A stretch of DNA of 47,235 nt, taken from positions 1 through 47,235 of the forward strand of contig JAAYOP010000053.1 in NCBI GenBank assembly GCA_012520295.1. Reading direction: 5' to 3'. A program made the translations under genes and the position numbers. The DNA is from Clostridiales bacterium. GTDB taxonomy: Bacteria > Bacillota > Clostridia > Oscillospirales > Oscillospiraceae. Every line of letters begins with the position of its first letter. Position 1 is the first letter of the stretch. The notes beneath the pieces were generated by a model. That model was not told where the DNA came from. It was given only the letters and a program-made list of their open reading frames with translations, and made no database searches. Below, piece after piece: positions 1-47,235 of the stretch.

Positions 1-327
1 CATCACCCCAGGGGCTCACCACCCCCGGCTACGGCCCCCCGCCGCTCCCGCGGCAGGTGTTCAGATTAACACCTCAGGCCAACCATGTCAACCGCCAGTT
101 TATCCCTTTTCAATTGCCGGTCAACACCTTATTCTGTGCTCACCCTCAGGCTTCCCCTGAGCGCAGGCCCTCAGGTTTTCCTGAGCGCCATGATAATATA
201 CCATCAATTCACCTGCTGTGTCAACACTTTTTTAAGAAAATATCAATGTTTTTTTGTTCTATATTATTCCGCTTACATTGGATAATGTGTATAATAAAAA
301 CAAACTTCTCATTTCATAAAAGGATGT
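1..327. repeat. Hairpin-rich intergenic region with two tandem 25-bp hairpin units
   Basis: No convincing gene is present at this window edge. Several perfect stem-loops lie close together. AGGTGTT at 55-61 pairs with AACACCT at 68-74. CTCAGG at 145-150 pairs with CCTGAG at 156-161, and the same hairpin recurs one 25-bp unit later at 170-175 and 180-185, followed each time by CGC. The first 55 bases are very GC rich and unlike the AT-rich stretch at 190-320 that leads into the AAA+ gene. The function is unknown. It may be the end of a repeat or structured element that starts outside the window. Confidence 0.5.
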
Positions 328-333
328 GTGCAG

Positions 334-1704
334 ATGCCATATCATTATGATCCCAAAAGTAATCTTCACGGGCTCTATACTTCAAAAACTTCAGCCTTTT
401 ACCGATGTGTAGGCCACACAAATTTTAGCCGGGATGTGGATGAACTGATACGGGATTTGGTATTAGGCCTGTGGCAACATGGGCAAGAGCTGGGCGAAGA
501 CCATGTCCAGGCAATAAACAGCCTCTATTCGCGAAATCAACCTCAGCCACGTTATCTTTATTGGGAGCTTGTAGGAGATGTGGCTGCTTTTAAAGGTATC
601 CAAATACCCGACTTTTTTAAAGTTCTTGCCATTATGGATGAAAAAGACTGCTGCACCATGCTGATTGATATCATCCGGCAAATCCTTATGCTGCTGTCCG
701 ATCCCGATAAAACCCTGACATCGGAAACTGAATATATCTCCAAGACAATTAATAGCTTTAATCAGGTGTTATTATCGAAAAACCCCCTTGACTTCTCTGT
801 GACAGTGGGGAAAGGAAAAGATACCAATGCCATAGATAGAGATCAGGCGAAAAAAAATGATGACAGTAAAACGCAAGATACTTTGGAAAGTCTTTTAAAA
901 GAGCTGGATTCGCTGGTCGGACTAAAGCAGATAAAAAAAGATGTAAAGAGTCTGATCAATCTTATAAAAGTCAGGAAGCTTAGAGAAGAAAACGACTTGC
1001 CTTCACCGCCCATGTCTCTGCACATGATTTTCACCGGCAATCCGGGCACCGGGAAAACAACGGTCGCCAGGCTTTTGGCCCGTATATATCATACAATCGG
1101 CATTCTTTCAACAGGAACGCTTGTGGAGGTGGACCGCTCCGGATTGGTTGCCGGATATGTAGGGCAGACGGCTTTAAAAACCGCTGAAGCAATAAAAAAA
1201 GCAAAGGGCGGTATCCTTTTTATAGATGAAGCCTATTCCCTTGCCCCCAACGACAGCGAAAATGATTTTGGCAGGGAAGCTATTGAAATTATACTCAAGT
1301 GCATGGAGGACAGCCGGGAGGATCTGATAGTCATTGCAGCAGGCTATGACGAGCCTATGGGGCGCTTTATCGCCTCTAACCCCGGTCTTGAATCAAGGTT
1401 TGGCAAGCACTTTCATTTCAGCGATTACCTGGGCGATGAACTCTATCAGATTTTCTTATCCATGTGTTCAAAAAACAAATATGTGTTGGATAAGGAGTCT
1501 GATGTCTATATAAAAAAAGTTCTTACTAATATGTACGAGAGACGTGATAAAAACTTTGGAAATGCCAGGGATGTCCGCAACCTATTCGAAAGAATTATAT
1601 CCAGGCATTCCGATAGAATCGCCAAGCTGGATTCGCCCACACGGGATGACCTTATGACCTTTATTGTAGACGATATAAAGCTTGCCTGCAATGAAAATTT
1701 CTAA
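334..1704 (+). CDS. AAA+ ATPase of the CbbX/SpoVK type
   Basis: An ATP-driven remodelling ATPase, probably a hexamer in the cytoplasm. The C-terminal half carries Walker A (GNPGTGKTT), a pore-loop-like YVGQTALKT, Walker B (ILFIDEAYSL) and an arginine-finger-like LESRFGKHF, the arrangement seen in CbbX and stage V sporulation protein K. The first roughly 165 residues are a helical region that I do not recognise, possibly TerB-like, followed by a charged linker. ATG 334 is preferred over GTG 328 because AAAAGG at 318-323 is about 10 bases upstream of it. The gene stands alone, with a hairpin-rich region upstream and a convergent gene downstream. The client is unknown; SpoVK-type sporulation and CbbX-type enzyme remodelling are both possible. 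Confidence 0.8.
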   Translation: MPYHYDPKSNLHGLYTSKTSAFYRCVGHTNFSRDVDELIRDLVLGLWQHGQELGEDHVQAINSLYSRNQPQPRYLYWELVGDVAAFKGIQIPDFFKVLAIMDEKDCCTMLIDIIRQILMLLSDPDKTLTSETEYISKTINSFNQVLLSKNPLDFSVTVGKGKDTNAIDRDQAKKNDDSKTQDTLESLLKELDSLVGLKQIKKDVKSLINLIKVRKLREENDLPSPPMSLHMIFTGNPGTGKTTVARLLARIYHTIGILSTGTLVEVDRSGLVAGYVGQTALKTAEAIKKAKGGILFIDEAYSLAPNDSENDFGREAIEIILKCMEDSREDLIVIAAGYDEPMGRFIASNPGLESRFGKHFHFSDYLGDELYQIFLSMCSKNKYVLDKESDVYIKKVLTNMYERRDKNFGNARDVRNLFERIISRHSDRIAKLDSPTRDDLMTFIVDDIKLACNENF

Positions 1705-1783
1705 GCCGTCAGCAGACAAACAGGGGCTGTTGCTTCTGCGTTAAAAAAACGCTTTGCAACAGCCCATTATTCATATCCTGATT

Positions 1784-2950
1784 TTATTCTCCGGCAGGTT
1801 TTTCTGAAGATTCGGATTCTTCCGCACTCTCCGCCTGCTCCTTTTCATTCATTTCCTTTTTTATATAGCTCTTAAAAGCACTCATATTTTTATCATAGAG
1901 CTGCTGCTTTTTTTTATCAAATCCGGTAGTTACCAAATATCCTTCAGCTTCAATGGCTTTCATGGCAGCAAGTACCTTTTCCTTTTCATTGAGAACAATA
2001 CCGTATTCCCTCTTATCCTCTGTTTTCAGAACTATCAGCCATCGAATTTTTCCGCCTTCAAGTCTTCTGCTTCTGGGATATGCCCATATTATATCGGCAG
2101 TTTTTATTACCTCTGTTTTCACCTTTTTAAACCACCATGTATATCTGTGTCCCACATGCAAGGCGGCGCAGATACTTGTTCCTGCGGCATAATCCTTTTC
2201 AACGGTATCCAGACCTTCCGCCGCCACAAGCTTTCTGACGGACCTGCTCCATACGCCAAGGGCCATCGTCAGCGCAAGGGCAAGAGCTACCAGTAAAAAT
2301 ATCAGGGCGGCAGCTGTCATTAAACAGACAACTGTTCTGCTGTATGAGCCCATATAATCAACTTCCAGTATATAGGGCAGTACATGCTCTTCAAAGTAGG
2401 CTATTTGTTCCGGTGTGAACTCTATACCCCCGGTAGTATAGGGGTCCGTAAACGGAGATGGTTTTGTCAATTCCCTGTCATTGACCCATTCGCAAAGAAA
2501 TGTGTAAAGGCTCTCATCAACCTGCTGATATTTGTGGACAGTTCCCGACAGAGTGCCAAAATCCAACTCTCTGGCCTTATCCTCGCCTATCTCCTCAAAA
2601 GCGTCGTACATAGCCTGGACTCCATTTAGGTGTTTTCCGTTTACCCTTACTCCTAAATACTTGTCCTCGTCAATCACATATACGCAGTATCTATCATAAA
2701 TCTCAGCTTCAAGGCCATCTTTTGCCTCGGCACCGTACCACGCATATGTCCCTTTTATCTTGTTGATATCGATTTTTACATAAGAGCCTTCAAGCTCCTT
2801 CACAGGTACATCCTCTATTCTCGCCGGGTCTTTGAACAAGTAGACGAATCCAAAACCGGAGAGGGAAAGCATCAGCCCGCAAAGTAAAACGAATGCCGCT
2901 ATCAAAGGCAGTATTGTTTTTAAATAATTGCGTCTTACTCTCTTATACAT
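1784..2950 (-). CDS. Membrane protein of unknown function, two TM segments
   Basis: A 388-residue protein with a basic N-terminus, one membrane segment at about residues 13-39, an extracytoplasmic domain to about 200 and a second membrane segment at about 205-232. The cytoplasmic C-terminal domain ends in a Glu/Ser/Lys-rich tail. The part after TM2 looks like a small alpha/beta domain (IIWAYPRSRR, WLIVLKTEDKREYGIVL). The pattern recalls clostridial DUF6709-type proteins, but I cannot confirm the family. The start is supported by AAAGGGATG about 6 bases upstream. It is a single gene between the AAA+ gene and the MATE pump. No catalytic motif is visible, and no function is proposed. Confidence 0.7.
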   Translation of the reverse strand: MYKRVRRNYLKTILPLIAAFVLLCGLMLSLSGFGFVYLFKDPARIEDVPVKELEGSYVKIDINKIKGTYAWYGAEAKDGLEAEIYDRYCVYVIDEDKYLGVRVNGKHLNGVQAMYDAFEEIGEDKARELDFGTLSGTVHKYQQVDESLYTFLCEWVNDRELTKPSPFTDPYTTGGIEFTPEQIAYFEEHVLPYILEVDYMGSYSRTVVCLMTAAALIFLLVALALALTMALGVWSRSVRKLVAAEGLDTVEKDYAAGTSICAALHVGHRYTWWFKKVKTEVIKTADIIWAYPRSRRLEGGKIRWLIVLKTEDKREYGIVLNEKEKVLAAMKAIEAEGYLVTTGFDKKKQQLYDKNMSAFKSYIKKEMNEKEQAESAEESESSEKPAGE

Positions 2951-3099
2951 GGGTACATCCCTTTCAATTCACGGATATTGCCGTTTTGCGGGCATATGCC
3001 ATCAGCCAGTCCTTTAAGCCATTTTAGCATATCTCACTATTGCTAACAAGTGAACTTCAATTTATACTGCCGGACCAAATCAAATGCAGGTCATAAGCT

Positions 3100-4515
3100 T
3101 TATACTTCCGACTGGACCGGAGGTTCGCTGCGCCTTACAACTGCTTTGTTCTTCCACTTTCCCGTACGGTAATATATGAATGACAATATTGCGCCGATTA
3201 CCCAGCTTATCATCATGGATAAGTATACCGAGTCCGGATGGCCGGCCGGATATTCGGCAGACTTGGTGAGGGCAGCCAGGGAATATGCTATAGGCACCCT
3301 GAGGACAACATTGGTTACTATTGTAATCCACATTACGGCCATGGTGTCTCCCGCACCTCTCAGGATTCCTCCATATGACTGCATAAAGGAAATCCCAAGA
3401 TAGCCCACGGACATTACCCTGAGCATTCGGGCTCCCAACTCCACAGCCTCCTGCGTATCCGTAAAGAGTGTCAGCATGTTCTTGCCGAAAATCATGATTG
3501 CAGCTACCAGAATAACCGCCGTGACAAATCCCATGTTTACTATTATCTTTCCGCCCCGCTTAACCCTGTCCATGTTATTTGCACCAATATTTTGTCCTGT
3601 AAAAGTGGATGCGGCCATACTAAAAGCCATATTGGGCAGAACCGCAAAGCCATCCACCCGCATAACCGCAGTCGTGCTGGTGGTCACCAGTAAACCCATC
3701 GAATTTATCAGGGATTGAACAAAAACAAAGGACAGGGACATTATACCCTGGGATATCCCGGCAGGAACGCCGAGCCGCAAAATCTGAACAGTCATTTCCT
3801 TTTTCGGCTTTATGGTCTCCCGGCTTATCTCCACAATGCCCTTCATTCTCTTGACTTTAATCAGGCAGGCGACGGCCGAGAATATCTGACATATAATTGT
3901 GGCATATGCCACTCCGGCAACACCCATTTTAAAACCGGCGATAAACAGAATATCCAGAAATACATTTAACAAGGTTGTACAAAGGAGCACCAGCAGCGGA
4001 AACAGGGCCTCTCCAAGTCCGCGCAGCACACCGGAGATAATGTTGTAATAACCCGTACCAAGACATCCGGCAAGTATTATAAACAGATATGTCTTTGCCA
4101 TATCAAATGCCTCAACAGGTACTTTTGTCAGCTTTAATACAGTGCCCGAAAAAGGAGCCGCTCCCAGCATAATAATCAGCGTAGCCACTGCGATCATAGA
4201 AAAGGAGCTTCCTATTCCATAGGACAGCTTCTTATAATCCTTTGCGCCAAAATACTGAGACACCAATACTGTAACACCGTTTCCGATAGTCATAAAAAAG
4301 ACAAAGAACATGTGCTGTACCGGCATGCTCGCTCCCAGGGCTGCAAGGGCCGCGTCACCAATATATTTTCCGACTATTATCGAATCAACCGTGCCATAAA
4401 GCAATTGCGCAAAGTTTCCAATTAAAAGGGGTATTGAAAATTTCAGCAGTACGGCAACCGGATTGCCTACTGTCATATCCTGCGCACCAAAGAGTTTCTT
4501 TATTGATTTAATCAT
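3100..4515 (-). CDS. MATE family efflux transporter
   Basis: An inner-membrane multidrug and toxin extrusion antiporter, exporting cationic compounds against Na+ or H+. About 471 residues with twelve predicted membrane segments in two homologous halves. The N-terminal half has the MATE-typical PLLIGNFAQLLYGTVDSIIVG and GNGVTVLVSQYFGAKD. The second half repeats the pattern at about residues 235-330 (GVPAGISQGIMS, FTGQNIGANNMDRV). An upstream GTG at 4521 lies inside the AGAGGTG ribosome site, so ATG 4515 is the likely start. It is monocistronic. Substrate specificity cannot be read from the sequence; MepA/DinF-like relatives are the closest match by eye. Confidence 0.9.
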   Translation of the reverse strand: MIKSIKKLFGAQDMTVGNPVAVLLKFSIPLLIGNFAQLLYGTVDSIIVGKYIGDAALAALGASMPVQHMFFVFFMTIGNGVTVLVSQYFGAKDYKKLSYGIGSSFSMIAVATLIIMLGAAPFSGTVLKLTKVPVEAFDMAKTYLFIILAGCLGTGYYNIISGVLRGLGEALFPLLVLLCTTLLNVFLDILFIAGFKMGVAGVAYATIICQIFSAVACLIKVKRMKGIVEISRETIKPKKEMTVQILRLGVPAGISQGIMSLSFVFVQSLINSMGLLVTTSTTAVMRVDGFAVLPNMAFSMAASTFTGQNIGANNMDRVKRGGKIIVNMGFVTAVILVAAIMIFGKNMLTLFTDTQEAVELGARMLRVMSVGYLGISFMQSYGGILRGAGDTMAVMWITIVTNVVLRVPIAYSLAALTKSAEYPAGHPDSVYLSMMISWVIGAILSFIYYRTGKWKNKAVVRRSEPPVQSEV

Positions 4516-4712
4516 GGGCACCTCTTAAATCTCGGACATTTGCTTTTGCAGTATCGCCTACAGAACAATATGTCCTATATTTATAATGCTTTATACTTAT
4601 TTGTACGTGATGTATATTAACCTAATAACTGTGCTAATTCAATAGTTAATCGGCTAATTTATATTATATCATAATATATTTTTTCTACATAATCAACAAT
4701 TTGTCTGAAAAT

Positions 4713-4746
4713 CAAAAACAAGGCGAGGAAACTCGCCTTGTTTTTG
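4713..4746. terminator. Perfect stem-loop terminator after the solute-binding gene
   Basis: CAAAAACAAGGCGAG, a GAAA loop, then the exact complement. It lies 15 bases beyond the stop of the minus-strand binding-protein gene. The A/T-rich stem ends let it act as an intrinsic terminator on either strand. Confidence 0.85.
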
Positions 4747-4760
4747 ATTTTAGTTCAGGA

Positions 4761-6500
4761 TTATGCGGTTTTTGCTATAAAGTCATCATATGCTTCCTGA
4801 TATATTGCCTGGCATTTGCCCAATCCGATTTCCGTCGCTCCCCTTACATAATCATCCCATTCGCTAAGAGGCTTTGAACCGTCTATAAAGGAAAGGAAGT
4901 TTTCATTAATGTATGTGATAACATCGGACTGGATCGCGTTGAGTTCCTCGCTCTGCTCATCGGTCAGCTTAAGGCTGGAAGGCCAATCATATTCACCGCT
5001 GTAGGTGGGATCTGCCCATGTAACCTTCATCATATTGAGGAACCTCTCGCCGCCATCATAAGCATAGCTTCTGACGTGCTGCTCTATCCCGCAGTCCACA
5101 AGGCTGTTCATGCCATGCATGACCATAACCCAGGCCGCACCAAGACCGTCAGGATTGCTTATGACGAAATCGGTAAGGCGGATTTCGCCGGCTTCATTAT
5201 AATCCCATGTATGGCCCTGCACACCATAGCTGGCAAAGAAGGAACCTTCTGGGCTGTAGAAATAATCGCAATAGGTTACAGCAAGGGGAACATTCTCGCA
5301 ATTTGCGCTGATATTCACGCTTCCGTAAGAGAAGTGCATTACCTTGCCGCCGATCTTGAGTATCTGGTCTTCGGTCTTTCTGACTTTTGGCAGCGCATCC
5401 CACCGCGCGTCCGGATCGGTCGATGCCGCTTCATAAGCAGCTATCTCGCCCGGGCTGAAAGGAACATATCCGGTTACGCCCGTCGTTATTTGCGGTGTAA
5501 GCACCTGAGTTGAAGTCGCTCCGGTCCAGGAGGGATCAATAAGCTTTTCATTATACCATTTTGCAAGCATCTCAACCGCTTCATAGTCCTCGGGCTGGGA
5601 CAGTGTAAAAGTCGGAGTTCCGTCAACAAGCTTTATGGTAGGAAGTGCTGAATCGGTTACCATCAATACCGTATCATAACCGGCTGAAATCATACCGCCC
5701 ATAAGCTCAATGGTGCTGAACATCTCCATCGGCCACTCAACATCAAGCTCATTCTTAAAACGGGTCAGCATCTCGTACACATCATCGTAGGTCTTGACAT
5801 TCATGGGGTCAATACCCAGCTTATCGAGCCAGTCTCCTCTGGCGCAGTAGTTCATACCCATCATGGGCTCTTCAATCATTGCGCTAAAGCCAAATATAGT
5901 CTCTTCATCATAGAAAATGGTATTGTATACGTCTATGTCATCAAAACGAACTGCCTGATACATATAGTTGGGCATATAGTCTTTATATTCATAGAGGTTT
6001 ACAAAATACTCATCCTCAATTGCACTTTTCGGAGAGCCGGGATAAAAATACATAGCCTGAGACACAAGGTCTGTCAGGTCATCGGAGTTAAGCATAACCG
6101 AAAAGTTTTCTCCCCTTGTTTCGGACGGAACAATTACATACTCAATATTCACGCCGGTTCTGTTTCTAAGCTCCGCCTGATATGGCATTTCGCCAAAGCC
6201 GTCTTCGGGTATAAACTGGGGAGTGAAGCAGGTAGTCCAATAGGTAAATATCTCATCCTCTACCGTGCTCAAAGGAAGGTTGTATGTATATGAGCCGGTG
6301 GGGAAGCCATTATCATCTACCTCGTAGTCTCCAATCGCAAAATTATAAGGCGAATCCGGATCTTGGGTTATAACCGGATTTTCATCGCCCGGTTTGTCGC
6401 TTGCTGTGGGGGTTTTTGTTTCCGTATTCCCGCTGCCGCAGGCGGCAAACAATGCTACAACAAGCAAAATTGCCAGGGTTAGTGCTAGTTTCTTCTTCAT
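4761..6500 (-). CDS. Lipoprotein solute-binding protein, carbohydrate ABC type (paralog 1)
   Basis: An extracellular lipid-anchored receptor of an ABC importer, probably for an oligosaccharide. 579 residues. The N-terminus is MKKKLALTLAILLVVALFAAC, a signal peptide ending in a lipobox with Cys21 as the lipidation site, then an acidic/Thr linker to about residue 50. The long mature domain (ARGDWLDKLGIDP, YDDVYEMLTRFKNE, WPSSLKLTDEQ) resembles large type-2 periplasmic-binding proteins of the LplA/YtcQ kind. No permease or ATPase gene lies nearby, so it must borrow a transporter from elsewhere or act in sensing. It is closely related to the next gene upstream, which shares most of its signal peptide and long blocks of sequence. 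Separate promoter at 6567-6595. Confidence 0.88.
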   Translation of the reverse strand: MKKKLALTLAILLVVALFAACGSGNTETKTPTASDKPGDENPVITQDPDSPYNFAIGDYEVDDNGFPTGSYTYNLPLSTVEDEIFTYWTTCFTPQFIPEDGFGEMPYQAELRNRTGVNIEYVIVPSETRGENFSVMLNSDDLTDLVSQAMYFYPGSPKSAIEDEYFVNLYEYKDYMPNYMYQAVRFDDIDVYNTIFYDEETIFGFSAMIEEPMMGMNYCARGDWLDKLGIDPMNVKTYDDVYEMLTRFKNELDVEWPMEMFSTIELMGGMISAGYDTVLMVTDSALPTIKLVDGTPTFTLSQPEDYEAVEMLAKWYNEKLIDPSWTGATSTQVLTPQITTGVTGYVPFSPGEIAAYEAASTDPDARWDALPKVRKTEDQILKIGGKVMHFSYGSVNISANCENVPLAVTYCDYFYSPEGSFFASYGVQGHTWDYNEAGEIRLTDFVISNPDGLGAAWVMVMHGMNSLVDCGIEQHVRSYAYDGGERFLNMMKVTWADPTYSGEYDWPSSLKLTDEQSEELNAIQSDVITYINENFLSFIDGSKPLSEWDDYVRGATEIGLGKCQAIYQEAYDDFIAKTA

Positions 6501-6524
6501 TTTCTCTCCTTAGGTTTAAATATT

Positions 6525-6534
6525 GACGATCGTC
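6525..6534. promoter_or_regulatory. 10-bp palindrome GACGATCGTC in binding-protein leader
   Basis: A perfect palindrome in the 5' leader of paralog 1, between the inferred start of transcription (about 6560) and the ribosome site. It could be an operator for an unseen regulator. The leader of paralog 2 has a different palindrome in a comparable place. Confidence 0.35.
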
Positions 6535-6566
6535 TGATATTTTTTCTACAGCTGAGATTAAGTTGT

Positions 6567-6595
6567 ATAATATATTATTCTTAAATCTATGTCAA
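6567..6595 (-). promoter_or_regulatory. Promoter of solute-binding paralog 1
   Basis: On the minus strand TTGACA, 17-bp spacer, TATTAT, about 70 bases upstream of the start codon. This is a strong vegetative (sigma-A type) match. Confidence 0.75.
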
Positions 6596-6755
6596 TACAA
6601 TAATAACAAATCTCACACTTCATTTTTGTTTATATTGCATAAACAGTCAATATATTGAAATATTTCAGGAATGCTATTCCAGACAAAGAAAAAGCAGGTA
6701 TAATACCTGCTTGATATACTCCACGTCCTGCCATATTAGGCTATATTGTGCGCAA

Positions 6756-6796
6756 CTGGAAAGTCGGCAACCGTCTGACAGTTACCGACTTTCCAG
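6756..6796 (-). terminator. Stem-loop after solute-binding paralog 2
   Basis: A 16-base arm starting CTGGAAAGTCGG pairs with its complement, with one mismatch. It is 30 bases past the stop. The T-run is clearer on the plus strand (TTTTAT), so efficiency on the minus strand is uncertain. Confidence 0.6.
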
Positions 6797-6825
6797 TTTT
6801 ATCAAGTTATCTTTGAATTATATAC

Positions 6826-8586
6826 CTAAAAGTCTCCGTGCTTGGCGATAAAGGCATCGTATGCTTCCTGGAATATTGCCTGACAAGCATCAAGTCCGAT
6901 TGCTTTTGCCTCAGCCACATATGTATCCCACTCACTGAGAGGCTTGGAGCCATCAACAAATGAAAGGAAGTTTTCACCTATATATGTGACTACATCTGCC
7001 TGAACTTTATTGAGCTCTTCGCTTTGCTCATCAGTAAACTTGAGGCTGGTCGGCCAATCGTACTCGCCCGAGTAGTTCGGCTCTGCCCATGTAACCTTCA
7101 TCATATTGAGCAGTCTTTCTCCGCCGTCGTAAGCATAGTTTCTGGTGTGCCATTCAATACCAGGATCAACAAAGCTGTTGAGAGCGTTCATTATCATGAC
7201 CCAGGCTACTCCCAGACCGTCTGGATTTCTTAGAACAAAGTCTGTTAAGCGGATTTCGCCGTCTTCATTATAGTCCCAGGTGTGTCCCTGAACGCCATAG
7301 CTGGAGCTGAAGGAGCCCTCGGGGCTATAGAAATAATCGCAGTAGGTCACAAGGAGAGGAATGTTTTCGCATGTGGCGCTGATGCTGTTGCTTCCGTAAG
7401 AGAAGTGTCCGAGCTTGCTTCCCAGTTTAAATGCCTGGCCTTCGTACTTTCTCACTTTCTTCAGTGCCGCCCACTCAGCATCAGGATCGCTTGCTGCATC
7501 CTCAAAGCCCTTTATTTCTCCTGGGTTGAAGGCAACATAGCCTGTTTCTCCGTTTAATATCTGAGGAGTAATATCCTGGTTTGTTGAAACCGAGGTCCAC
7601 GCCGGATCAATGAGTCCTTCCTCCAGCCATGACTTGATAAGGACAAGTGCCTCATAGTCTTCCTGTTGGGTGAGTGTGAAGGTCGGCACGCCATCCACAA
7701 TTTTAATTGTCGGGAGGGCTTGGTCGCTGACAAACATGGCGGTATCATAACCTGCGAATATCATGGCTGCCGTCGGCTCGACAGTTTTAAATATCTCCAT
7801 CGGCCACTTTACATCCAGTTCATTTTTAAAGCGGGTGAGCATTTCATGAACATCGTCATAGGTTATAATATCATCGGGATCCATATCCAGTTTTCTTAGC
7901 CAGTCAGCTCTTGCACAATAGTTCATGCCCGGCATCGGCTCTTCAATCATTGTATAGAAAGCCAATATGGTTTCTTCATCATAGAATATAGTGTTGTAAA
8001 CATCTATATCATCAAAGCGTACTGCCTGATACATGTAGTTGGGCATGTAGTCCCTGTAATCAATGAGGTTTACAATATAGGCATCTTCTATTGCGCTCTT
8101 GGGCGGGCCTGACCAATAGAATCCGAAGCCGGATATCAAGTCACTGAGGTCGTCGGAGTTAATCATAACCGAGAAGTTCTCCATCATGGCCTGGCTGTTA
8201 ATAACCTGGTACTCGATATTAACTCCGGTTTTTTCCCTTGTATGCCTCTGATACGGCATTTCACCAAATCCCTCTTCAGGTATAAACTGAGGGGTATAAC
8301 AGGTCATCCAATATGTAAACACCTCATCCTCCACAGTACTGAGAGGAAGGGTATATTCGTATGAGCCTGTGGGAAAACCTCTTTCGTCTACTTCATAATT
8401 TCCAACGGCAAAATTATACGGAGAATCCGGTTTTTCGGTTTCATCCGGGATTTCATCGCCACCAATATCATCCCCGGTCTGTCCGGTCGGCGGAGCAGTT
8501 GTTGTGGTCTTACCGCCACCGCCGCAGGCTGCAAACAGGGTGACAATTAGCAGCATCGCGAGTATCAGAGCTAATTTCTTTTTCAT
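6826..8586 (-). CDS. Lipoprotein solute-binding protein, carbohydrate ABC type (paralog 2)
   Basis: 586 residues, with the same architecture as paralog 1: signal peptide with Cys21 in LFAACGGG, a Thr/Gly/Asp/Glu linker to about residue 55, then the large two-lobed binding domain. Blocks such as RFDDIDVYNTIFYDEETI and SSLVD/SFVD-GIE regions are shared with paralog 1. Differences cluster in the middle of the domain (about residues 150-175 and 320-400), as expected for changed ligand specificity after a tandem duplication. The last residues differ (KHGDF). It has its own promoter at 8706-8734, and two copies of a 21-bp repeat lie in its leader. No transporter permease is adjacent. Confidence 0.88.
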   Translation of the reverse strand: MKKKLALILAMLLIVTLFAACGGGGKTTTTAPPTGQTGDDIGGDEIPDETEKPDSPYNFAVGNYEVDERGFPTGSYEYTLPLSTVEDEVFTYWMTCYTPQFIPEEGFGEMPYQRHTREKTGVNIEYQVINSQAMMENFSVMINSDDLSDLISGFGFYWSGPPKSAIEDAYIVNLIDYRDYMPNYMYQAVRFDDIDVYNTIFYDEETILAFYTMIEEPMPGMNYCARADWLRKLDMDPDDIITYDDVHEMLTRFKNELDVKWPMEIFKTVEPTAAMIFAGYDTAMFVSDQALPTIKIVDGVPTFTLTQQEDYEALVLIKSWLEEGLIDPAWTSVSTNQDITPQILNGETGYVAFNPGEIKGFEDAASDPDAEWAALKKVRKYEGQAFKLGSKLGHFSYGSNSISATCENIPLLVTYCDYFYSPEGSFSSSYGVQGHTWDYNEDGEIRLTDFVLRNPDGLGVAWVMIMNALNSFVDPGIEWHTRNYAYDGGERLLNMMKVTWAEPNYSGEYDWPTSLKFTDEQSEELNKVQADVVTYIGENFLSFVDGSKPLSEWDTYVAEAKAIGLDACQAIFQEAYDAFIAKHGDF

Positions 8587-8646
8587 TTTTTTCTCCTTTC
8601 TTTTGAATAGTAGTGCTCGTGTTTGTGCTCAATGCACTGAAAAAAT

Positions 8647-8695
8647 AGCTTACTGCAGTAGTTTTATAAAAAACAGCTTACTGCAGTAGTTTTAT
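8647..8695. repeat. Two direct 21-bp repeats with TACTGCAGTA palindromes in leader of paralog 2
   Basis: AGCTTACTGCAGTAGTTTTAT occurs twice without mismatch, at 8647-8667 and 8675-8695, 28 bp apart. Each holds the palindrome TACTGCAGTA. Both lie just downstream of the inferred transcription start (about 8699), which suits operators or small RNA hairpins. No cognate regulator is adjacent. Confidence 0.6.
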
Positions 8696-8705
8696 TTTTA
8701 TGATT

Positions 8706-8734
8706 AGTATATATATAGTTTAATACTTTGTCAA
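8706..8734 (-). promoter_or_regulatory. Promoter of solute-binding paralog 2
   Basis: Minus-strand TTGACA, exactly 17 bp, TATACT. It gives a leader of about 110 bases containing the 21-bp direct repeats. Confidence 0.78.
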
Positions 8735-8876
8735 TATAATATAAACATTTTTTCGTCATTTTTAATAAAGTTGCAGCATATCTATTTGTGGGAAATGTAC
8801 TATTATTTTACACCGCCTGTAAGACAAAGGGAGAAGACCGAAGTCCTCTCCCTTTCAGTATTTCAGACAATACCCT

Positions 8877-9419
8877 TTACTCAGAGCTCTCTATCAGGCC
8901 GTAACCACCGTCTTTTCTTTTATAGACAACGGCAAAATTATCATTGTCATCCTGATTTTTAAATACAAAAAATTCATGCTCCAGCAGATTCATTTGGAGT
9001 ATAGCTTCTTCAACCGACATGGGTTTTATAAAAAAACGTTTTGTACGAACAATTTCAAACTCACGTTCCTCATCTTCATATGGCTGAGGGCGAAATGCTG
9101 GAGGTTTTTCCTTTTCAAGAGCCCCTTCTCTGAGTCTCTTTTCCAGTCTTGTCTTGTATTTTCGTATCTGGCGCACTATAGCTGCCACAGCGGAATCTAT
9201 CGTTGCATACATATCACTTGTTGACTCACTTACCCTGAAATACATTCCATTGTTTTTTACCGTTACCTCCGCCTTGTGTCGGCCACGCTCAATGGAAAAC
9301 GTAACATATGCCACTGATTCACCCTTGAACATTTTATCCAGTTTACTGATCTTTTTCTCTGCGTAGTTTCGCAAATCGTCTGTGATTTGAACCTTTTTTT
9401 CTGTGAATATAAACTTCAT
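8877..9419 (-). CDS. hpf: Ribosome hibernation promoting factor, long form
   Basis: Binds the 30S decoding region in stationary phase and pairs ribosomes into inactive 100S dimers. 180 residues, the usual length of the long HPF of Firmicutes. The N-terminal beta-alpha-beta domain covers about residues 1-100 (KVQITDDLRNYAEKKISKLDKMF, YVTFSIERGRHKAEVTV). A charged linker follows, then the C-terminal dimerisation domain from about 122 (IVRTKRFFIKPMSVEEAILQM, HEFFVFKNQD, YGLIE). The start ATG has AAGGGGGAT upstream. It is a single gene with a long structured leader at 9420-9587, which suggests regulation at the RNA level. Confidence 0.95.
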   Translation of the reverse strand: MKFIFTEKKVQITDDLRNYAEKKISKLDKMFKGESVAYVTFSIERGRHKAEVTVKNNGMYFRVSESTSDMYATIDSAVAAIVRQIRKYKTRLEKRLREGALEKEKPPAFRPQPYEDEEREFEIVRTKRFFIKPMSVEEAILQMNLLEHEFFVFKNQDDNDNFAVVYKRKDGGYGLIESSE

Positions 9420-9602
9420 AGCGTTTATCCCCCTTCGCAGTTCATTCCGGACTGTACCGGAACATTAGCATAACAGCTTAAAATAACTATGTAGATCTAC
9501 GTACCACAGACGCGAAGCGGCTGTAGTATAGTGGCATCTACGCCGGTGTCCCTTGGGGCAAGGCGGTCGCGCCATTGATAATATATTGATAATATTATAT
9601 CA
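9420..9602 (-). ncRNA. Structured 5' leader of hpf with extended -10 promoter
   Basis: On the minus strand TGATATAAT (9594-9602) is a good extended -10, although no clear -35 is seen. The following leader of about 165 bases folds well. The arm TACTACAG pairs with CTGTGGTA around a CGC/GCG inner stem with a TTC loop, and GTAGAT pairs with a downstream ATCTAC to enclose it. Published work describes a raiA-motif RNA found upstream of raiA/hpf genes in Clostridia. I cannot verify that this is a member, but the position fits. Confidence 0.5.
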
Positions 9603-9639
9603 TATTTGAAAAAGATTTGAATTCATTCTTAAAATTTAT

Positions 9640-9949
9640 TAAATGATTTCCACGATCTGTCCAGTTGCGCGGCAGCCTATATTTATCACACAGGGCAGCC
9701 CGGCAATATTAGTTAAATTGCGTGGATATTTACAACCAAAGCGGTGTCCTCACATAAAAGGGGCGACCGAACTGAGCGCCTATCTGAAAATTCTCTGCAA
9801 TATCCTCCAGAGCGCTTTTTGCCGTTTCGTTAGTTTCCGATTGAGCGCAGGCTTTAATAAGTCCCCTTTTATCCTCGGGTATCATCGTATTACCCATATG
9901 CAAGTCTTTCAACAAGCTCGGTAACTCGCCGTGTACTTATTTCTCTCAT
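9640..9949 (-). pseudogene. Decayed gene fragment resembling the N-terminus of class I fumarate hydratase alpha
   Basis: Reading the minus strand from ATG 9949 gives MREISTRRVTELVERLAYG and then an in-frame TAA, where a Glu codon (GAA) would need one change. A shifted frame continues LIKACAQSETNETAKSALED and IAENFQIGAQ. The first frame resumes with CEDTALVVNI, and a third piece reads AGLPCVINIGCRATGQIVEI before a stop. The order MREI..., a helical stretch and a PxCxDTxxxVV-like motif recalls the start of class I fumarases and tartrate dehydratases. At least two frameshifts, near A/G and C/T homopolymers, and several stops show it is dead. About 100 of the usual 280 residues remain. The family assignment is tentative. 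Confidence 0.45.
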
Positions 9950-10017
9950 AATAACCCCCGGACCTGTGTATTTAGCCCTATTCGACAAAACTAGTTAATA
10001 TATTCCGTTTTTTGCTA

Positions 10018-10046
10018 TTTACATTTCCGTCCATATGTGTTATTGT
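10018..10046 (+). promoter_or_regulatory. Promoter of a candidate small RNA
   Basis: Plus-strand TTTACA, exactly 17 bp, TATTGT. No protein-coding frame follows. A terminator hairpin lies about 110 bases on. Confidence 0.5.
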
Positions 10047-10052
10047 TTAGTC

Positions 10053-10208
10053 ACAGCTTATCCAATGGCGTAAGGCTTCGGCCGATAATTCAGGCCAGGC
10101 CCTGAGCAATGTTTTTCAGGGAAAAGCATTGTTCTAAGTTCATATCTTTATCCCACAACCCTATTTTGGGCGGATTGCGGCTTTTGTCCCGATCCGCTTC
10201 TTTTTTTA
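10053..10208 (+). ncRNA. Candidate structured small RNA
   Basis: An interval of about 155 bases bounded by a promoter and an intrinsic terminator and without a reading frame. It contains GGC-TTCG-GCC (a UUCG-capped stem) and GAGCAATG pairing with CATTGTTC across a loop. The terminator stem is GCGGAT...ATCCGC with an inner CGG/CCG, followed by TTCTTTTTTT. A second, perfect hairpin (CCGGAATTCCGG core) follows at about 10210-10234. I found no match by eye to SRP RNA, tmRNA, RNase P RNA or the common riboswitches. A trans-acting sRNA or an unassigned structured RNA is the best description. Confidence 0.45.
10162..10208 (+). terminator. Intrinsic terminator of the candidate small RNA
   Basis: GCGGAT and ATCCGC arms with an inner CGG/CCG stem, then an uninterrupted T-rich tract on the plus strand. 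Confidence 0.65.
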
Positions 10209-10312
10209 AAGGCTACCGGAATTCCGGCAGCCTTTGCTGCAAACAATATTATATCTATGACTATAATAAGGTTAGACTTTTATATGGGGAAGTTTAATAG
10301 CCTGAGTGAAAT

Positions 10313-10795
10313 CTAAATCTGCCGTCCCGCCTGTTTCCCTTTGGAGCGTCTTGATGCCGGATTTCTTCTGTTTGAATACTGCTTTATGCCTGCAATCCTG
10401 CTGTCAGACTCCTGCAGGAACTGCTTTAGCTTATCTTCAAAAGATGTATTGTCGGCAGGCGGCGATCTGAAACTGCCGGTCGTTTCCGCAGAGCGATAAG
10501 ATGCTGTACGATAATTTGTCGTCTTATCAAGTGGCTTTGATACCACAGCTGCGGACGAAGGCTCCTGTGCTTTTTTTATCGACAGATTTATCCTGCCGGC
10601 ATCATCTATGCTGATAATTTTCACTTTGACATCCTGGCCTTCAGTTAAAAAGTCTTTTACTTCATTAACATAGGAGTGGGCAATTTCTGAAATGTGAACA
10701 AGACCCGATCTGCCTCCGGGGAGAGTTACAAAAGCGCCGAATTTCATAATCCCGGACACTTTCCCGTCAAGAATGGCTCCCACAACCAAATTCAT
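10313..10795 (-). CDS. yabR: S1-domain RNA-binding protein, YabR-like
   Basis: An S1 domain protein that probably binds RNA or the ribosome. Residues 1-72 form one OB-fold S1 domain (VGAILDGKVSGIMKFGAFVT, GRSGLVHISEIAHSYV, INLSIKKAQ). The remaining 88 residues are a Ser/Arg-rich disordered tail ending in RRNPASRRSKGKQAG, typical of non-specific nucleic-acid contacts. It is the last gene of the yabP-yabQ-ftsB-yabR order known from Bacillus and Clostridia, starting 28 bases after ftsB. Length and context agree with YabR / general stress protein 13 relatives. Confidence 0.88.
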   Translation of the reverse strand: MNLVVGAILDGKVSGIMKFGAFVTLPGGRSGLVHISEIAHSYVNEVKDFLTEGQDVKVKIISIDDAGRINLSIKKAQEPSSAAVVSKPLDKTTNYRTASYRSAETTGSFRSPPADNTSFEDKLKQFLQESDSRIAGIKQYSNRRNPASRRSKGKQAGRQI

Positions 10796-10823
10796 TTAAA
10801 ATTGTGTTCCTCCTTCGTAGCAT

Positions 10824-11099
10824 TTAATTGCCAACATAGAATACTCTTTCCCCGGGGAGCTTCAAGCCCAACTTTTCCCTTGCTATGCTCTCAATTGTTT
10901 CGGGATCATTGCGGTGTTCAATTTCGTATTGCAGGGCGGAAATGGACGCGCTTTTTTCCTGGATTTGGTTCTCGATTTCCACCATATTCACTTCTGCTTC
11001 GTTTATTGACGTGCGCAGTTTGATTAAAGTCACCGTAGTGTATGCCACCAGAACCAGAACCACCACTTTTGTAAATAAACTTGCTCTTTTGTGTCTCAT
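10824..11099 (-). CDS. divIC: Septum formation initiator, FtsB/DivIC family
   Basis: A bitopic membrane protein of the divisome that bridges FtsL and FtsQ/DivIB. 91 residues: a basic cytoplasmic start (MRHKRASLFTK), one membrane segment at about residues 10-25, a coiled coil at about 28-60 and the conserved end ETIESIAREKLGLKLPGERVF. AGGAGG lies 6 bases upstream of the ATG, inside the yabQ reading frame. The gene starts about 180 bases before yabQ stops, in another frame. Position after yabP-yabQ supports DivIC identity. Confidence 0.9.
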   Translation of the reverse strand: MRHKRASLFTKVVVLVLVAYTTVTLIKLRTSINEAEVNMVEIENQIQEKSASISALQYEIEHRNDPETIESIAREKLGLKLPGERVFYVGN

Positions 11100-11589
11100 G
11101 GCGTGCCTCCTTACGGCCTCCGGCGCTTTTTCTCCACTTATCCAGGGGAACAGAAACTCTTTTATATATAATAAACCACTTTGACAAATAAATAAAGAGA
11201 TTTTTTATTATTTTCTTTGTTTTTCCAAAAAACCTGTAAAGCCATACAAAAGGCATCAAAAGGCAATGTATCATGTAAATAATAAAGTCTGTCATTTTCG
11301 AAAGAAAGCCACCTATGACCCTGCTCAACAAAAAAAAGTACAGCAGACATCCTAAAACAATAAATACGAGCATGAAAAGTCTGAGCCTTCCTCCTCCAGG
11401 CCCATAACCTATAGCAAAAAAAGCAAACCCAACCGCGACGCAAAACAGCAGATCCAGTATATATCCGAAGGCGGCCGGCTTTAAACGCCTTCTTATAACT
11501 CCAAGAAAATCATACAGGATACCTGTGCCAAATCCGGTAGCAAGAGATATTATCATCTCCAGCTCCTGCTGCGCTATACCCAGCTCCAT
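10918..11589 (-). CDS. yabQ: Sporulation protein YabQ with long overlap into divIC
   Basis: A membrane protein needed for spore cortex formation and made in the mother cell in B. subtilis. The first about 150 residues carry three to four hydrophobic segments and the YabQ-type opening QQELEMIISLATGFGTGILYD, GYILDLLFC. The start ATG immediately follows the yabP stop (TAA-ATG), which implies translational coupling. The last about 60 residues (GSGSGGIHYGDFNQ...) are encoded by the same DNA as the start of divIC in a different frame. They are Gly/Arg-rich and look unselected. Total length of 223 residues is close to family members, so either the overlap is real or the stop has been lost. Confidence 0.85.
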   Translation of the reverse strand: MELGIAQQELEMIISLATGFGTGILYDFLGVIRRRLKPAAFGYILDLLFCVAVGFAFFAIGYGPGGGRLRLFMLVFIVLGCLLYFFLLSRVIGGFLSKMTDFIIYMIHCLLMPFVWLYRFFGKTKKIIKNLFIYLSKWFIIYKRVSVPLDKWRKSAGGRKEARHETQKSKFIYKSGGSGSGGIHYGDFNQTAHVNKRSRSEYGGNREPNPGKKRVHFRPAIRN

Positions 11590-11877
11590 TTACTTAAACA
11601 ATCTTGACCAAAAGCCACCGGTCCTGCCGTTTGTATCCTCATAGCTGAGACTGTCTACGGTTCCTTCTACGGACAAGTCTCCTCCGTCAATATTGAGCTT
11701 TTCGATATGAAGATCCTGTCCTCTGATCACAAGCAGTCCTCCGGTTGTATAGAGAATAATTGTATTCTCATCAAAGCTTTCCACGTCCTCAACACCTGTT
11801 AAGGTAAGCTTACGTCTCGCCTGAAGCGTAATGCTGCTGGGAACCTCGGGTTTTCTTATTTTTTCTTCAAAAACCAT
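11590..11877 (-). CDS. yabP: Sporulation protein YabP
   Basis: A small mother-cell protein required for cortex assembly, of the YabP/YqfC family. 95 residues, all beta-rich: the start RKPEVPSSITLQARRKLTLT, then GVEDVESFDENTIILYTTGG, LVIRGQDLHIEKLNID and the C-terminal FWSRLFK. It heads the yabP-yabQ-divIC-yabR operon. GGAAGGAG lies upstream of the ATG. In relatives this operon start is sigma-E dependent; no convincing sigma-E promoter was fixed here. The gene is divergent from the M23 peptidase gene. Confidence 0.93.
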   Translation of the reverse strand: MVFEEKIRKPEVPSSITLQARRKLTLTGVEDVESFDENTIILYTTGGLLVIRGQDLHIEKLNIDGGDLSVEGTVDSLSYEDTNGRTGGFWSRLFK

Positions 11878-11984
11878 TATCTACACTCCTTCCTTGCTTA
11901 ATTATATTTAGCGATATTTATAAATATGTAAGTTATGCCTATTGATAAAATATTCAGGTTTTAAAGCCTTCGACAAAAAACAAC

Positions 11985-12013
11985 TTGACAACAATATTGA
12001 AATTGTGTATTAT
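11985..12013 (+). promoter_or_regulatory. Promoter of the M23/G5 peptidase gene
   Basis: Plus-strand TTGACA, exactly 17 bp, TATTAT. The leader of about 100 bases is AT rich. Confidence 0.75.
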
Positions 12014-12120
12014 ATGCACTGTTACCAATTTGTAATTGATTTTTTTCATATTGAAACAATAGATGCTGTTTTTTAAAATTATTTGTAACTAATTAAGTTG
12101 TTATTTGTTTTGAGGTGCTT

Positions 12121-13368
12121 ATGGACGGACAGTATTTAAAGCAAATTATTGCTGATACAATAATATTCGGCTTTAATTCGCTGAAAAGTTCGGCTCTGAA
12201 AAATATACGGAACCTGAACAGGCATAACATAGGAAGGTTCCTATCTGTTATCTGTCTTTGCTCCGTGTTTATTATATCCGCAGCTAATATAAACTTCGCC
12301 TATGCTGTAAGCTATGATGGCGAAATCTTATGCTATGCCAGGGATTGGTCTAAGCTTCAGGTAGTAATAGACAAAGTTGAAAAGATCGCCTCCGAAGCTT
12401 TGGGATATGATTTCTCCCTTGATTCAGAATTGACGACCAGACTCTCAATTGGAAGCGAAACTACCACCGAGCATGACGAGCTGGAAACCCTTCTTCTTGA
12501 CAGTATCCCTGAAATTAAATATCTCTATGCGGTATTGTTGGATGGTAATGTCATCTGCGCTTTTGAGGATAAGGATTCTGCGAATGCCGCTCTGGTAGGG
12601 CTGGTTAACGGATATATAACCGATAAAACAGTTGCAGTTGAGTTTGACGGCGAAGTAGCCATCGAACAAAAATATGTCAGCTCAGACCTCCTTGTTGACC
12701 AGGACTCTGCATTAAAATTCTTAGCTCCAAATATTAACGTCATCACACAGGAGCTTAAAACAGTAGAAGAGACAATTGCCCACGACACGGAATATGTTGA
12801 AGACAGTTCGTTGGTTGTAGGAAAGACCATAACAAAGAATGAAGGCATCAACGGAAGAGCGTTGGTGGAATATAAAACAACATGCGTTAACGGTGCAATT
12901 AAAACCACTGAGGCTGTTGAACATACCGTCATAACAGAGCCTGTTTCCGCTGTTATTTTGAAAGGAACCAGAGAAAAAATCTCTACGGGCGAGTATCAAT
13001 GGCCATGCACTGGTGAAATCTCCTCCGGCTTCGGATATCGAAGTATAAGCATAGGCTCAAGATATCATAAAGGCATTGATATAGCAGACGATTATGGAAC
13101 GGCAATATATGCTTCCGACGGTGGGATAGTAACGAAGGCCGAGTATTACTGCGGCTATGGAAAAATAGTTATAATTGAACACGACAACGGTGATTTGACA
13201 TATTACGCACACCTAAGCAGTATGGATGTTGAGGTGGGGGATTTAGTAAATAAAGGCGACTGTATTGGAGCTATGGGAAGCACCGGAACAGCCTCCGGAA
13301 CTCATCTTCACTTTGAGATACGCCCCGGTGGCGGAGAAGCTGTTGACCCTCTTACAATACTTCCCTGA
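12121..13368 (+). CDS. Membrane-anchored M23 metallopeptidase with G5 domain
   Basis: A cell-wall-acting protein outside the membrane, with an endopeptidase fold against peptidoglycan cross-links. 415 residues: a cytoplasmic start, a signal anchor at about residues 36-60 (FLSVICLCSVFIISAA), a middle region to about 205, a G5 domain at about 210-285 (KTVEETIAHDTEYVEDSSL, NGRALVEYKTT) and a C-terminal M23 domain. The M23 zinc ligands are visible as HKGIDIAD near residue 317 and HLHFEI near 395, with YYAHLS between. All residues for activity are present. ATG 12121 is chosen; GAGGTG is only 3 bases upstream, so GTG 12115 cannot be excluded. Similar proteins act in division or spore formation. Confidence 0.9.
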   Translation: MDGQYLKQIIADTIIFGFNSLKSSALKNIRNLNRHNIGRFLSVICLCSVFIISAANINFAYAVSYDGEILCYARDWSKLQVVIDKVEKIASEALGYDFSLDSELTTRLSIGSETTTEHDELETLLLDSIPEIKYLYAVLLDGNVICAFEDKDSANAALVGLVNGYITDKTVAVEFDGEVAIEQKYVSSDLLVDQDSALKFLAPNINVITQELKTVEETIAHDTEYVEDSSLVVGKTITKNEGINGRALVEYKTTCVNGAIKTTEAVEHTVITEPVSAVILKGTREKISTGEYQWPCTGEISSGFGYRSISIGSRYHKGIDIADDYGTAIYASDGGIVTKAEYYCGYGKIVIIEHDNGDLTYYAHLSSMDVEVGDLVNKGDCIGAMGSTGTASGTHLHFEIRPGGGEAVDPLTILP

Positions 13369-13389
13369 ACACCACTAATAGCATTTTAA

Positions 13390-13426
13390 AAAGCATTCAG
13401 CCATGTTTTCGGCTGAATGCTTTTTT
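13390..13426 (+). terminator. Intrinsic terminator after the M23 gene
   Basis: AAGCATTCAGCC, an 8-base loop, the exact complement GGCTGAATGCTT, then TTTTT. Confidence 0.9.
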
Positions 13427-13447
13427 GTCATTATGCTTTATATTACC

Positions 13448-13494
13448 TAATACCTGCTGAACAATTCAAAAACGCATTTATTCGGTGGACATTA
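13448..13494 (+). mobile_element. Internally deleted copy (47 bp) of the TA-bounded palindromic repeat
   Basis: Only the two ends of the element remain. The left end is TAATACCTGCTGAACAATTC, running on through AAAAACGC. It is joined directly to the right end ATTTATTCGGTGGACATTA. Both ends match those of the 183-bp copy at 32157-32339. It sits in the spacer between the M23 terminator and noc. Confidence 0.65.
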
Positions 13495-13582
13495 CTTGCT
13501 TTTGCTGTCCCTCGACAAGCTTCTTTTGTTTTTTTTATAATTCCGGCTTATCATATTCTCAACAGGAATAGAGGTGAAATAG

Positions 13583-14416
13583 ATGCCGCGACTAAAGAAA
13601 CGGGGACTTTTTGAGAGCCAGCGAATTATATTTGTCCCCGTGGATGATATAAAACCTAATCCTATGCAACCTCGGCGTTTTTTTGATCAGGATTCACTAA
13701 AGGAGCTGGCTGATAGTATATCTCAATACGGGATACTCCAGCCTCTGAATATAAGAAAAACAGGAAAGACATACGAACTGGTGGCCGGAGAGCGAAGGCT
13801 GAGAGCGGCCAAGCTGGCCGGCCTTACCACCGCCCCCTGCATAGTAATCGAAACAGACATGGAGGAAGCCTCGCTTATCGCCATGGTAGAAAACTTACAA
13901 AGGCGGGATCTGGATTTCATAGAAGAGGCCGAAGGACTGGCCCAACTTATAAAAACCTATGGCATAAGCCAGGAAGAAACGGCCAGGCGGCTCGGAAAAT
14001 CCCAATCGTCCATAGCCAACAAGCTGAGGATCCTCAAGCTCTCTCCCGAAGTTCTTTTTTTTATCCGTGAGACTAAGCTCACCGAAAGACACGCCCGGGC
14101 GCTGCTTCGACTTAAAACAAATGAAGAGCGGTTGACCTGTCTCAATCATATCGTCAATAACCGGCTCAATGTCTCGAAAACGGAAGAATACATAGAGTCA
14201 TATTTGAACAAACTGTCCGGCAATGAAAAGCAGGCAAAGCAAAATAAAAAGAAGGAAACCCAGTTTATAATAAAAGATGTACGGATATTCTTAAATACCG
14301 TGACTCGTGGTCTGGATATGATGAAACAATCCGGAATTAATGCCCAATACGGTAAAAACGAGACGGAAACGGATATTGTAGTTACTATCAAAATCCCGAA
14401 AAAGAAGAGCTCATGA
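13583..14416 (+). CDS. noc: Nucleoid occlusion protein, ParB family
   Basis: A CTP-dependent DNA clamp that blocks Z-ring assembly over the nucleoid. 277 residues. The N-terminal ParB/CTPase domain has PNPMQPRRFF and the nucleotide-binding GERRLRAAK at about residues 70-78, then ENLQRRDLDFIEEA. The helix-turn-helix follows at about 131-155 (ISQEETARRLGKSQSSIANK), and the C-terminal dimerisation part is at about 225-277. The start is supported by GAGGTG 8 bases upstream. It is separated from any parA, which favours Noc over Spo0J, but the two are close paralogs and only a phylogeny would settle it. Confidence 0.82.
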   Translation: MPRLKKRGLFESQRIIFVPVDDIKPNPMQPRRFFDQDSLKELADSISQYGILQPLNIRKTGKTYELVAGERRLRAAKLAGLTTAPCIVIETDMEEASLIAMVENLQRRDLDFIEEAEGLAQLIKTYGISQEETARRLGKSQSSIANKLRILKLSPEVLFFIRETKLTERHARALLRLKTNEERLTCLNHIVNNRLNVSKTEEYIESYLNKLSGNEKQAKQNKKKETQFIIKDVRIFLNTVTRGLDMMKQSGINAQYGKNETETDIVVTIKIPKKKSS

Positions 14417-14443
14417 GATAAAATTGTTCAATTAGATACTATA

Positions 14444-14471
14444 CCGGGATGTTCAAATTTGAACATCCCGG
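14444..14471. terminator. 28-bp perfect palindrome between convergent noc and rluD
   Basis: CCGGGATGTTCAAA and its exact complement meet without a loop. It lies between two convergent stops (14416 and 14475) and probably ends transcription from both sides, though T-runs are poor. Confidence 0.65.
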
Positions 14472-14474
14472 CTG

Positions 14475-15389
14475 TTATTCCATCAATTTTAACTTGTTTA
14501 AAGCTCTGTTAAAATACTCCGGCAGTTCCGAGGTAAACTCCATGGATATCCTGCTTGAGGGGTGCAGGAATTTAATTGCCCTAGCGTGAAGGCACTGGCT
14601 GTCGAGTCCCAGCTCGTTTTTTTTCCGGCCATATACAGGATCTCCCGCCACAGGATGGCCAATATGGGCCATATGCACCCTAATCTGATGGGTTCGGCCG
14701 GTCTCCAGAATACATCTGACATGGCTGTAGCCTCGGTACTGGGCAATAACCTCATAATGTGTAATGGCTTCCCGGGAGTTTTTATCCGTTACCGCCATCT
14801 TTTTTCTGTTGGTCATACTGCGTCCTATAGGGGCATTAACCGTCCCCTCCGGGTCTCTCATTCTTCCAATTACAATAGCTTCATATATCCTTGACAGGCT
14901 TCTGTCGGCAAGCTGACTGCTTAGACTCATGTGGGCAGAATCGTTTTTTGCTGCCAGCATGAGCCCGGATGTATCCTTGTCAAGTCTATGCACAATTCCA
15001 CGCCTCATCTCACCGCCGATAACGGACAGCCTGTCTCCGCAGTGATGGATAAGAGCATTTACCAGCGTTCCCTCCGGATGTCCCGGCGCTGGATGTACCA
15101 CCATCCCTTTTGCTTTGTTTATGACTATAATATCCTCGTCTTCGTAGATTATGTCCAGCTTGATATCCTGCGGCCTGAGCTCCAATGGGACCGGTTCAGG
15201 CATCTCAACTTCTATCGTCTGCCCCTCATTTACCCTGTGGTTTTTCTTTAATACTCTGTTTGAGGATTTTACATGTCCGCTTTCAATAAGCTTGGTTGCT
15301 GCGCTTCTGCTCAATCCGTCAACCCTTGCCGCAAGGAAAACATCAAGCCTTGTTCCCGCTTCCTCAGGCTCCGGAATTATCCGGATCAT
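14475..15389 (-). CDS. rluD: Ribosomal large subunit pseudouridine synthase, RluD family
   Basis: Converts uridines to pseudouridine in 23S rRNA (RluD acts on helix 69). 304 residues from ATG 15389, which has AAAGGAG 7 bases upstream; the longer frame to 15437 lacks a ribosome site. An S4 RNA-binding domain lies at about 13-60 (TRLDVFLAARVDGLSRSAAT). The catalytic domain has HRLDKDTSGL with the active Asp near residue 137, and the end motif ETGRTHQIRVHMAHIGHPV. It overlaps the end of lspA by 26 bases, the usual lspA-rluD coupling. Bacterial paralogs (YlyB) sit in exactly this place. Confidence 0.94.
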   Translation of the reverse strand: MIRIIPEPEEAGTRLDVFLAARVDGLSRSAATKLIESGHVKSSNRVLKKNHRVNEGQTIEVEMPEPVPLELRPQDIKLDIIYEDEDIIVINKAKGMVVHPAPGHPEGTLVNALIHHCGDRLSVIGGEMRRGIVHRLDKDTSGLMLAAKNDSAHMSLSSQLADRSLSRIYEAIVIGRMRDPEGTVNAPIGRSMTNRKKMAVTDKNSREAITHYEVIAQYRGYSHVRCILETGRTHQIRVHMAHIGHPVAGDPVYGRKKNELGLDSQCLHARAIKFLHPSSRISMEFTSELPEYFNRALNKLKLME

Positions 15390-15978
15390 AGCCCTTCTCC
15401 TTTCCCGCGGCCAGGTCATGTCTGTCATTTTGGGCATGGTTTAAATCTGCTTCGACTGCCAGGTCAAGACCGATATCGTAGTCCAGTTTATACTCGTCTT
15501 CAGCTTCCCCGTTTCCTTTCGTATCATACAGATGGCTACCGGTGTTGTTAAAGATAACAAATATGCAAAACATAATGGCCCCGCATGTGATAAATATATC
15601 GGCCACATTGAACACGGCGAATTTAACGAATATAAATTCAAACATGTCCACCACATAGCCCATGTCTATTCTATCCAGAAAATTTCCCAAGGCTCCGCCC
15701 AGAACCATGGCCAGAGCGATATTGCCGAACCTGCTTTTTATAGGCTTTATAATCAGCCCAAGCAGAGCCGCCGCGCAAAATAAAGCGGTGATTATTATAA
15801 TTATGGGCAGCATACCCTGAAATCGACTGAAGGCGGCCCCTGTATTCTGAACATGAGTCATCTTTATTATACCTGGCAAAAGAACTGTTTCGGAGCCTGG
15901 CGGTATATTGGCGACAACCCAGCCCTTGAGCAGCTGGTCGGCCGCTATTATTACCGCCGATAGCAATATATAAATCAT
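15364..15978 (-). CDS. lspA: Lipoprotein signal peptidase (signal peptidase II)
   Basis: An integral-membrane aspartyl protease that cuts the signal peptide of lipoproteins before the lipid-modified Cys; the two binding lipoproteins of this window would be clients. Four membrane segments lie in the first about 150 residues. The catalytic pair is in GGALGNFLDR (Asp102) and FAVFNVADIF (Asp127), and NTGAAFS is also conserved. The protein is 204 residues, longer than the usual 150-165, because of a hydrophilic acidic/His tail (residues about 150-204) whose last codons overlap the rluD start. The function of the tail is unknown. Confidence 0.95.
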   Translation of the reverse strand: MIYILLSAVIIAADQLLKGWVVANIPPGSETVLLPGIIKMTHVQNTGAAFSRFQGMLPIIIIITALFCAAALLGLIIKPIKSRFGNIALAMVLGGALGNFLDRIDMGYVVDMFEFIFVKFAVFNVADIFITCGAIMFCIFVIFNNTGSHLYDTKGNGEAEDEYKLDYDIGLDLAVEADLNHAQNDRHDLAAGKEKGYDPDNSGA

Positions 15979-16050
15979 AACAACCTTCCATTTTCAAGCA
16001 GTAATCAACCCGCCGGGACAATTCCTGATATAAGCATGGAATTTTAATGC

Positions 16051-18861
16051 TTACTGTATTCGCTTCACAACCTGCGTACACCTTGGACAAAGCTCGGAAT
16101 GGCCGGTATCACTGCCCACATTCTCATCGTGAGTCCAGCAGCGGGCGCATTTTTTTGCCTGGGACGGTCTCACGCTCACCACCACGTTTTCAAATTCGCC
16201 GCGATGTCCTTCTCCCTCTCCCACTGTCATTGTGACCTTTGATACAATAAACAGCTTTCTCAGATCAAATCGTGACAATTCTTCAAGGATGCCGGCATCC
16301 TTGAAATAGAGCGTAATATCTGCATCGAGGGACTTGCCCACAAGCTTTTCGGTCCTTGCCAGCTCAAGAGCCTTATTGACATCGTCTCTGAGCTTTAATA
16401 AACGCTCCCAACGGAGAGCCGCTTTTTCGTCAAACACATATTCCGCTCTTGTCTCAGGCATCGGATTGAACATTACGCTGTCCGTATCTACGCCCTTGTG
16501 ATGGGGCATAGCCTGCCAGATTTCCTCGGCTGTAAAGGACAGTATAGGTGCCAGCATTCGTACCATGCTGTCAAGTATTCTGTACATTACGGTCTGCGCG
16601 CTCCTTCTTGAGGGGTCGTCCTTTTCCTCGCAGTAAAGCCTGTCTTTTATTATGTCAAGATAAAAGCTTGACATATCCACAGCGCAGAAATTGTGTATGG
16701 CATGATATATCAGATGAAATTCATATTTTTCATAAGCATTGCGAACTTTCTCAATCAGGCCATTCAGACGAACCAGCGCCCACTTGTCCAGCTCAGGCAT
16801 ATCCTCAAACTCAATCTGACTGTCCGGATCAAACCCGTAGAGATTGCCCAGTATAAATCGGGCGGTATTTCTTATTTTTAAATATATATCTGAAAGCTGC
16901 TTGAATATTTTATCGGATACCCTTACATCCGCCCTATAGTCCGAGGAGGCAACCCATAGTCTAAGAAGATCGGCTCCATATTTGTTAATAAGATCCTCAG
17001 GCGGGATAACATTGCCAAGAGATTTGTGCATGGCCTTCCCCTCACCGTCCAGGGTCCAGCCGTGAGATAAAACCGCTCTGTATGGCGCCCGTCCCTTTAC
17101 AGCAACAGACGTCAGAAGAGAGGATTGGAACCAGCCTCTGTATTGGTCGGAGCCTTCCAAGTATAAATCAGCAGGCCAATGGTTTTTATTGTTTCTCTCC
17201 AAAGAAGCTATGTGAGAAGAGCCCGAGTCAAACCAGCAGTCAAGCGTGTCGGTTTCCTGGGTGAATTCATCATTGGCTCCGCAGTGGGGGCATTTGAAAG
17301 TTGGGGGCAGTATCTCATTTGCTTTCATGTCATACCATGCATTTGAGCCCTTTTTGCCAAAAAGCTCGGAAACTATTTCTATGGTCTCCGAATTGCACAC
17401 CGGATTTCCGCAGGTCGAGCAATAAAACACAGGAATGGGCAGCCCCCAGTGGCGCTGACGGGATATGCACCAGTCCGCCCTGTTTTTAATCATATTTGTT
17501 ATGCGTTCCTTACCCCATTCGGGCATCCATGTGACATTTTCACATGCCTCAACAGCGGCTTCCTTAAACGCATCAACCGAGCAAAACCACTGGTCGGTGG
17601 CCCTGTATATGATAGGCTCTTTACAGCGCCAGCAATGGGGATACTGGTGGGCTATTACCTCAGAGGCCAGCAGGGCGTTTACACCCTCAAGCTCATCCAG
17701 AATAGCCTGGTTTGCCTTTGAGTAATACATACCTGCAAATTTACCGGCTTCCTCGGTCATAATGCCCCTGGAATCCACAGGCACTATAACACCGATATTC
17801 GTTTTTCCGCTGTCATCATAAGCACGACATACCGTAAAGTCCTCCATACCGTGTCCTGGTGCGGTATGCACGCAGCCCGTACCGGCATCAAGGGTCACAT
17901 GGTCTCCAAGGAGAATAACGGATTGCCTGTCGTACAGGGGATGCTTTGCCGTCATAAGCTCAAACTCCGTGCCAGGGAGCTTTCCGATTATCTCATAGCT
18001 GTCCAGCCCGGCTGCCTCTGCGACAGGCTCAACAAGCTCTTCAGCTATGATATAGACATCCCCTGAAGGCTCTTTTACAAGAGCGTATTCAAAATCACCG
18101 TTAAGGGAAATCGCCAGATTGCCCGGAAGCGTCCAAGGCGTAGTGGTCCATATTATAAAATATGTTTTTTCAGGGTTGCAGATACTGCTCAGCTTGCCAT
18201 TATCGTCTATAAGCTTAAATTTTACATATATGGAGTGACACTTGTCATCTTCATACTCAATCTCAGCTTCAGCCAGGGACGTCTCATCATGGGTGCACCA
18301 GTATACAGGCTTCAGTCCCTTGTAAATATACCCCTTTTCGTACATTGCGCCGAAGACTTTTACCTCAAGGGCTTCATATTCGGGGTCCATTGTCAGGTAG
18401 GGATGCTCCCAGTCTCCAAGTACCCCGAGTCTCATAAACTGCTTTTTTTGTATCTCCACGAAGTCCGCTGCAAAATCCCGGCATGCATCACGGAATTCCG
18501 ATACAGACATCTTCTTTCTATCCAGTTTATTTTTCTTTATAATGGCACTTTCGATGGGCATGCCATGATTATCCCAGCCGGGAGTAAAGGGAGAGCAGTA
18601 TCCTGCCATGTTCCTGTACCGGACAATAAAGTCCTTGAGCACCTTATTCATGGATGTGCCCATATGAATATGACCGTTTGAAAAAGGAGGACCATCATGA
18701 ACAACGAATAATGGCTTTTTCTTATTCTTTTCAATGAGCTTGCCGTAGATATCCTTCTTGTACCATTCCTCAAGCATGCCCGGCTCTCTCTTTGGAAGCC
18801 CCGCACGCATTGGAAACTCGGTTTTCGGTAAGTTTAATGTGGCATTGTAATCCTGGGACAT
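16051..18861 (-). CDS. ileS: Isoleucyl-tRNA synthetase
   Basis: Charges tRNA-Ile with isoleucine and edits valine. 936 residues from ATG 18861 (MSQDYNATLNLPKTEFPMR), with GGAGGG about 10 bases upstream. The longer frame to 18957 runs into a hairpin and is not used. Motifs seen: HIGH-type HDGPPFSNGHIHMG at about 55-68, the CP1 editing domain (TTPWTLPGNLAI, VHTAPGHG), WFDSGSSH, and a C-terminal zinc knuckle with two CxxC pairs (CARCWTH, CPRCTQ). The KMSKS loop reads AMHKS near residue 607. Only about 140 bases separate it from divIVA, too short for a T-box, unlike many Firmicute ileS genes. Confidence 0.97.
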   Translation of the reverse strand: MSQDYNATLNLPKTEFPMRAGLPKREPGMLEEWYKKDIYGKLIEKNKKKPLFVVHDGPPFSNGHIHMGTSMNKVLKDFIVRYRNMAGYCSPFTPGWDNHGMPIESAIIKKNKLDRKKMSVSEFRDACRDFAADFVEIQKKQFMRLGVLGDWEHPYLTMDPEYEALEVKVFGAMYEKGYIYKGLKPVYWCTHDETSLAEAEIEYEDDKCHSIYVKFKLIDDNGKLSSICNPEKTYFIIWTTTPWTLPGNLAISLNGDFEYALVKEPSGDVYIIAEELVEPVAEAAGLDSYEIIGKLPGTEFELMTAKHPLYDRQSVILLGDHVTLDAGTGCVHTAPGHGMEDFTVCRAYDDSGKTNIGVIVPVDSRGIMTEEAGKFAGMYYSKANQAILDELEGVNALLASEVIAHQYPHCWRCKEPIIYRATDQWFCSVDAFKEAAVEACENVTWMPEWGKERITNMIKNRADWCISRQRHWGLPIPVFYCSTCGNPVCNSETIEIVSELFGKKGSNAWYDMKANEILPPTFKCPHCGANDEFTQETDTLDCWFDSGSSHIASLERNNKNHWPADLYLEGSDQYRGWFQSSLLTSVAVKGRAPYRAVLSHGWTLDGEGKAMHKSLGNVIPPEDLINKYGADLLRLWVASSDYRADVRVSDKIFKQLSDIYLKIRNTARFILGNLYGFDPDSQIEFEDMPELDKWALVRLNGLIEKVRNAYEKYEFHLIYHAIHNFCAVDMSSFYLDIIKDRLYCEEKDDPSRRSAQTVMYRILDSMVRMLAPILSFTAEEIWQAMPHHKGVDTDSVMFNPMPETRAEYVFDEKAALRWERLLKLRDDVNKALELARTEKLVGKSLDADITLYFKDAGILEELSRFDLRKLFIVSKVTMTVGEGEGHRGEFENVVVSVRPSQAKKCARCWTHDENVGSDTGHSELCPRCTQVVKRIQ

Positions 18862-18908
18862 TGTCTGTATCTTCCCTCCATAATCTAATCCTTTATTATA
18901 CCCGAAAA

Positions 18909-18934
18909 GCTGTCTCATTTTTAATTGAGACAGC
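18909..18934 (-). terminator. Stem-loop between divIVA and ileS
   Basis: GCTGTCTCA, an 8-base loop, then TGAGACAGC, followed on the minus strand by TTTT. It lies about 70 bases after divIVA and about 50 before ileS. It may be a partial terminator or attenuator that lowers or conditions read-through into ileS. An AT-only hairpin lies just upstream, at about 18958-18980. Confidence 0.6.
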
Positions 18935-19001
18935 CTCGCACAGTTTTCTTGTAACAATAATTTTATTTTACAATAAAATTATTTGCTTCAAAAACGCTTT
19001 A

Positions 19002-19802
19002 TTACTCCTCGCGTTCATAATTTGTGCCAAATTGCAGATTTCTGATGTTGAATTTCTCCTCTGTCTTCTCTTTTTTTGAAGCCTTTTTGTTTACAGGAGT
19101 GAAAACCTTCGCATCCCCGTCAAACTCATCCTCCTGCATATTCCCCTTCACATCTCCAAACCCGGTTTCTTCAATATCTATAAAATCATCCTGCCGGCTA
19201 ACGCTTTCCGAATCTTCGGACCGTATTGTGTTTTCGTATATTTTTGCAACGGAATCCTCAATGGTTTTCGCCGTCTCGCTTAACTTTTCCTCCTGATTTG
19301 CCGGCTGTTCCGCTTTTGGGGGCTCAGGCTCCTTTTCCTTTTCAATTTTTACCATAAGTTTTCCGATGCTTGAAAGGAACTCCATGTGCCTTCTGCACAC
19401 CTCATCGGAGGCTGACACAAAGTCTGCGGTGGCCTTTTTGGCTGCTTCAAGCCTTAGCTCTTCCTTTTCTATCTCTATTCGCAGCTCTTCGATTTTGCTT
19501 CTGGCGGCCGCCTCAGCTTCCTCTACCATACTGCGGCTCTTGTTTGTTGCTTCGTCAACAATTTCTTTGGACATTTTCTGAGCAGTCAGAAGTGCCATCC
19601 TCATGGCATCCTCAGTGGAACGATATTCCTCAACCTTTTCAACAAGCACCTTCAGCTTATTCTTCAGCTTCGCGTTTTCATAGTACAGCGAACTGTAATC
19701 CTCCAGCAAAACCTCGAGGAAATCATCAACAGCCGCCATATCGTATCCGCCAAATAACGCCTTGGTAAACTCTTTGTTTTTTATATCCTGAGGAGTCAGC
19801 AC
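19002..19802 (-). CDS. divIVA: Cell-division protein DivIVA
   Basis: A coiled-coil protein that senses negative membrane curvature at poles and septa and recruits partner proteins. The start is read as GTG 19802, giving the canonical opening (M)LTPQDIKNKEFTKALFGGY with membrane-insertion residues; AAAGGGATGG lies upstream. The lipid-binding domain is residues 1-55, followed by coiled coils at about 30-60 and 75-150. An acidic, Pro-rich tail continues to residue 266 and ends in a basic patch (KKASKKEKTEEK). It lies in the ylm/div order sepF-divIVA-ileS. The tail is longer than in B. subtilis DivIVA. Confidence 0.93.
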   Translation of the reverse strand: MLTPQDIKNKEFTKALFGGYDMAAVDDFLEVLLEDYSSLYYENAKLKNKLKVLVEKVEEYRSTEDAMRMALLTAQKMSKEIVDEATNKSRSMVEEAEAAARSKIEELRIEIEKEELRLEAAKKATADFVSASDEVCRRHMEFLSSIGKLMVKIEKEKEPEPPKAEQPANQEEKLSETAKTIEDSVAKIYENTIRSEDSESVSRQDDFIDIEETGFGDVKGNMQEDEFDGDAKVFTPVNKKASKKEKTEEKFNIRNLQFGTNYEREE

Positions 19803-19937
19803 GCCCAACCATCCCTTTCTTTGCACATAAGCTTCACAGTATCAGTAAATATACATATTTTGCTGTGAAACGGTATGCGAATATATATTACCGCTCAAAG
19901 CCGTTAGCCGCATATTTCAGGTACCGTACCACCGAGC

Positions 19938-20393
19938 TTAAAAATATAAACCATTGTTTTCGAGCTCATCTATAAGATCGCCGAGTATATCTACATTATA
20001 CGGTGTGATTATGTAGGTGCTCACCGCTACTCTTTTTATTTTGCCGTCCTGCGCATAGGCTACGCCGCTGAGAAAATCCAGTATTCTCCTGGCAATATCC
20101 TTGTTTGTAGATTCCAAATTCAGGACAACTGTTCTCTTGTCTCTTAGATGATCGGCTATCTCAGCTGAGTTTTCAAATCGCTCAGGCTTAACCAGAACCA
20201 CCTGCAGCTGCGTTGTCGCATGGATGTTGACTACCTTGTTGCGCCTGTCCTCTTCATCAATCGACCTGTGAGAAACTGCCGCAGGTCTGTGGGGTACTGG
20301 TATCCTCTCCCGCGCCTTAGGTGTGAAATCTTCATAATCGTCGTCATCGTCATAAGGCCTTGCCAGCCTTTTAAGTTCGTCTAAAAGTCCCAT
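19938..20393 (-). CDS. sepF: Cell-division protein SepF
   Basis: A membrane-bound ring-forming protein that tethers FtsZ to the membrane and orders the septum. 151 residues from ATG 20393 (MGLLDELKRLA), with GGAG 6 bases upstream. The amphipathic membrane helix is at 1-13, then an acidic linker (DDDDDYEDF). The SepF core is at about 60-151 (VVLVKPERFENSAEIADHL, RTVVLNLE, RRILDFLSGVAYAQDG), with ending NNGLYF. It starts 26 bases beyond the stop of yggS, as in the ylmE-ylmF order of other Firmicutes. Confidence 0.96.
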   Translation of the reverse strand: MGLLDELKRLARPYDDDDDYEDFTPKARERIPVPHRPAAVSHRSIDEEDRRNKVVNIHATTQLQVVLVKPERFENSAEIADHLRDKRTVVLNLESTNKDIARRILDFLSGVAYAQDGKIKRVAVSTYIITPYNVDILGDLIDELENNGLYF

Positions 20394-20418
20394 TTGAAAC
20401 TCCATTCCGCCGGGCAGC

Positions 20419-21108
20419 CTACACTCTGCTGCCAAATATGGCTGTTCCTATTCTTACCATATTCGAACCCGATATTATAGCATCGGTAAAATCGCCGCTC
20501 ATACCCAGCGATAGATAATTCATATGAATATTATCGTATCTTTTTTGCTTTATGTCAACATAAAGCTTATTCATTTTCTCAAAATATATCCTGTTGTCCC
20601 CTTTTTTAAGCGCAATTGGGGGTATTGCCATCAGTCCCTTGATATTTATTCCTGTATATGTCTTTGCCAAATCAATTATTTCCTCAATCTGTTCGGGCAA
20701 AAAACCCTTTTTTTGAGGTTCCTTTCCTATATTCACCTGAAGCAAGATGTCCTGACAGATACCATACATTTTTGCTCTTTTATCGATCAGTTTAATGAGC
20801 TCAAGGGAATCCACTGATTGAATTAAATCGCATTGGCCAACGACATGCTTGACCTTGTTTTTTTGAAGATGCCCAATAAAATGCAAAGGGGTGCCCTCAT
20901 ATGCCCCCTGGCTTATTTTGCTGACCATCTCCTGTACCCTGTTTTCGCCAACGGCATCAACACCTGCTGCAACTGCTTCTCTGATAAGCTCGGGGGTTTT
21001 CGCTTTTGATGCCGCTATAAGTTTTATTTCATCCGGGTTCCGCCCTGCTCTCAGAGCGGCCTGGGCAATCATATCTCTAATTCTTTTTATATTGTCACAA
21101 ATCCTCAA
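20419..21108 (-). CDS. yggS: PLP homeostasis protein, YggS/YlmE family
   Basis: A single-domain PLP-binding protein that buffers pyridoxal phosphate; it has no established catalysis. 229 residues forming an alanine-racemase-type TIM barrel. The PLP lysine is Lys35 in KLIAASKAKTPE, followed by GENRVQEMVSK, HFIGHLQKNKVKHVV, LLQVNIGKEPQKKGF, and the C-terminal SLGMSGDFTDAI and VRIGTAIFG phosphate-binding segments. It sits directly upstream of sepF. Confidence 0.96.
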   Translation of the reverse strand: MRICDNIKRIRDMIAQAALRAGRNPDEIKLIAASKAKTPELIREAVAAGVDAVGENRVQEMVSKISQGAYEGTPLHFIGHLQKNKVKHVVGQCDLIQSVDSLELIKLIDKRAKMYGICQDILLQVNIGKEPQKKGFLPEQIEEIIDLAKTYTGINIKGLMAIPPIALKKGDNRIYFEKMNKLYVDIKQKRYDNIHMNYLSLGMSGDFTDAIISGSNMVRIGTAIFGSRV

Positions 21109-21240
21109 GCTAATCCTCCATAGTACTACCTGCAGATAAATTGATAATAAATGGGAAATGAAGGTGTTGCCGGTTATCGGGCAGCCCTTTTACCTGTCAA
21201 TCTCCATTTTACTATTTTAACAGAATCTCCATGGAACCTC

Positions 21241-22446
21241 CTAACGGCCCACGACCTTGCCGTCATAAAGGTTCTTGGCGCTGACTATAATGGAATCTCC
21301 GATTCGGAGTGCATCTGTTCTTTCATTGTCGACAGCTACCAGGTAAAAGCCCTCAAACTCATATATTATGTTGATTGTTTTCTTCTCCATGCGGGGTCCC
21401 GTCACAACATATACACATTCATCGCCGTTTTCGTCAAGACGTACTGCCTTTTTGGGTACCTTAATCCCGCTGTACACTGCCTTGAGAATTTCGGCGGACT
21501 GTCTGCGCATGCTTATGGTATCGGCAAGGGCATAATCACATGAAAACACCACAACACAAGCTCCGTTTTCAATATCGCTTATGCTTTCAACCACCATATC
21601 CAGCTGCCGGTTATAATATTTCCCAAAAATCAGGCGGGCCGTACCTCCGATGGATAGGTTTTTTGCTTCTCCGGCTTTAATAATTGCCGCGTAATACCAT
21701 TTTATACCCCGCACAATCTTCCCTATCACATTGTTTTGGGCCACACTGTCCTCTTCAAGTAACGCGGATAATTCGACACAGGTGAGGTCCGTCAAATCGT
21801 CAGGTGAAATGTGCTCAAACCCGTCAACATTCACCGTAAACAGGCCTGAATAGGGCGCGGTTATTTTCCCCGCCCCATTCGAGTGCTCGGTACCCAGCTC
21901 AGAAAGCCTGTGGTTAAGTTCCGATAAGGATTGCTCAATCTCCGCCCCATTACTGCCATCAAAAAAGGCAAGAGTCCTTAGATTTAAAGACATGGCTTCC
22001 AAAGACGCCAGCCGGCGTCCCTGAACATTCTTTTTCATCTCCACAATCCCTTTTTTCAGCTGGTTTTTCAGCTGTAGCTGATCATTTGTATCCAATTCCC
22101 TGCCGAAGCTTTCGAGGTATTCAATCTGAGCTTTAATATTGCGTATCTCCACGGCTCTGTCAAAATCCCTCTGGCTGGAATATGTATATGCAATTATACC
22201 GTTGTTGGAAAGCCGTTTTGCCTCCTGGGCCGCAACATAGACTGTTTCATATTCGGTTCGGATGGGAATCTCATCCCTGACCAGTATCCCTTCCACATCC
22301 GTACTGTCATATATCGTATGAGAGACCGCTGTGGTTGTTGTAAATGGATTTTCGATGGAGTTGTATAAGTAGACTCCAATATACGCAAGTACCGCAATAA
22401 AAAACAATGCCGTTACAACTCTGAAAGCTAAATTGCCGCGCCTCAT
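21241..22446 (-). CDS. HlyD/RND-adaptor-like membrane protein
   Basis: 401 residues with one N-terminal membrane segment (about 9-30) and a large outside domain. The order is a lipoyl-like half (GILVRDEIPIRTEYETVYVAAQEAKRLSNN), a predicted coiled coil at about 100-150 (AEIRNIKAQIEYLESFGREL region) and a returning lipoyl half (GKITAPYSGLFTVNVDGFE). A beta-barrel domain with AVRLDENGDECVYVVTG follows. This is the HlyD-family adaptor plan, but no ABC or RND partner is adjacent. It lies between hfq and yggS in the same operon. The start is supported by AGGAGG. Substrate and role are unknown; a cell-envelope or division-site function is an inference from context. Confidence 0.75.
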   Translation of the reverse strand: MRRGNLAFRVVTALFFIAVLAYIGVYLYNSIENPFTTTTAVSHTIYDSTDVEGILVRDEIPIRTEYETVYVAAQEAKRLSNNGIIAYTYSSQRDFDRAVEIRNIKAQIEYLESFGRELDTNDQLQLKNQLKKGIVEMKKNVQGRRLASLEAMSLNLRTLAFFDGSNGAEIEQSLSELNHRLSELGTEHSNGAGKITAPYSGLFTVNVDGFEHISPDDLTDLTCVELSALLEEDSVAQNNVIGKIVRGIKWYYAAIIKAGEAKNLSIGGTARLIFGKYYNRQLDMVVESISDIENGACVVVFSCDYALADTISMRRQSAEILKAVYSGIKVPKKAVRLDENGDECVYVVTGPRMEKKTINIIYEFEGFYLVAVDNERTDALRIGDSIIVSAKNLYDGKVVGR

Positions 22447-22471
22447 GGAGTCCTCCTGAATAGTTTACAGT

Positions 22472-22711
22472 TCAGTTCTCTTCGTCCTCCGGTTCGGGGA
22501 AACTGATGGGATACACTGGAATGATTGTAGAGATCGCATGCTTATAAATAAGCTGCTGTTTGCCTTCACTGTCCAGCACCACGGTGAAATTATCAAATCC
22601 TGTTACCACTCCCCTGAGCTGGAAGCCGTTCATTAAGAACATTGTGAGAGGAATTCTGTTTTTCCTCGCCTGGTTGAGAAAGGTATCTTGCAAATTGATG
22701 TTCTTCTGCAT
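22472..22711 (-). CDS. hfq: RNA chaperone Hfq
   Basis: A hexameric Sm-like ring that pairs small RNAs with mRNAs. 79 residues. The Sm1 part is [20 protein letters not shown] and [20 protein letters not shown]. The Sm2 part is [15 protein letters not shown], which carries the conserved YKHAIS. A short acidic tail (PEPEDEEN) follows. GAAAGGATG lies upstream of the ATG. It follows miaA, the widespread miaA-hfq order. Its presence makes trans-acting sRNAs in this genome plausible. Confidence 0.97.
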
Positions 22712-22787
22712 TTTTTAAACATCCTTTCAAAGCCTGTCCATGGGGACAAGAACTCTTTATGGTTTTTTTATCCTTCAGTGTTGCTTG

Positions 22788-23738
22788 TTAAAGTATACCA
22801 TAATCTTCTACGAATTTTGTCGAACAGTGACAAGCTTTCTGATATTCAGGCCCATTTTCCCATATAATCCAGTTGATGCCGCGTTTTCCCTTGAGCCAGG
22901 AAATCTGACGTTTGGCATATCTTCTTGACTGCTGCTTGATGGTTTCCACAGCTTCATCCAGTGACATCTCACCATCAACGTATGCGACTATCTCTTTGTA
23001 CCCGATTGCTTGCATGGCTGTGCTGTTTCTGCTTACCCCCGAGGCCAAAAGAGCCTTTACTTCATCCACAAGCCCATTGGCAATCATATTATCTGCTCTT
23101 TTATTTATCCTCTCATACAGTTCTTTTCTGTTTTTGTAATTCAGCCCAATCCACAGAGCATCATATACGGGTTTTCTCATCTTTGACTCCAGATTGTGGG
23201 CGGATATTGTCTTTCCGGTGCTATAGTATACCTCCAATGCTCTTACAATTCGCTTTTTATCGTTTATGTGCAGCCTCCCTGCACTCTCGGGATCACATTT
23301 GGAAAGCAGATCAAACATTGCCTGGGCGCCTTCCCTGTCATACCTTTCGGAAAATTCCTTTCTCAGCTGAGGATTTGAGCCCATAAAGCTCCTTGAATAT
23401 AAAAGGGAATCAATATACAGGCCTGTACCACCGACTATAAAAGGAATTTTCCCCCTTTTTATAATATTATCGACAATTTCCGAGGCTTCCTTAACGAAAC
23501 GGGCGGCTGAATAGCTTTCCGTGGGTTCAACCGTGCTGATCAGGTGGTGGGGCACCCCGTCCATCTCCTGTGTATCGGGTGTTGCCGTGCCGATATCCAT
23601 GCCCTTATATACCTGCATTGAATCGGCGGAAATAATCTCCCCACCATATTTTTTTGCCAGCAGAATACCCAGCCTGGTTTTTCCGGTTGCTGTGGGTCCG
23701 GTTATTACAATTACTTTGGGCAACTCATCCTTTTTCAA
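22788..23738 (-). CDS. miaA: tRNA dimethylallyltransferase
   Basis: Adds a dimethylallyl group to N6 of A37 in tRNAs reading UNN codons. The P-loop GPTATGKTRLG is near the start. SADSMQVYKGMDIGTATP, PHHLISTVEPTESYSAA, GGTGLYIDSL and AMQAIGYKE are all family hallmarks, and the C-terminus has RRYAKRQISWLKG. The upstream gene stops at 23749. TTG 23738 with AGGGTGG just upstream gives a normal N-terminus of about 9 residues before the P-loop strand. GTG 23747 is an alternative, and the frame to 23807 would overlap DUF711. About 316 residues. Confidence 0.95.
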   Translation of the reverse strand: MKKDELPKVIVITGPTATGKTRLGILLAKKYGGEIISADSMQVYKGMDIGTATPDTQEMDGVPHHLISTVEPTESYSAARFVKEASEIVDNIIKRGKIPFIVGGTGLYIDSLLYSRSFMGSNPQLRKEFSERYDREGAQAMFDLLSKCDPESAGRLHINDKKRIVRALEVYYSTGKTISAHNLESKMRKPVYDALWIGLNYKNRKELYERINKRADNMIANGLVDEVKALLASGVSRNSTAMQAIGYKEIVAYVDGEMSLDEAVETIKQQSRRYAKRQISWLKGKRGINWIIWENGPEYQKACHCSTKFVEDYGIL

Positions 23739-23748
23739 TCTGTCCACC

Positions 23749-25116
23749 CTAATTTCTGAGGGAGTTAAGGGGCGCGGGAATTCTTCCGCCCCTTGAGATA
23801 AAAGCATCTGATGAGAATTGGTTTACAGGCATAACAGAGGCTTTGCCCAAAAGCCCTCCAAAATCAACGCTGTCCCCCACAGTTTTACCCGGAACAGGTA
23901 TGATCCGAACCGCTGTTGTTTTGTTGTTGATAACTCCAATGGCCGCTTCATCGGCTATTATTGCTGATATTGTGCCCGCAGGGGTATCTCCGGGAACAGC
24001 AATCATATCAAGTCCGACTGAGCATACGCATGTCATCGCCTCCAGTTTATCAATGGACAGCGAACCCCGATTGACGGCCCTTATCATGCCCGCGTCCTCG
24101 CTTACCGGTATAAAAGCGCCCGACAATCCTCCCACATGACCGGAGGCCATGACCCCGCCTTTCTTAACAGCATCATTGAGAAGGGCAAGGGCCGCGGTAG
24201 TGCCATGGGTTCCGACGCTCTCAAGACCCATTTCTTCAAGAATATCCGCAACACTGTCACCGATGGCGGGTGTCGGAGCAAGGGAGAGATCCACCACACC
24301 AAAGGGGACGCCAAGCCGCTTGGAGGCTTCCCTGGCCACAAGCTGACCCATGCGCGTAATCTTGAACGCGGTCTTTTTAATCGTCTCCGCAACCACGTCG
24401 AAGGGTTCCCCCGCACAGGATTTCAGGGCCATATGAACGACTCCCGGTCCGCTTACACCCACATTGATAACACACTCAGGCTCCCCGGTTCCGTGAAAAG
24501 CGCCTGCCATAAAAGGGTTATCCTCTACCGCGTTTGCAAAAACCACCAGTTTTGCGCATGCGATACCGCCAGCTTCACTTGTAGCATGCGCGCATTTTAA
24601 TATGGTTTCTCCCATAAGCCTGACCGCATCCATATTGATCCCCGCTCTGGTTGTGGCCACATTCACGCTGGAGCAAACCCTTTCGGTGCGGGCCAGAGCT
24701 TCCGGAATGGAGGCTATGAGTTTCCTGTCTCCTTTGGTAAATCCCTTGTGGACAAGGGCGGAAAAGCCTCCAATAAAATTAACTCCAACCTCTTTTGCTG
24801 CCCTTTCCAGAGCAAGAGCAAAAGGCACAAAATCGTCCCCATCGCTGCTCTCTGCCACAAGTGCCAGCGGAGTTACCGAGATTCTTTTATTTACTATGGG
24901 AATACCAAATTCCCGCTCAATCTCTTCACCCGTCTCGACAAGCCTGCCGGCCAGAGTCGTTATCTTATCATATATTTTATCACAGCTTTTCTTGATATCG
25001 GGATGGGAACAGTCTCTCAGTGATATTCCCATTGTAATTGTCCTAATATCAAGGTTCTGCTGGTCTATCATCTCTATCGTCTGGAGTATTTCCCCGATAT
25101 TTATCACATCAACCAT
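23749..25116 (-). CDS. DUF711 / UPF0210 PFL-like family protein
   Basis: 455 residues of a conserved family whose fold is related to pyruvate formate-lyase/ribonucleotide reductase barrels but which lacks the glycyl radical motif. Function unproven. The opening [20 protein letters not shown] and [10 protein letters not shown] is typical. The glycine-rich [21 protein letters not shown] and [31 protein letters not shown] and [13 protein letters not shown] are conserved blocks. It lies directly after a small ACT-domain gene, the almost constant partner of this family, so the ACT protein is probably its sensor or regulator subunit. The start codon lacks a strong ribosome site. Confidence 0.93.
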
Positions 25117-25159
25117 CCATTCATGTAGGGTAAACTATAAGACACGATAAAGCCTGAAC

Positions 25160-25429
25160 CTATATGCGGTGCATGGCCTTAAAAATATCCTCACGCTGAA
25201 TGCGAACTGAAAGCCCTTCCCGCTCACCTTCCTCATTTAAAACGCGGGTCAGCTCCGCAAAGGTCTTTTCACACCCGGATAAGTCCACCAGCATCATCAT
25301 GGTGAAATACTCCTGGAGTACTGTCTGACTTATATCCAGCACATTGACACCGTTTTTCGCCAACACTGAACATATGGCAGCGATTATTCCCACTCTATCC
25401 TTACCGATAACCGTTACTATCGCTCTCAT
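25160..25429 (-). CDS. ACT domain protein, UPF0237 family
   Basis: 89 residues forming a single ACT regulatory domain: the start MRAIVTVIGKDRVGIIAAIC, then NGVNVLDISQTVLQEYFTMMML and a C-terminal helix. ACT domains bind amino acids or similar small ligands. The gene is upstream of and co-oriented with the DUF711 gene, 43 bases apart. This pairing is widespread in Firmicutes. The ligand is unknown. Confidence 0.93.
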   Translation of the reverse strand: MRAIVTVIGKDRVGIIAAICSVLAKNGVNVLDISQTVLQEYFTMMMLVDLSGCEKTFAELTRVLNEEGEREGLSVRIQREDIFKAMHRI

Positions 25430-25474
25430 TTATATCCGTCCATTCCGTACAGTTACTGATGATATTATCTATGG

Positions 25475-26053
25475 TTATAAGGTTAATTCGTCCAGAGACA
25501 TGCCGAAAGCCGGCATAAATTTTTCCATAAAATATTTGACCTCGGGCATATCAAGGCTATCGAGAATTTTCTTTATCTGCATTTCGGCAGACTTAAATTC
25601 CTCATTTCCCGCCTTGCGCTCTTCAACACATTTTATATAGGCTGACAGCTTGTCGGCAGCCTTGACCAGCCTCTTTATATTCTCATCCCTGCAATCAAGG
25701 AGTTCCTTGTAGCTCCCGGTCAGCTCGTCCGGCAAAAGTTCAAGCAGCTTTTGCCCGGCCAGGTGCTCCACCTGTTTATATGCCTGCATAATTTCCGGGT
25801 TATAGTATTTGACGGGGGTAGGCATATCCCCGGTTATAATCTCGGAGGCATCATGAAAAAGTGCCACGGCAGCAACCCTGTCCGGGTCCGCATCCATTCC
25901 GAAAACATCTCGTCTTATTACCGCAAGAGCATGGGCAAGGACAGCGGTCATATGAGAGTGCTCCTGTATATTCTCCTCATAGCTGTTCCTCATAAGCCCC
26001 CAGCGCTTTATGAGCCGCATGCGTGCAATCAGCGCATAAAAGCTTGCTGCCAT
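25475..26053 (-). CDS. yfbR: HD-domain 5'-nucleotidase, YfbR family
   Basis: A metal-dependent phosphohydrolase related to YfbR, which acts on deoxyribonucleoside 5'-monophosphates. 192 residues. The HD signature is visible as EHSHMTAVLAHALAV and then ALFHDASEIITGDMPTPVKYY. A helical remainder includes VKAADKLSAYIKC. A YfbR-type Arg-Trp opening is seen (RLIKRWGLMRNSYEENIQEHS). It is part of the minus-strand run between tadA and the ACT gene. Substrate inferred from the family only. Confidence 0.88.
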   Translation of the reverse strand: MAASFYALIARMRLIKRWGLMRNSYEENIQEHSHMTAVLAHALAVIRRDVFGMDADPDRVAAVALFHDASEIITGDMPTPVKYYNPEIMQAYKQVEHLAGQKLLELLPDELTGSYKELLDCRDENIKRLVKAADKLSAYIKCVEERKAGNEEFKSAEMQIKKILDSLDMPEVKYFMEKFMPAFGMSLDELTL

Positions 26054-26137
26054 TGTCCCTTTACCTCCATCCCGGCTCTTTTCCCCTGATGAATTATTAG
26101 TATATCATAAAACATGATATTTGTAAAATATTTGAAT

Positions 26138-26593
26138 TTATTTTTTTGAACGCCTTAGATTTTTGAAAAACTCTGTCAGAAGCTTTGAACACTCTTCCCG
26201 AAGTATTCCTCCCTGAATATCCGGTTTATGATTGAACTCATGTTCAAAAAGGTTCAAAACACTGCCAAGGGCGCCTGATTTGCTGTCATAAGCCCCGAAA
26301 CAGACCTTTTCGATTCTTGCGTTTATAATTGCGCCGGCACACATCGGACAGGGCTCCAGGGTAACATACATGCTGCACTGGGGAAGCCGCCATCCTCCAA
26401 GCTTTAAGCAGGCCTCGTTAATTGCCTCGATTTCAGCGTGTGCCAAAGCATTTTTTTGCTTTTCCCGCCTGTTTCTTCCCTTTCCTACCAACTCACCTTT
26501 TCTTATTATAACACACCCTACGGGAACCTCATCATCAGCGAGGGCCTCGGCAGCCAGTTCAAGAGCCAGGCGCATATAATCCTCATTTACCAT
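26138..26593 (-). CDS. tadA: tRNA-specific adenosine deaminase
   Basis: Deaminates A34 to inosine in the tRNA-Arg wobble position. 151 residues from ATG 26593 (MVNEDYMRLALELA), with GTGGAGG 6 bases upstream; the frame to 26632 begins inside the leader. The zinc site is complete: HAE at residues 52-54 (catalytic Glu54) and PCPMC with Cys82 and Cys85. GALGSVLNLFEHEFNHKP is a TadA-specific block. It is the first protein gene after the non-coding 26594-27053 stretch and may be transcribed from the promoter there. Confidence 0.96.
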   Translation of the reverse strand: MVNEDYMRLALELAAEALADDEVPVGCVIIRKGELVGKGRNRREKQKNALAHAEIEAINEACLKLGGWRLPQCSMYVTLEPCPMCAGAIINARIEKVCFGAYDSKSGALGSVLNLFEHEFNHKPDIQGGILREECSKLLTEFFKNLRRSKK

Positions 26594-27053
26594 GTGAACC
26601 TCCACTTCCGATCGGAAAAGGCACAAGCCCATTTTTTAACCGATTGCCGGTATAATTAATAGCCTCCGCTCTGCCTGAAAAACTCGCACTAGGGAGTCAT
26701 ACAGTCGCAACCATATTTAAATTTACGTTTTCTATAGCATTTTTTGCTCATACTCTGGGCTTAACGGCCTGACATCGGCTAAAGTTGCCGGCCTTTTAGC
26801 TTTCCAATAAACAAAGCTTACATGTTGCTGAATTTCGCTAAACTGCCCTGGTGGAATTTCCCTCTCCCTTTGCAAATTGTCACAGGGCAAGCTTTCCGAT
26901 TAATGAGATAGACTTGATTATATTCCTATTTATTTCAAAATGCAAGGCGGGGGCAAGCTAAATAACATGTTTAGAGATAAAGTCTATATCCTGCATGGTT
27001 TCCGCCCGATAAAGCAGGTTTTTATTATATGGTTTTTCATTTCCGTATGACTG
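26594..27053 (-). ncRNA. Candidate structured RNA or long leader upstream of tadA
   Basis: 460 bases without a gene. A strong minus-strand promoter (26917-26945) starts an RNA near 26910. The RNA contains TGCCCTG pairing with CAGGGCA, AAAGCTT pairing with AAGCTTT outside it, a nested GGCC-GGC...GCC...GGCC hairpin, an AGCA/TGCT hairpin and a weak stem before GAGTTTTTC near 26680. No SRP (GTCAGGTCCGGAAGG), tmRNA or RNase P signature is visible. It may be a free RNA of about 230 bases or a leader for tadA. Loose resemblance to pieces of a cobalamin riboswitch was judged too weak. Confidence 0.45.
26917..26945 (-). promoter_or_regulatory. Strong promoter upstream of tadA and the candidate RNA
   Basis: Minus-strand TTGCAT, exactly 17 bp, TATAAT. 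The first codon of tadA is more than 300 bases downstream. Confidence 0.75.
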
Positions 27054-27812
27054 TTATATTCCAAAGAACCTTCTGCCGTTTTCCAGGGTAAGCCTTGCGG
27101 CCTCCTCGCTTGTTATTCCCCTTATGCGGCCAACGGCAGAGGCAATCAGAGGCAGATTCCTCGAGTCGTTTCTCTCACCGCGTTTGGGAACGGGAGTCAA
27201 ATATGGGCAGTCGGTTTCTATCATAATCCTGTCTTCAGGCAACCACGCTACAATCTCCGGAGCCCTTTTCGCATTTTTAAATGTTATAGAACCGGTAAAA
27301 GATATATACCATCCGAGATCGATAATCTCCCGGGCCATCTCCAGGCTTCCGGAATAGCAATGGAAAACTCCTTTTACTCCCGGAAAGGCTTTAATGGCTT
27401 TCATAATGTCTTCATGCGCCTTTCTGTTATGGATAATAACAGGCATACCAAGCTCTTGCGCCAGCTCCATCTGGGCATACAGCGCCCTTCTCTGCTCCTC
27501 CCTCGGGGAATAGTCATAATGATAATCAAGGCCGATTTCGCCTATTGCCACAACCTTCTTGTGTCTGCTAAGCTCTCTCAGCTTTGATATGGTATTTAAA
27601 TCAAAGGTTTTTGCCTCATGAGGATGCACTCCCACGGCGGCATAGATATAATCATACCTGGCGGCAAGAATAATGGATTTTTCTGCCGACACCAGGTCGC
27701 TGGCAGCGTTTACAACAAGCTCAACTCCGTTTTCCGGCAGCAGATCCAGAATTTCATACCTGTCATTATCGAATTTTTCATCATCATAGTGTGCATGGGT
27801 ATCAAAATACAT
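27054..27812 (-). CDS. tatD: TatD family metal-dependent hydrolase
   Basis: A TIM-barrel metal-dependent DNase/hydrolase of the TatD family. About 252 residues from ATG 27812 (MYFDTHAHYDDEKF). The six codons before it form the ribosome site AAAGGAGC, so the longer start at 27830 is rejected. Metal ligands are visible: HAH near residue 5, GEIGLDYH, IIHNRKAHE, VFHCYSG and ETDCPYLTP. It is divergent from secG. Family members have 3'-exonuclease activity; the physiological role here is open. Confidence 0.95.
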   Translation of the reverse strand: MYFDTHAHYDDEKFDNDRYEILDLLPENGVELVVNAASDLVSAEKSIILAARYDYIYAAVGVHPHEAKTFDLNTISKLRELSRHKKVVAIGEIGLDYHYDYSPREEQRRALYAQMELAQELGMPVIIHNRKAHEDIMKAIKAFPGVKGVFHCYSGSLEMAREIIDLGWYISFTGSITFKNAKRAPEIVAWLPEDRIMIETDCPYLTPVPKRGERNDSRNLPLIASAVGRIRGITSEEAARLTLENGRRFFGI

Positions 27813-28024
27813 GGTATTGCTCCTTTTCAAAAAAATGTATAAAAAATATTTCCTGTCCTTGAAATCGGTTTTTCTTTATGGTATCATGACTTACGCTTGC
27901 ATTTTTGATTAAAGCCATTTTGAATTGATAATATCACAGCTTTTTCTAAAAAACCACTTTATATGGTGCCCGTAGTTTAATCCAGTGCGGTCATGCCATA
28001 ATGATTTCAGAAAGGATGTTTCAA

Positions 28025-28264
28025 TTGTCTCTTCCCATAACAATTCTGCAGCTTTTATCAGCTGTAACCATAATAGTAATAGTTTTACTCCAGTCCGGAA
28101 AGAGCGCCGGCCTCTCCGGAGCCATAGCCGGTGCGGCGGATACATTTCTGTCAAAAAATAAATCGAAATCCCTGGACTCAAAACTAGCCAGATTGACAAA
28201 GTGGATTTCCATTGCATTTGTTGTTCTCACCCTTCTGCTTAATATAATCGGTCCTAAGCAATAA
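28025..28264 (+). CDS. secG: Protein-export membrane protein SecG
   Basis: A small auxiliary subunit of the SecYEG translocon. About 79 residues with two membrane segments (ITILQLLSAVTIIVIVLLQ and KWISIAFVVLTLLLNIIG) joined by a loop with the SecG signature LLQSGKSAGLSGAI. The start is read as TTG 28025 because AAAGG at 28011-28015 is 9 bases upstream; the ATG at 28001 has no ribosome site. It has its own terminator. Its usual neighbour rnr/smpB is absent. Confidence 0.93.
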   Translation: MSLPITILQLLSAVTIIVIVLLQSGKSAGLSGAIAGAADTFLSKNKSKSLDSKLARLTKWISIAFVVLTLLLNIIGPKQ

Positions 28265-28280
28265 TACTTTTATCTATCCA

Positions 28281-28317
28281 CAGGAGCGGAGCAGTACTGC
28301 TGCCGCTCCTGTTTTTT
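28281..28317 (+). terminator. Intrinsic terminator of secG
   Basis: CAGGAGCGG and CCGCTCCTG arms with an inner AGCAG/CTGCT stem, followed by TTTTTT. Confidence 0.93.
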
Positions 28318-28414
28318 CTTACCAGACAGTATTGGAAAAACTTACACCTTGCTTAAATTGCCGCCAATGGTTACAATAAGGTAACATTTTGATTACAGCA
28401 GGCGAGGTAGTTCA

Positions 28415-29248
28415 ATGAAAAAGCTTCTTTTGTCATGGGTGTTTGTATTGAGTTTGTTGACATTTTGTCATGTGCTTTTCCCTGAAAGGGCATGCGCCCA
28501 GGCCTCCTCGGCCATCCCTTTAGTAATAGACCGAAAGACAACCGATGTCACCGGAACGCTGATTAACTCCACAACTTATGTTCCGCTCAGAGCGGTTACA
28601 TATCTTCTGCACCCCGGCGCAGAAGTCGCATGGGAAAACAGTCAGGCCATAATAAGGTCTCCCCGGCTCTATGCCTGTGCAAAACCAGGCAAAGCCTATA
28701 TGGAGGCAAATGGTCGGATGCTGTATATAAAAGACGGCGTAAAGCTGATAAACGGCTCCACAATGGTACCCATACGGGTTCTTGCCAAAACGCTGGGCGC
28801 ACAGGTAAGTTGGGACAGCAATACAAAGACCGTATATATAACCTGCGGCAGCGACGCAATTTTATCAGGTGAACAGTACTATGATGACGAGGATTTATAC
28901 TGGCTGTCCCGCATTATCAGCGCTGAGAGCGCCGGCGAGCCTCTGGAAGGTAAAATTGCTGTGGGGAATGTAGTTATAAACAGAGTAAATAACCCCGATT
29001 TTCCCAACAGTATTTATGATGTTATTTTTGATTTAAAATGGGGGGTTCAGTTTCAGCCGGTAGCGAACGGAACTATCTATAATGACCCCACCTGGGAGAG
29101 CATCCTTGCGGCCAAGCTATGCCTGGACGGAGCCTCAACAGCGGGCGACAGTCTCTATTTTCTCAATCCCTGTAAATCCACAAATTTTTGGGCGACTAAA
29201 AACTGCGTCTATTATTCAACAATAGGCAATCATGATTTTTATGCTTAG
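28415..29248 (+). CDS. Secreted cell wall hydrolase, SleB/CwlJ type with stalk domain
   Basis: An exported peptidoglycan hydrolase. 277 residues: a signal peptide to about residue 29 (ACAQA cut region), then a copper-amine-oxidase-like N-terminal stalk domain at about 35-148 with two TxVPLRA/MVPIRV motifs (TTYVPLRAVTYLL, STMVPIRVLAKTLG). A Hydrolase_2 catalytic domain covers about 165-277 (LSRIISAESAGEPLEGKIAV, VVINRV). The Glu near residue 171 corresponds to the catalytic Glu of SleB lytic transglycosylases. SleB acts in cortex breakdown at germination. The stalk in place of a SleB peptidoglycan-binding domain is common in Clostridia. Confidence 0.9.
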   Translation: MKKLLLSWVFVLSLLTFCHVLFPERACAQASSAIPLVIDRKTTDVTGTLINSTTYVPLRAVTYLLHPGAEVAWENSQAIIRSPRLYACAKPGKAYMEANGRMLYIKDGVKLINGSTMVPIRVLAKTLGAQVSWDSNTKTVYITCGSDAILSGEQYYDDEDLYWLSRIISAESAGEPLEGKIAVGNVVINRVNNPDFPNSIYDVIFDLKWGVQFQPVANGTIYNDPTWESILAAKLCLDGASTAGDSLYFLNPCKSTNFWATKNCVYYSTIGNHDFYA

Positions 29249-29310
29249 ATTATCTTTTATCCAATTATTTATTTACCCCGATAGAACCTGTCTAACTAAA
29301 AAAACTGAAG

Positions 29311-29348
29311 GCCGGGAGAGCTGTATCAGGACAGCGCCCCCGGCTTTT
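29311..29348 (+). terminator. Intrinsic terminator after the cell wall hydrolase
   Basis: GCCGGG/CCCGGC arms with inner GCTGT/ACAGC pairing, then TTTTCATTT. It lies between convergent genes. Confidence 0.8.
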
Positions 29349-29360
29349 CATTTACAAATT

Positions 29361-31367
29361 TTATATAGCCCCTTCACCAAAAGGCGGCGTGCCGCGAAAA
29401 CCGGCAGGGAACGGAAAGTCAGGCATGGGTGTACCATCCGCCGGCATGCCCTCTTTATATGGCTGCCATTTCCACCCCTCACCCGGAGTTCCCTCGTAAG
29501 ATACATTTTCCCCGTTCCTGCGGGTTTCATAATCCTGCAAAGCGCGGCGGAACTGGGTATCATAGAGTTCGGCATAAACCCCGCCCTGTTGCACCAAATC
29601 CGCGTGCTTCCCCCGCTCTACAATTTTACCTTCACTCACAACCAGTATCTCGTCGGCTGCCATAACGGTTGAGAGTCTATGGGCAATTACGATGGAGGTT
29701 CGCCCGGTAATCAGGGGATCTATAGCGTCCTGTATCAAGCTCTCCGATATGGAATCCAGAGATGAAGTGGCCTCGTCAAATATCAGTACCACCGGATTTT
29801 TCAGCATTACACGGGCTATAGACATACGCTGTTTTTCGCCTCCGGATAACTTCAGTCCTCTGTTTCCAACAACGGTATCGTAGCCTTCGGGCAATGACAT
29901 TACGAAGTCATGAATATTGGCCTTTTTACATGCCTCCTCAATCTCCTCATCGGTAGCGTCGTGCTTTGCATAGAGCAGGTTATCCCTTATTGTGCCGTTA
30001 AAAAGGTATGTGTCCTGGGTGACAACTCCCACATTCCGGCGGAGCAAACTGAGATCCAGCTCCCGCAGATCATATCCGTCGAAGAGTATCCGGCCGCCTG
30101 TCACGTCATATAGCCGCGGAATTAAATTGATCAAGGTCGATTTTCCTGCGCCGGAGGGTCCCACAATGGCGACGGTTTTGCCCTCCGGAACCTCAAAGCT
30201 GACATGGTCAAGTACAGGCTGCCCTTCCTCATAATAGAAGCTCACATCATCAAAAACGATATGCCCGGAAAGCTTTTCCGGCTTTATTGGGTTAGGCGAG
30301 TTTTGCACCTCCGTCGGCATATCAAAATAGGAGAATATTCGGGTGAAGAGCGCCATCGAGCGAATTATGTCAACCTGCAGGTTCATGAGGGAATTGACCG
30401 GCATATAGATCCTGCTAAGCAGTGTAACCATTACCGTAATATCACCGACGGTGAGGTCAGCACCGCCTTTTATCATCAAAAGGCCTCCGACAAAGTACAG
30501 CATCATGGGACCGATGTTGGTCAAAATACTCATAACCACACGGAATCCCTGTCCGGTCATGTTTTCTCTGATATTCAGCTTTATCATTTGGTGGTTAGCG
30601 TTATAATACCTGTTGTATTCATATTCTTCGTTTGTAAACAGCTTCACCAGCATCTGACCGCTGACGCTCAGTGTTTCATTCAGAATTCCGTTTATCTCGT
30701 CATTACACTCCTGGGCCTTCTGAGTCAGCTTCCAACGACGCTTGCCAACGGTTTTTGTAGGCAGTGAAAACAGCGGCACAATTAAAATTGCGACGGTAGC
30801 TAAAATCCAGTTCATTCTGTACATGGCAACCAAAGCTACCACCAGGGTGATGATGTTGCTGATAATGGTAGTCAATGTATTTGTGATTGTCATCTGCACA
30901 CCGGCAATATCACTTGTCATACGGGTTATTATGTCACCCTGATTATTTGTGGTGAAAAACCGCTGTGACATAGTCTGCAGATGCCTGAACATCCTGTTTC
31001 GCATGTCAAATGTAATGTGCTGGGCAATCCAGGTGTTCAGATAACTTTCGCCCACACTTATCAGATTAGACGCGATTATAACACCAAAGCAGAGTAAAAT
31101 CAGCTTTATAAGAATACCAAGATTGCGCCCATACAGGCCTTCGTCAATTATTTTTCCTGTCAGGATGGACGGATAGACACTGCATACTGACGCCAGCAAA
31201 ATAGCTATAAGCACAAGGATCATTTGCTTCCAATAGGGGAGCAGATAGCTAAAAATCCGTTTTAGCAGCGCAAAAGTTATCTTTGGTTTATTTGACTTCT
31301 CCTCATCGGTAAGGATACCGAAGGGACCAAAACCGCCTGGAAAACGCGGTGGGCTTTTTGGCGGCAT
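29361..31367 (-). CDS. ABC exporter, half-transporter, MarR-coupled
   Basis: A multidrug-type ABC exporter with membrane and ATPase domains in one chain, probably a homodimer. 668 residues: a Pro/Gly-rich start (MPPKSPPRFPGGFGPFG), six membrane segments to about 340, then the ATPase with Walker A GPSGAGKST, signature LSGGEKQR, Walker B VVLIFDEATSS (catalytic Glu present) and H-loop IAHRLST. A C-terminal tail of about 50 residues is rich in Pro/Gly/Phe. The start codon overlaps the MarR stop by one base (TGATG), so the two are translationally coupled and the regulator controls the pump. Substrate unknown. Confidence 0.92.
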   Translation of the reverse strand: MPPKSPPRFPGGFGPFGILTDEEKSNKPKITFALLKRIFSYLLPYWKQMILVLIAILLASVCSVYPSILTGKIIDEGLYGRNLGILIKLILLCFGVIIASNLISVGESYLNTWIAQHITFDMRNRMFRHLQTMSQRFFTTNNQGDIITRMTSDIAGVQMTITNTLTTIISNIITLVVALVAMYRMNWILATVAILIVPLFSLPTKTVGKRRWKLTQKAQECNDEINGILNETLSVSGQMLVKLFTNEEYEYNRYYNANHQMIKLNIRENMTGQGFRVVMSILTNIGPMMLYFVGGLLMIKGGADLTVGDITVMVTLLSRIYMPVNSLMNLQVDIIRSMALFTRIFSYFDMPTEVQNSPNPIKPEKLSGHIVFDDVSFYYEEGQPVLDHVSFEVPEGKTVAIVGPSGAGKSTLINLIPRLYDVTGGRILFDGYDLRELDLSLLRRNVGVVTQDTYLFNGTIRDNLLYAKHDATDEEIEEACKKANIHDFVMSLPEGYDTVVGNRGLKLSGGEKQRMSIARVMLKNPVVLIFDEATSSLDSISESLIQDAIDPLITGRTSIVIAHRLSTVMAADEILVVSEGKIVERGKHADLVQQGGVYAELYDTQFRRALQDYETRRNGENVSYEGTPGEGWKWQPYKEGMPADGTPMPDFPFPAGFRGTPPFGEGAI

Positions 31368-31969
31368 CAGCGGTCACCTCCTTTACTTTTGTTCCACCCG
31401 TCACTACCCTTTGGAGGCCACATACCCGGTTTGCCAAACTTACCGGATTTGCCCGGCCCGTGAAAATGCGGACCAAAGCCCCAGGGCACAGGACCCTTCG
31501 GGGCAGGGTGATCGGTTGTTCCGGATGAATACTTCTTCTCCAGTCCGTCCGACAGCTTATGGCAAAGCTCCAGAAAGGTTTTGATTTCATCCTCAGACAA
31601 TATGTCTGAAAAATCATCCTGGGCTTTCCAGGGTTCAGCGGCTTTTTCAAGCAGCTTTTTACCGTCTTCAGTAAGGGAAATGCGCCACACGCGCAAATCC
31701 TGACTGTCCCTTTCCCTTGAGATAAGATTATCGGATTCCAGCCGCCCAAGCATCTCTGTCAGGGATGAGGGGCGGATGTCCAACTGCTCGGCCAGCTCCC
31801 GTGAGGTTATCCCCTCATTATGAGACACTATTTGCAGCAGCCGCATCGCCCTGTGTGAAACACGCGGCTTTACCGGCACAAAGGGCGGCCTTCTTCTGAG
31901 GACCCGGTCAAGACGCATTACAGCCTCCGTTATGCTTCCTGTGTTAAAATTTCCCTTTGAAAAAAACAT
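31367..31969 (-). CDS. MarR family transcriptional regulator
   Basis: A winged-helix repressor, dimeric on DNA, likely to release the operon when it binds a toxic ligand. 200 residues. The MarR core covers about 20-145: RAMRLLQIVSHNEGITSREL, then LDIRPSSLTEMLGRLE as recognition helix and DSQDLRVWRISLTEDGKKLL as wing. Residues about 150-200 form a Pro/Gly/His/Lys-rich tail not normal for MarR. AGGAGG at 31975-31980 supports the start. The promoter region carries two 12-bp GGTACC-centred palindromes, which argues for autoregulation. Confidence 0.93.
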   Translation of the reverse strand: MFFSKGNFNTGSITEAVMRLDRVLRRRPPFVPVKPRVSHRAMRLLQIVSHNEGITSRELAEQLDIRPSSLTEMLGRLESDNLISRERDSQDLRVWRISLTEDGKKLLEKAAEPWKAQDDFSDILSEDEIKTFLELCHKLSDGLEKKYSSGTTDHPAPKGPVPWGFGPHFHGPGKSGKFGKPGMWPPKGSDGWNKSKGGDR

Positions 31970-31988
31970 TTTAACCTCCTCTATTTAT

Positions 31989-32000
31989 TTAGGTACCGAA
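31989..32000. promoter_or_regulatory. Second operator half-match of MarR (TTAGGTACCGAA)
   Basis: An imperfect copy of the 12-bp palindrome, located between transcription start and ribosome site. Its centre is 31 bp (three helical turns) from the perfect copy. Confidence 0.6.
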
Positions 32001-32012
32001 CTATTTGACTGT

Positions 32013-32041
32013 ATTATACTTAGGTACCTAATAAATGTCAA
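32013..32041 (-). promoter_or_regulatory. Consensus promoter of the marR-ABC operon with operator in the spacer
   Basis: Minus-strand TTGACA, exactly 17 bp, TATAAT. The spacer contains the perfect palindrome TTAGGTACCTAA (32020-32031). A repressor bound there would cover both hexamers. Confidence 0.85.
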
Positions 32042-32156
32042 GGGTTTTTTTGAGAATTTTTCACAAAAATATGGCGTGTTGGTTTTTTCTATACCAACAC
32101 GCTTCTTCCGACACAGACTTTTTAAGCCGTCAAACCGCATAAAATGCGGTTTAATT
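32042..32156. other. Two hairpins between the ABC blocks
   Basis: GCGTGTTGGT pairs with ACCAACACGC (32074-32102), and AAACCGCAT pairs with ATGCGGTTT (32132-32152). They lie downstream of the heterodimeric ABC operon and its repeat element and may end its transcript ahead of the marR promoter, although T-runs on the minus strand are weak. Confidence 0.5.
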
Positions 32157-32339
32157 TAATGACTGCTGAACAATTCAAAAACGCAATAATAGCAATCCTT
32201 TGACAGCGTTTTTGAATTGTTCAGGTAGTCAATCAATGTATCTGAAGCGGGCAAAAAGGTTTGTTTTGCCCGTCAAAAAGAGCAATTTTGCTCTTTTTGC
32301 AAATGCGTTTCGCAAAACGCATTTGTTCAGTGGGCATTA
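32157..32339 (+). mobile_element. 183-bp TA-bounded palindromic repeat (full copy, MITE-like)
   Basis: The ends are imperfect inverted repeats: TAATGACTGCTGAACAATTC on the left, and TAATGCCCACTGAACAAATG read inward from the right. The inside is almost all palindrome: 25-base arms at 32160-32184 and 32206-32231, CGGGCAAAA/TTTTGCCCG (32248-32272), a 24-bp palindrome at 32275-32298 and AAATGCGTTT/AAACGCATTT (32301-32324). There is no coding capacity. TA at both edges suggests the target duplication of IS630/mariner-type transposases. It starts 8 bp after the ABC gene stop. Confidence 0.7.
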
Positions 32340-32346
32340 ATCCATC

Positions 32347-34128
32347 TCAGAGCTCCATAAGCTGAGAAGTATACATGCGGAAGTAATCACCCTTTTTCTC
32401 CATCAGTTCCTCATGGGTTCCACATTCCGTAATGCCACCGTTCTTAATAAACATTATGCAGTCACAGTTTCTTATTGTAGACAGCCTGTGGGCAATTATA
32501 AAGCTTGTGCGACCGGCAAGGAGATGGTTTATGCCCTTCTGCACATAAAGCTCCGTTTTCGTATCTATTGAGGAGGTTGCCTCATCCAGTATGAGAATCT
32601 TCGGGTCAGATATAATTGTCCGCGCAAAAGCCAGTAGCTGTTTCTGCCCCTGGGACAGGCGACCTCCCCGCTCCTTGATCTCCCTGTCATAGCGCTCCGG
32701 GAATTTGTCAATAAACTCGTTTAAATGCACTACTGCGCTGGCGGCTTCCATCTCCTCCAGGGTTGCGTCCAGCCGCCCATATCGGATATTCTCGGCAATT
32801 GTTCCGGAAAATATAAAGCTGTCCTGCAGCATTATGCCCATTTGCCTGCGCAGCGAGTCCAGGGTTACTTTTGAAATATCATGCCCGTCTATGAGGATAC
32901 GCCCGTCCTTGAGATCATAAAAACGTGAAAGCAGATTCACAATTGTGGTTTTTCCCGCTCCCGTCGGACCCACAAGGGCCACGCTCATGCCTGGCTCTAC
33001 TTTAAAACTCAGGTTTTCAAGCACATTCTCGCCTTCTGTGTAGCCAAAGGTTACATTCTCGAAAACTACCTGTCCGTTTATCCCGGGCAACTCATAGGCA
33101 TCCGGAGCGTCCTCTATCATGACAGGCTCGTCCATGGTTTCAAAAATGCGTTCCAGATAGGCTATTGTATTTAGAAACTGGTTGTATATCTGTGACAGTC
33201 TGTTTATAGGCTGCCAGAAACGCCATGAGTAGTTGCCCATAGCAAAAATCACACCGAGGCTTACCATGGGGTAGCTCCACAGCACGCCGACAAGATAGAG
33301 AAAACTGAAAATTATCTGCGAAATATTGTCAACGGTGGGCTGTACAAGGTTTGATATAAGCCCCGCCTTGAAATGGGCCGAGCGGTATTCCCGGGCGAGC
33401 CTATCAAATATCTCTGCGTTCTTGTTCTCACGGGTAAAAATCTGGGTAATCCTCATACCGTTGATGCTTTCCGCCGCGTATGCGTTTAAATTTGAGTTTT
33501 TATTGCTGACGCGCTGCCATGCCCTGCGCTGGGCAGGCTTAATCGTAAACAGTACAAAGAACAAAATCGGAAGCCCTGCAAGTACCACAAGGGTTAGCTT
33601 CACATTGGTTATGAGCATAAACACAATAATAAAAATCAGGTTTACTATCTCAAGTATAAAGTCTATTATACCGTTTGAGAGCATGTTGGCTACCGAATTT
33701 ACATACTGCACAACGCGCACCAGAATTTTCCCGTGAGGCCTGTCGTCATAATATGTGAAGGGAAGCTTCTGCATATGGGTAAACAGATCGTTGCGTATCT
33801 CAAAAATAATATCCTGTCCTACCTCGGTGAGCGTCCTGGCGCGAAGTCGGGACAGCAGTATGGTGGTGATAATCAGTATTGCCGCCAGACCTGCAAGAAG
33901 GACCAGCTCCCCGATGTCCTTATTCGGAACACTCACATCCAGAGCCCTCTGTACAAGCTGGGGTACACACAGGGCCAGAATGCTTGCCACGGCGGAGGCC
34001 ACAAATGCCTTGGTCATTTTCTTTATATGCTTGCGTATGTATATGAAACTGCGCCGCAGGTGCTTGAAACTGAATGGGCTGTGCAGCGTTTCATCAATAT
34101 CATATCTGTTTCTCTGGGGAGTAGCCAT
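32347..34128 (-). CDS. ABC exporter subunit, catalytic half of a heterodimer
   Basis: 593 residues with six membrane segments to about residue 335, then an ATPase domain: Walker A GPTGAGKTT, signature LSQGQKQ, Walker B ILILDEATSS with catalytic Glu and H-loop IAHRLST. The signature LSQGQ deviates from LSGGQ, as usual in the partner of a degenerate subunit. It is encoded directly after and overlapping the second subunit by one base. Pairs of this design (BmrCD/YheIH, LmrCD, TmrAB types) export drugs or peptides. Its consensus Walker A/B pairs with the partner's LSGGQ to give the one active ATP site. Confidence 0.92.
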   Translation of the reverse strand: MATPQRNRYDIDETLHSPFSFKHLRRSFIYIRKHIKKMTKAFVASAVASILALCVPQLVQRALDVSVPNKDIGELVLLAGLAAILIITTILLSRLRARTLTEVGQDIIFEIRNDLFTHMQKLPFTYYDDRPHGKILVRVVQYVNSVANMLSNGIIDFILEIVNLIFIIVFMLITNVKLTLVVLAGLPILFFVLFTIKPAQRRAWQRVSNKNSNLNAYAAESINGMRITQIFTRENKNAEIFDRLAREYRSAHFKAGLISNLVQPTVDNISQIIFSFLYLVGVLWSYPMVSLGVIFAMGNYSWRFWQPINRLSQIYNQFLNTIAYLERIFETMDEPVMIEDAPDAYELPGINGQVVFENVTFGYTEGENVLENLSFKVEPGMSVALVGPTGAGKTTIVNLLSRFYDLKDGRILIDGHDISKVTLDSLRRQMGIMLQDSFIFSGTIAENIRYGRLDATLEEMEAASAVVHLNEFIDKFPERYDREIKERGGRLSQGQKQLLAFARTIISDPKILILDEATSSIDTKTELYVQKGINHLLAGRTSFIIAHRLSTIRNCDCIMFIKNGGITECGTHEELMEKKGDYFRMYTSQLMEL

Positions 34129-35903
34129 CAGAAGCTCACCCCCATTTCATTCATAAGCTGCTTGTCATCTTCGTCAACACCTGTCTGTATACGCCACAGC
34201 TCATAGTATCGGCCACGCTGAGCCAAAAGCTGCTCATGGGAGCCTCGCTCCACAATCCTGCCATCTTCAAGAAGCAGTATACAGTCTGCCTTTCGAACCG
34301 CAGAAATTCTCTGGGCAATAATAATCTTTGTGCATTCAAATTCCAGCTGATCAAGCTGATTTTGTATATATCTCTCAGTCTCCATATCCACGGCTGAAGT
34401 GGTGTCGTCCAATATCAAAATTCTCGGTCTAATGGCCAGAGCTCTTGCCAGCGCAATCCGCTGCTTCTGTCCGCCGGAGAGTCCAACCCCCCGCTCTCCT
34501 ATTATCGTCTGATAACCATGAGAAAGGTCATCAATAAAATGCGCCGCCGATACCTCGGCAAAGTGCCGCACCTCTTCCTCAGAAAGGCTGAGATCCCCGT
34601 AGGCGATATTGCTGTCGACAGTATCGGAAAACAGAAATACCTCCTGAGTTGTCATGCCGATGCCTCGCCGAAGCTCCGTCAGGTCCCATTGACGCACATC
34701 AATACCGTCGACAAGTACCGCGCCCTCCTGCGCATCATAAAACCGGGAGATAAGGTTGACAATCAGCGTCTTGCCGGAACCGGTTTCGCCCATTATGGCA
34801 TACGTCTCTCCGGGCTTAATATGGAAGCTTATGTCATGGAGCACCTTTACGTCGCTAAAAGAAAAGCTCACATTCCTAAACTCAATATCTCCGGGTGTCT
34901 TTATATCTTTCACCCGGGACTGGGCGTCTGCCGAAGGCTCGTTTTTTATCCCGGGCTCAATTTTAAGTAAATCCATTATCTTCGATGCGGACGCAATAAA
35001 ACGCTGCAGGTCGTTAAATAATTGACCAAGCATCTGAAACGGCATGGTCACCGCCCATGACAGGGAGTTAAAAGCTATAAACTCTCCCGGCGTCAAAGCT
35101 CCGTTTATCATAAAGATACCGCCGAAGAGCAGAGTTGTGATTGTCATGCTCTGAGACAATCCCTCTATCAGCGGGAAATATTTAAGCCATATGTATTGGG
35201 CATGTAAATTCTGATCCCTGAACGCTGAACTTCTTAAATTGAATTTCTCAATCTCATACTCCTCGCGGGCAAATGCCTTGACAACCCGATTTCCTTCAAT
35301 ATTTTCCTGGGCAACCGTATTGAGCTTTGAGAGCCTCTGTCTCAATTCCTTATAGATTGTTTTCACCTTGGTACGGTATATCATGCTCACCACAAATATC
35401 AATGGCGTTAAAGCAATCATACAGATGGCAAATTTCCAGTTCATAACAAAATAATATACCGAGGCGCAAACAAACAGTAAAATACCCGATATGATTTGCC
35501 TGAAAACAAATACGAGGCTATGACGTACTATGTCAATATCGCTGGATATGATAGTCATGATGTCTCCGGCTGGGTTATCGTCAAAAAACTTTAAATCCAT
35601 TTTCTGCAAATGCCCGTAAACCCGTGTCCGAAGATTGTACATCACTCCAAGAGACGCGGACTCAACCAAAACAACTGACAGATAGTTGAGAAGCGATCGC
35701 GACAGGGTTATTCCTGCCATGATGAGAAGAAGAGGGATCAACAGATCTCTGTCTCCTCCCACAAGTACCTTGTCCACCAGCTGTCTCTGCAGTGTGGGAT
35801 TCACAAGCATAAAAAAAGGCATTATGACAGAAAGGACAAGACACAATACATACCGCTTTCGATAGCCGCTAAGGTTTTCCCATAACCATTTGAATGACTC
35901 CAT
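34128..35903 (-). CDS. ABC exporter subunit, degenerate-site half of a heterodimer
   Basis: 591 residues with six membrane segments followed by an ATPase: Walker A GETGSGKTL, signature LSGGQKQR, Walker B ILILDDTTSA and H-loop IIAQRISA. Asp replaces the catalytic Glu, and Gln replaces the switch His. This is the signature of the non-hydrolytic site in heterodimeric exporters. It is the first gene of the two-gene operon. The subunit still supplies the canonical LSGGQ to the active site built with its partner. The substrate cannot be read from the sequence. Confidence 0.92.
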   Translation of the reverse strand: MESFKWLWENLSGYRKRYVLCLVLSVIMPFFMLVNPTLQRQLVDKVLVGGDRDLLIPLLLIMAGITLSRSLLNYLSVVLVESASLGVMYNLRTRVYGHLQKMDLKFFDDNPAGDIMTIISSDIDIVRHSLVFVFRQIISGILLFVCASVYYFVMNWKFAICMIALTPLIFVVSMIYRTKVKTIYKELRQRLSKLNTVAQENIEGNRVVKAFAREEYEIEKFNLRSSAFRDQNLHAQYIWLKYFPLIEGLSQSMTITTLLFGGIFMINGALTPGEFIAFNSLSWAVTMPFQMLGQLFNDLQRFIASASKIMDLLKIEPGIKNEPSADAQSRVKDIKTPGDIEFRNVSFSFSDVKVLHDISFHIKPGETYAIMGETGSGKTLIVNLISRFYDAQEGAVLVDGIDVRQWDLTELRRGIGMTTQEVFLFSDTVDSNIAYGDLSLSEEEVRHFAEVSAAHFIDDLSHGYQTIIGERGVGLSGGQKQRIALARALAIRPRILILDDTTSAVDMETERYIQNQLDQLEFECTKIIIAQRISAVRKADCILLLEDGRIVERGSHEQLLAQRGRYYELWRIQTGVDEDDKQLMNEMGVSF

Positions 35904-36024
35904 ATAATGCTTTCACTTTCTTTCTATACAATATTTTTTAATATAATTATATCATATATTAATATATTTAGTATGCTATTGAGTCATTTATACTATTCTG
36001 ATTGCGCTTTTCCGCTGTTTGCTA

Positions 36025-36053
36025 TTGTCAATTTGTCCATATCCTGATACTAT
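36025..36053 (+). promoter_or_regulatory. Promoter of the flavoprotein gene
   Basis: Plus-strand TTGTCA, exactly 17 bp ending in TGA, then TACTAT. About 50 bases upstream of the start codon. Confidence 0.6.
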
Positions 36054-36104
36054 AAATTCACAAAAACGCTGTGGATTTATTAACGCGGAAAGGGGAGCTG
36101 AACC

Positions 36105-37727
36105 TTGGATACCGAAAAAACAAGTAATGAGAGCATGGAATTTGAACCTGTTGACCGTTCTTTGTTTGTGGGTTCCGTCAACGATCCAGAGAATATTAAA
36201 TCAAAGCCCATGTATTCCTGGGAGGCACCTCCGGAGGCTGTGCCGGAGGAGCAGATAGCGGAAATCCTAGAGGCCGATGTGGTCATAATAGGAGGCGGTA
36301 TTGCCGGGCTTGCCGCCGGAGCCCGATGTACACAGCTGGGGATGAGCGTCATAGTTGTCGACAAATATAAGGGGCTCGTTGCCCACGGCGCACACATAGC
36401 CTGTCTGGACTCTCCCGTGATGCGCAAGCTGGGTATAAAAATAGACAAACAGGAATTTGCGCGCAGATGGATGCATACCAGCGGCAGCCGGGTCAACGAG
36501 GATCTGCTATGGCTCTTTATTAACAAAAGCGAGGAGGCAGTATTGTGGCTCCTTGACCTGGCCAAGGGCGAGGCGGAGTTGCGCCTGTACGGGGGATATT
36601 ACAAAGGACCCCAATTCACTGAATACGCCGCCACACACTTCTTTGAAAAAAAAGAAGGCAGCAAATACAAGACCTTTGGCGCTTTCCTCTTTTGCGAGAT
36701 CCTGCAGGAGGTTATTCTGGAGGGCGGCAACAGGATAATACGAAACACTCGCGCCGAGTACCTTGAAAAGGATCAGGGGCGTGTTACCGCCTTTATCGCA
36801 AAGGGTAATGACGGTAAATACAGGCGCTTTAAGGGCAAAAAAGCGGTTATACTGGCAACCGGCGACATCGGGGGCGATCCTGAAATGCTTGCAAAATATT
36901 GCCCTCTTGCCCTCAAGCCTAAAAAGAACGGCTATTTCCCTGCCGGGCTGAATACCGGAGACGGGCATAAGATGGCCTATTGGGTCGGCGCGGCTATGGA
37001 GGAGCCTTCCTGGGCCCTTTCATTGCACCTGATATCCTATGCCATGTACAGCTTTTTCTTTTTACATGTCAATCGCCGTGGCGAGCGTTTTATGAACGAG
37101 GACACATGGTCCCAGGCAAAGGCAATCAGAATTCTCATGCAGCCCCAGTGGGGTGACGGCGATTGGGCTTTTTCGGTTTTCGACAGTAAATGGTTTGATG
37201 AGATAGGCGAGCGGGTTCATTTGGCAGGCGGGCAATTCACTGAGCCTCTGCTGGCAGAATACGGCCAGCCATGGGATGAAAGCAACGGTGTCAGGGAGGC
37301 CATTGATGCCTACATACGCAAGGGCGCATGCCATGTTGCCGATACTCTGGAGGAACTTGCGGAAAAGATGGAAGTGCCTGTCGATACGTTTGTAACCACG
37401 GTGAACCGCTATAATGAGCTATATAGGCTGGGCACAGACCTTGACTACGGTAAACGCAGCGAATTACTCACAAGCATTGACAAGCCGCCCTATTACGCTC
37501 TGAAGTTCGGACCGGCTATTTTAAATGTATTTGGCGGAGCGCTGACAGATACGAAAATGCGTATCCTGGACAGGGAACTAAATCCAATCCCCGGTCTCTA
37601 TGCTGTGGGAAACGTGGCCGGCGGTCTGCACGGCGTTGACTATCCGCTGTTACTTAACGGCAACAGCCACACCAGAGCGCTGGTATGGGCCAGAGAAGCA
37701 GCAGCAGCCATTGCCGAGGAATGTTAA
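36105..37727 (+). CDS. FAD-dependent oxidoreductase, fumarate reductase/KstD-like, soluble
   Basis: 540 residues. The dinucleotide-binding motif VVIIGGGIAGLAAGARC is at about 60-78, ending at VIVVDKYKG for the FAD ribose. The FAD_binding_2 cap domain follows, then ATGDIGGDPEMLAKY and the C-terminal FAD segment GLYAVGNVAGGLHGVDYPLL. There is no signal peptide, FMN-binding or heme domain, so it is not a standard flavocytochrome c. Substrates in this superfamily include enoates, urocanate and ketosteroids. TTG is the start, with GGGGAG about 8 bases upstream; ATG 36135 is the alternative. Orphan gene with its own promoter and terminator. Confidence 0.87.
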   Translation: MDTEKTSNESMEFEPVDRSLFVGSVNDPENIKSKPMYSWEAPPEAVPEEQIAEILEADVVIIGGGIAGLAAGARCTQLGMSVIVVDKYKGLVAHGAHIACLDSPVMRKLGIKIDKQEFARRWMHTSGSRVNEDLLWLFINKSEEAVLWLLDLAKGEAELRLYGGYYKGPQFTEYAATHFFEKKEGSKYKTFGAFLFCEILQEVILEGGNRIIRNTRAEYLEKDQGRVTAFIAKGNDGKYRRFKGKKAVILATGDIGGDPEMLAKYCPLALKPKKNGYFPAGLNTGDGHKMAYWVGAAMEEPSWALSLHLISYAMYSFFFLHVNRRGERFMNEDTWSQAKAIRILMQPQWGDGDWAFSVFDSKWFDEIGERVHLAGGQFTEPLLAEYGQPWDESNGVREAIDAYIRKGACHVADTLEELAEKMEVPVDTFVTTVNRYNELYRLGTDLDYGKRSELLTSIDKPPYYALKFGPAILNVFGGALTDTKMRILDRELNPIPGLYAVGNVAGGLHGVDYPLLLNGNSHTRALVWAREAAAAIAEEC

Positions 37728-37759
37728 CAGTATTGTAAAAACTTAATTATTTATAATAA

Positions 37760-37800
37760 AATGCACAAGGGCGCCCCAAAAAGAAGCGCCCTTGTGCATT
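37760..37800. terminator. Bidirectional terminator between convergent genes
   Basis: A perfect 15-bp stem (AATGCACAAGGGCGC and complement) with an 11-base loop, between the flavoprotein stop and the next gene's stop. Confidence 0.88.
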
Positions 37801-37808
37801 TATGTACG

Positions 37809-38177
37809 CTATTTAAACTTTGGTTTTTCACCGTAAACCAGGTCTTTCATAAAAATACCGCTAACCAGGAAGAAGACTCCGGCAACAACAGAGGCTATGG
37901 CCCAAACTGTCATATCTGCAACCATACCAATCTTTAAAAAACCTACTACTGCCGCAACTAGATATATTATACCGGCTATGATAGAGGTGATTTTGTTTTT
38001 TCTCGTTGTTCCACCAATCGCCCCGGCGGCGAATATCAGGGCTGCCATTATAAATCCCCCGATACCGCTGACCTGCTGAGCAGTATCCGGATCCGGTGCC
38101 TGACCGCACGATTTGAGAAAAATTATAAAAAACGCAATAACACTTGCAATGCCAATTACCAGTCTCAGAACCCTCAT
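37809..38177 (-). CDS. Small four-TM membrane protein, unknown function
   Basis: 122 residues with four hydrophobic segments: about 4-24, 38-58 (GGFIMAALIFAAGAIGG), 65-85 (IAGIIYLVAAVVGFL) and 90-110. Short basic loops lie between them (TTRKNK), and the tail is basic. No motif is recognised. It is co-oriented with and about 95 bases downstream of the MutS-like pair, so possibly co-transcribed. The ribosome site AGGAGG is just ahead of the ATG. Confidence 0.7.
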   Translation of the reverse strand: MRVLRLVIGIASVIAFFIIFLKSCGQAPDPDTAQQVSGIGGFIMAALIFAAGAIGGTTRKNKITSIIAGIIYLVAAVVGFLKIGMVADMTVWAIASVVAGVFFLVSGIFMKDLVYGEKPKFK

Positions 38178-38273
38178 AATGACCTCCTATTATTGTTAAT
38201 AAAGTCCAGCCTGATCACAAATCACAGTATACTGATCGGGTGCCGGTGCCTCATGATTATACTGCGATTTATA

Positions 38274-39794
38274 TTATGCATCCTTCAACACCGGCTCCTT
38301 ATTGTCATTACCCCAGTCTTCCAGGGACTTGCCAGCCTGAACAAAGATTTTTTGGTACAGGTCCTCTCCAAAAGCCGTTTCCATCGGCTCTCCCGGAATA
38401 ATTTTGAAGGTGCGTTCAGTGTCTTCACGGCGTTCCGCGCACAGGTACTGCACCCCGCTGTCCTCAAGGAAAGCAGTTGCATATATATACATATGAGTAA
38501 CGGACATAACCTCCACACCGCTGTCAATTAAAGCCTGTGTGATTTGGCGACAGATTTCCGAGCCCTCCCGTTCATTGGTGGAGTTAAAGGATTCGTTCAT
38601 CAGAAGCATTGAGCCACTTTTAATATTTTTAATGATTTTGCTCATGCGCTCAAGTTCCTCGTCAAGTCTCCCACTTTTCATATAGCTGTCTTCATCTCTT
38701 TTAAAGTGAGTGAATACACCGTGGCGGATGGGTACAGTAAAGCTGTCCGCACCTACCGGCATCCCGCACTGTGCCATAAGCTGAGCCTGCCCAATACTGC
38801 GCAGAAACGTGGATTTGCCGCCCTGGTTTGCGCCGGTAATGATATAAAGGTGCTTTCCCTTTACATCCAGCTCATTGCCCACAACAGGTGCTCCCGTCAT
38901 AAGAGCAAGGCTCATATCATACAGACCACACCACGAGCGATCATCGCTTTTCACAGGTAAAAGGGCGGGAATGCAAATCGGCATGCCAATCTTTTGCACT
39001 TCGTCCGCCAAATTCAGGCAACCCACATAAAACCCCAGCTCGTTGCGCAGCATGTTAAAGAAGCTTTCAAGATGTCTGGCGGCCCATGTCAGGATGTTTG
39101 CAGCCTCGCTGACGGCCCGTTCACGGCGATTGAAAATATCGTCAATTTCCTTGGGATTTCTCTCCACATTGGCAGTAAAGGATGTGGCTGTACACCAGCG
39201 CAGCCAAAACCCCTTTTCTTTGCGGCGGAGCGTATAATCCACACTCTGCAGATGGCTTCCCAGCCTTGCGCTTACCAGTATATTATCCACATTGTTTATT
39301 TCCCGCAGGCTGTTGCTTACCTCTTCAAAATACTCATCCGTCAACTCCCGCTTAAGCATTTCGAGCATGTCTTTAAAGCCCCGGGACTTAAAATCCTGCA
39401 GCTTTCTGTCCGCCACCTCACGCAAATCCCTGAGCAGCTTGAGATAAGCCTTTAAAAGCTCCACAGCGTTGAGAAAGCCTTCGGCCAGGCTTGTATATGA
39501 CATATACGCCCTTCTTATACTGTCCGCTTCAGACACTATTGCATATAGCCGCCTCACGGCACTGGGGTTTCGAAGTGCGTCGGCAAGAATCCCATGGCGG
39601 TATTCTATCGCCTCCTGGGACAGCAGGGGATTAAACATCTCATACTCACAAATGTTTAAGATGGTTTTGTCTCCCTTTGCCATACTGTTCAGTATGTGTT
39701 CCAGCTCCAAATCACTTTTCAAATCACCGGTGAAGGGATTTATTCCAAAGTCGCTTCTTTTAGCGCCCTCGCGAAACATCAGATATACTCTCAT
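38274..39794 (-). CDS. MutS-like ATPase without mismatch-recognition domain (second of a pair)
   Basis: 506 residues. The N-terminal two thirds is helical and matches the MutS core/lever region in layout. The C-terminal ATPase has Walker A GANQGGKST at about 320-328, a Walker-B-like MLLMNESFNSTNE at about 393-405 where Asn replaces the usual Asp, and VEVMSVTHMY with the MutS-type TH. MutS domain I (Phe-x-Glu mismatch binding) and the endonuclease Smr domain are both absent. It starts inside the stop of the upstream paralog (ATGA, 4-base overlap), with GGGAGG upstream. Likely a heterodimer with that paralog. Biological role unknown. Confidence 0.85.
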   Translation of the reverse strand: MRVYLMFREGAKRSDFGINPFTGDLKSDLELEHILNSMAKGDKTILNICEYEMFNPLLSQEAIEYRHGILADALRNPSAVRRLYAIVSEADSIRRAYMSYTSLAEGFLNAVELLKAYLKLLRDLREVADRKLQDFKSRGFKDMLEMLKRELTDEYFEEVSNSLREINNVDNILVSARLGSHLQSVDYTLRRKEKGFWLRWCTATSFTANVERNPKEIDDIFNRRERAVSEAANILTWAARHLESFFNMLRNELGFYVGCLNLADEVQKIGMPICIPALLPVKSDDRSWCGLYDMSLALMTGAPVVGNELDVKGKHLYIITGANQGGKSTFLRSIGQAQLMAQCGMPVGADSFTVPIRHGVFTHFKRDEDSYMKSGRLDEELERMSKIIKNIKSGSMLLMNESFNSTNEREGSEICRQITQALIDSGVEVMSVTHMYIYATAFLEDSGVQYLCAERREDTERTFKIIPGEPMETAFGEDLYQKIFVQAGKSLEDWGNDNKEPVLKDA

Positions 39795-41365
39795 TGTGCC
39801 AACCTCCCGATTATCTGCTCGTATGTAACCGCGTGCCTTTTAGCCAGATGCATAGCATATGCAAGACCATCAGGTGGCTTTCGCACGATTTTGAAGGTTC
39901 TTTTACCTGGATCTTCCTCATCTACAGTGCTCATCATACTCACTGTCTTCGGACTATGGGTGGCAAGCTCATCAAGGAATGTCACGACCAGCGCCAAGGC
40001 GTCCAGCCTGTCAAGGGCAGTCATCATCCGCTTGCCCAGGGACAGGGCATCCATAAATGTGGTGGAGCCAAAAATCTCATTTATGATAATAATGCTTTCG
40101 CCGGTTGCTTTATCAAACAAATCCCGGAGCCTCATAAGGTCATCCTGCAGCATTCCGCTTAAGTTGGTCAGATCTTCTTCCCGCTCAAAATGCGTCAATA
40201 TCCTGTCAAACAGATATAGCTCTGCCTCACATCCGGGTACACATAATCCCAGCGACGCCAAATGATGTATCTGACCGAATGCACGCGCAAAGGTTGTCTT
40301 CCCGCCTTGGTTTGGCCCGGTTATGACTATAATCTTCTCCGGTGAGCGCATCTCAAAGTCATTGGTCACTATGGTATCGCCGTTTTTATTCATTAATGCC
40401 AGAGCTAAATCAAAGCATTTGCGGCTATATATATTCTCTGACTCGTTTTTCATTTCCGGGTAACAGAAGTTAAGTCCCTTTTGGCGAAGGGGCTCTATCA
40501 GTTCAAGCCACAGGATGTAGAACTGAATCTCCTTTATAAAGCGCAGTATTGTTTCATCGGCAAAGTTATAATAATCTTCAGTGAAGTCATCCAGCTCGGA
40601 AAAAATCTCTTTGTACAGTACGGCAACCATATTCAAAACAGTTGCCTCCATACGCAAGTCCTGGGACTCATCAGGAATGCTGCGGCGAAAATCATGTACG
40701 TCTTCCTGCTTAAATTTTGAGAATAACTCCAACAAATCTTTTGCCTGATCTTTCTGCCCTTCATATCTGCGAACACGGATAGTGGGAATTTTTATATGCA
40801 TACAGTATTCCACCGAGGAGAGTTCTTCACGGAGCTTTTTTGCGCGCCGGCACATTTCGATATACCTTTCTGACTCAAGATATTCTTTAAGATAATCAAC
40901 GAAACTGCGCAGTCCCTCAGAGCGCAAACTCATCCCCGACAGCGTGGACGCCAGTGAAGATACCGCCTGGCTGTATCTTTCCGTACTCTCCAAAAGCTGT
41001 CCACGTACCAGATAGTTGTCCTGCCATTTTATCGTGGATTCTATAGAGTTGTGAACTGATTTTACAACCCCTTGAATGTTATTTATTGTATCAACAAACC
41101 CGGCAATGAGGGAACGCAGTCTGTCATTCTCAAGCTCCCTCATAATATCCTGCCGGTATTCGACTATCTTTCGGTCACGCAGCGGCGTATAATAGAAGCT
41201 CTCAAGGCCCAGTTCCTTTTTAACCTTTTGGCCGAACCCCTCCTCATCCATCAGAATGGGAGCGAAAACCGTATCAAGGTTTAAATCCTTAAAGTAGCTC
41301 GGTTCTTCATAGTGTCTGGGCTCATCGTGCTGTTCTCGCGCGGGAAACAAGATACTGTAAAACAT
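39791..41365 (-). CDS. MutS-like ATPase without mismatch-recognition domain (first of a pair)
   Basis: 524 residues. A helical lever region (about 60-330) is followed by a MutS-type ATPase: GPNQGGKTTFARAFGQ at about 349-364, SIIIINEIFGSTTFMDALSLG at about 421-441 and LVVTFLDELATHS. Here too Asn stands for the Walker B Asp, and Phe replaces the His of the MutS TH motif, which the partner keeps. Both genes overlap, so they are made together. Starts with a strong AAAGGAG. Standalone MutS cores of this kind are known in Clostridia and Bacteroidetes, but without a defined function that I can name. Confidence 0.85.
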   Translation of the reverse strand: MFYSILFPAREQHDEPRHYEEPSYFKDLNLDTVFAPILMDEEGFGQKVKKELGLESFYYTPLRDRKIVEYRQDIMRELENDRLRSLIAGFVDTINNIQGVVKSVHNSIESTIKWQDNYLVRGQLLESTERYSQAVSSLASTLSGMSLRSEGLRSFVDYLKEYLESERYIEMCRRAKKLREELSSVEYCMHIKIPTIRVRRYEGQKDQAKDLLELFSKFKQEDVHDFRRSIPDESQDLRMEATVLNMVAVLYKEIFSELDDFTEDYYNFADETILRFIKEIQFYILWLELIEPLRQKGLNFCYPEMKNESENIYSRKCFDLALALMNKNGDTIVTNDFEMRSPEKIIVITGPNQGGKTTFARAFGQIHHLASLGLCVPGCEAELYLFDRILTHFEREEDLTNLSGMLQDDLMRLRDLFDKATGESIIIINEIFGSTTFMDALSLGKRMMTALDRLDALALVVTFLDELATHSPKTVSMMSTVDEEDPGKRTFKIVRKPPDGLAYAMHLAKRHAVTYEQIIGRLAQ

Positions 41366-41968
41366 GTATTTTCTCCTTTCCTCAGTGGCAAAAAAGACGC
41401 CCTTATTATATTTTTATGACCGGATTATTGCCTGCCAATCGCGCTTTTGCTTTTTATATAATAATTTATAATAATCTGTTAAGCTGTGTTAACTTGTCGA
41501 AATAAACTAAATTAGTTAATGTAATGCAGGGGCAACTCTTTTGGGCCTATTGTAAATGATTGACGTGACAACAATGCCTTTTGTTCCCTGTAACTGTTTT
41601 TTTGTGCAGCTTTTTACTCTGATGCCGTTGTCATTATCCTCCGCCCGTCCACACCTATAAATTTAACAACTTCTTAATACTAAATAATGTCCACCGAACA
41701 AATGCTTTCGCATTATACATTTGATTGACCGCCTGAAATACTTTTTGTCCGTAAATGGAAAGTGCGAATACATAAGGAATAAAATACCCTTTTATTGCTC
41801 AATAATGACCGTACATATAAAAAACCAGCATTTCAAGCAACATGTCACCTTCATAGATTTCAATCTTATTACGTGCCATTGAGCCCGGGTCCTGTACATT
41901 TTAGCATAAAAAGATGTTTTATGTATAATTTGGTGTAATATAATATTTTAAAATCAGGAGAAAATGCA
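41366..41968. other. 600-bp AT-rich intergenic region with a degenerate repeat copy
   Basis: Divergent spacer between the MutS-like pair and the NIF3 gene. It holds a shortened copy of the palindromic repeat (41684-41737) and otherwise no gene that I can support. A TATAAT-like box is present at about 41919-41930 before the NIF3 gene. A 26-codon minus-strand frame (41799-41879) is noted separately and not accepted. Confidence 0.5.
41684..41737 (-). mobile_element. Degenerate, internally deleted copy of the TA-bounded repeat
   Basis: It begins TAATGTCCACCGAACAAATG like the other copies, keeps a shortened TTTCGCATT palindrome, and ends GATTGACCGCCTGAA as in the copies at 42904 and 32157 (inverse orientation to the latter). 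The central palindromes are missing. Confidence 0.55.
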
Positions 41969-42805
41969 ATGAACGCTCAGCAAGTGGTGGACACAATTAT
42001 AGCCTATTCTGAAATCCCCTTTAAGCTGGTTGAAACCTGTGACAGATACATATCCGGTTTGCCGGAAACAGAAGTCACGGGAGTTGTCACAACATTTATG
42101 GCGACAGTAGATGTGATAAAAAAGGCTGCCGAACTGGGCTCGAACATGATAATCACCCACGAGCCCACATACTTCACGGGGCAGGACATGACGGACTGGC
42201 TGGCGGACGACCCGGTGTATCTTGCGAAAAAACGGCTGCTTGAAGAAAACGGCATCGTAATCTGGCGATATCACGACCACATGCATATGAAAAATCCCGA
42301 CGAAATCTATGAAGGCCTGCTGAAGGAGCTTTGCTGGGAAAAATTCAGGCGGTCAAATGGAACGGAAAAATCAGAGGACTTCACAGCCTTCTTCAATGAC
42401 TATTATGATATTCCCAAAACAACACTCAGAGCCCTGTCGGAATACTTCAAGGAAAAGCTGCGTATACCGGTTGTCCGTATTATAGGCGACCCGGACATGG
42501 AGTGCTCCCGTATTGGGATTCTGGTGGGCGCCGGCAGCACCGGACTGGGCTCAGAGGAAATGCCAATGCAGGTAATGCGCAAAAACAATATTGACGTTAT
42601 GGTCTGCGGCGAAATTAAGGAATGGACTCTGTGCGCATATGTCAACGACGCCCAGATGCTCGGCTTTAAAAAAGCTCTCCTTATCATTGGGCATGAGAGA
42701 AGCGAGGAATGGGGCATGAAACATTTAGCCCAGTGTTTGCAGCCCCTAATGCCGGAACTGCCTGTGACATTTATAGATGCAAAAGAACCTTTCACCTATA
42801 TATAA
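41969..42805 (+). CDS. NIF3-like dinuclear metal-centre protein
   Basis: A hexameric NIF3/DUF34 family protein with two metal ions per active site. Annotated elsewhere as GTP cyclohydrolase 1 type 2-like, with the true activity unsettled. 278 residues. Ligand-like residues are visible: His64 in IITHEPTYF, the YHDHMH cluster near 98-103, and HERSEEWG near 241. The opening MNAQQVVDTIIAYSEIPFKL is related to but shorter than typical NIF3. AGGAG lies about 10 bases upstream. Single gene, divergent from the MutS-like pair. Confidence 0.87.
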   Translation: MNAQQVVDTIIAYSEIPFKLVETCDRYISGLPETEVTGVVTTFMATVDVIKKAAELGSNMIITHEPTYFTGQDMTDWLADDPVYLAKKRLLEENGIVIWRYHDHMHMKNPDEIYEGLLKELCWEKFRRSNGTEKSEDFTAFFNDYYDIPKTTLRALSEYFKEKLRIPVVRIIGDPDMECSRIGILVGAGSTGLGSEEMPMQVMRKNNIDVMVCGEIKEWTLCAYVNDAQMLGFKKALLIIGHERSEEWGMKHLAQCLQPLMPELPVTFIDAKEPFTYI

Positions 42806-42903
42806 AATCTTTTGAAAGGTTGATAATAAGGTAGTTTTGATGCGATTTTATTCCAATTCCCTGAAGCACCAAGCTCAAATGGCCAGGCGAGACGGATTAT
42901 AGG

Positions 42904-43025
42904 TAATGTCCACTGAACAAATGCGTTTTGCGAAACGCATTTACAAAAAGAGCAAATTTACTCTTTTGACAGGCAAATTAAACCTGTTTTTTCCGTTTAA
43001 GAGGAGTTGATTGACTGCCTGATGC
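42904..43025 (-). mobile_element. Truncated copy (about 120 bp) of the TA-bounded palindromic repeat
   Basis: Reads TAATGTCCACTGAACAAATG, then the GCGTTTTGCGAAACGC palindrome, AAAAAGAGCAAATTTACTCTTTT, a degraded GGCAAATTAAACCTG stem and GATTGACTGCCTGA. This is collinear with the reverse complement of 32218-32339 over its whole length. The other terminal hairpin is missing. Confidence 0.68.
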
Positions 43026-43124
43026 CGGAGGACCCCCGGCCCTCTGGATGGAATGTCATAAGCCCTTTCCGTTGGATTTAAAAAATTCATCAGGCGTCTC
43101 TTTAAATATACTTCAATATAAGAA

Positions 43125-43168
43125 AAAGCACCGGTATCTGCATTGGATAATGCAAATTCCGGTGCTTT
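43125..43168 (-). terminator. Terminator of the glycyl radical operon
   Basis: AAAGCACCGG arm pairs with CCGGTGCTTT, and an inner TGCATT/AATGCA stem is present. On the minus strand it is followed by a T-rich run (TTTTTC). It lies 64 bases past the stop. Confidence 0.88.
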
Positions 43169-43231
43169 GCCGTTGGTTTTAATCCAAAGAACTAAACCAT
43201 AACGGGGTATGGCAATAGCAGATTGCCCCTG

Positions 43232-45694
43232 TCACACTCCAAGCTCGTATCTGGCAATATAGTTCTCCTGGTCGTCAAAGGGTAGGTGCGTAAAGTAGGC
43301 GGAGAAGCCCGCAATACGCACGATTAGGTCCTGATAATCCTGCGGGTTCTTCTGGGCTGCACGTAAAACGGCAGTATCCGCCACCGTGAAGTGGAACTGG
43401 ATGCCTCCCATTTCAAAATACGATGTAATAAGCTCCCGAATCTTGGATATGGCATCCTCACCACGCACTGAGTTGCCATCAAAGCGCAGGTTAATCGCAC
43501 CGCCACAGCGCATCTTATCCCACGGCATCTTCGCAACGCTCTTCACATACGCCAATGGTCCGTTCTTTACGGCATCCTGACGCGGGTCACTTGACGGCGA
43601 CAGGGGATCACCGGTTTTTCTGCCGTCCGGTGTTGCCCACGTCATTTTTCCGGTTCCAACCCAGTAGAGATCCAGAGCGCCGCAGTTGTTGGTCCCGTTA
43701 TTTACTCCCGGCCTCGAATTATAATAGTCCGCCCATAGATTGGTAAACCATACAACAATAGAGTCGGGCTCATCGTCATCGTTGCCGTAGAAGGGTACCT
43801 CGTTAAGAATTCTCTGGCGGAGCAGCTCATAACCCTCCCAGTTGGCACACAGCGCGTCATACAGCTCACGCGCAGATACTGTCTTATCGTCAAAGCAAAG
43901 CTTCTTGATAGTCATCAGACTGTCACCTACTGTCGCAACCGCGCTGAACATGGATCCCATGCCGTTGTATTTGGCTCCGCCCCAGGTGACGTCCTTACCA
44001 GACTCCACGCAGCCCTCGGTCATAACAGAGGCGGAAAGACACGGCCATGCTGTCTCAAATACAAGGGCGGCAAAGTGGTAAAGCCTTGCCTGATAGTCAA
44101 TATAAAACTTGACTTGCCGCTCAAACTCCGCCTTTAATTCCTCAAAGGACTCGTATTCATACAGCTTTTTGCACGGCAGCATCCCCGGGACCCCTGTCAT
44201 TGGGTTGACGTTGCCGTGAATCACATACTGGAGTATGTTAATAAGGCTTGAACCGCCTCCGAAGCCGCCGCAGTTGCTCGCCATCGACCACTCCTTGCCG
44301 CTGATTGCCGGCTCAACACAGCCGAATACGGCATATCGTCTGGCATCCTCCAGCGGCACGCCTTTATCAAGCATTGTCTGAATAATCACGTCGTCGTTGT
44401 TGAATTGGGGCATACCGCCGGAACGCTTGCTACAGGCTATGGCAAGCTCCCAAATACGGTCGGGAGTATACTTATTGATACGCAGCGCGAGACTTGGCTC
44501 GGCAACACGAAGCCGGTAGTAGGACAGCAGTATCATCTCGGTGGCAAGATTGTAGTCACCCGTCCCGTCAGTTTTCTGGCCGCCAATGGTGATAAGGCTG
44601 CCTGCCGCTATGTTCTGCATGCCGCCCTGCAGATCAAAAAATGTTTTTCCGTTTTTGTGTGCCTCAATAAGTTGATCATTAGTGGGTTTGGGGAACATAA
44701 TAATCTGATTGCCGATTTGAAGCAGGAACGCATCGAATAGTTCCTGGGCCTGTTCACGGGTCAGGGCACCGGTCTTCAAATCGTTTTCCAGCAACGGTCC
44801 AAGAAAGCTGTCGATAAGCCCCGGAGAATCCGCCCAGTGTGTTCCGTCGGCAGTAATAAGGTTCTGATAGAATAATATGATTTGAAGGCCTTCCCACAGG
44901 TTTCTGGCGGGATTTTCAATAATCCAGTCGCATGAATCGGCCATTTTGAGCAGCTCTGCCCTGCGTTCGGGCGTTTCCGCCGTTTCAGCTTTTTTACGGC
45001 ATCCTTCGGCATAACGCTTACTCATGAGAATCATACCGTCACAGACCTTGATAATCCCGCGGTAGAACAGTTCGCTGCGTACATTGTCGGCGGTAGTGTG
45101 CTTTCGAATCCCTTCCAGTTTTTCCATGGCTGTCTGGCGCACCGCACCAAAGCCTACCGTAACCGCCCGCTCATAGTTGGGGTTGAAGTGTCCCGGATAT
45201 GAACCGGCCATATTTTTGATATATGGGCCGGCATTTGCAAAAAACTCCGGTGGAAACAGCCCACGAGCTGTCGCGGCTATGTCCTTGCCCTCCCAGTAAT
45301 CCGCGGCTTCCAGTATCCACTTTCGGTCCTCGTCGTCCACCCAGACACTGCCCGGCACCTGCCATGCTGCGCGGAACCGCTCATCGGTGTCTCCGAAACA
45401 GCCGCGTATCCAGCTTTGGCTGGTCTGCTCAATATCAAAATGCACTGTGCGGCAGCGGGGACCGGCATCGCCGAGAAAAATATCGTCGTCATCGATATTT
45501 ATCTCTCGTGTCGCGCACCACTCATAGAGGTAGCCTGCACGTTTCAGCACCGGGTACTCGTTCTCATGAGTCCTGTAGTACTCGGTGATGATACGATTGC
45601 GCTCGAAATTCAAGCGCATGTCCTTGTTAATGCGCTCCCGTTTCGCTTTGAGTCCTTTAATACGCTCTGAGATAGGAATGTCGAACTTTGTCAT
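43232..45694 (-). CDS. Glycyl radical enzyme, eliminase/dehydratase-like, substrate unknown
   Basis: A radical enzyme of anaerobic metabolism in the pyruvate formate-lyase superfamily. 820 residues. The active-site thiyl Cys459 lies in FGCVEPA with Glu461 two residues on. Cys-x-Glu is the pattern of dehydratases and C-N/C-S/C-C lyases (propanediol, hydroxyproline, choline, isethionate, arylacetate enzymes), whereas pyruvate formate-lyase has Cys-Cys. The glycyl radical loop is RIAGFSAYF with Gly796. The N-terminal PFL domain has YLYEWCATREINID and FFDLQGGMQNIAAGS. The enzyme is made downstream of its activase. No bacterial microcompartment or downstream dehydrogenase gene is adjacent, so the product is not hinted at. 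GAAGGAG precedes the ATG. Confidence 0.92.
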   Translation of the reverse strand: MTKFDIPISERIKGLKAKRERINKDMRLNFERNRIITEYYRTHENEYPVLKRAGYLYEWCATREINIDDDDIFLGDAGPRCRTVHFDIEQTSQSWIRGCFGDTDERFRAAWQVPGSVWVDDEDRKWILEAADYWEGKDIAATARGLFPPEFFANAGPYIKNMAGSYPGHFNPNYERAVTVGFGAVRQTAMEKLEGIRKHTTADNVRSELFYRGIIKVCDGMILMSKRYAEGCRKKAETAETPERRAELLKMADSCDWIIENPARNLWEGLQIILFYQNLITADGTHWADSPGLIDSFLGPLLENDLKTGALTREQAQELFDAFLLQIGNQIIMFPKPTNDQLIEAHKNGKTFFDLQGGMQNIAAGSLITIGGQKTDGTGDYNLATEMILLSYYRLRVAEPSLALRINKYTPDRIWELAIACSKRSGGMPQFNNDDVIIQTMLDKGVPLEDARRYAVFGCVEPAISGKEWSMASNCGGFGGGSSLINILQYVIHGNVNPMTGVPGMLPCKKLYEYESFEELKAEFERQVKFYIDYQARLYHFAALVFETAWPCLSASVMTEGCVESGKDVTWGGAKYNGMGSMFSAVATVGDSLMTIKKLCFDDKTVSARELYDALCANWEGYELLRQRILNEVPFYGNDDDEPDSIVVWFTNLWADYYNSRPGVNNGTNNCGALDLYWVGTGKMTWATPDGRKTGDPLSPSSDPRQDAVKNGPLAYVKSVAKMPWDKMRCGGAINLRFDGNSVRGEDAISKIRELITSYFEMGGIQFHFTVADTAVLRAAQKNPQDYQDLIVRIAGFSAYFTHLPFDDQENYIARYELGV

Positions 45695-45735
45695 AATATG
45701 CTCCTTCTCACGCCCTGTCAGGCGCGTTTTATTTA

Positions 45736-46695
45736 CTAATGCAACTGGCAGTTTAGCCCGTAACCCTGAAACAATTCGAGAGCCTCGTCCATGAACTCAT
45801 CTTCCGGGGGTTCAACATTAACCAGCTTATAGCGCCAACCCAAACGGTCATACTTCATACGTCCCGTTTTATGGTATGGCAGAAGCTGCACCAGCTTCAC
45901 AGCCTCGCCCAGGGATAGGCAAAATTCCGCCGTCTGCCGCAGATTGGTCTGTTTATCGGTGAGCTTTGGAATTACAGGAACCCTGATTTGCAGCGCACCT
46001 CCCTGTTCGGCCAAAAAGCGAGCGTTTTGCAGGATTTGTTCATTTCCGACTCCCGTGAGTTTCCTGTGCATATCAGTGTCCATATGCTTGATATCGTATA
46101 AAAACAAATCGATATACGGCAGAATTTTTTCATACAGTCTCGCGGCTGCAAAGCCTGTTGTATCGAGGCAGATATGTATTCCGCTATCCTTCAGTCTTTT
46201 GGCCAAATTGTAGGTAAACTCAAACTGAGCCATAGGCTCCCCACCGGAAATGGTTACTCCTCCGCCGTTTTTGAAGAAGCCGCGATCCTTTATAAGCCGG
46301 TCAAATACCTGGTCAACCGTTGTATCCCACCCTGATGAATACAGCGCCTTGGTTATACACACTCCTGCACACTTCAGGCAGTTTTTGCATTTAGAGCGGT
46401 CAATTTTTATCTTCTGTATAAGCCCTGACCCGTCAAGGGCCTCAACTGCTTCATCCCTTGATATTGCGCCCTCGGGACAGGCGTCCAGGCACGCGTTTTG
46501 ACAAACATCCGCGCCTATGCACTTCACCGGCAAATAGCCCATTTCAAATTCATGGCGCTGAGATTCCGGGCTATGGCACCAGAGGCAGCGCAAAGGACAG
46601 CCTTTTGTAAAAACCGTGGTGCGAATCCCCGGCCCATCGTGCACGGCATAGCCTTGTATATCGTATATACGTCCTGCTACATTATTATATTCCAC
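45736..46695 (-). CDS. Glycyl radical enzyme activase (radical SAM)
   Basis: Abstracts H from the glycine of its partner enzyme using SAM and a 4Fe-4S cluster. The radical SAM motif is CPLRCLWC (CxxxCxxC) near the N-terminus. A ferredoxin insert carries two further clusters (CIGADVCQNACLDACPEG and CKNCLKCAGVC). GGVTISGGEPMAQ is the SAM-binding GGE motif. This 8-Fe insert is typical of activases for dehydratase-type enzymes rather than PflA. GTG 46695 with AAGGGTAGG upstream is preferred; TTG 46716 is possible. It is the first gene of the operon, 41 bases before the enzyme. Confidence 0.93.
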   Translation of the reverse strand: MEYNNVAGRIYDIQGYAVHDGPGIRTTVFTKGCPLRCLWCHSPESQRHEFEMGYLPVKCIGADVCQNACLDACPEGAISRDEAVEALDGSGLIQKIKIDRSKCKNCLKCAGVCITKALYSSGWDTTVDQVFDRLIKDRGFFKNGGGVTISGGEPMAQFEFTYNLAKRLKDSGIHICLDTTGFAAARLYEKILPYIDLFLYDIKHMDTDMHRKLTGVGNEQILQNARFLAEQGGALQIRVPVIPKLTDKQTNLRQTAEFCLSLGEAVKLVQLLPYHKTGRMKYDRLGWRYKLVNVEPPEDEFMDEALELFQGYGLNCQLH

Positions 46696-46793
46696 TGTAG
46701 AACCTACCCTTATCAAAACTCGATTGCAATCCTAGCCATAATGCCGCCTACACAAGCAACGACAATTGTCCTTGTATTTCAATCTATGTAACC

Positions 46794-46821
46794 ATTATAA
46801 TCTATTCCTGGCATTTATCAA
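46794..46821 (-). promoter_or_regulatory. Promoter of the activase-glycyl radical enzyme operon
   Basis: Minus-strand TTGATA, 16 bp, TATAAT. Leader of about 90 bases to GTG 46695. Confidence 0.65.
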
Positions 46822-46927
46822 GAATTATTCTTATAATTTCTGATAAAATCCTATTGTTTACGCTGTAGTATATGACAGGATTCTTGCTGAGGTAACGTCC
46901 GATTTCGTGTACCGGCTTTTACCGTAT

Positions 46928-46977
46928 GCAAAGAGGACCGGAAATCACTTTTTATCGTGATTTCCGGTCCTCTTTGC
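46928..46977. terminator. Long stem-loop after tRNA-Val
   Basis: A 20-base-pair perfect stem (AAAGAGGACCGG... arm) directly after the tRNA 3' end on the minus strand. The T-run is limited to TTT at the stem end. Confidence 0.7.
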
Positions 46978-47053
46978 TGGTGGACGATAACGGACTTGAA
47001 CCGCTGACCCTCCGCACGTCAAGCGGATGCTCTACCAGCTGAGCTAATCGTCC
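46978..47053 (-). tRNA. tRNA-Val (anticodon GAC)
   Basis: All four stems are visible: acceptor GGACGAT/ATCGTCC, D stem GCTC/GAGC, anticodon stem TCCGC/GCGGA around the loop TTGACGT, and T stem AGCGG/CCGTT around TTCAAGT. The CCA end is encoded. Anticodon GAC reads GUC/GUU valine codons. It is a lone tRNA with its own promoter. Confidence 0.96.
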
Positions 47054-47066
47054 ATAAGCGCTAATC

Positions 47067-47096
47067 AGTATACCCCAGAGTTCTCATATTTGTCAA
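47067..47096 (-). promoter_or_regulatory. Promoter of tRNA-Val
   Basis: Minus-strand TTGACA, 18 bp, TATACT, ending 13 bases before the tRNA. Confidence 0.75.
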
Positions 47097-47235
47097 TAGC
47101 TAAAAACGGTATGTATGTGTCAAGTAAACGTTGGCAAGTTTCATAACAAGGGAAATTGTTCAGAAAAGCTTGCTGAAATTAATGATGTTAACAAATGAAA
47201 GGAACAGTAATCCCCATAATTATTCTTTAATCTGC

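Follow-up and report, generated by a model that had tools for sequence, protein, structure and literature searches.

A family of short, non-coding, palindrome-filled repeats in a member of the Oscillospiraceae is, with a probability of about 0.87, a MITE family of the IS5-family subgroup modelled by NCBIfam NF033578; this reading rests on IS5-family elements elsewhere that have the same ends and the same 6–7 bp TAN2/3TA target-site duplications. We noticed the family in the window, the whole stretch of 47,235 nucleotides that was analyzed, which is contig C127 of a genome of 2.57 Mb (G000; 157 contigs, 96% complete), and compared it with a single congener genome (G001). The first-pass annotation had proposed a MITE, and the evidence below agrees in so far as the repeats are non-coding MITEs, have inverted ends and are most likely moved by an IS transposase acting in trans. 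The type of transposase is where our result departs from that proposal.

Four copies with common ends had been reported in the window. All four were found at the places given, but both ends are shared by only two of them: the truncated copies at 41685-41737 and 42904-43022 retain only the TAATGTCCAC.. end. A shared TAATGNC left end had also been claimed; the copy at 13448 instead reads TAATACC. The features of the four copies are as follows.

32157-32339, plus strand: element copy with both ends; the element proper, ATG...CAT, is 32159-32337
32152-32158, no strand: left copy of a putative 7-bp target duplication, TAATTTA, decayed, identical to the right copy at 5 of 7 positions; the family pattern is TANNNTA
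32338-32344, no strand: right copy of the putative 7-bp target duplication, TAATCCA
32157-32173: left terminal inverted repeat of the 183-bp copy
32166-32224, plus strand: arm 1, hairpin F (CTGAACAATTCAAAAACGC ... GCGTTTTTGAATTGTTCAG), from the fold and comparison with full-length copies
32225-32246, plus strand: linker including the closing strand of arm 2 (GTAGTCAATCAATGTATCTGAA)
32247-32273, plus strand: arm 2, hairpin A, from sequence and fold
32274-32299, plus strand: arm 2, hairpin B, from sequence and fold
32300-32325, plus strand: arm 2, hairpin C, from sequence and fold
32323-32339, minus strand: right terminal inverted repeat, TAATGCCCACTGAACAA as read on the minus strand
13448-13494, plus strand: 47-bp internally deleted copy, hardly more than both ends
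42904-43022, minus strand: copy with the right end and arm 2, without the left end
41685-41737, minus strand: copy with the right end, a shortened hairpin C and a linker remnant, without hairpins A and B and the left end

Compared with full-length copies, the copy at 32157-32339 lacks hairpins E and D. Folding bore out the stacked hairpins described for this copy, but the 47-bp copy at 13448 is too short for them. As single-stranded DNA, the 32157 copy folded with -58.3 kcal/mol (z = -10.9, 200 shuffles); as RNA, the truncated 42904 copy gave a weaker z of -2.5. The collinearity seen earlier between these two copies was recovered over 119 nt, with 32221-32339 and the reverse complement of 42904-43022 scored as 79% complementary. 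With up to three mismatches, the end pattern occurs 18 times within the window, against a shuffle mean of 8.8. A terminator role was considered for the 32157 copy and rejected, as a simple scan found no terminator-like site in 32000-32500. Elsewhere in the window, 4761-6500 and 6826-8586 form a tandem related gene pair (about 71% identical DNA over 1.78 kb), a 28-nt unit occurs twice head-to-tail (8640-8695, 96% alike) upstream of the minus-strand gene 6826-8586, and a perfect 21-bp inverted repeat with an 8-bp loop (46928-46977) adjoins a tRNA at 46981-47053.

When the end pattern TAATGNCNNCTGAACAA was searched genome-wide with at most one mismatch, 161 matches were found in G000 (88 forward and 73 reverse) and 78 in G001, while the reversed pattern used as a control matched once in each genome. 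A genome-wide search with the 183-bp copy, in which 40 of 192 candidates were scored, gave at least 68 matches in the window's own genome. We then catalogued elements by pairing left and right ends in 100 stretches around listed sites. The catalogue holds 98 rows (72 in G000 and 26 in G001) of 40-287 bp and is a lower bound, since 100 of the 161 end matches in G000 and 50 of the 78 in G001 were listed and a subset was fetched. Seven rows, all in G000, were dropped before duplications were counted because their left 'end' was the internal linker (CAATG or AAATG); the remaining 91 copies have both outer ends (65 in G000 and 26 in G001) and include L075:3583-3689, which probably also begins in the linker. 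The terminal inverted repeats of the family are ATGYCYRCTGAACAA / TTGTTCAGYRGRCAT. The lack of coding capacity reported earlier was confirmed, with a single row of the 98 inside an ORF of at least 100 aa. At the short extreme are copies of 40-47 bp that are hardly more than two ends (five in each genome). Some short copies start TAATGYATCTGAA and contain arm 2 alone, and two of these arm-2-only copies have exact duplications (L084, TATATTA; L123, TATTTA). Viral contigs gave no exact match to TTTCAGATRCATTGATTGACT. At L111:2009-2289 and around 1501-1680 of L165 (both G001), the right end contains the terminal repeat once more, as a nested copy. At L098:1845-2017 and L115:1906-2153, elements lie at the same gene end in both congeners in opposite orientations, which suggests independent insertions close together.

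The full-length form is about 256-260 bp in G001 (L116, L118 and L122); L041 of Papillibacter cinnamivorans and L040 of a Bacillota MAG have it as well. Its order is TAATGCCTG - hairpins F, E, D - CAGGC - AGTCAATCA - TGCATCTGAA - hairpins A, B, C - TTCAGTGGACATTA, that is, two three-hairpin clusters, GCCTG[F][E][D]CAGGC and TGYATCTGAA[A][B][C]TTCAGTGGACA. Folding L033, or the alignment, gave a short stem that closes each cluster; when the minus strand of L040 was folded as DNA only the first cluster was closed, and when its plus strand was folded as RNA the outer ends paired instead. By a simple alignment criterion, all six hairpins are kept in none of the 72 rows of G000 and in 4 of the 26 rows of G001, and many combinations occur.

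A covariance model of arm 2 (R2) was searched in 150 genomes of the GTDB family, and the repeat family was found in four of them, from three genera: G000, G001, G032 (Papillibacter) and G096. The MAG of L040 (G150) is a further element-bearing genome, with 15 end matches compared to 3 in the control. The G096 copies (L145, L181 and L184) have the same ends and the same three-plus-three hairpin order, but most of their stems differ in sequence; what is conserved is the outer CTGAACAA, GTGCAAGG in hairpin E and some of the linker. The fold of L184 reached -168.9 kcal/mol (z = -22.35). Between genera, it is the shape of the interior that is kept, rather than its sequence. In alignment A2, which consists of six related full-length copies from genomes other than G096, 23 of 91 pairs were changed on both sides, whereas shuffles gave 6.1 ± 2.0 and slid partners at most 5. 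These two-sided changes support, but do not prove, a conserved structure.

Among hairpins with at least 80% of pairs covered and at least 75% identity, 362 of the 2861 stem pairs in G000 and G001 are no longer Watson-Crick, so individual copies mostly decay, and the conservation between genera would reflect the active lineage. In the same genomes 44 pairs were changed on both sides, of which 32 are still Watson-Crick, versus approximately 5.6 under independence. It is a real possibility, if somewhat short of even odds, that the hairpins have no function, template switching at palindromes both creating them and keeping them perfect, and that only the ends are selected for mobility; such an interior is compatible with the IS5 MITE explanation. 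The excess of decayed pairs (362) over two-sided kept changes (32) fits this reading, as do copies of 40-47 bp with exact duplications (L132, TATTTA; L115, TATATA; L051, CAATTA), which have evidently little but ends, although deletion after insertion would give the same trace. On the other hand, two sets of three hairpins recur in the same order in at least three genera, with largely different stems in G096, and the kept two-sided changes exceed independence even within genomes, though the copies share descent.

It is improbable that what has spread is at heart a non-coding structured RNA, or a regulatory repeat like BOX, with hairpins that act in transcripts and mobility as a secondary trait. 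Such a role would account for a fold conserved with compensatory changes across genera and for the extreme fold in G096 (z = -22.35). However, altered stem pairs were G-T in 113 cases and A-C in 88, which is not significantly unequal (p = 0.09), and thus neither strand clearly shows RNA-type tolerance of G-U. The genomic context also gave no clear bias by a crude ORF caller: the 84 copies with both neighbours (14 of the 98 rows lie at stretch edges and were excluded) occupy 45 tandem, 22 convergent and 17 divergent gaps, compared to 173, 57 and 52 in the background. No Rfam family reached its gathering score on the elements; with Rfam 15, only a tRNA scored over the gathering score in the window, and the five matches in L032, L033, L039 and L040 were all below theirs. 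The existence of end-only copies of 40-47 bp argues against this reading as well.

Target-site duplications were scored in the 91 elements by comparing the bases before ATG with the bases after CAT. Exact direct repeats of 6 bp were found in 27 copies and of 7 bp in 7 copies, while random pairing of flanks gave 5.63 and 0.5, respectively. Copies well beyond the four in the window are present, their boundaries are constant, and 34 of the 91 have exact duplications, of which 31 have the form TANNTA or TANNNTA. In the three exact exceptions (TAATTC, CAATTA and TAATAA) the odd bases are present on both sides, which indicates that TA is part of the target and not of the element. Among the 57 copies without an exact 6-7 bp duplication, 13 have no matching TA on both sides; the 57 may in part hold decayed duplications, fitting old copies, and could also mask another mechanism. 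MITE copies in other genomes are flanked by similar repeats (L181, TATTATA; L192, TAAATA; L189, TAATTA; L185, TAAATA). We aligned six G000/G001 locus pairs for empty sites, but with one congener only, the intergenic DNA was too diverged.

The TA edges seen by the first-pass annotation are thus present but belong to longer duplications of 6-7 bp, mostly TA-N2/3-TA. This bears directly on its proposal that an IS630/mariner-type transposase mobilises the repeat by insertion at TA with duplication of TA, for which TA at both edges in 78 of the 91 copies (exact repeats of at least 2 bp) would speak. We now consider that proposal very improbable, because the duplications reach 6-7 bp, PF13358 gave no match in G000, G032, G096 and G150 (a single fragment below the cut-off occurs in G001), and the elements with matching ends belong to the IS5 family. 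As candidate partners, the PF01609 (DDE_Tnp_1) loci L170-L176 and the PF13358 fragment L169 were rejected; they have no end with 0-1 mismatch, and their end matches with 2-3 mismatches are what chance predicts.

The link to IS5 came from L178 in G096, where a single end runs into the C-terminus of a transposase, with the stop codon placed within the terminal repeat. Its 108-aa fragment matched the IS5-family model NF033578 with an E value of 6e-13 (48.6 bits, below the cut-off for full-length proteins). We searched this fragment in 150 genomes of the family (9 with matches) and 394 genomes of the order (8 with matches), and a 407-aa relative, L213, in 391 genomes of the class (4 with matches) and 72,556 plasmid records (66 with matches). 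Three elements with ATG-type ends, as in the repeat family, were recovered. L217 is 1571 bp long with ends ATGCCTACTGAGCAAA / ATGTCTACTGAACAAA, TATATA on both sides and a transposase with an open frame of 521 aa (483 aa from the first ATG). L215 (1532 bp, ATGTCATCTTAACAA / ATGTCTACTGAACAA) has a broken gene and also TATATA on both sides, found by hand. L223, on the Enterococcus lactis plasmid pY3-3, is 1590 bp long with ends ATGTCTACTGAATAA / ATGTCTGCTGAATAA, TATTTA on both sides and an annotated IS5 transposase. In L178 (G096 also bears the MITE), L202, L213 and L218, only the right end was found, at the 3' end of the transposase frame. L213 scored 323 bits against NF033578 (cut-off 275) and 80.2 bits against PF13586 (cut-off 29.2); it also matches ISNCY_1 (118.4 bits, cut-off 325) and IS1182 (36.2 bits), so that the exact place assigned to the group within IS5 is tentative. 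Distant relatives with GGG- or GTC-type ends between TAN2/3TA were found at L221, L224, L225 (annotated ISAcma17), L226 (annotated ISMae6) and L227 (7-bp repeat TAACATA). An automated end finder, which chooses the best among many candidates for each end, listed an exact repeat of 6-7 bp for 7 of 15 loci (L217, L221 and L223-L227) and gave no clean repeat at L203, L214, L216, L218, L219, L220 and L222; three of these seven (L203, L216 and L218) are truncated by the end of a contig.

When four MITE sequences were compared with eight IS loci, clear similarity was confined to the ends (about 18-20 bp), reaching perhaps about 30 bp between the right end of L040 and L215 and L218 (84-85%, E 0.28-1.1). 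The MITE is therefore no plain internal deletion of the ISs compared. A full IS with the same ends, which the first-pass annotation had proposed to look for, was found in other bacteria (L217, L215 and L223), but none was found in the window's own genome. An IS5_1-type transposase with such ends was not found in G000, G001, G032 or G150. Fragments of the NF033578 type scored 23.5 bits in G000 and 24.7 bits in G001 (cut-off 275), and neither fragment locus matches the transposase of L213, L217 or L223 (tblastn, 1e-3). Among element-bearing genomes, the partner transposase was found in G096 only, as a copy cut by a contig end. The fetched stretches held no near-identical IS pair; pairs over 300 bp were of 66-75% identity only, three in G000 (the window's gene pair, L099/L102, and L102 with itself), two in G001 and the rest between genomes. 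A weak remnant of an IS5_1-type transposase lies near a truncated element copy at L117:857-1108 (G001:C72:5256-5507), and tblastn at 1e-3 gave no match between this remnant and the transposases of L213, L217 and L223. Finally, movement as REP/BIME-type palindromes by a RAYT/IS200-type HUH transposase, which palindromes in many intergenic copies might recall, is hardly credible given that the matching ends belong to a DDE element and that exact 6-7 bp target duplications are present, which to our knowledge are not expected of HUH transposases.

We therefore return to the MITE of the NF033578 subgroup. A DDE transposase of this group, supplied in trans, would act on the ends of about 17 bp and place the element into TANNTA or TANNNTA targets, cut with a stagger of 6-7 bp. 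Since no transposase gene was found in the window's genome, the partner may be lost, unassembled or elsewhere, and the copies may be stranded. The range of forms from 40 to 287 bp would result where single hairpins, or the entire interior, were lost. Because shape and not sequence is kept between genera, the hairpins may matter at the DNA level, where each end might fold as a cruciform or as a single strand, for example to aid cruciform formation, transposase access or single-strand survival. Equally, they may be no more than the product of template switching during the repair of palindromes. A bolder version, which we hold only tentatively and consider rather unlikely, is that the mobile element uses its two three-hairpin clusters as a functional nucleic-acid device encoded by shape. 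On single-stranded DNA the clusters would extrude, one for each end, to form a pair of cruciform or four-way junctions, and these junctions might license or time IS5-type transposition or recruit a host factor. If true, this would be a class of MITE that needs interior structure besides its ends, conserved between genera.

The family was also set beside known systems. RUP, Correia, ERIC and Nezha-type MITEs are likewise short and palindromic with TA edges, but they duplicate TA only, whereas the family duplicates 6-7 bp. ISs of the NF033578 (transpos_IS5_1) group and their relatives (ISMae6 and ISAcma17) share with it the inverted ends and the 6-7 bp TAN2/3TA duplications; they differ in being about 1.5-1.7 kb long, in carrying a transposase gene and in an interior that is unrelated where compared, and, unlike the repeat family, no hairpin array was noted in them. 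BrickBuilt of Porphyromonas gingivalis, as described in the accessible part of PMC4596501, is a non-coding, IS5-related MITE that resembles the family in its ends matching those of IS5-family ISs and in its modular interior, but it has 23-nt repeats in place of hairpin clusters, GAGACC.. ends and duplications of 2-5 bp. BOX of Streptococcus pneumoniae, according to the part of PMC3049150 that was available, is also a modular composite with TIRs, target duplications, variably present modules and a fold predicted when transcribed; it differs in its boxA/boxB/boxC structure with a variable tandem boxB array, and the likeness is one of description. Thus, going by those parts of these sources, MITEs with IS5-type ends (e.g., BrickBuilt, PMC4596501) and modular hairpin-forming repeats (BOX, PMC3049150) are already known. 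What sets the repeat family apart is the conserved two-times-three hairpin plan. Searches of the open-licence literature (including PMC10969869, PMC4596501, PMC8147514 and PMC3049150) turned up no prior description of the repeat family, so neither these papers nor Rfam contradict the earlier view that it was undescribed.

These results tie a dispersed palindrome family in Papillibacter relatives (Oscillospiraceae, NCBI taxonomy) to a definite transposase group and document 6-7 bp TAN2/3TA duplications at several members of that subgroup of IS5. Since its shape is kept while its sequence turns over, the family offers a natural test of whether selection maintains the hairpins inside bacterial MITEs or palindrome repair produces them as a side effect.
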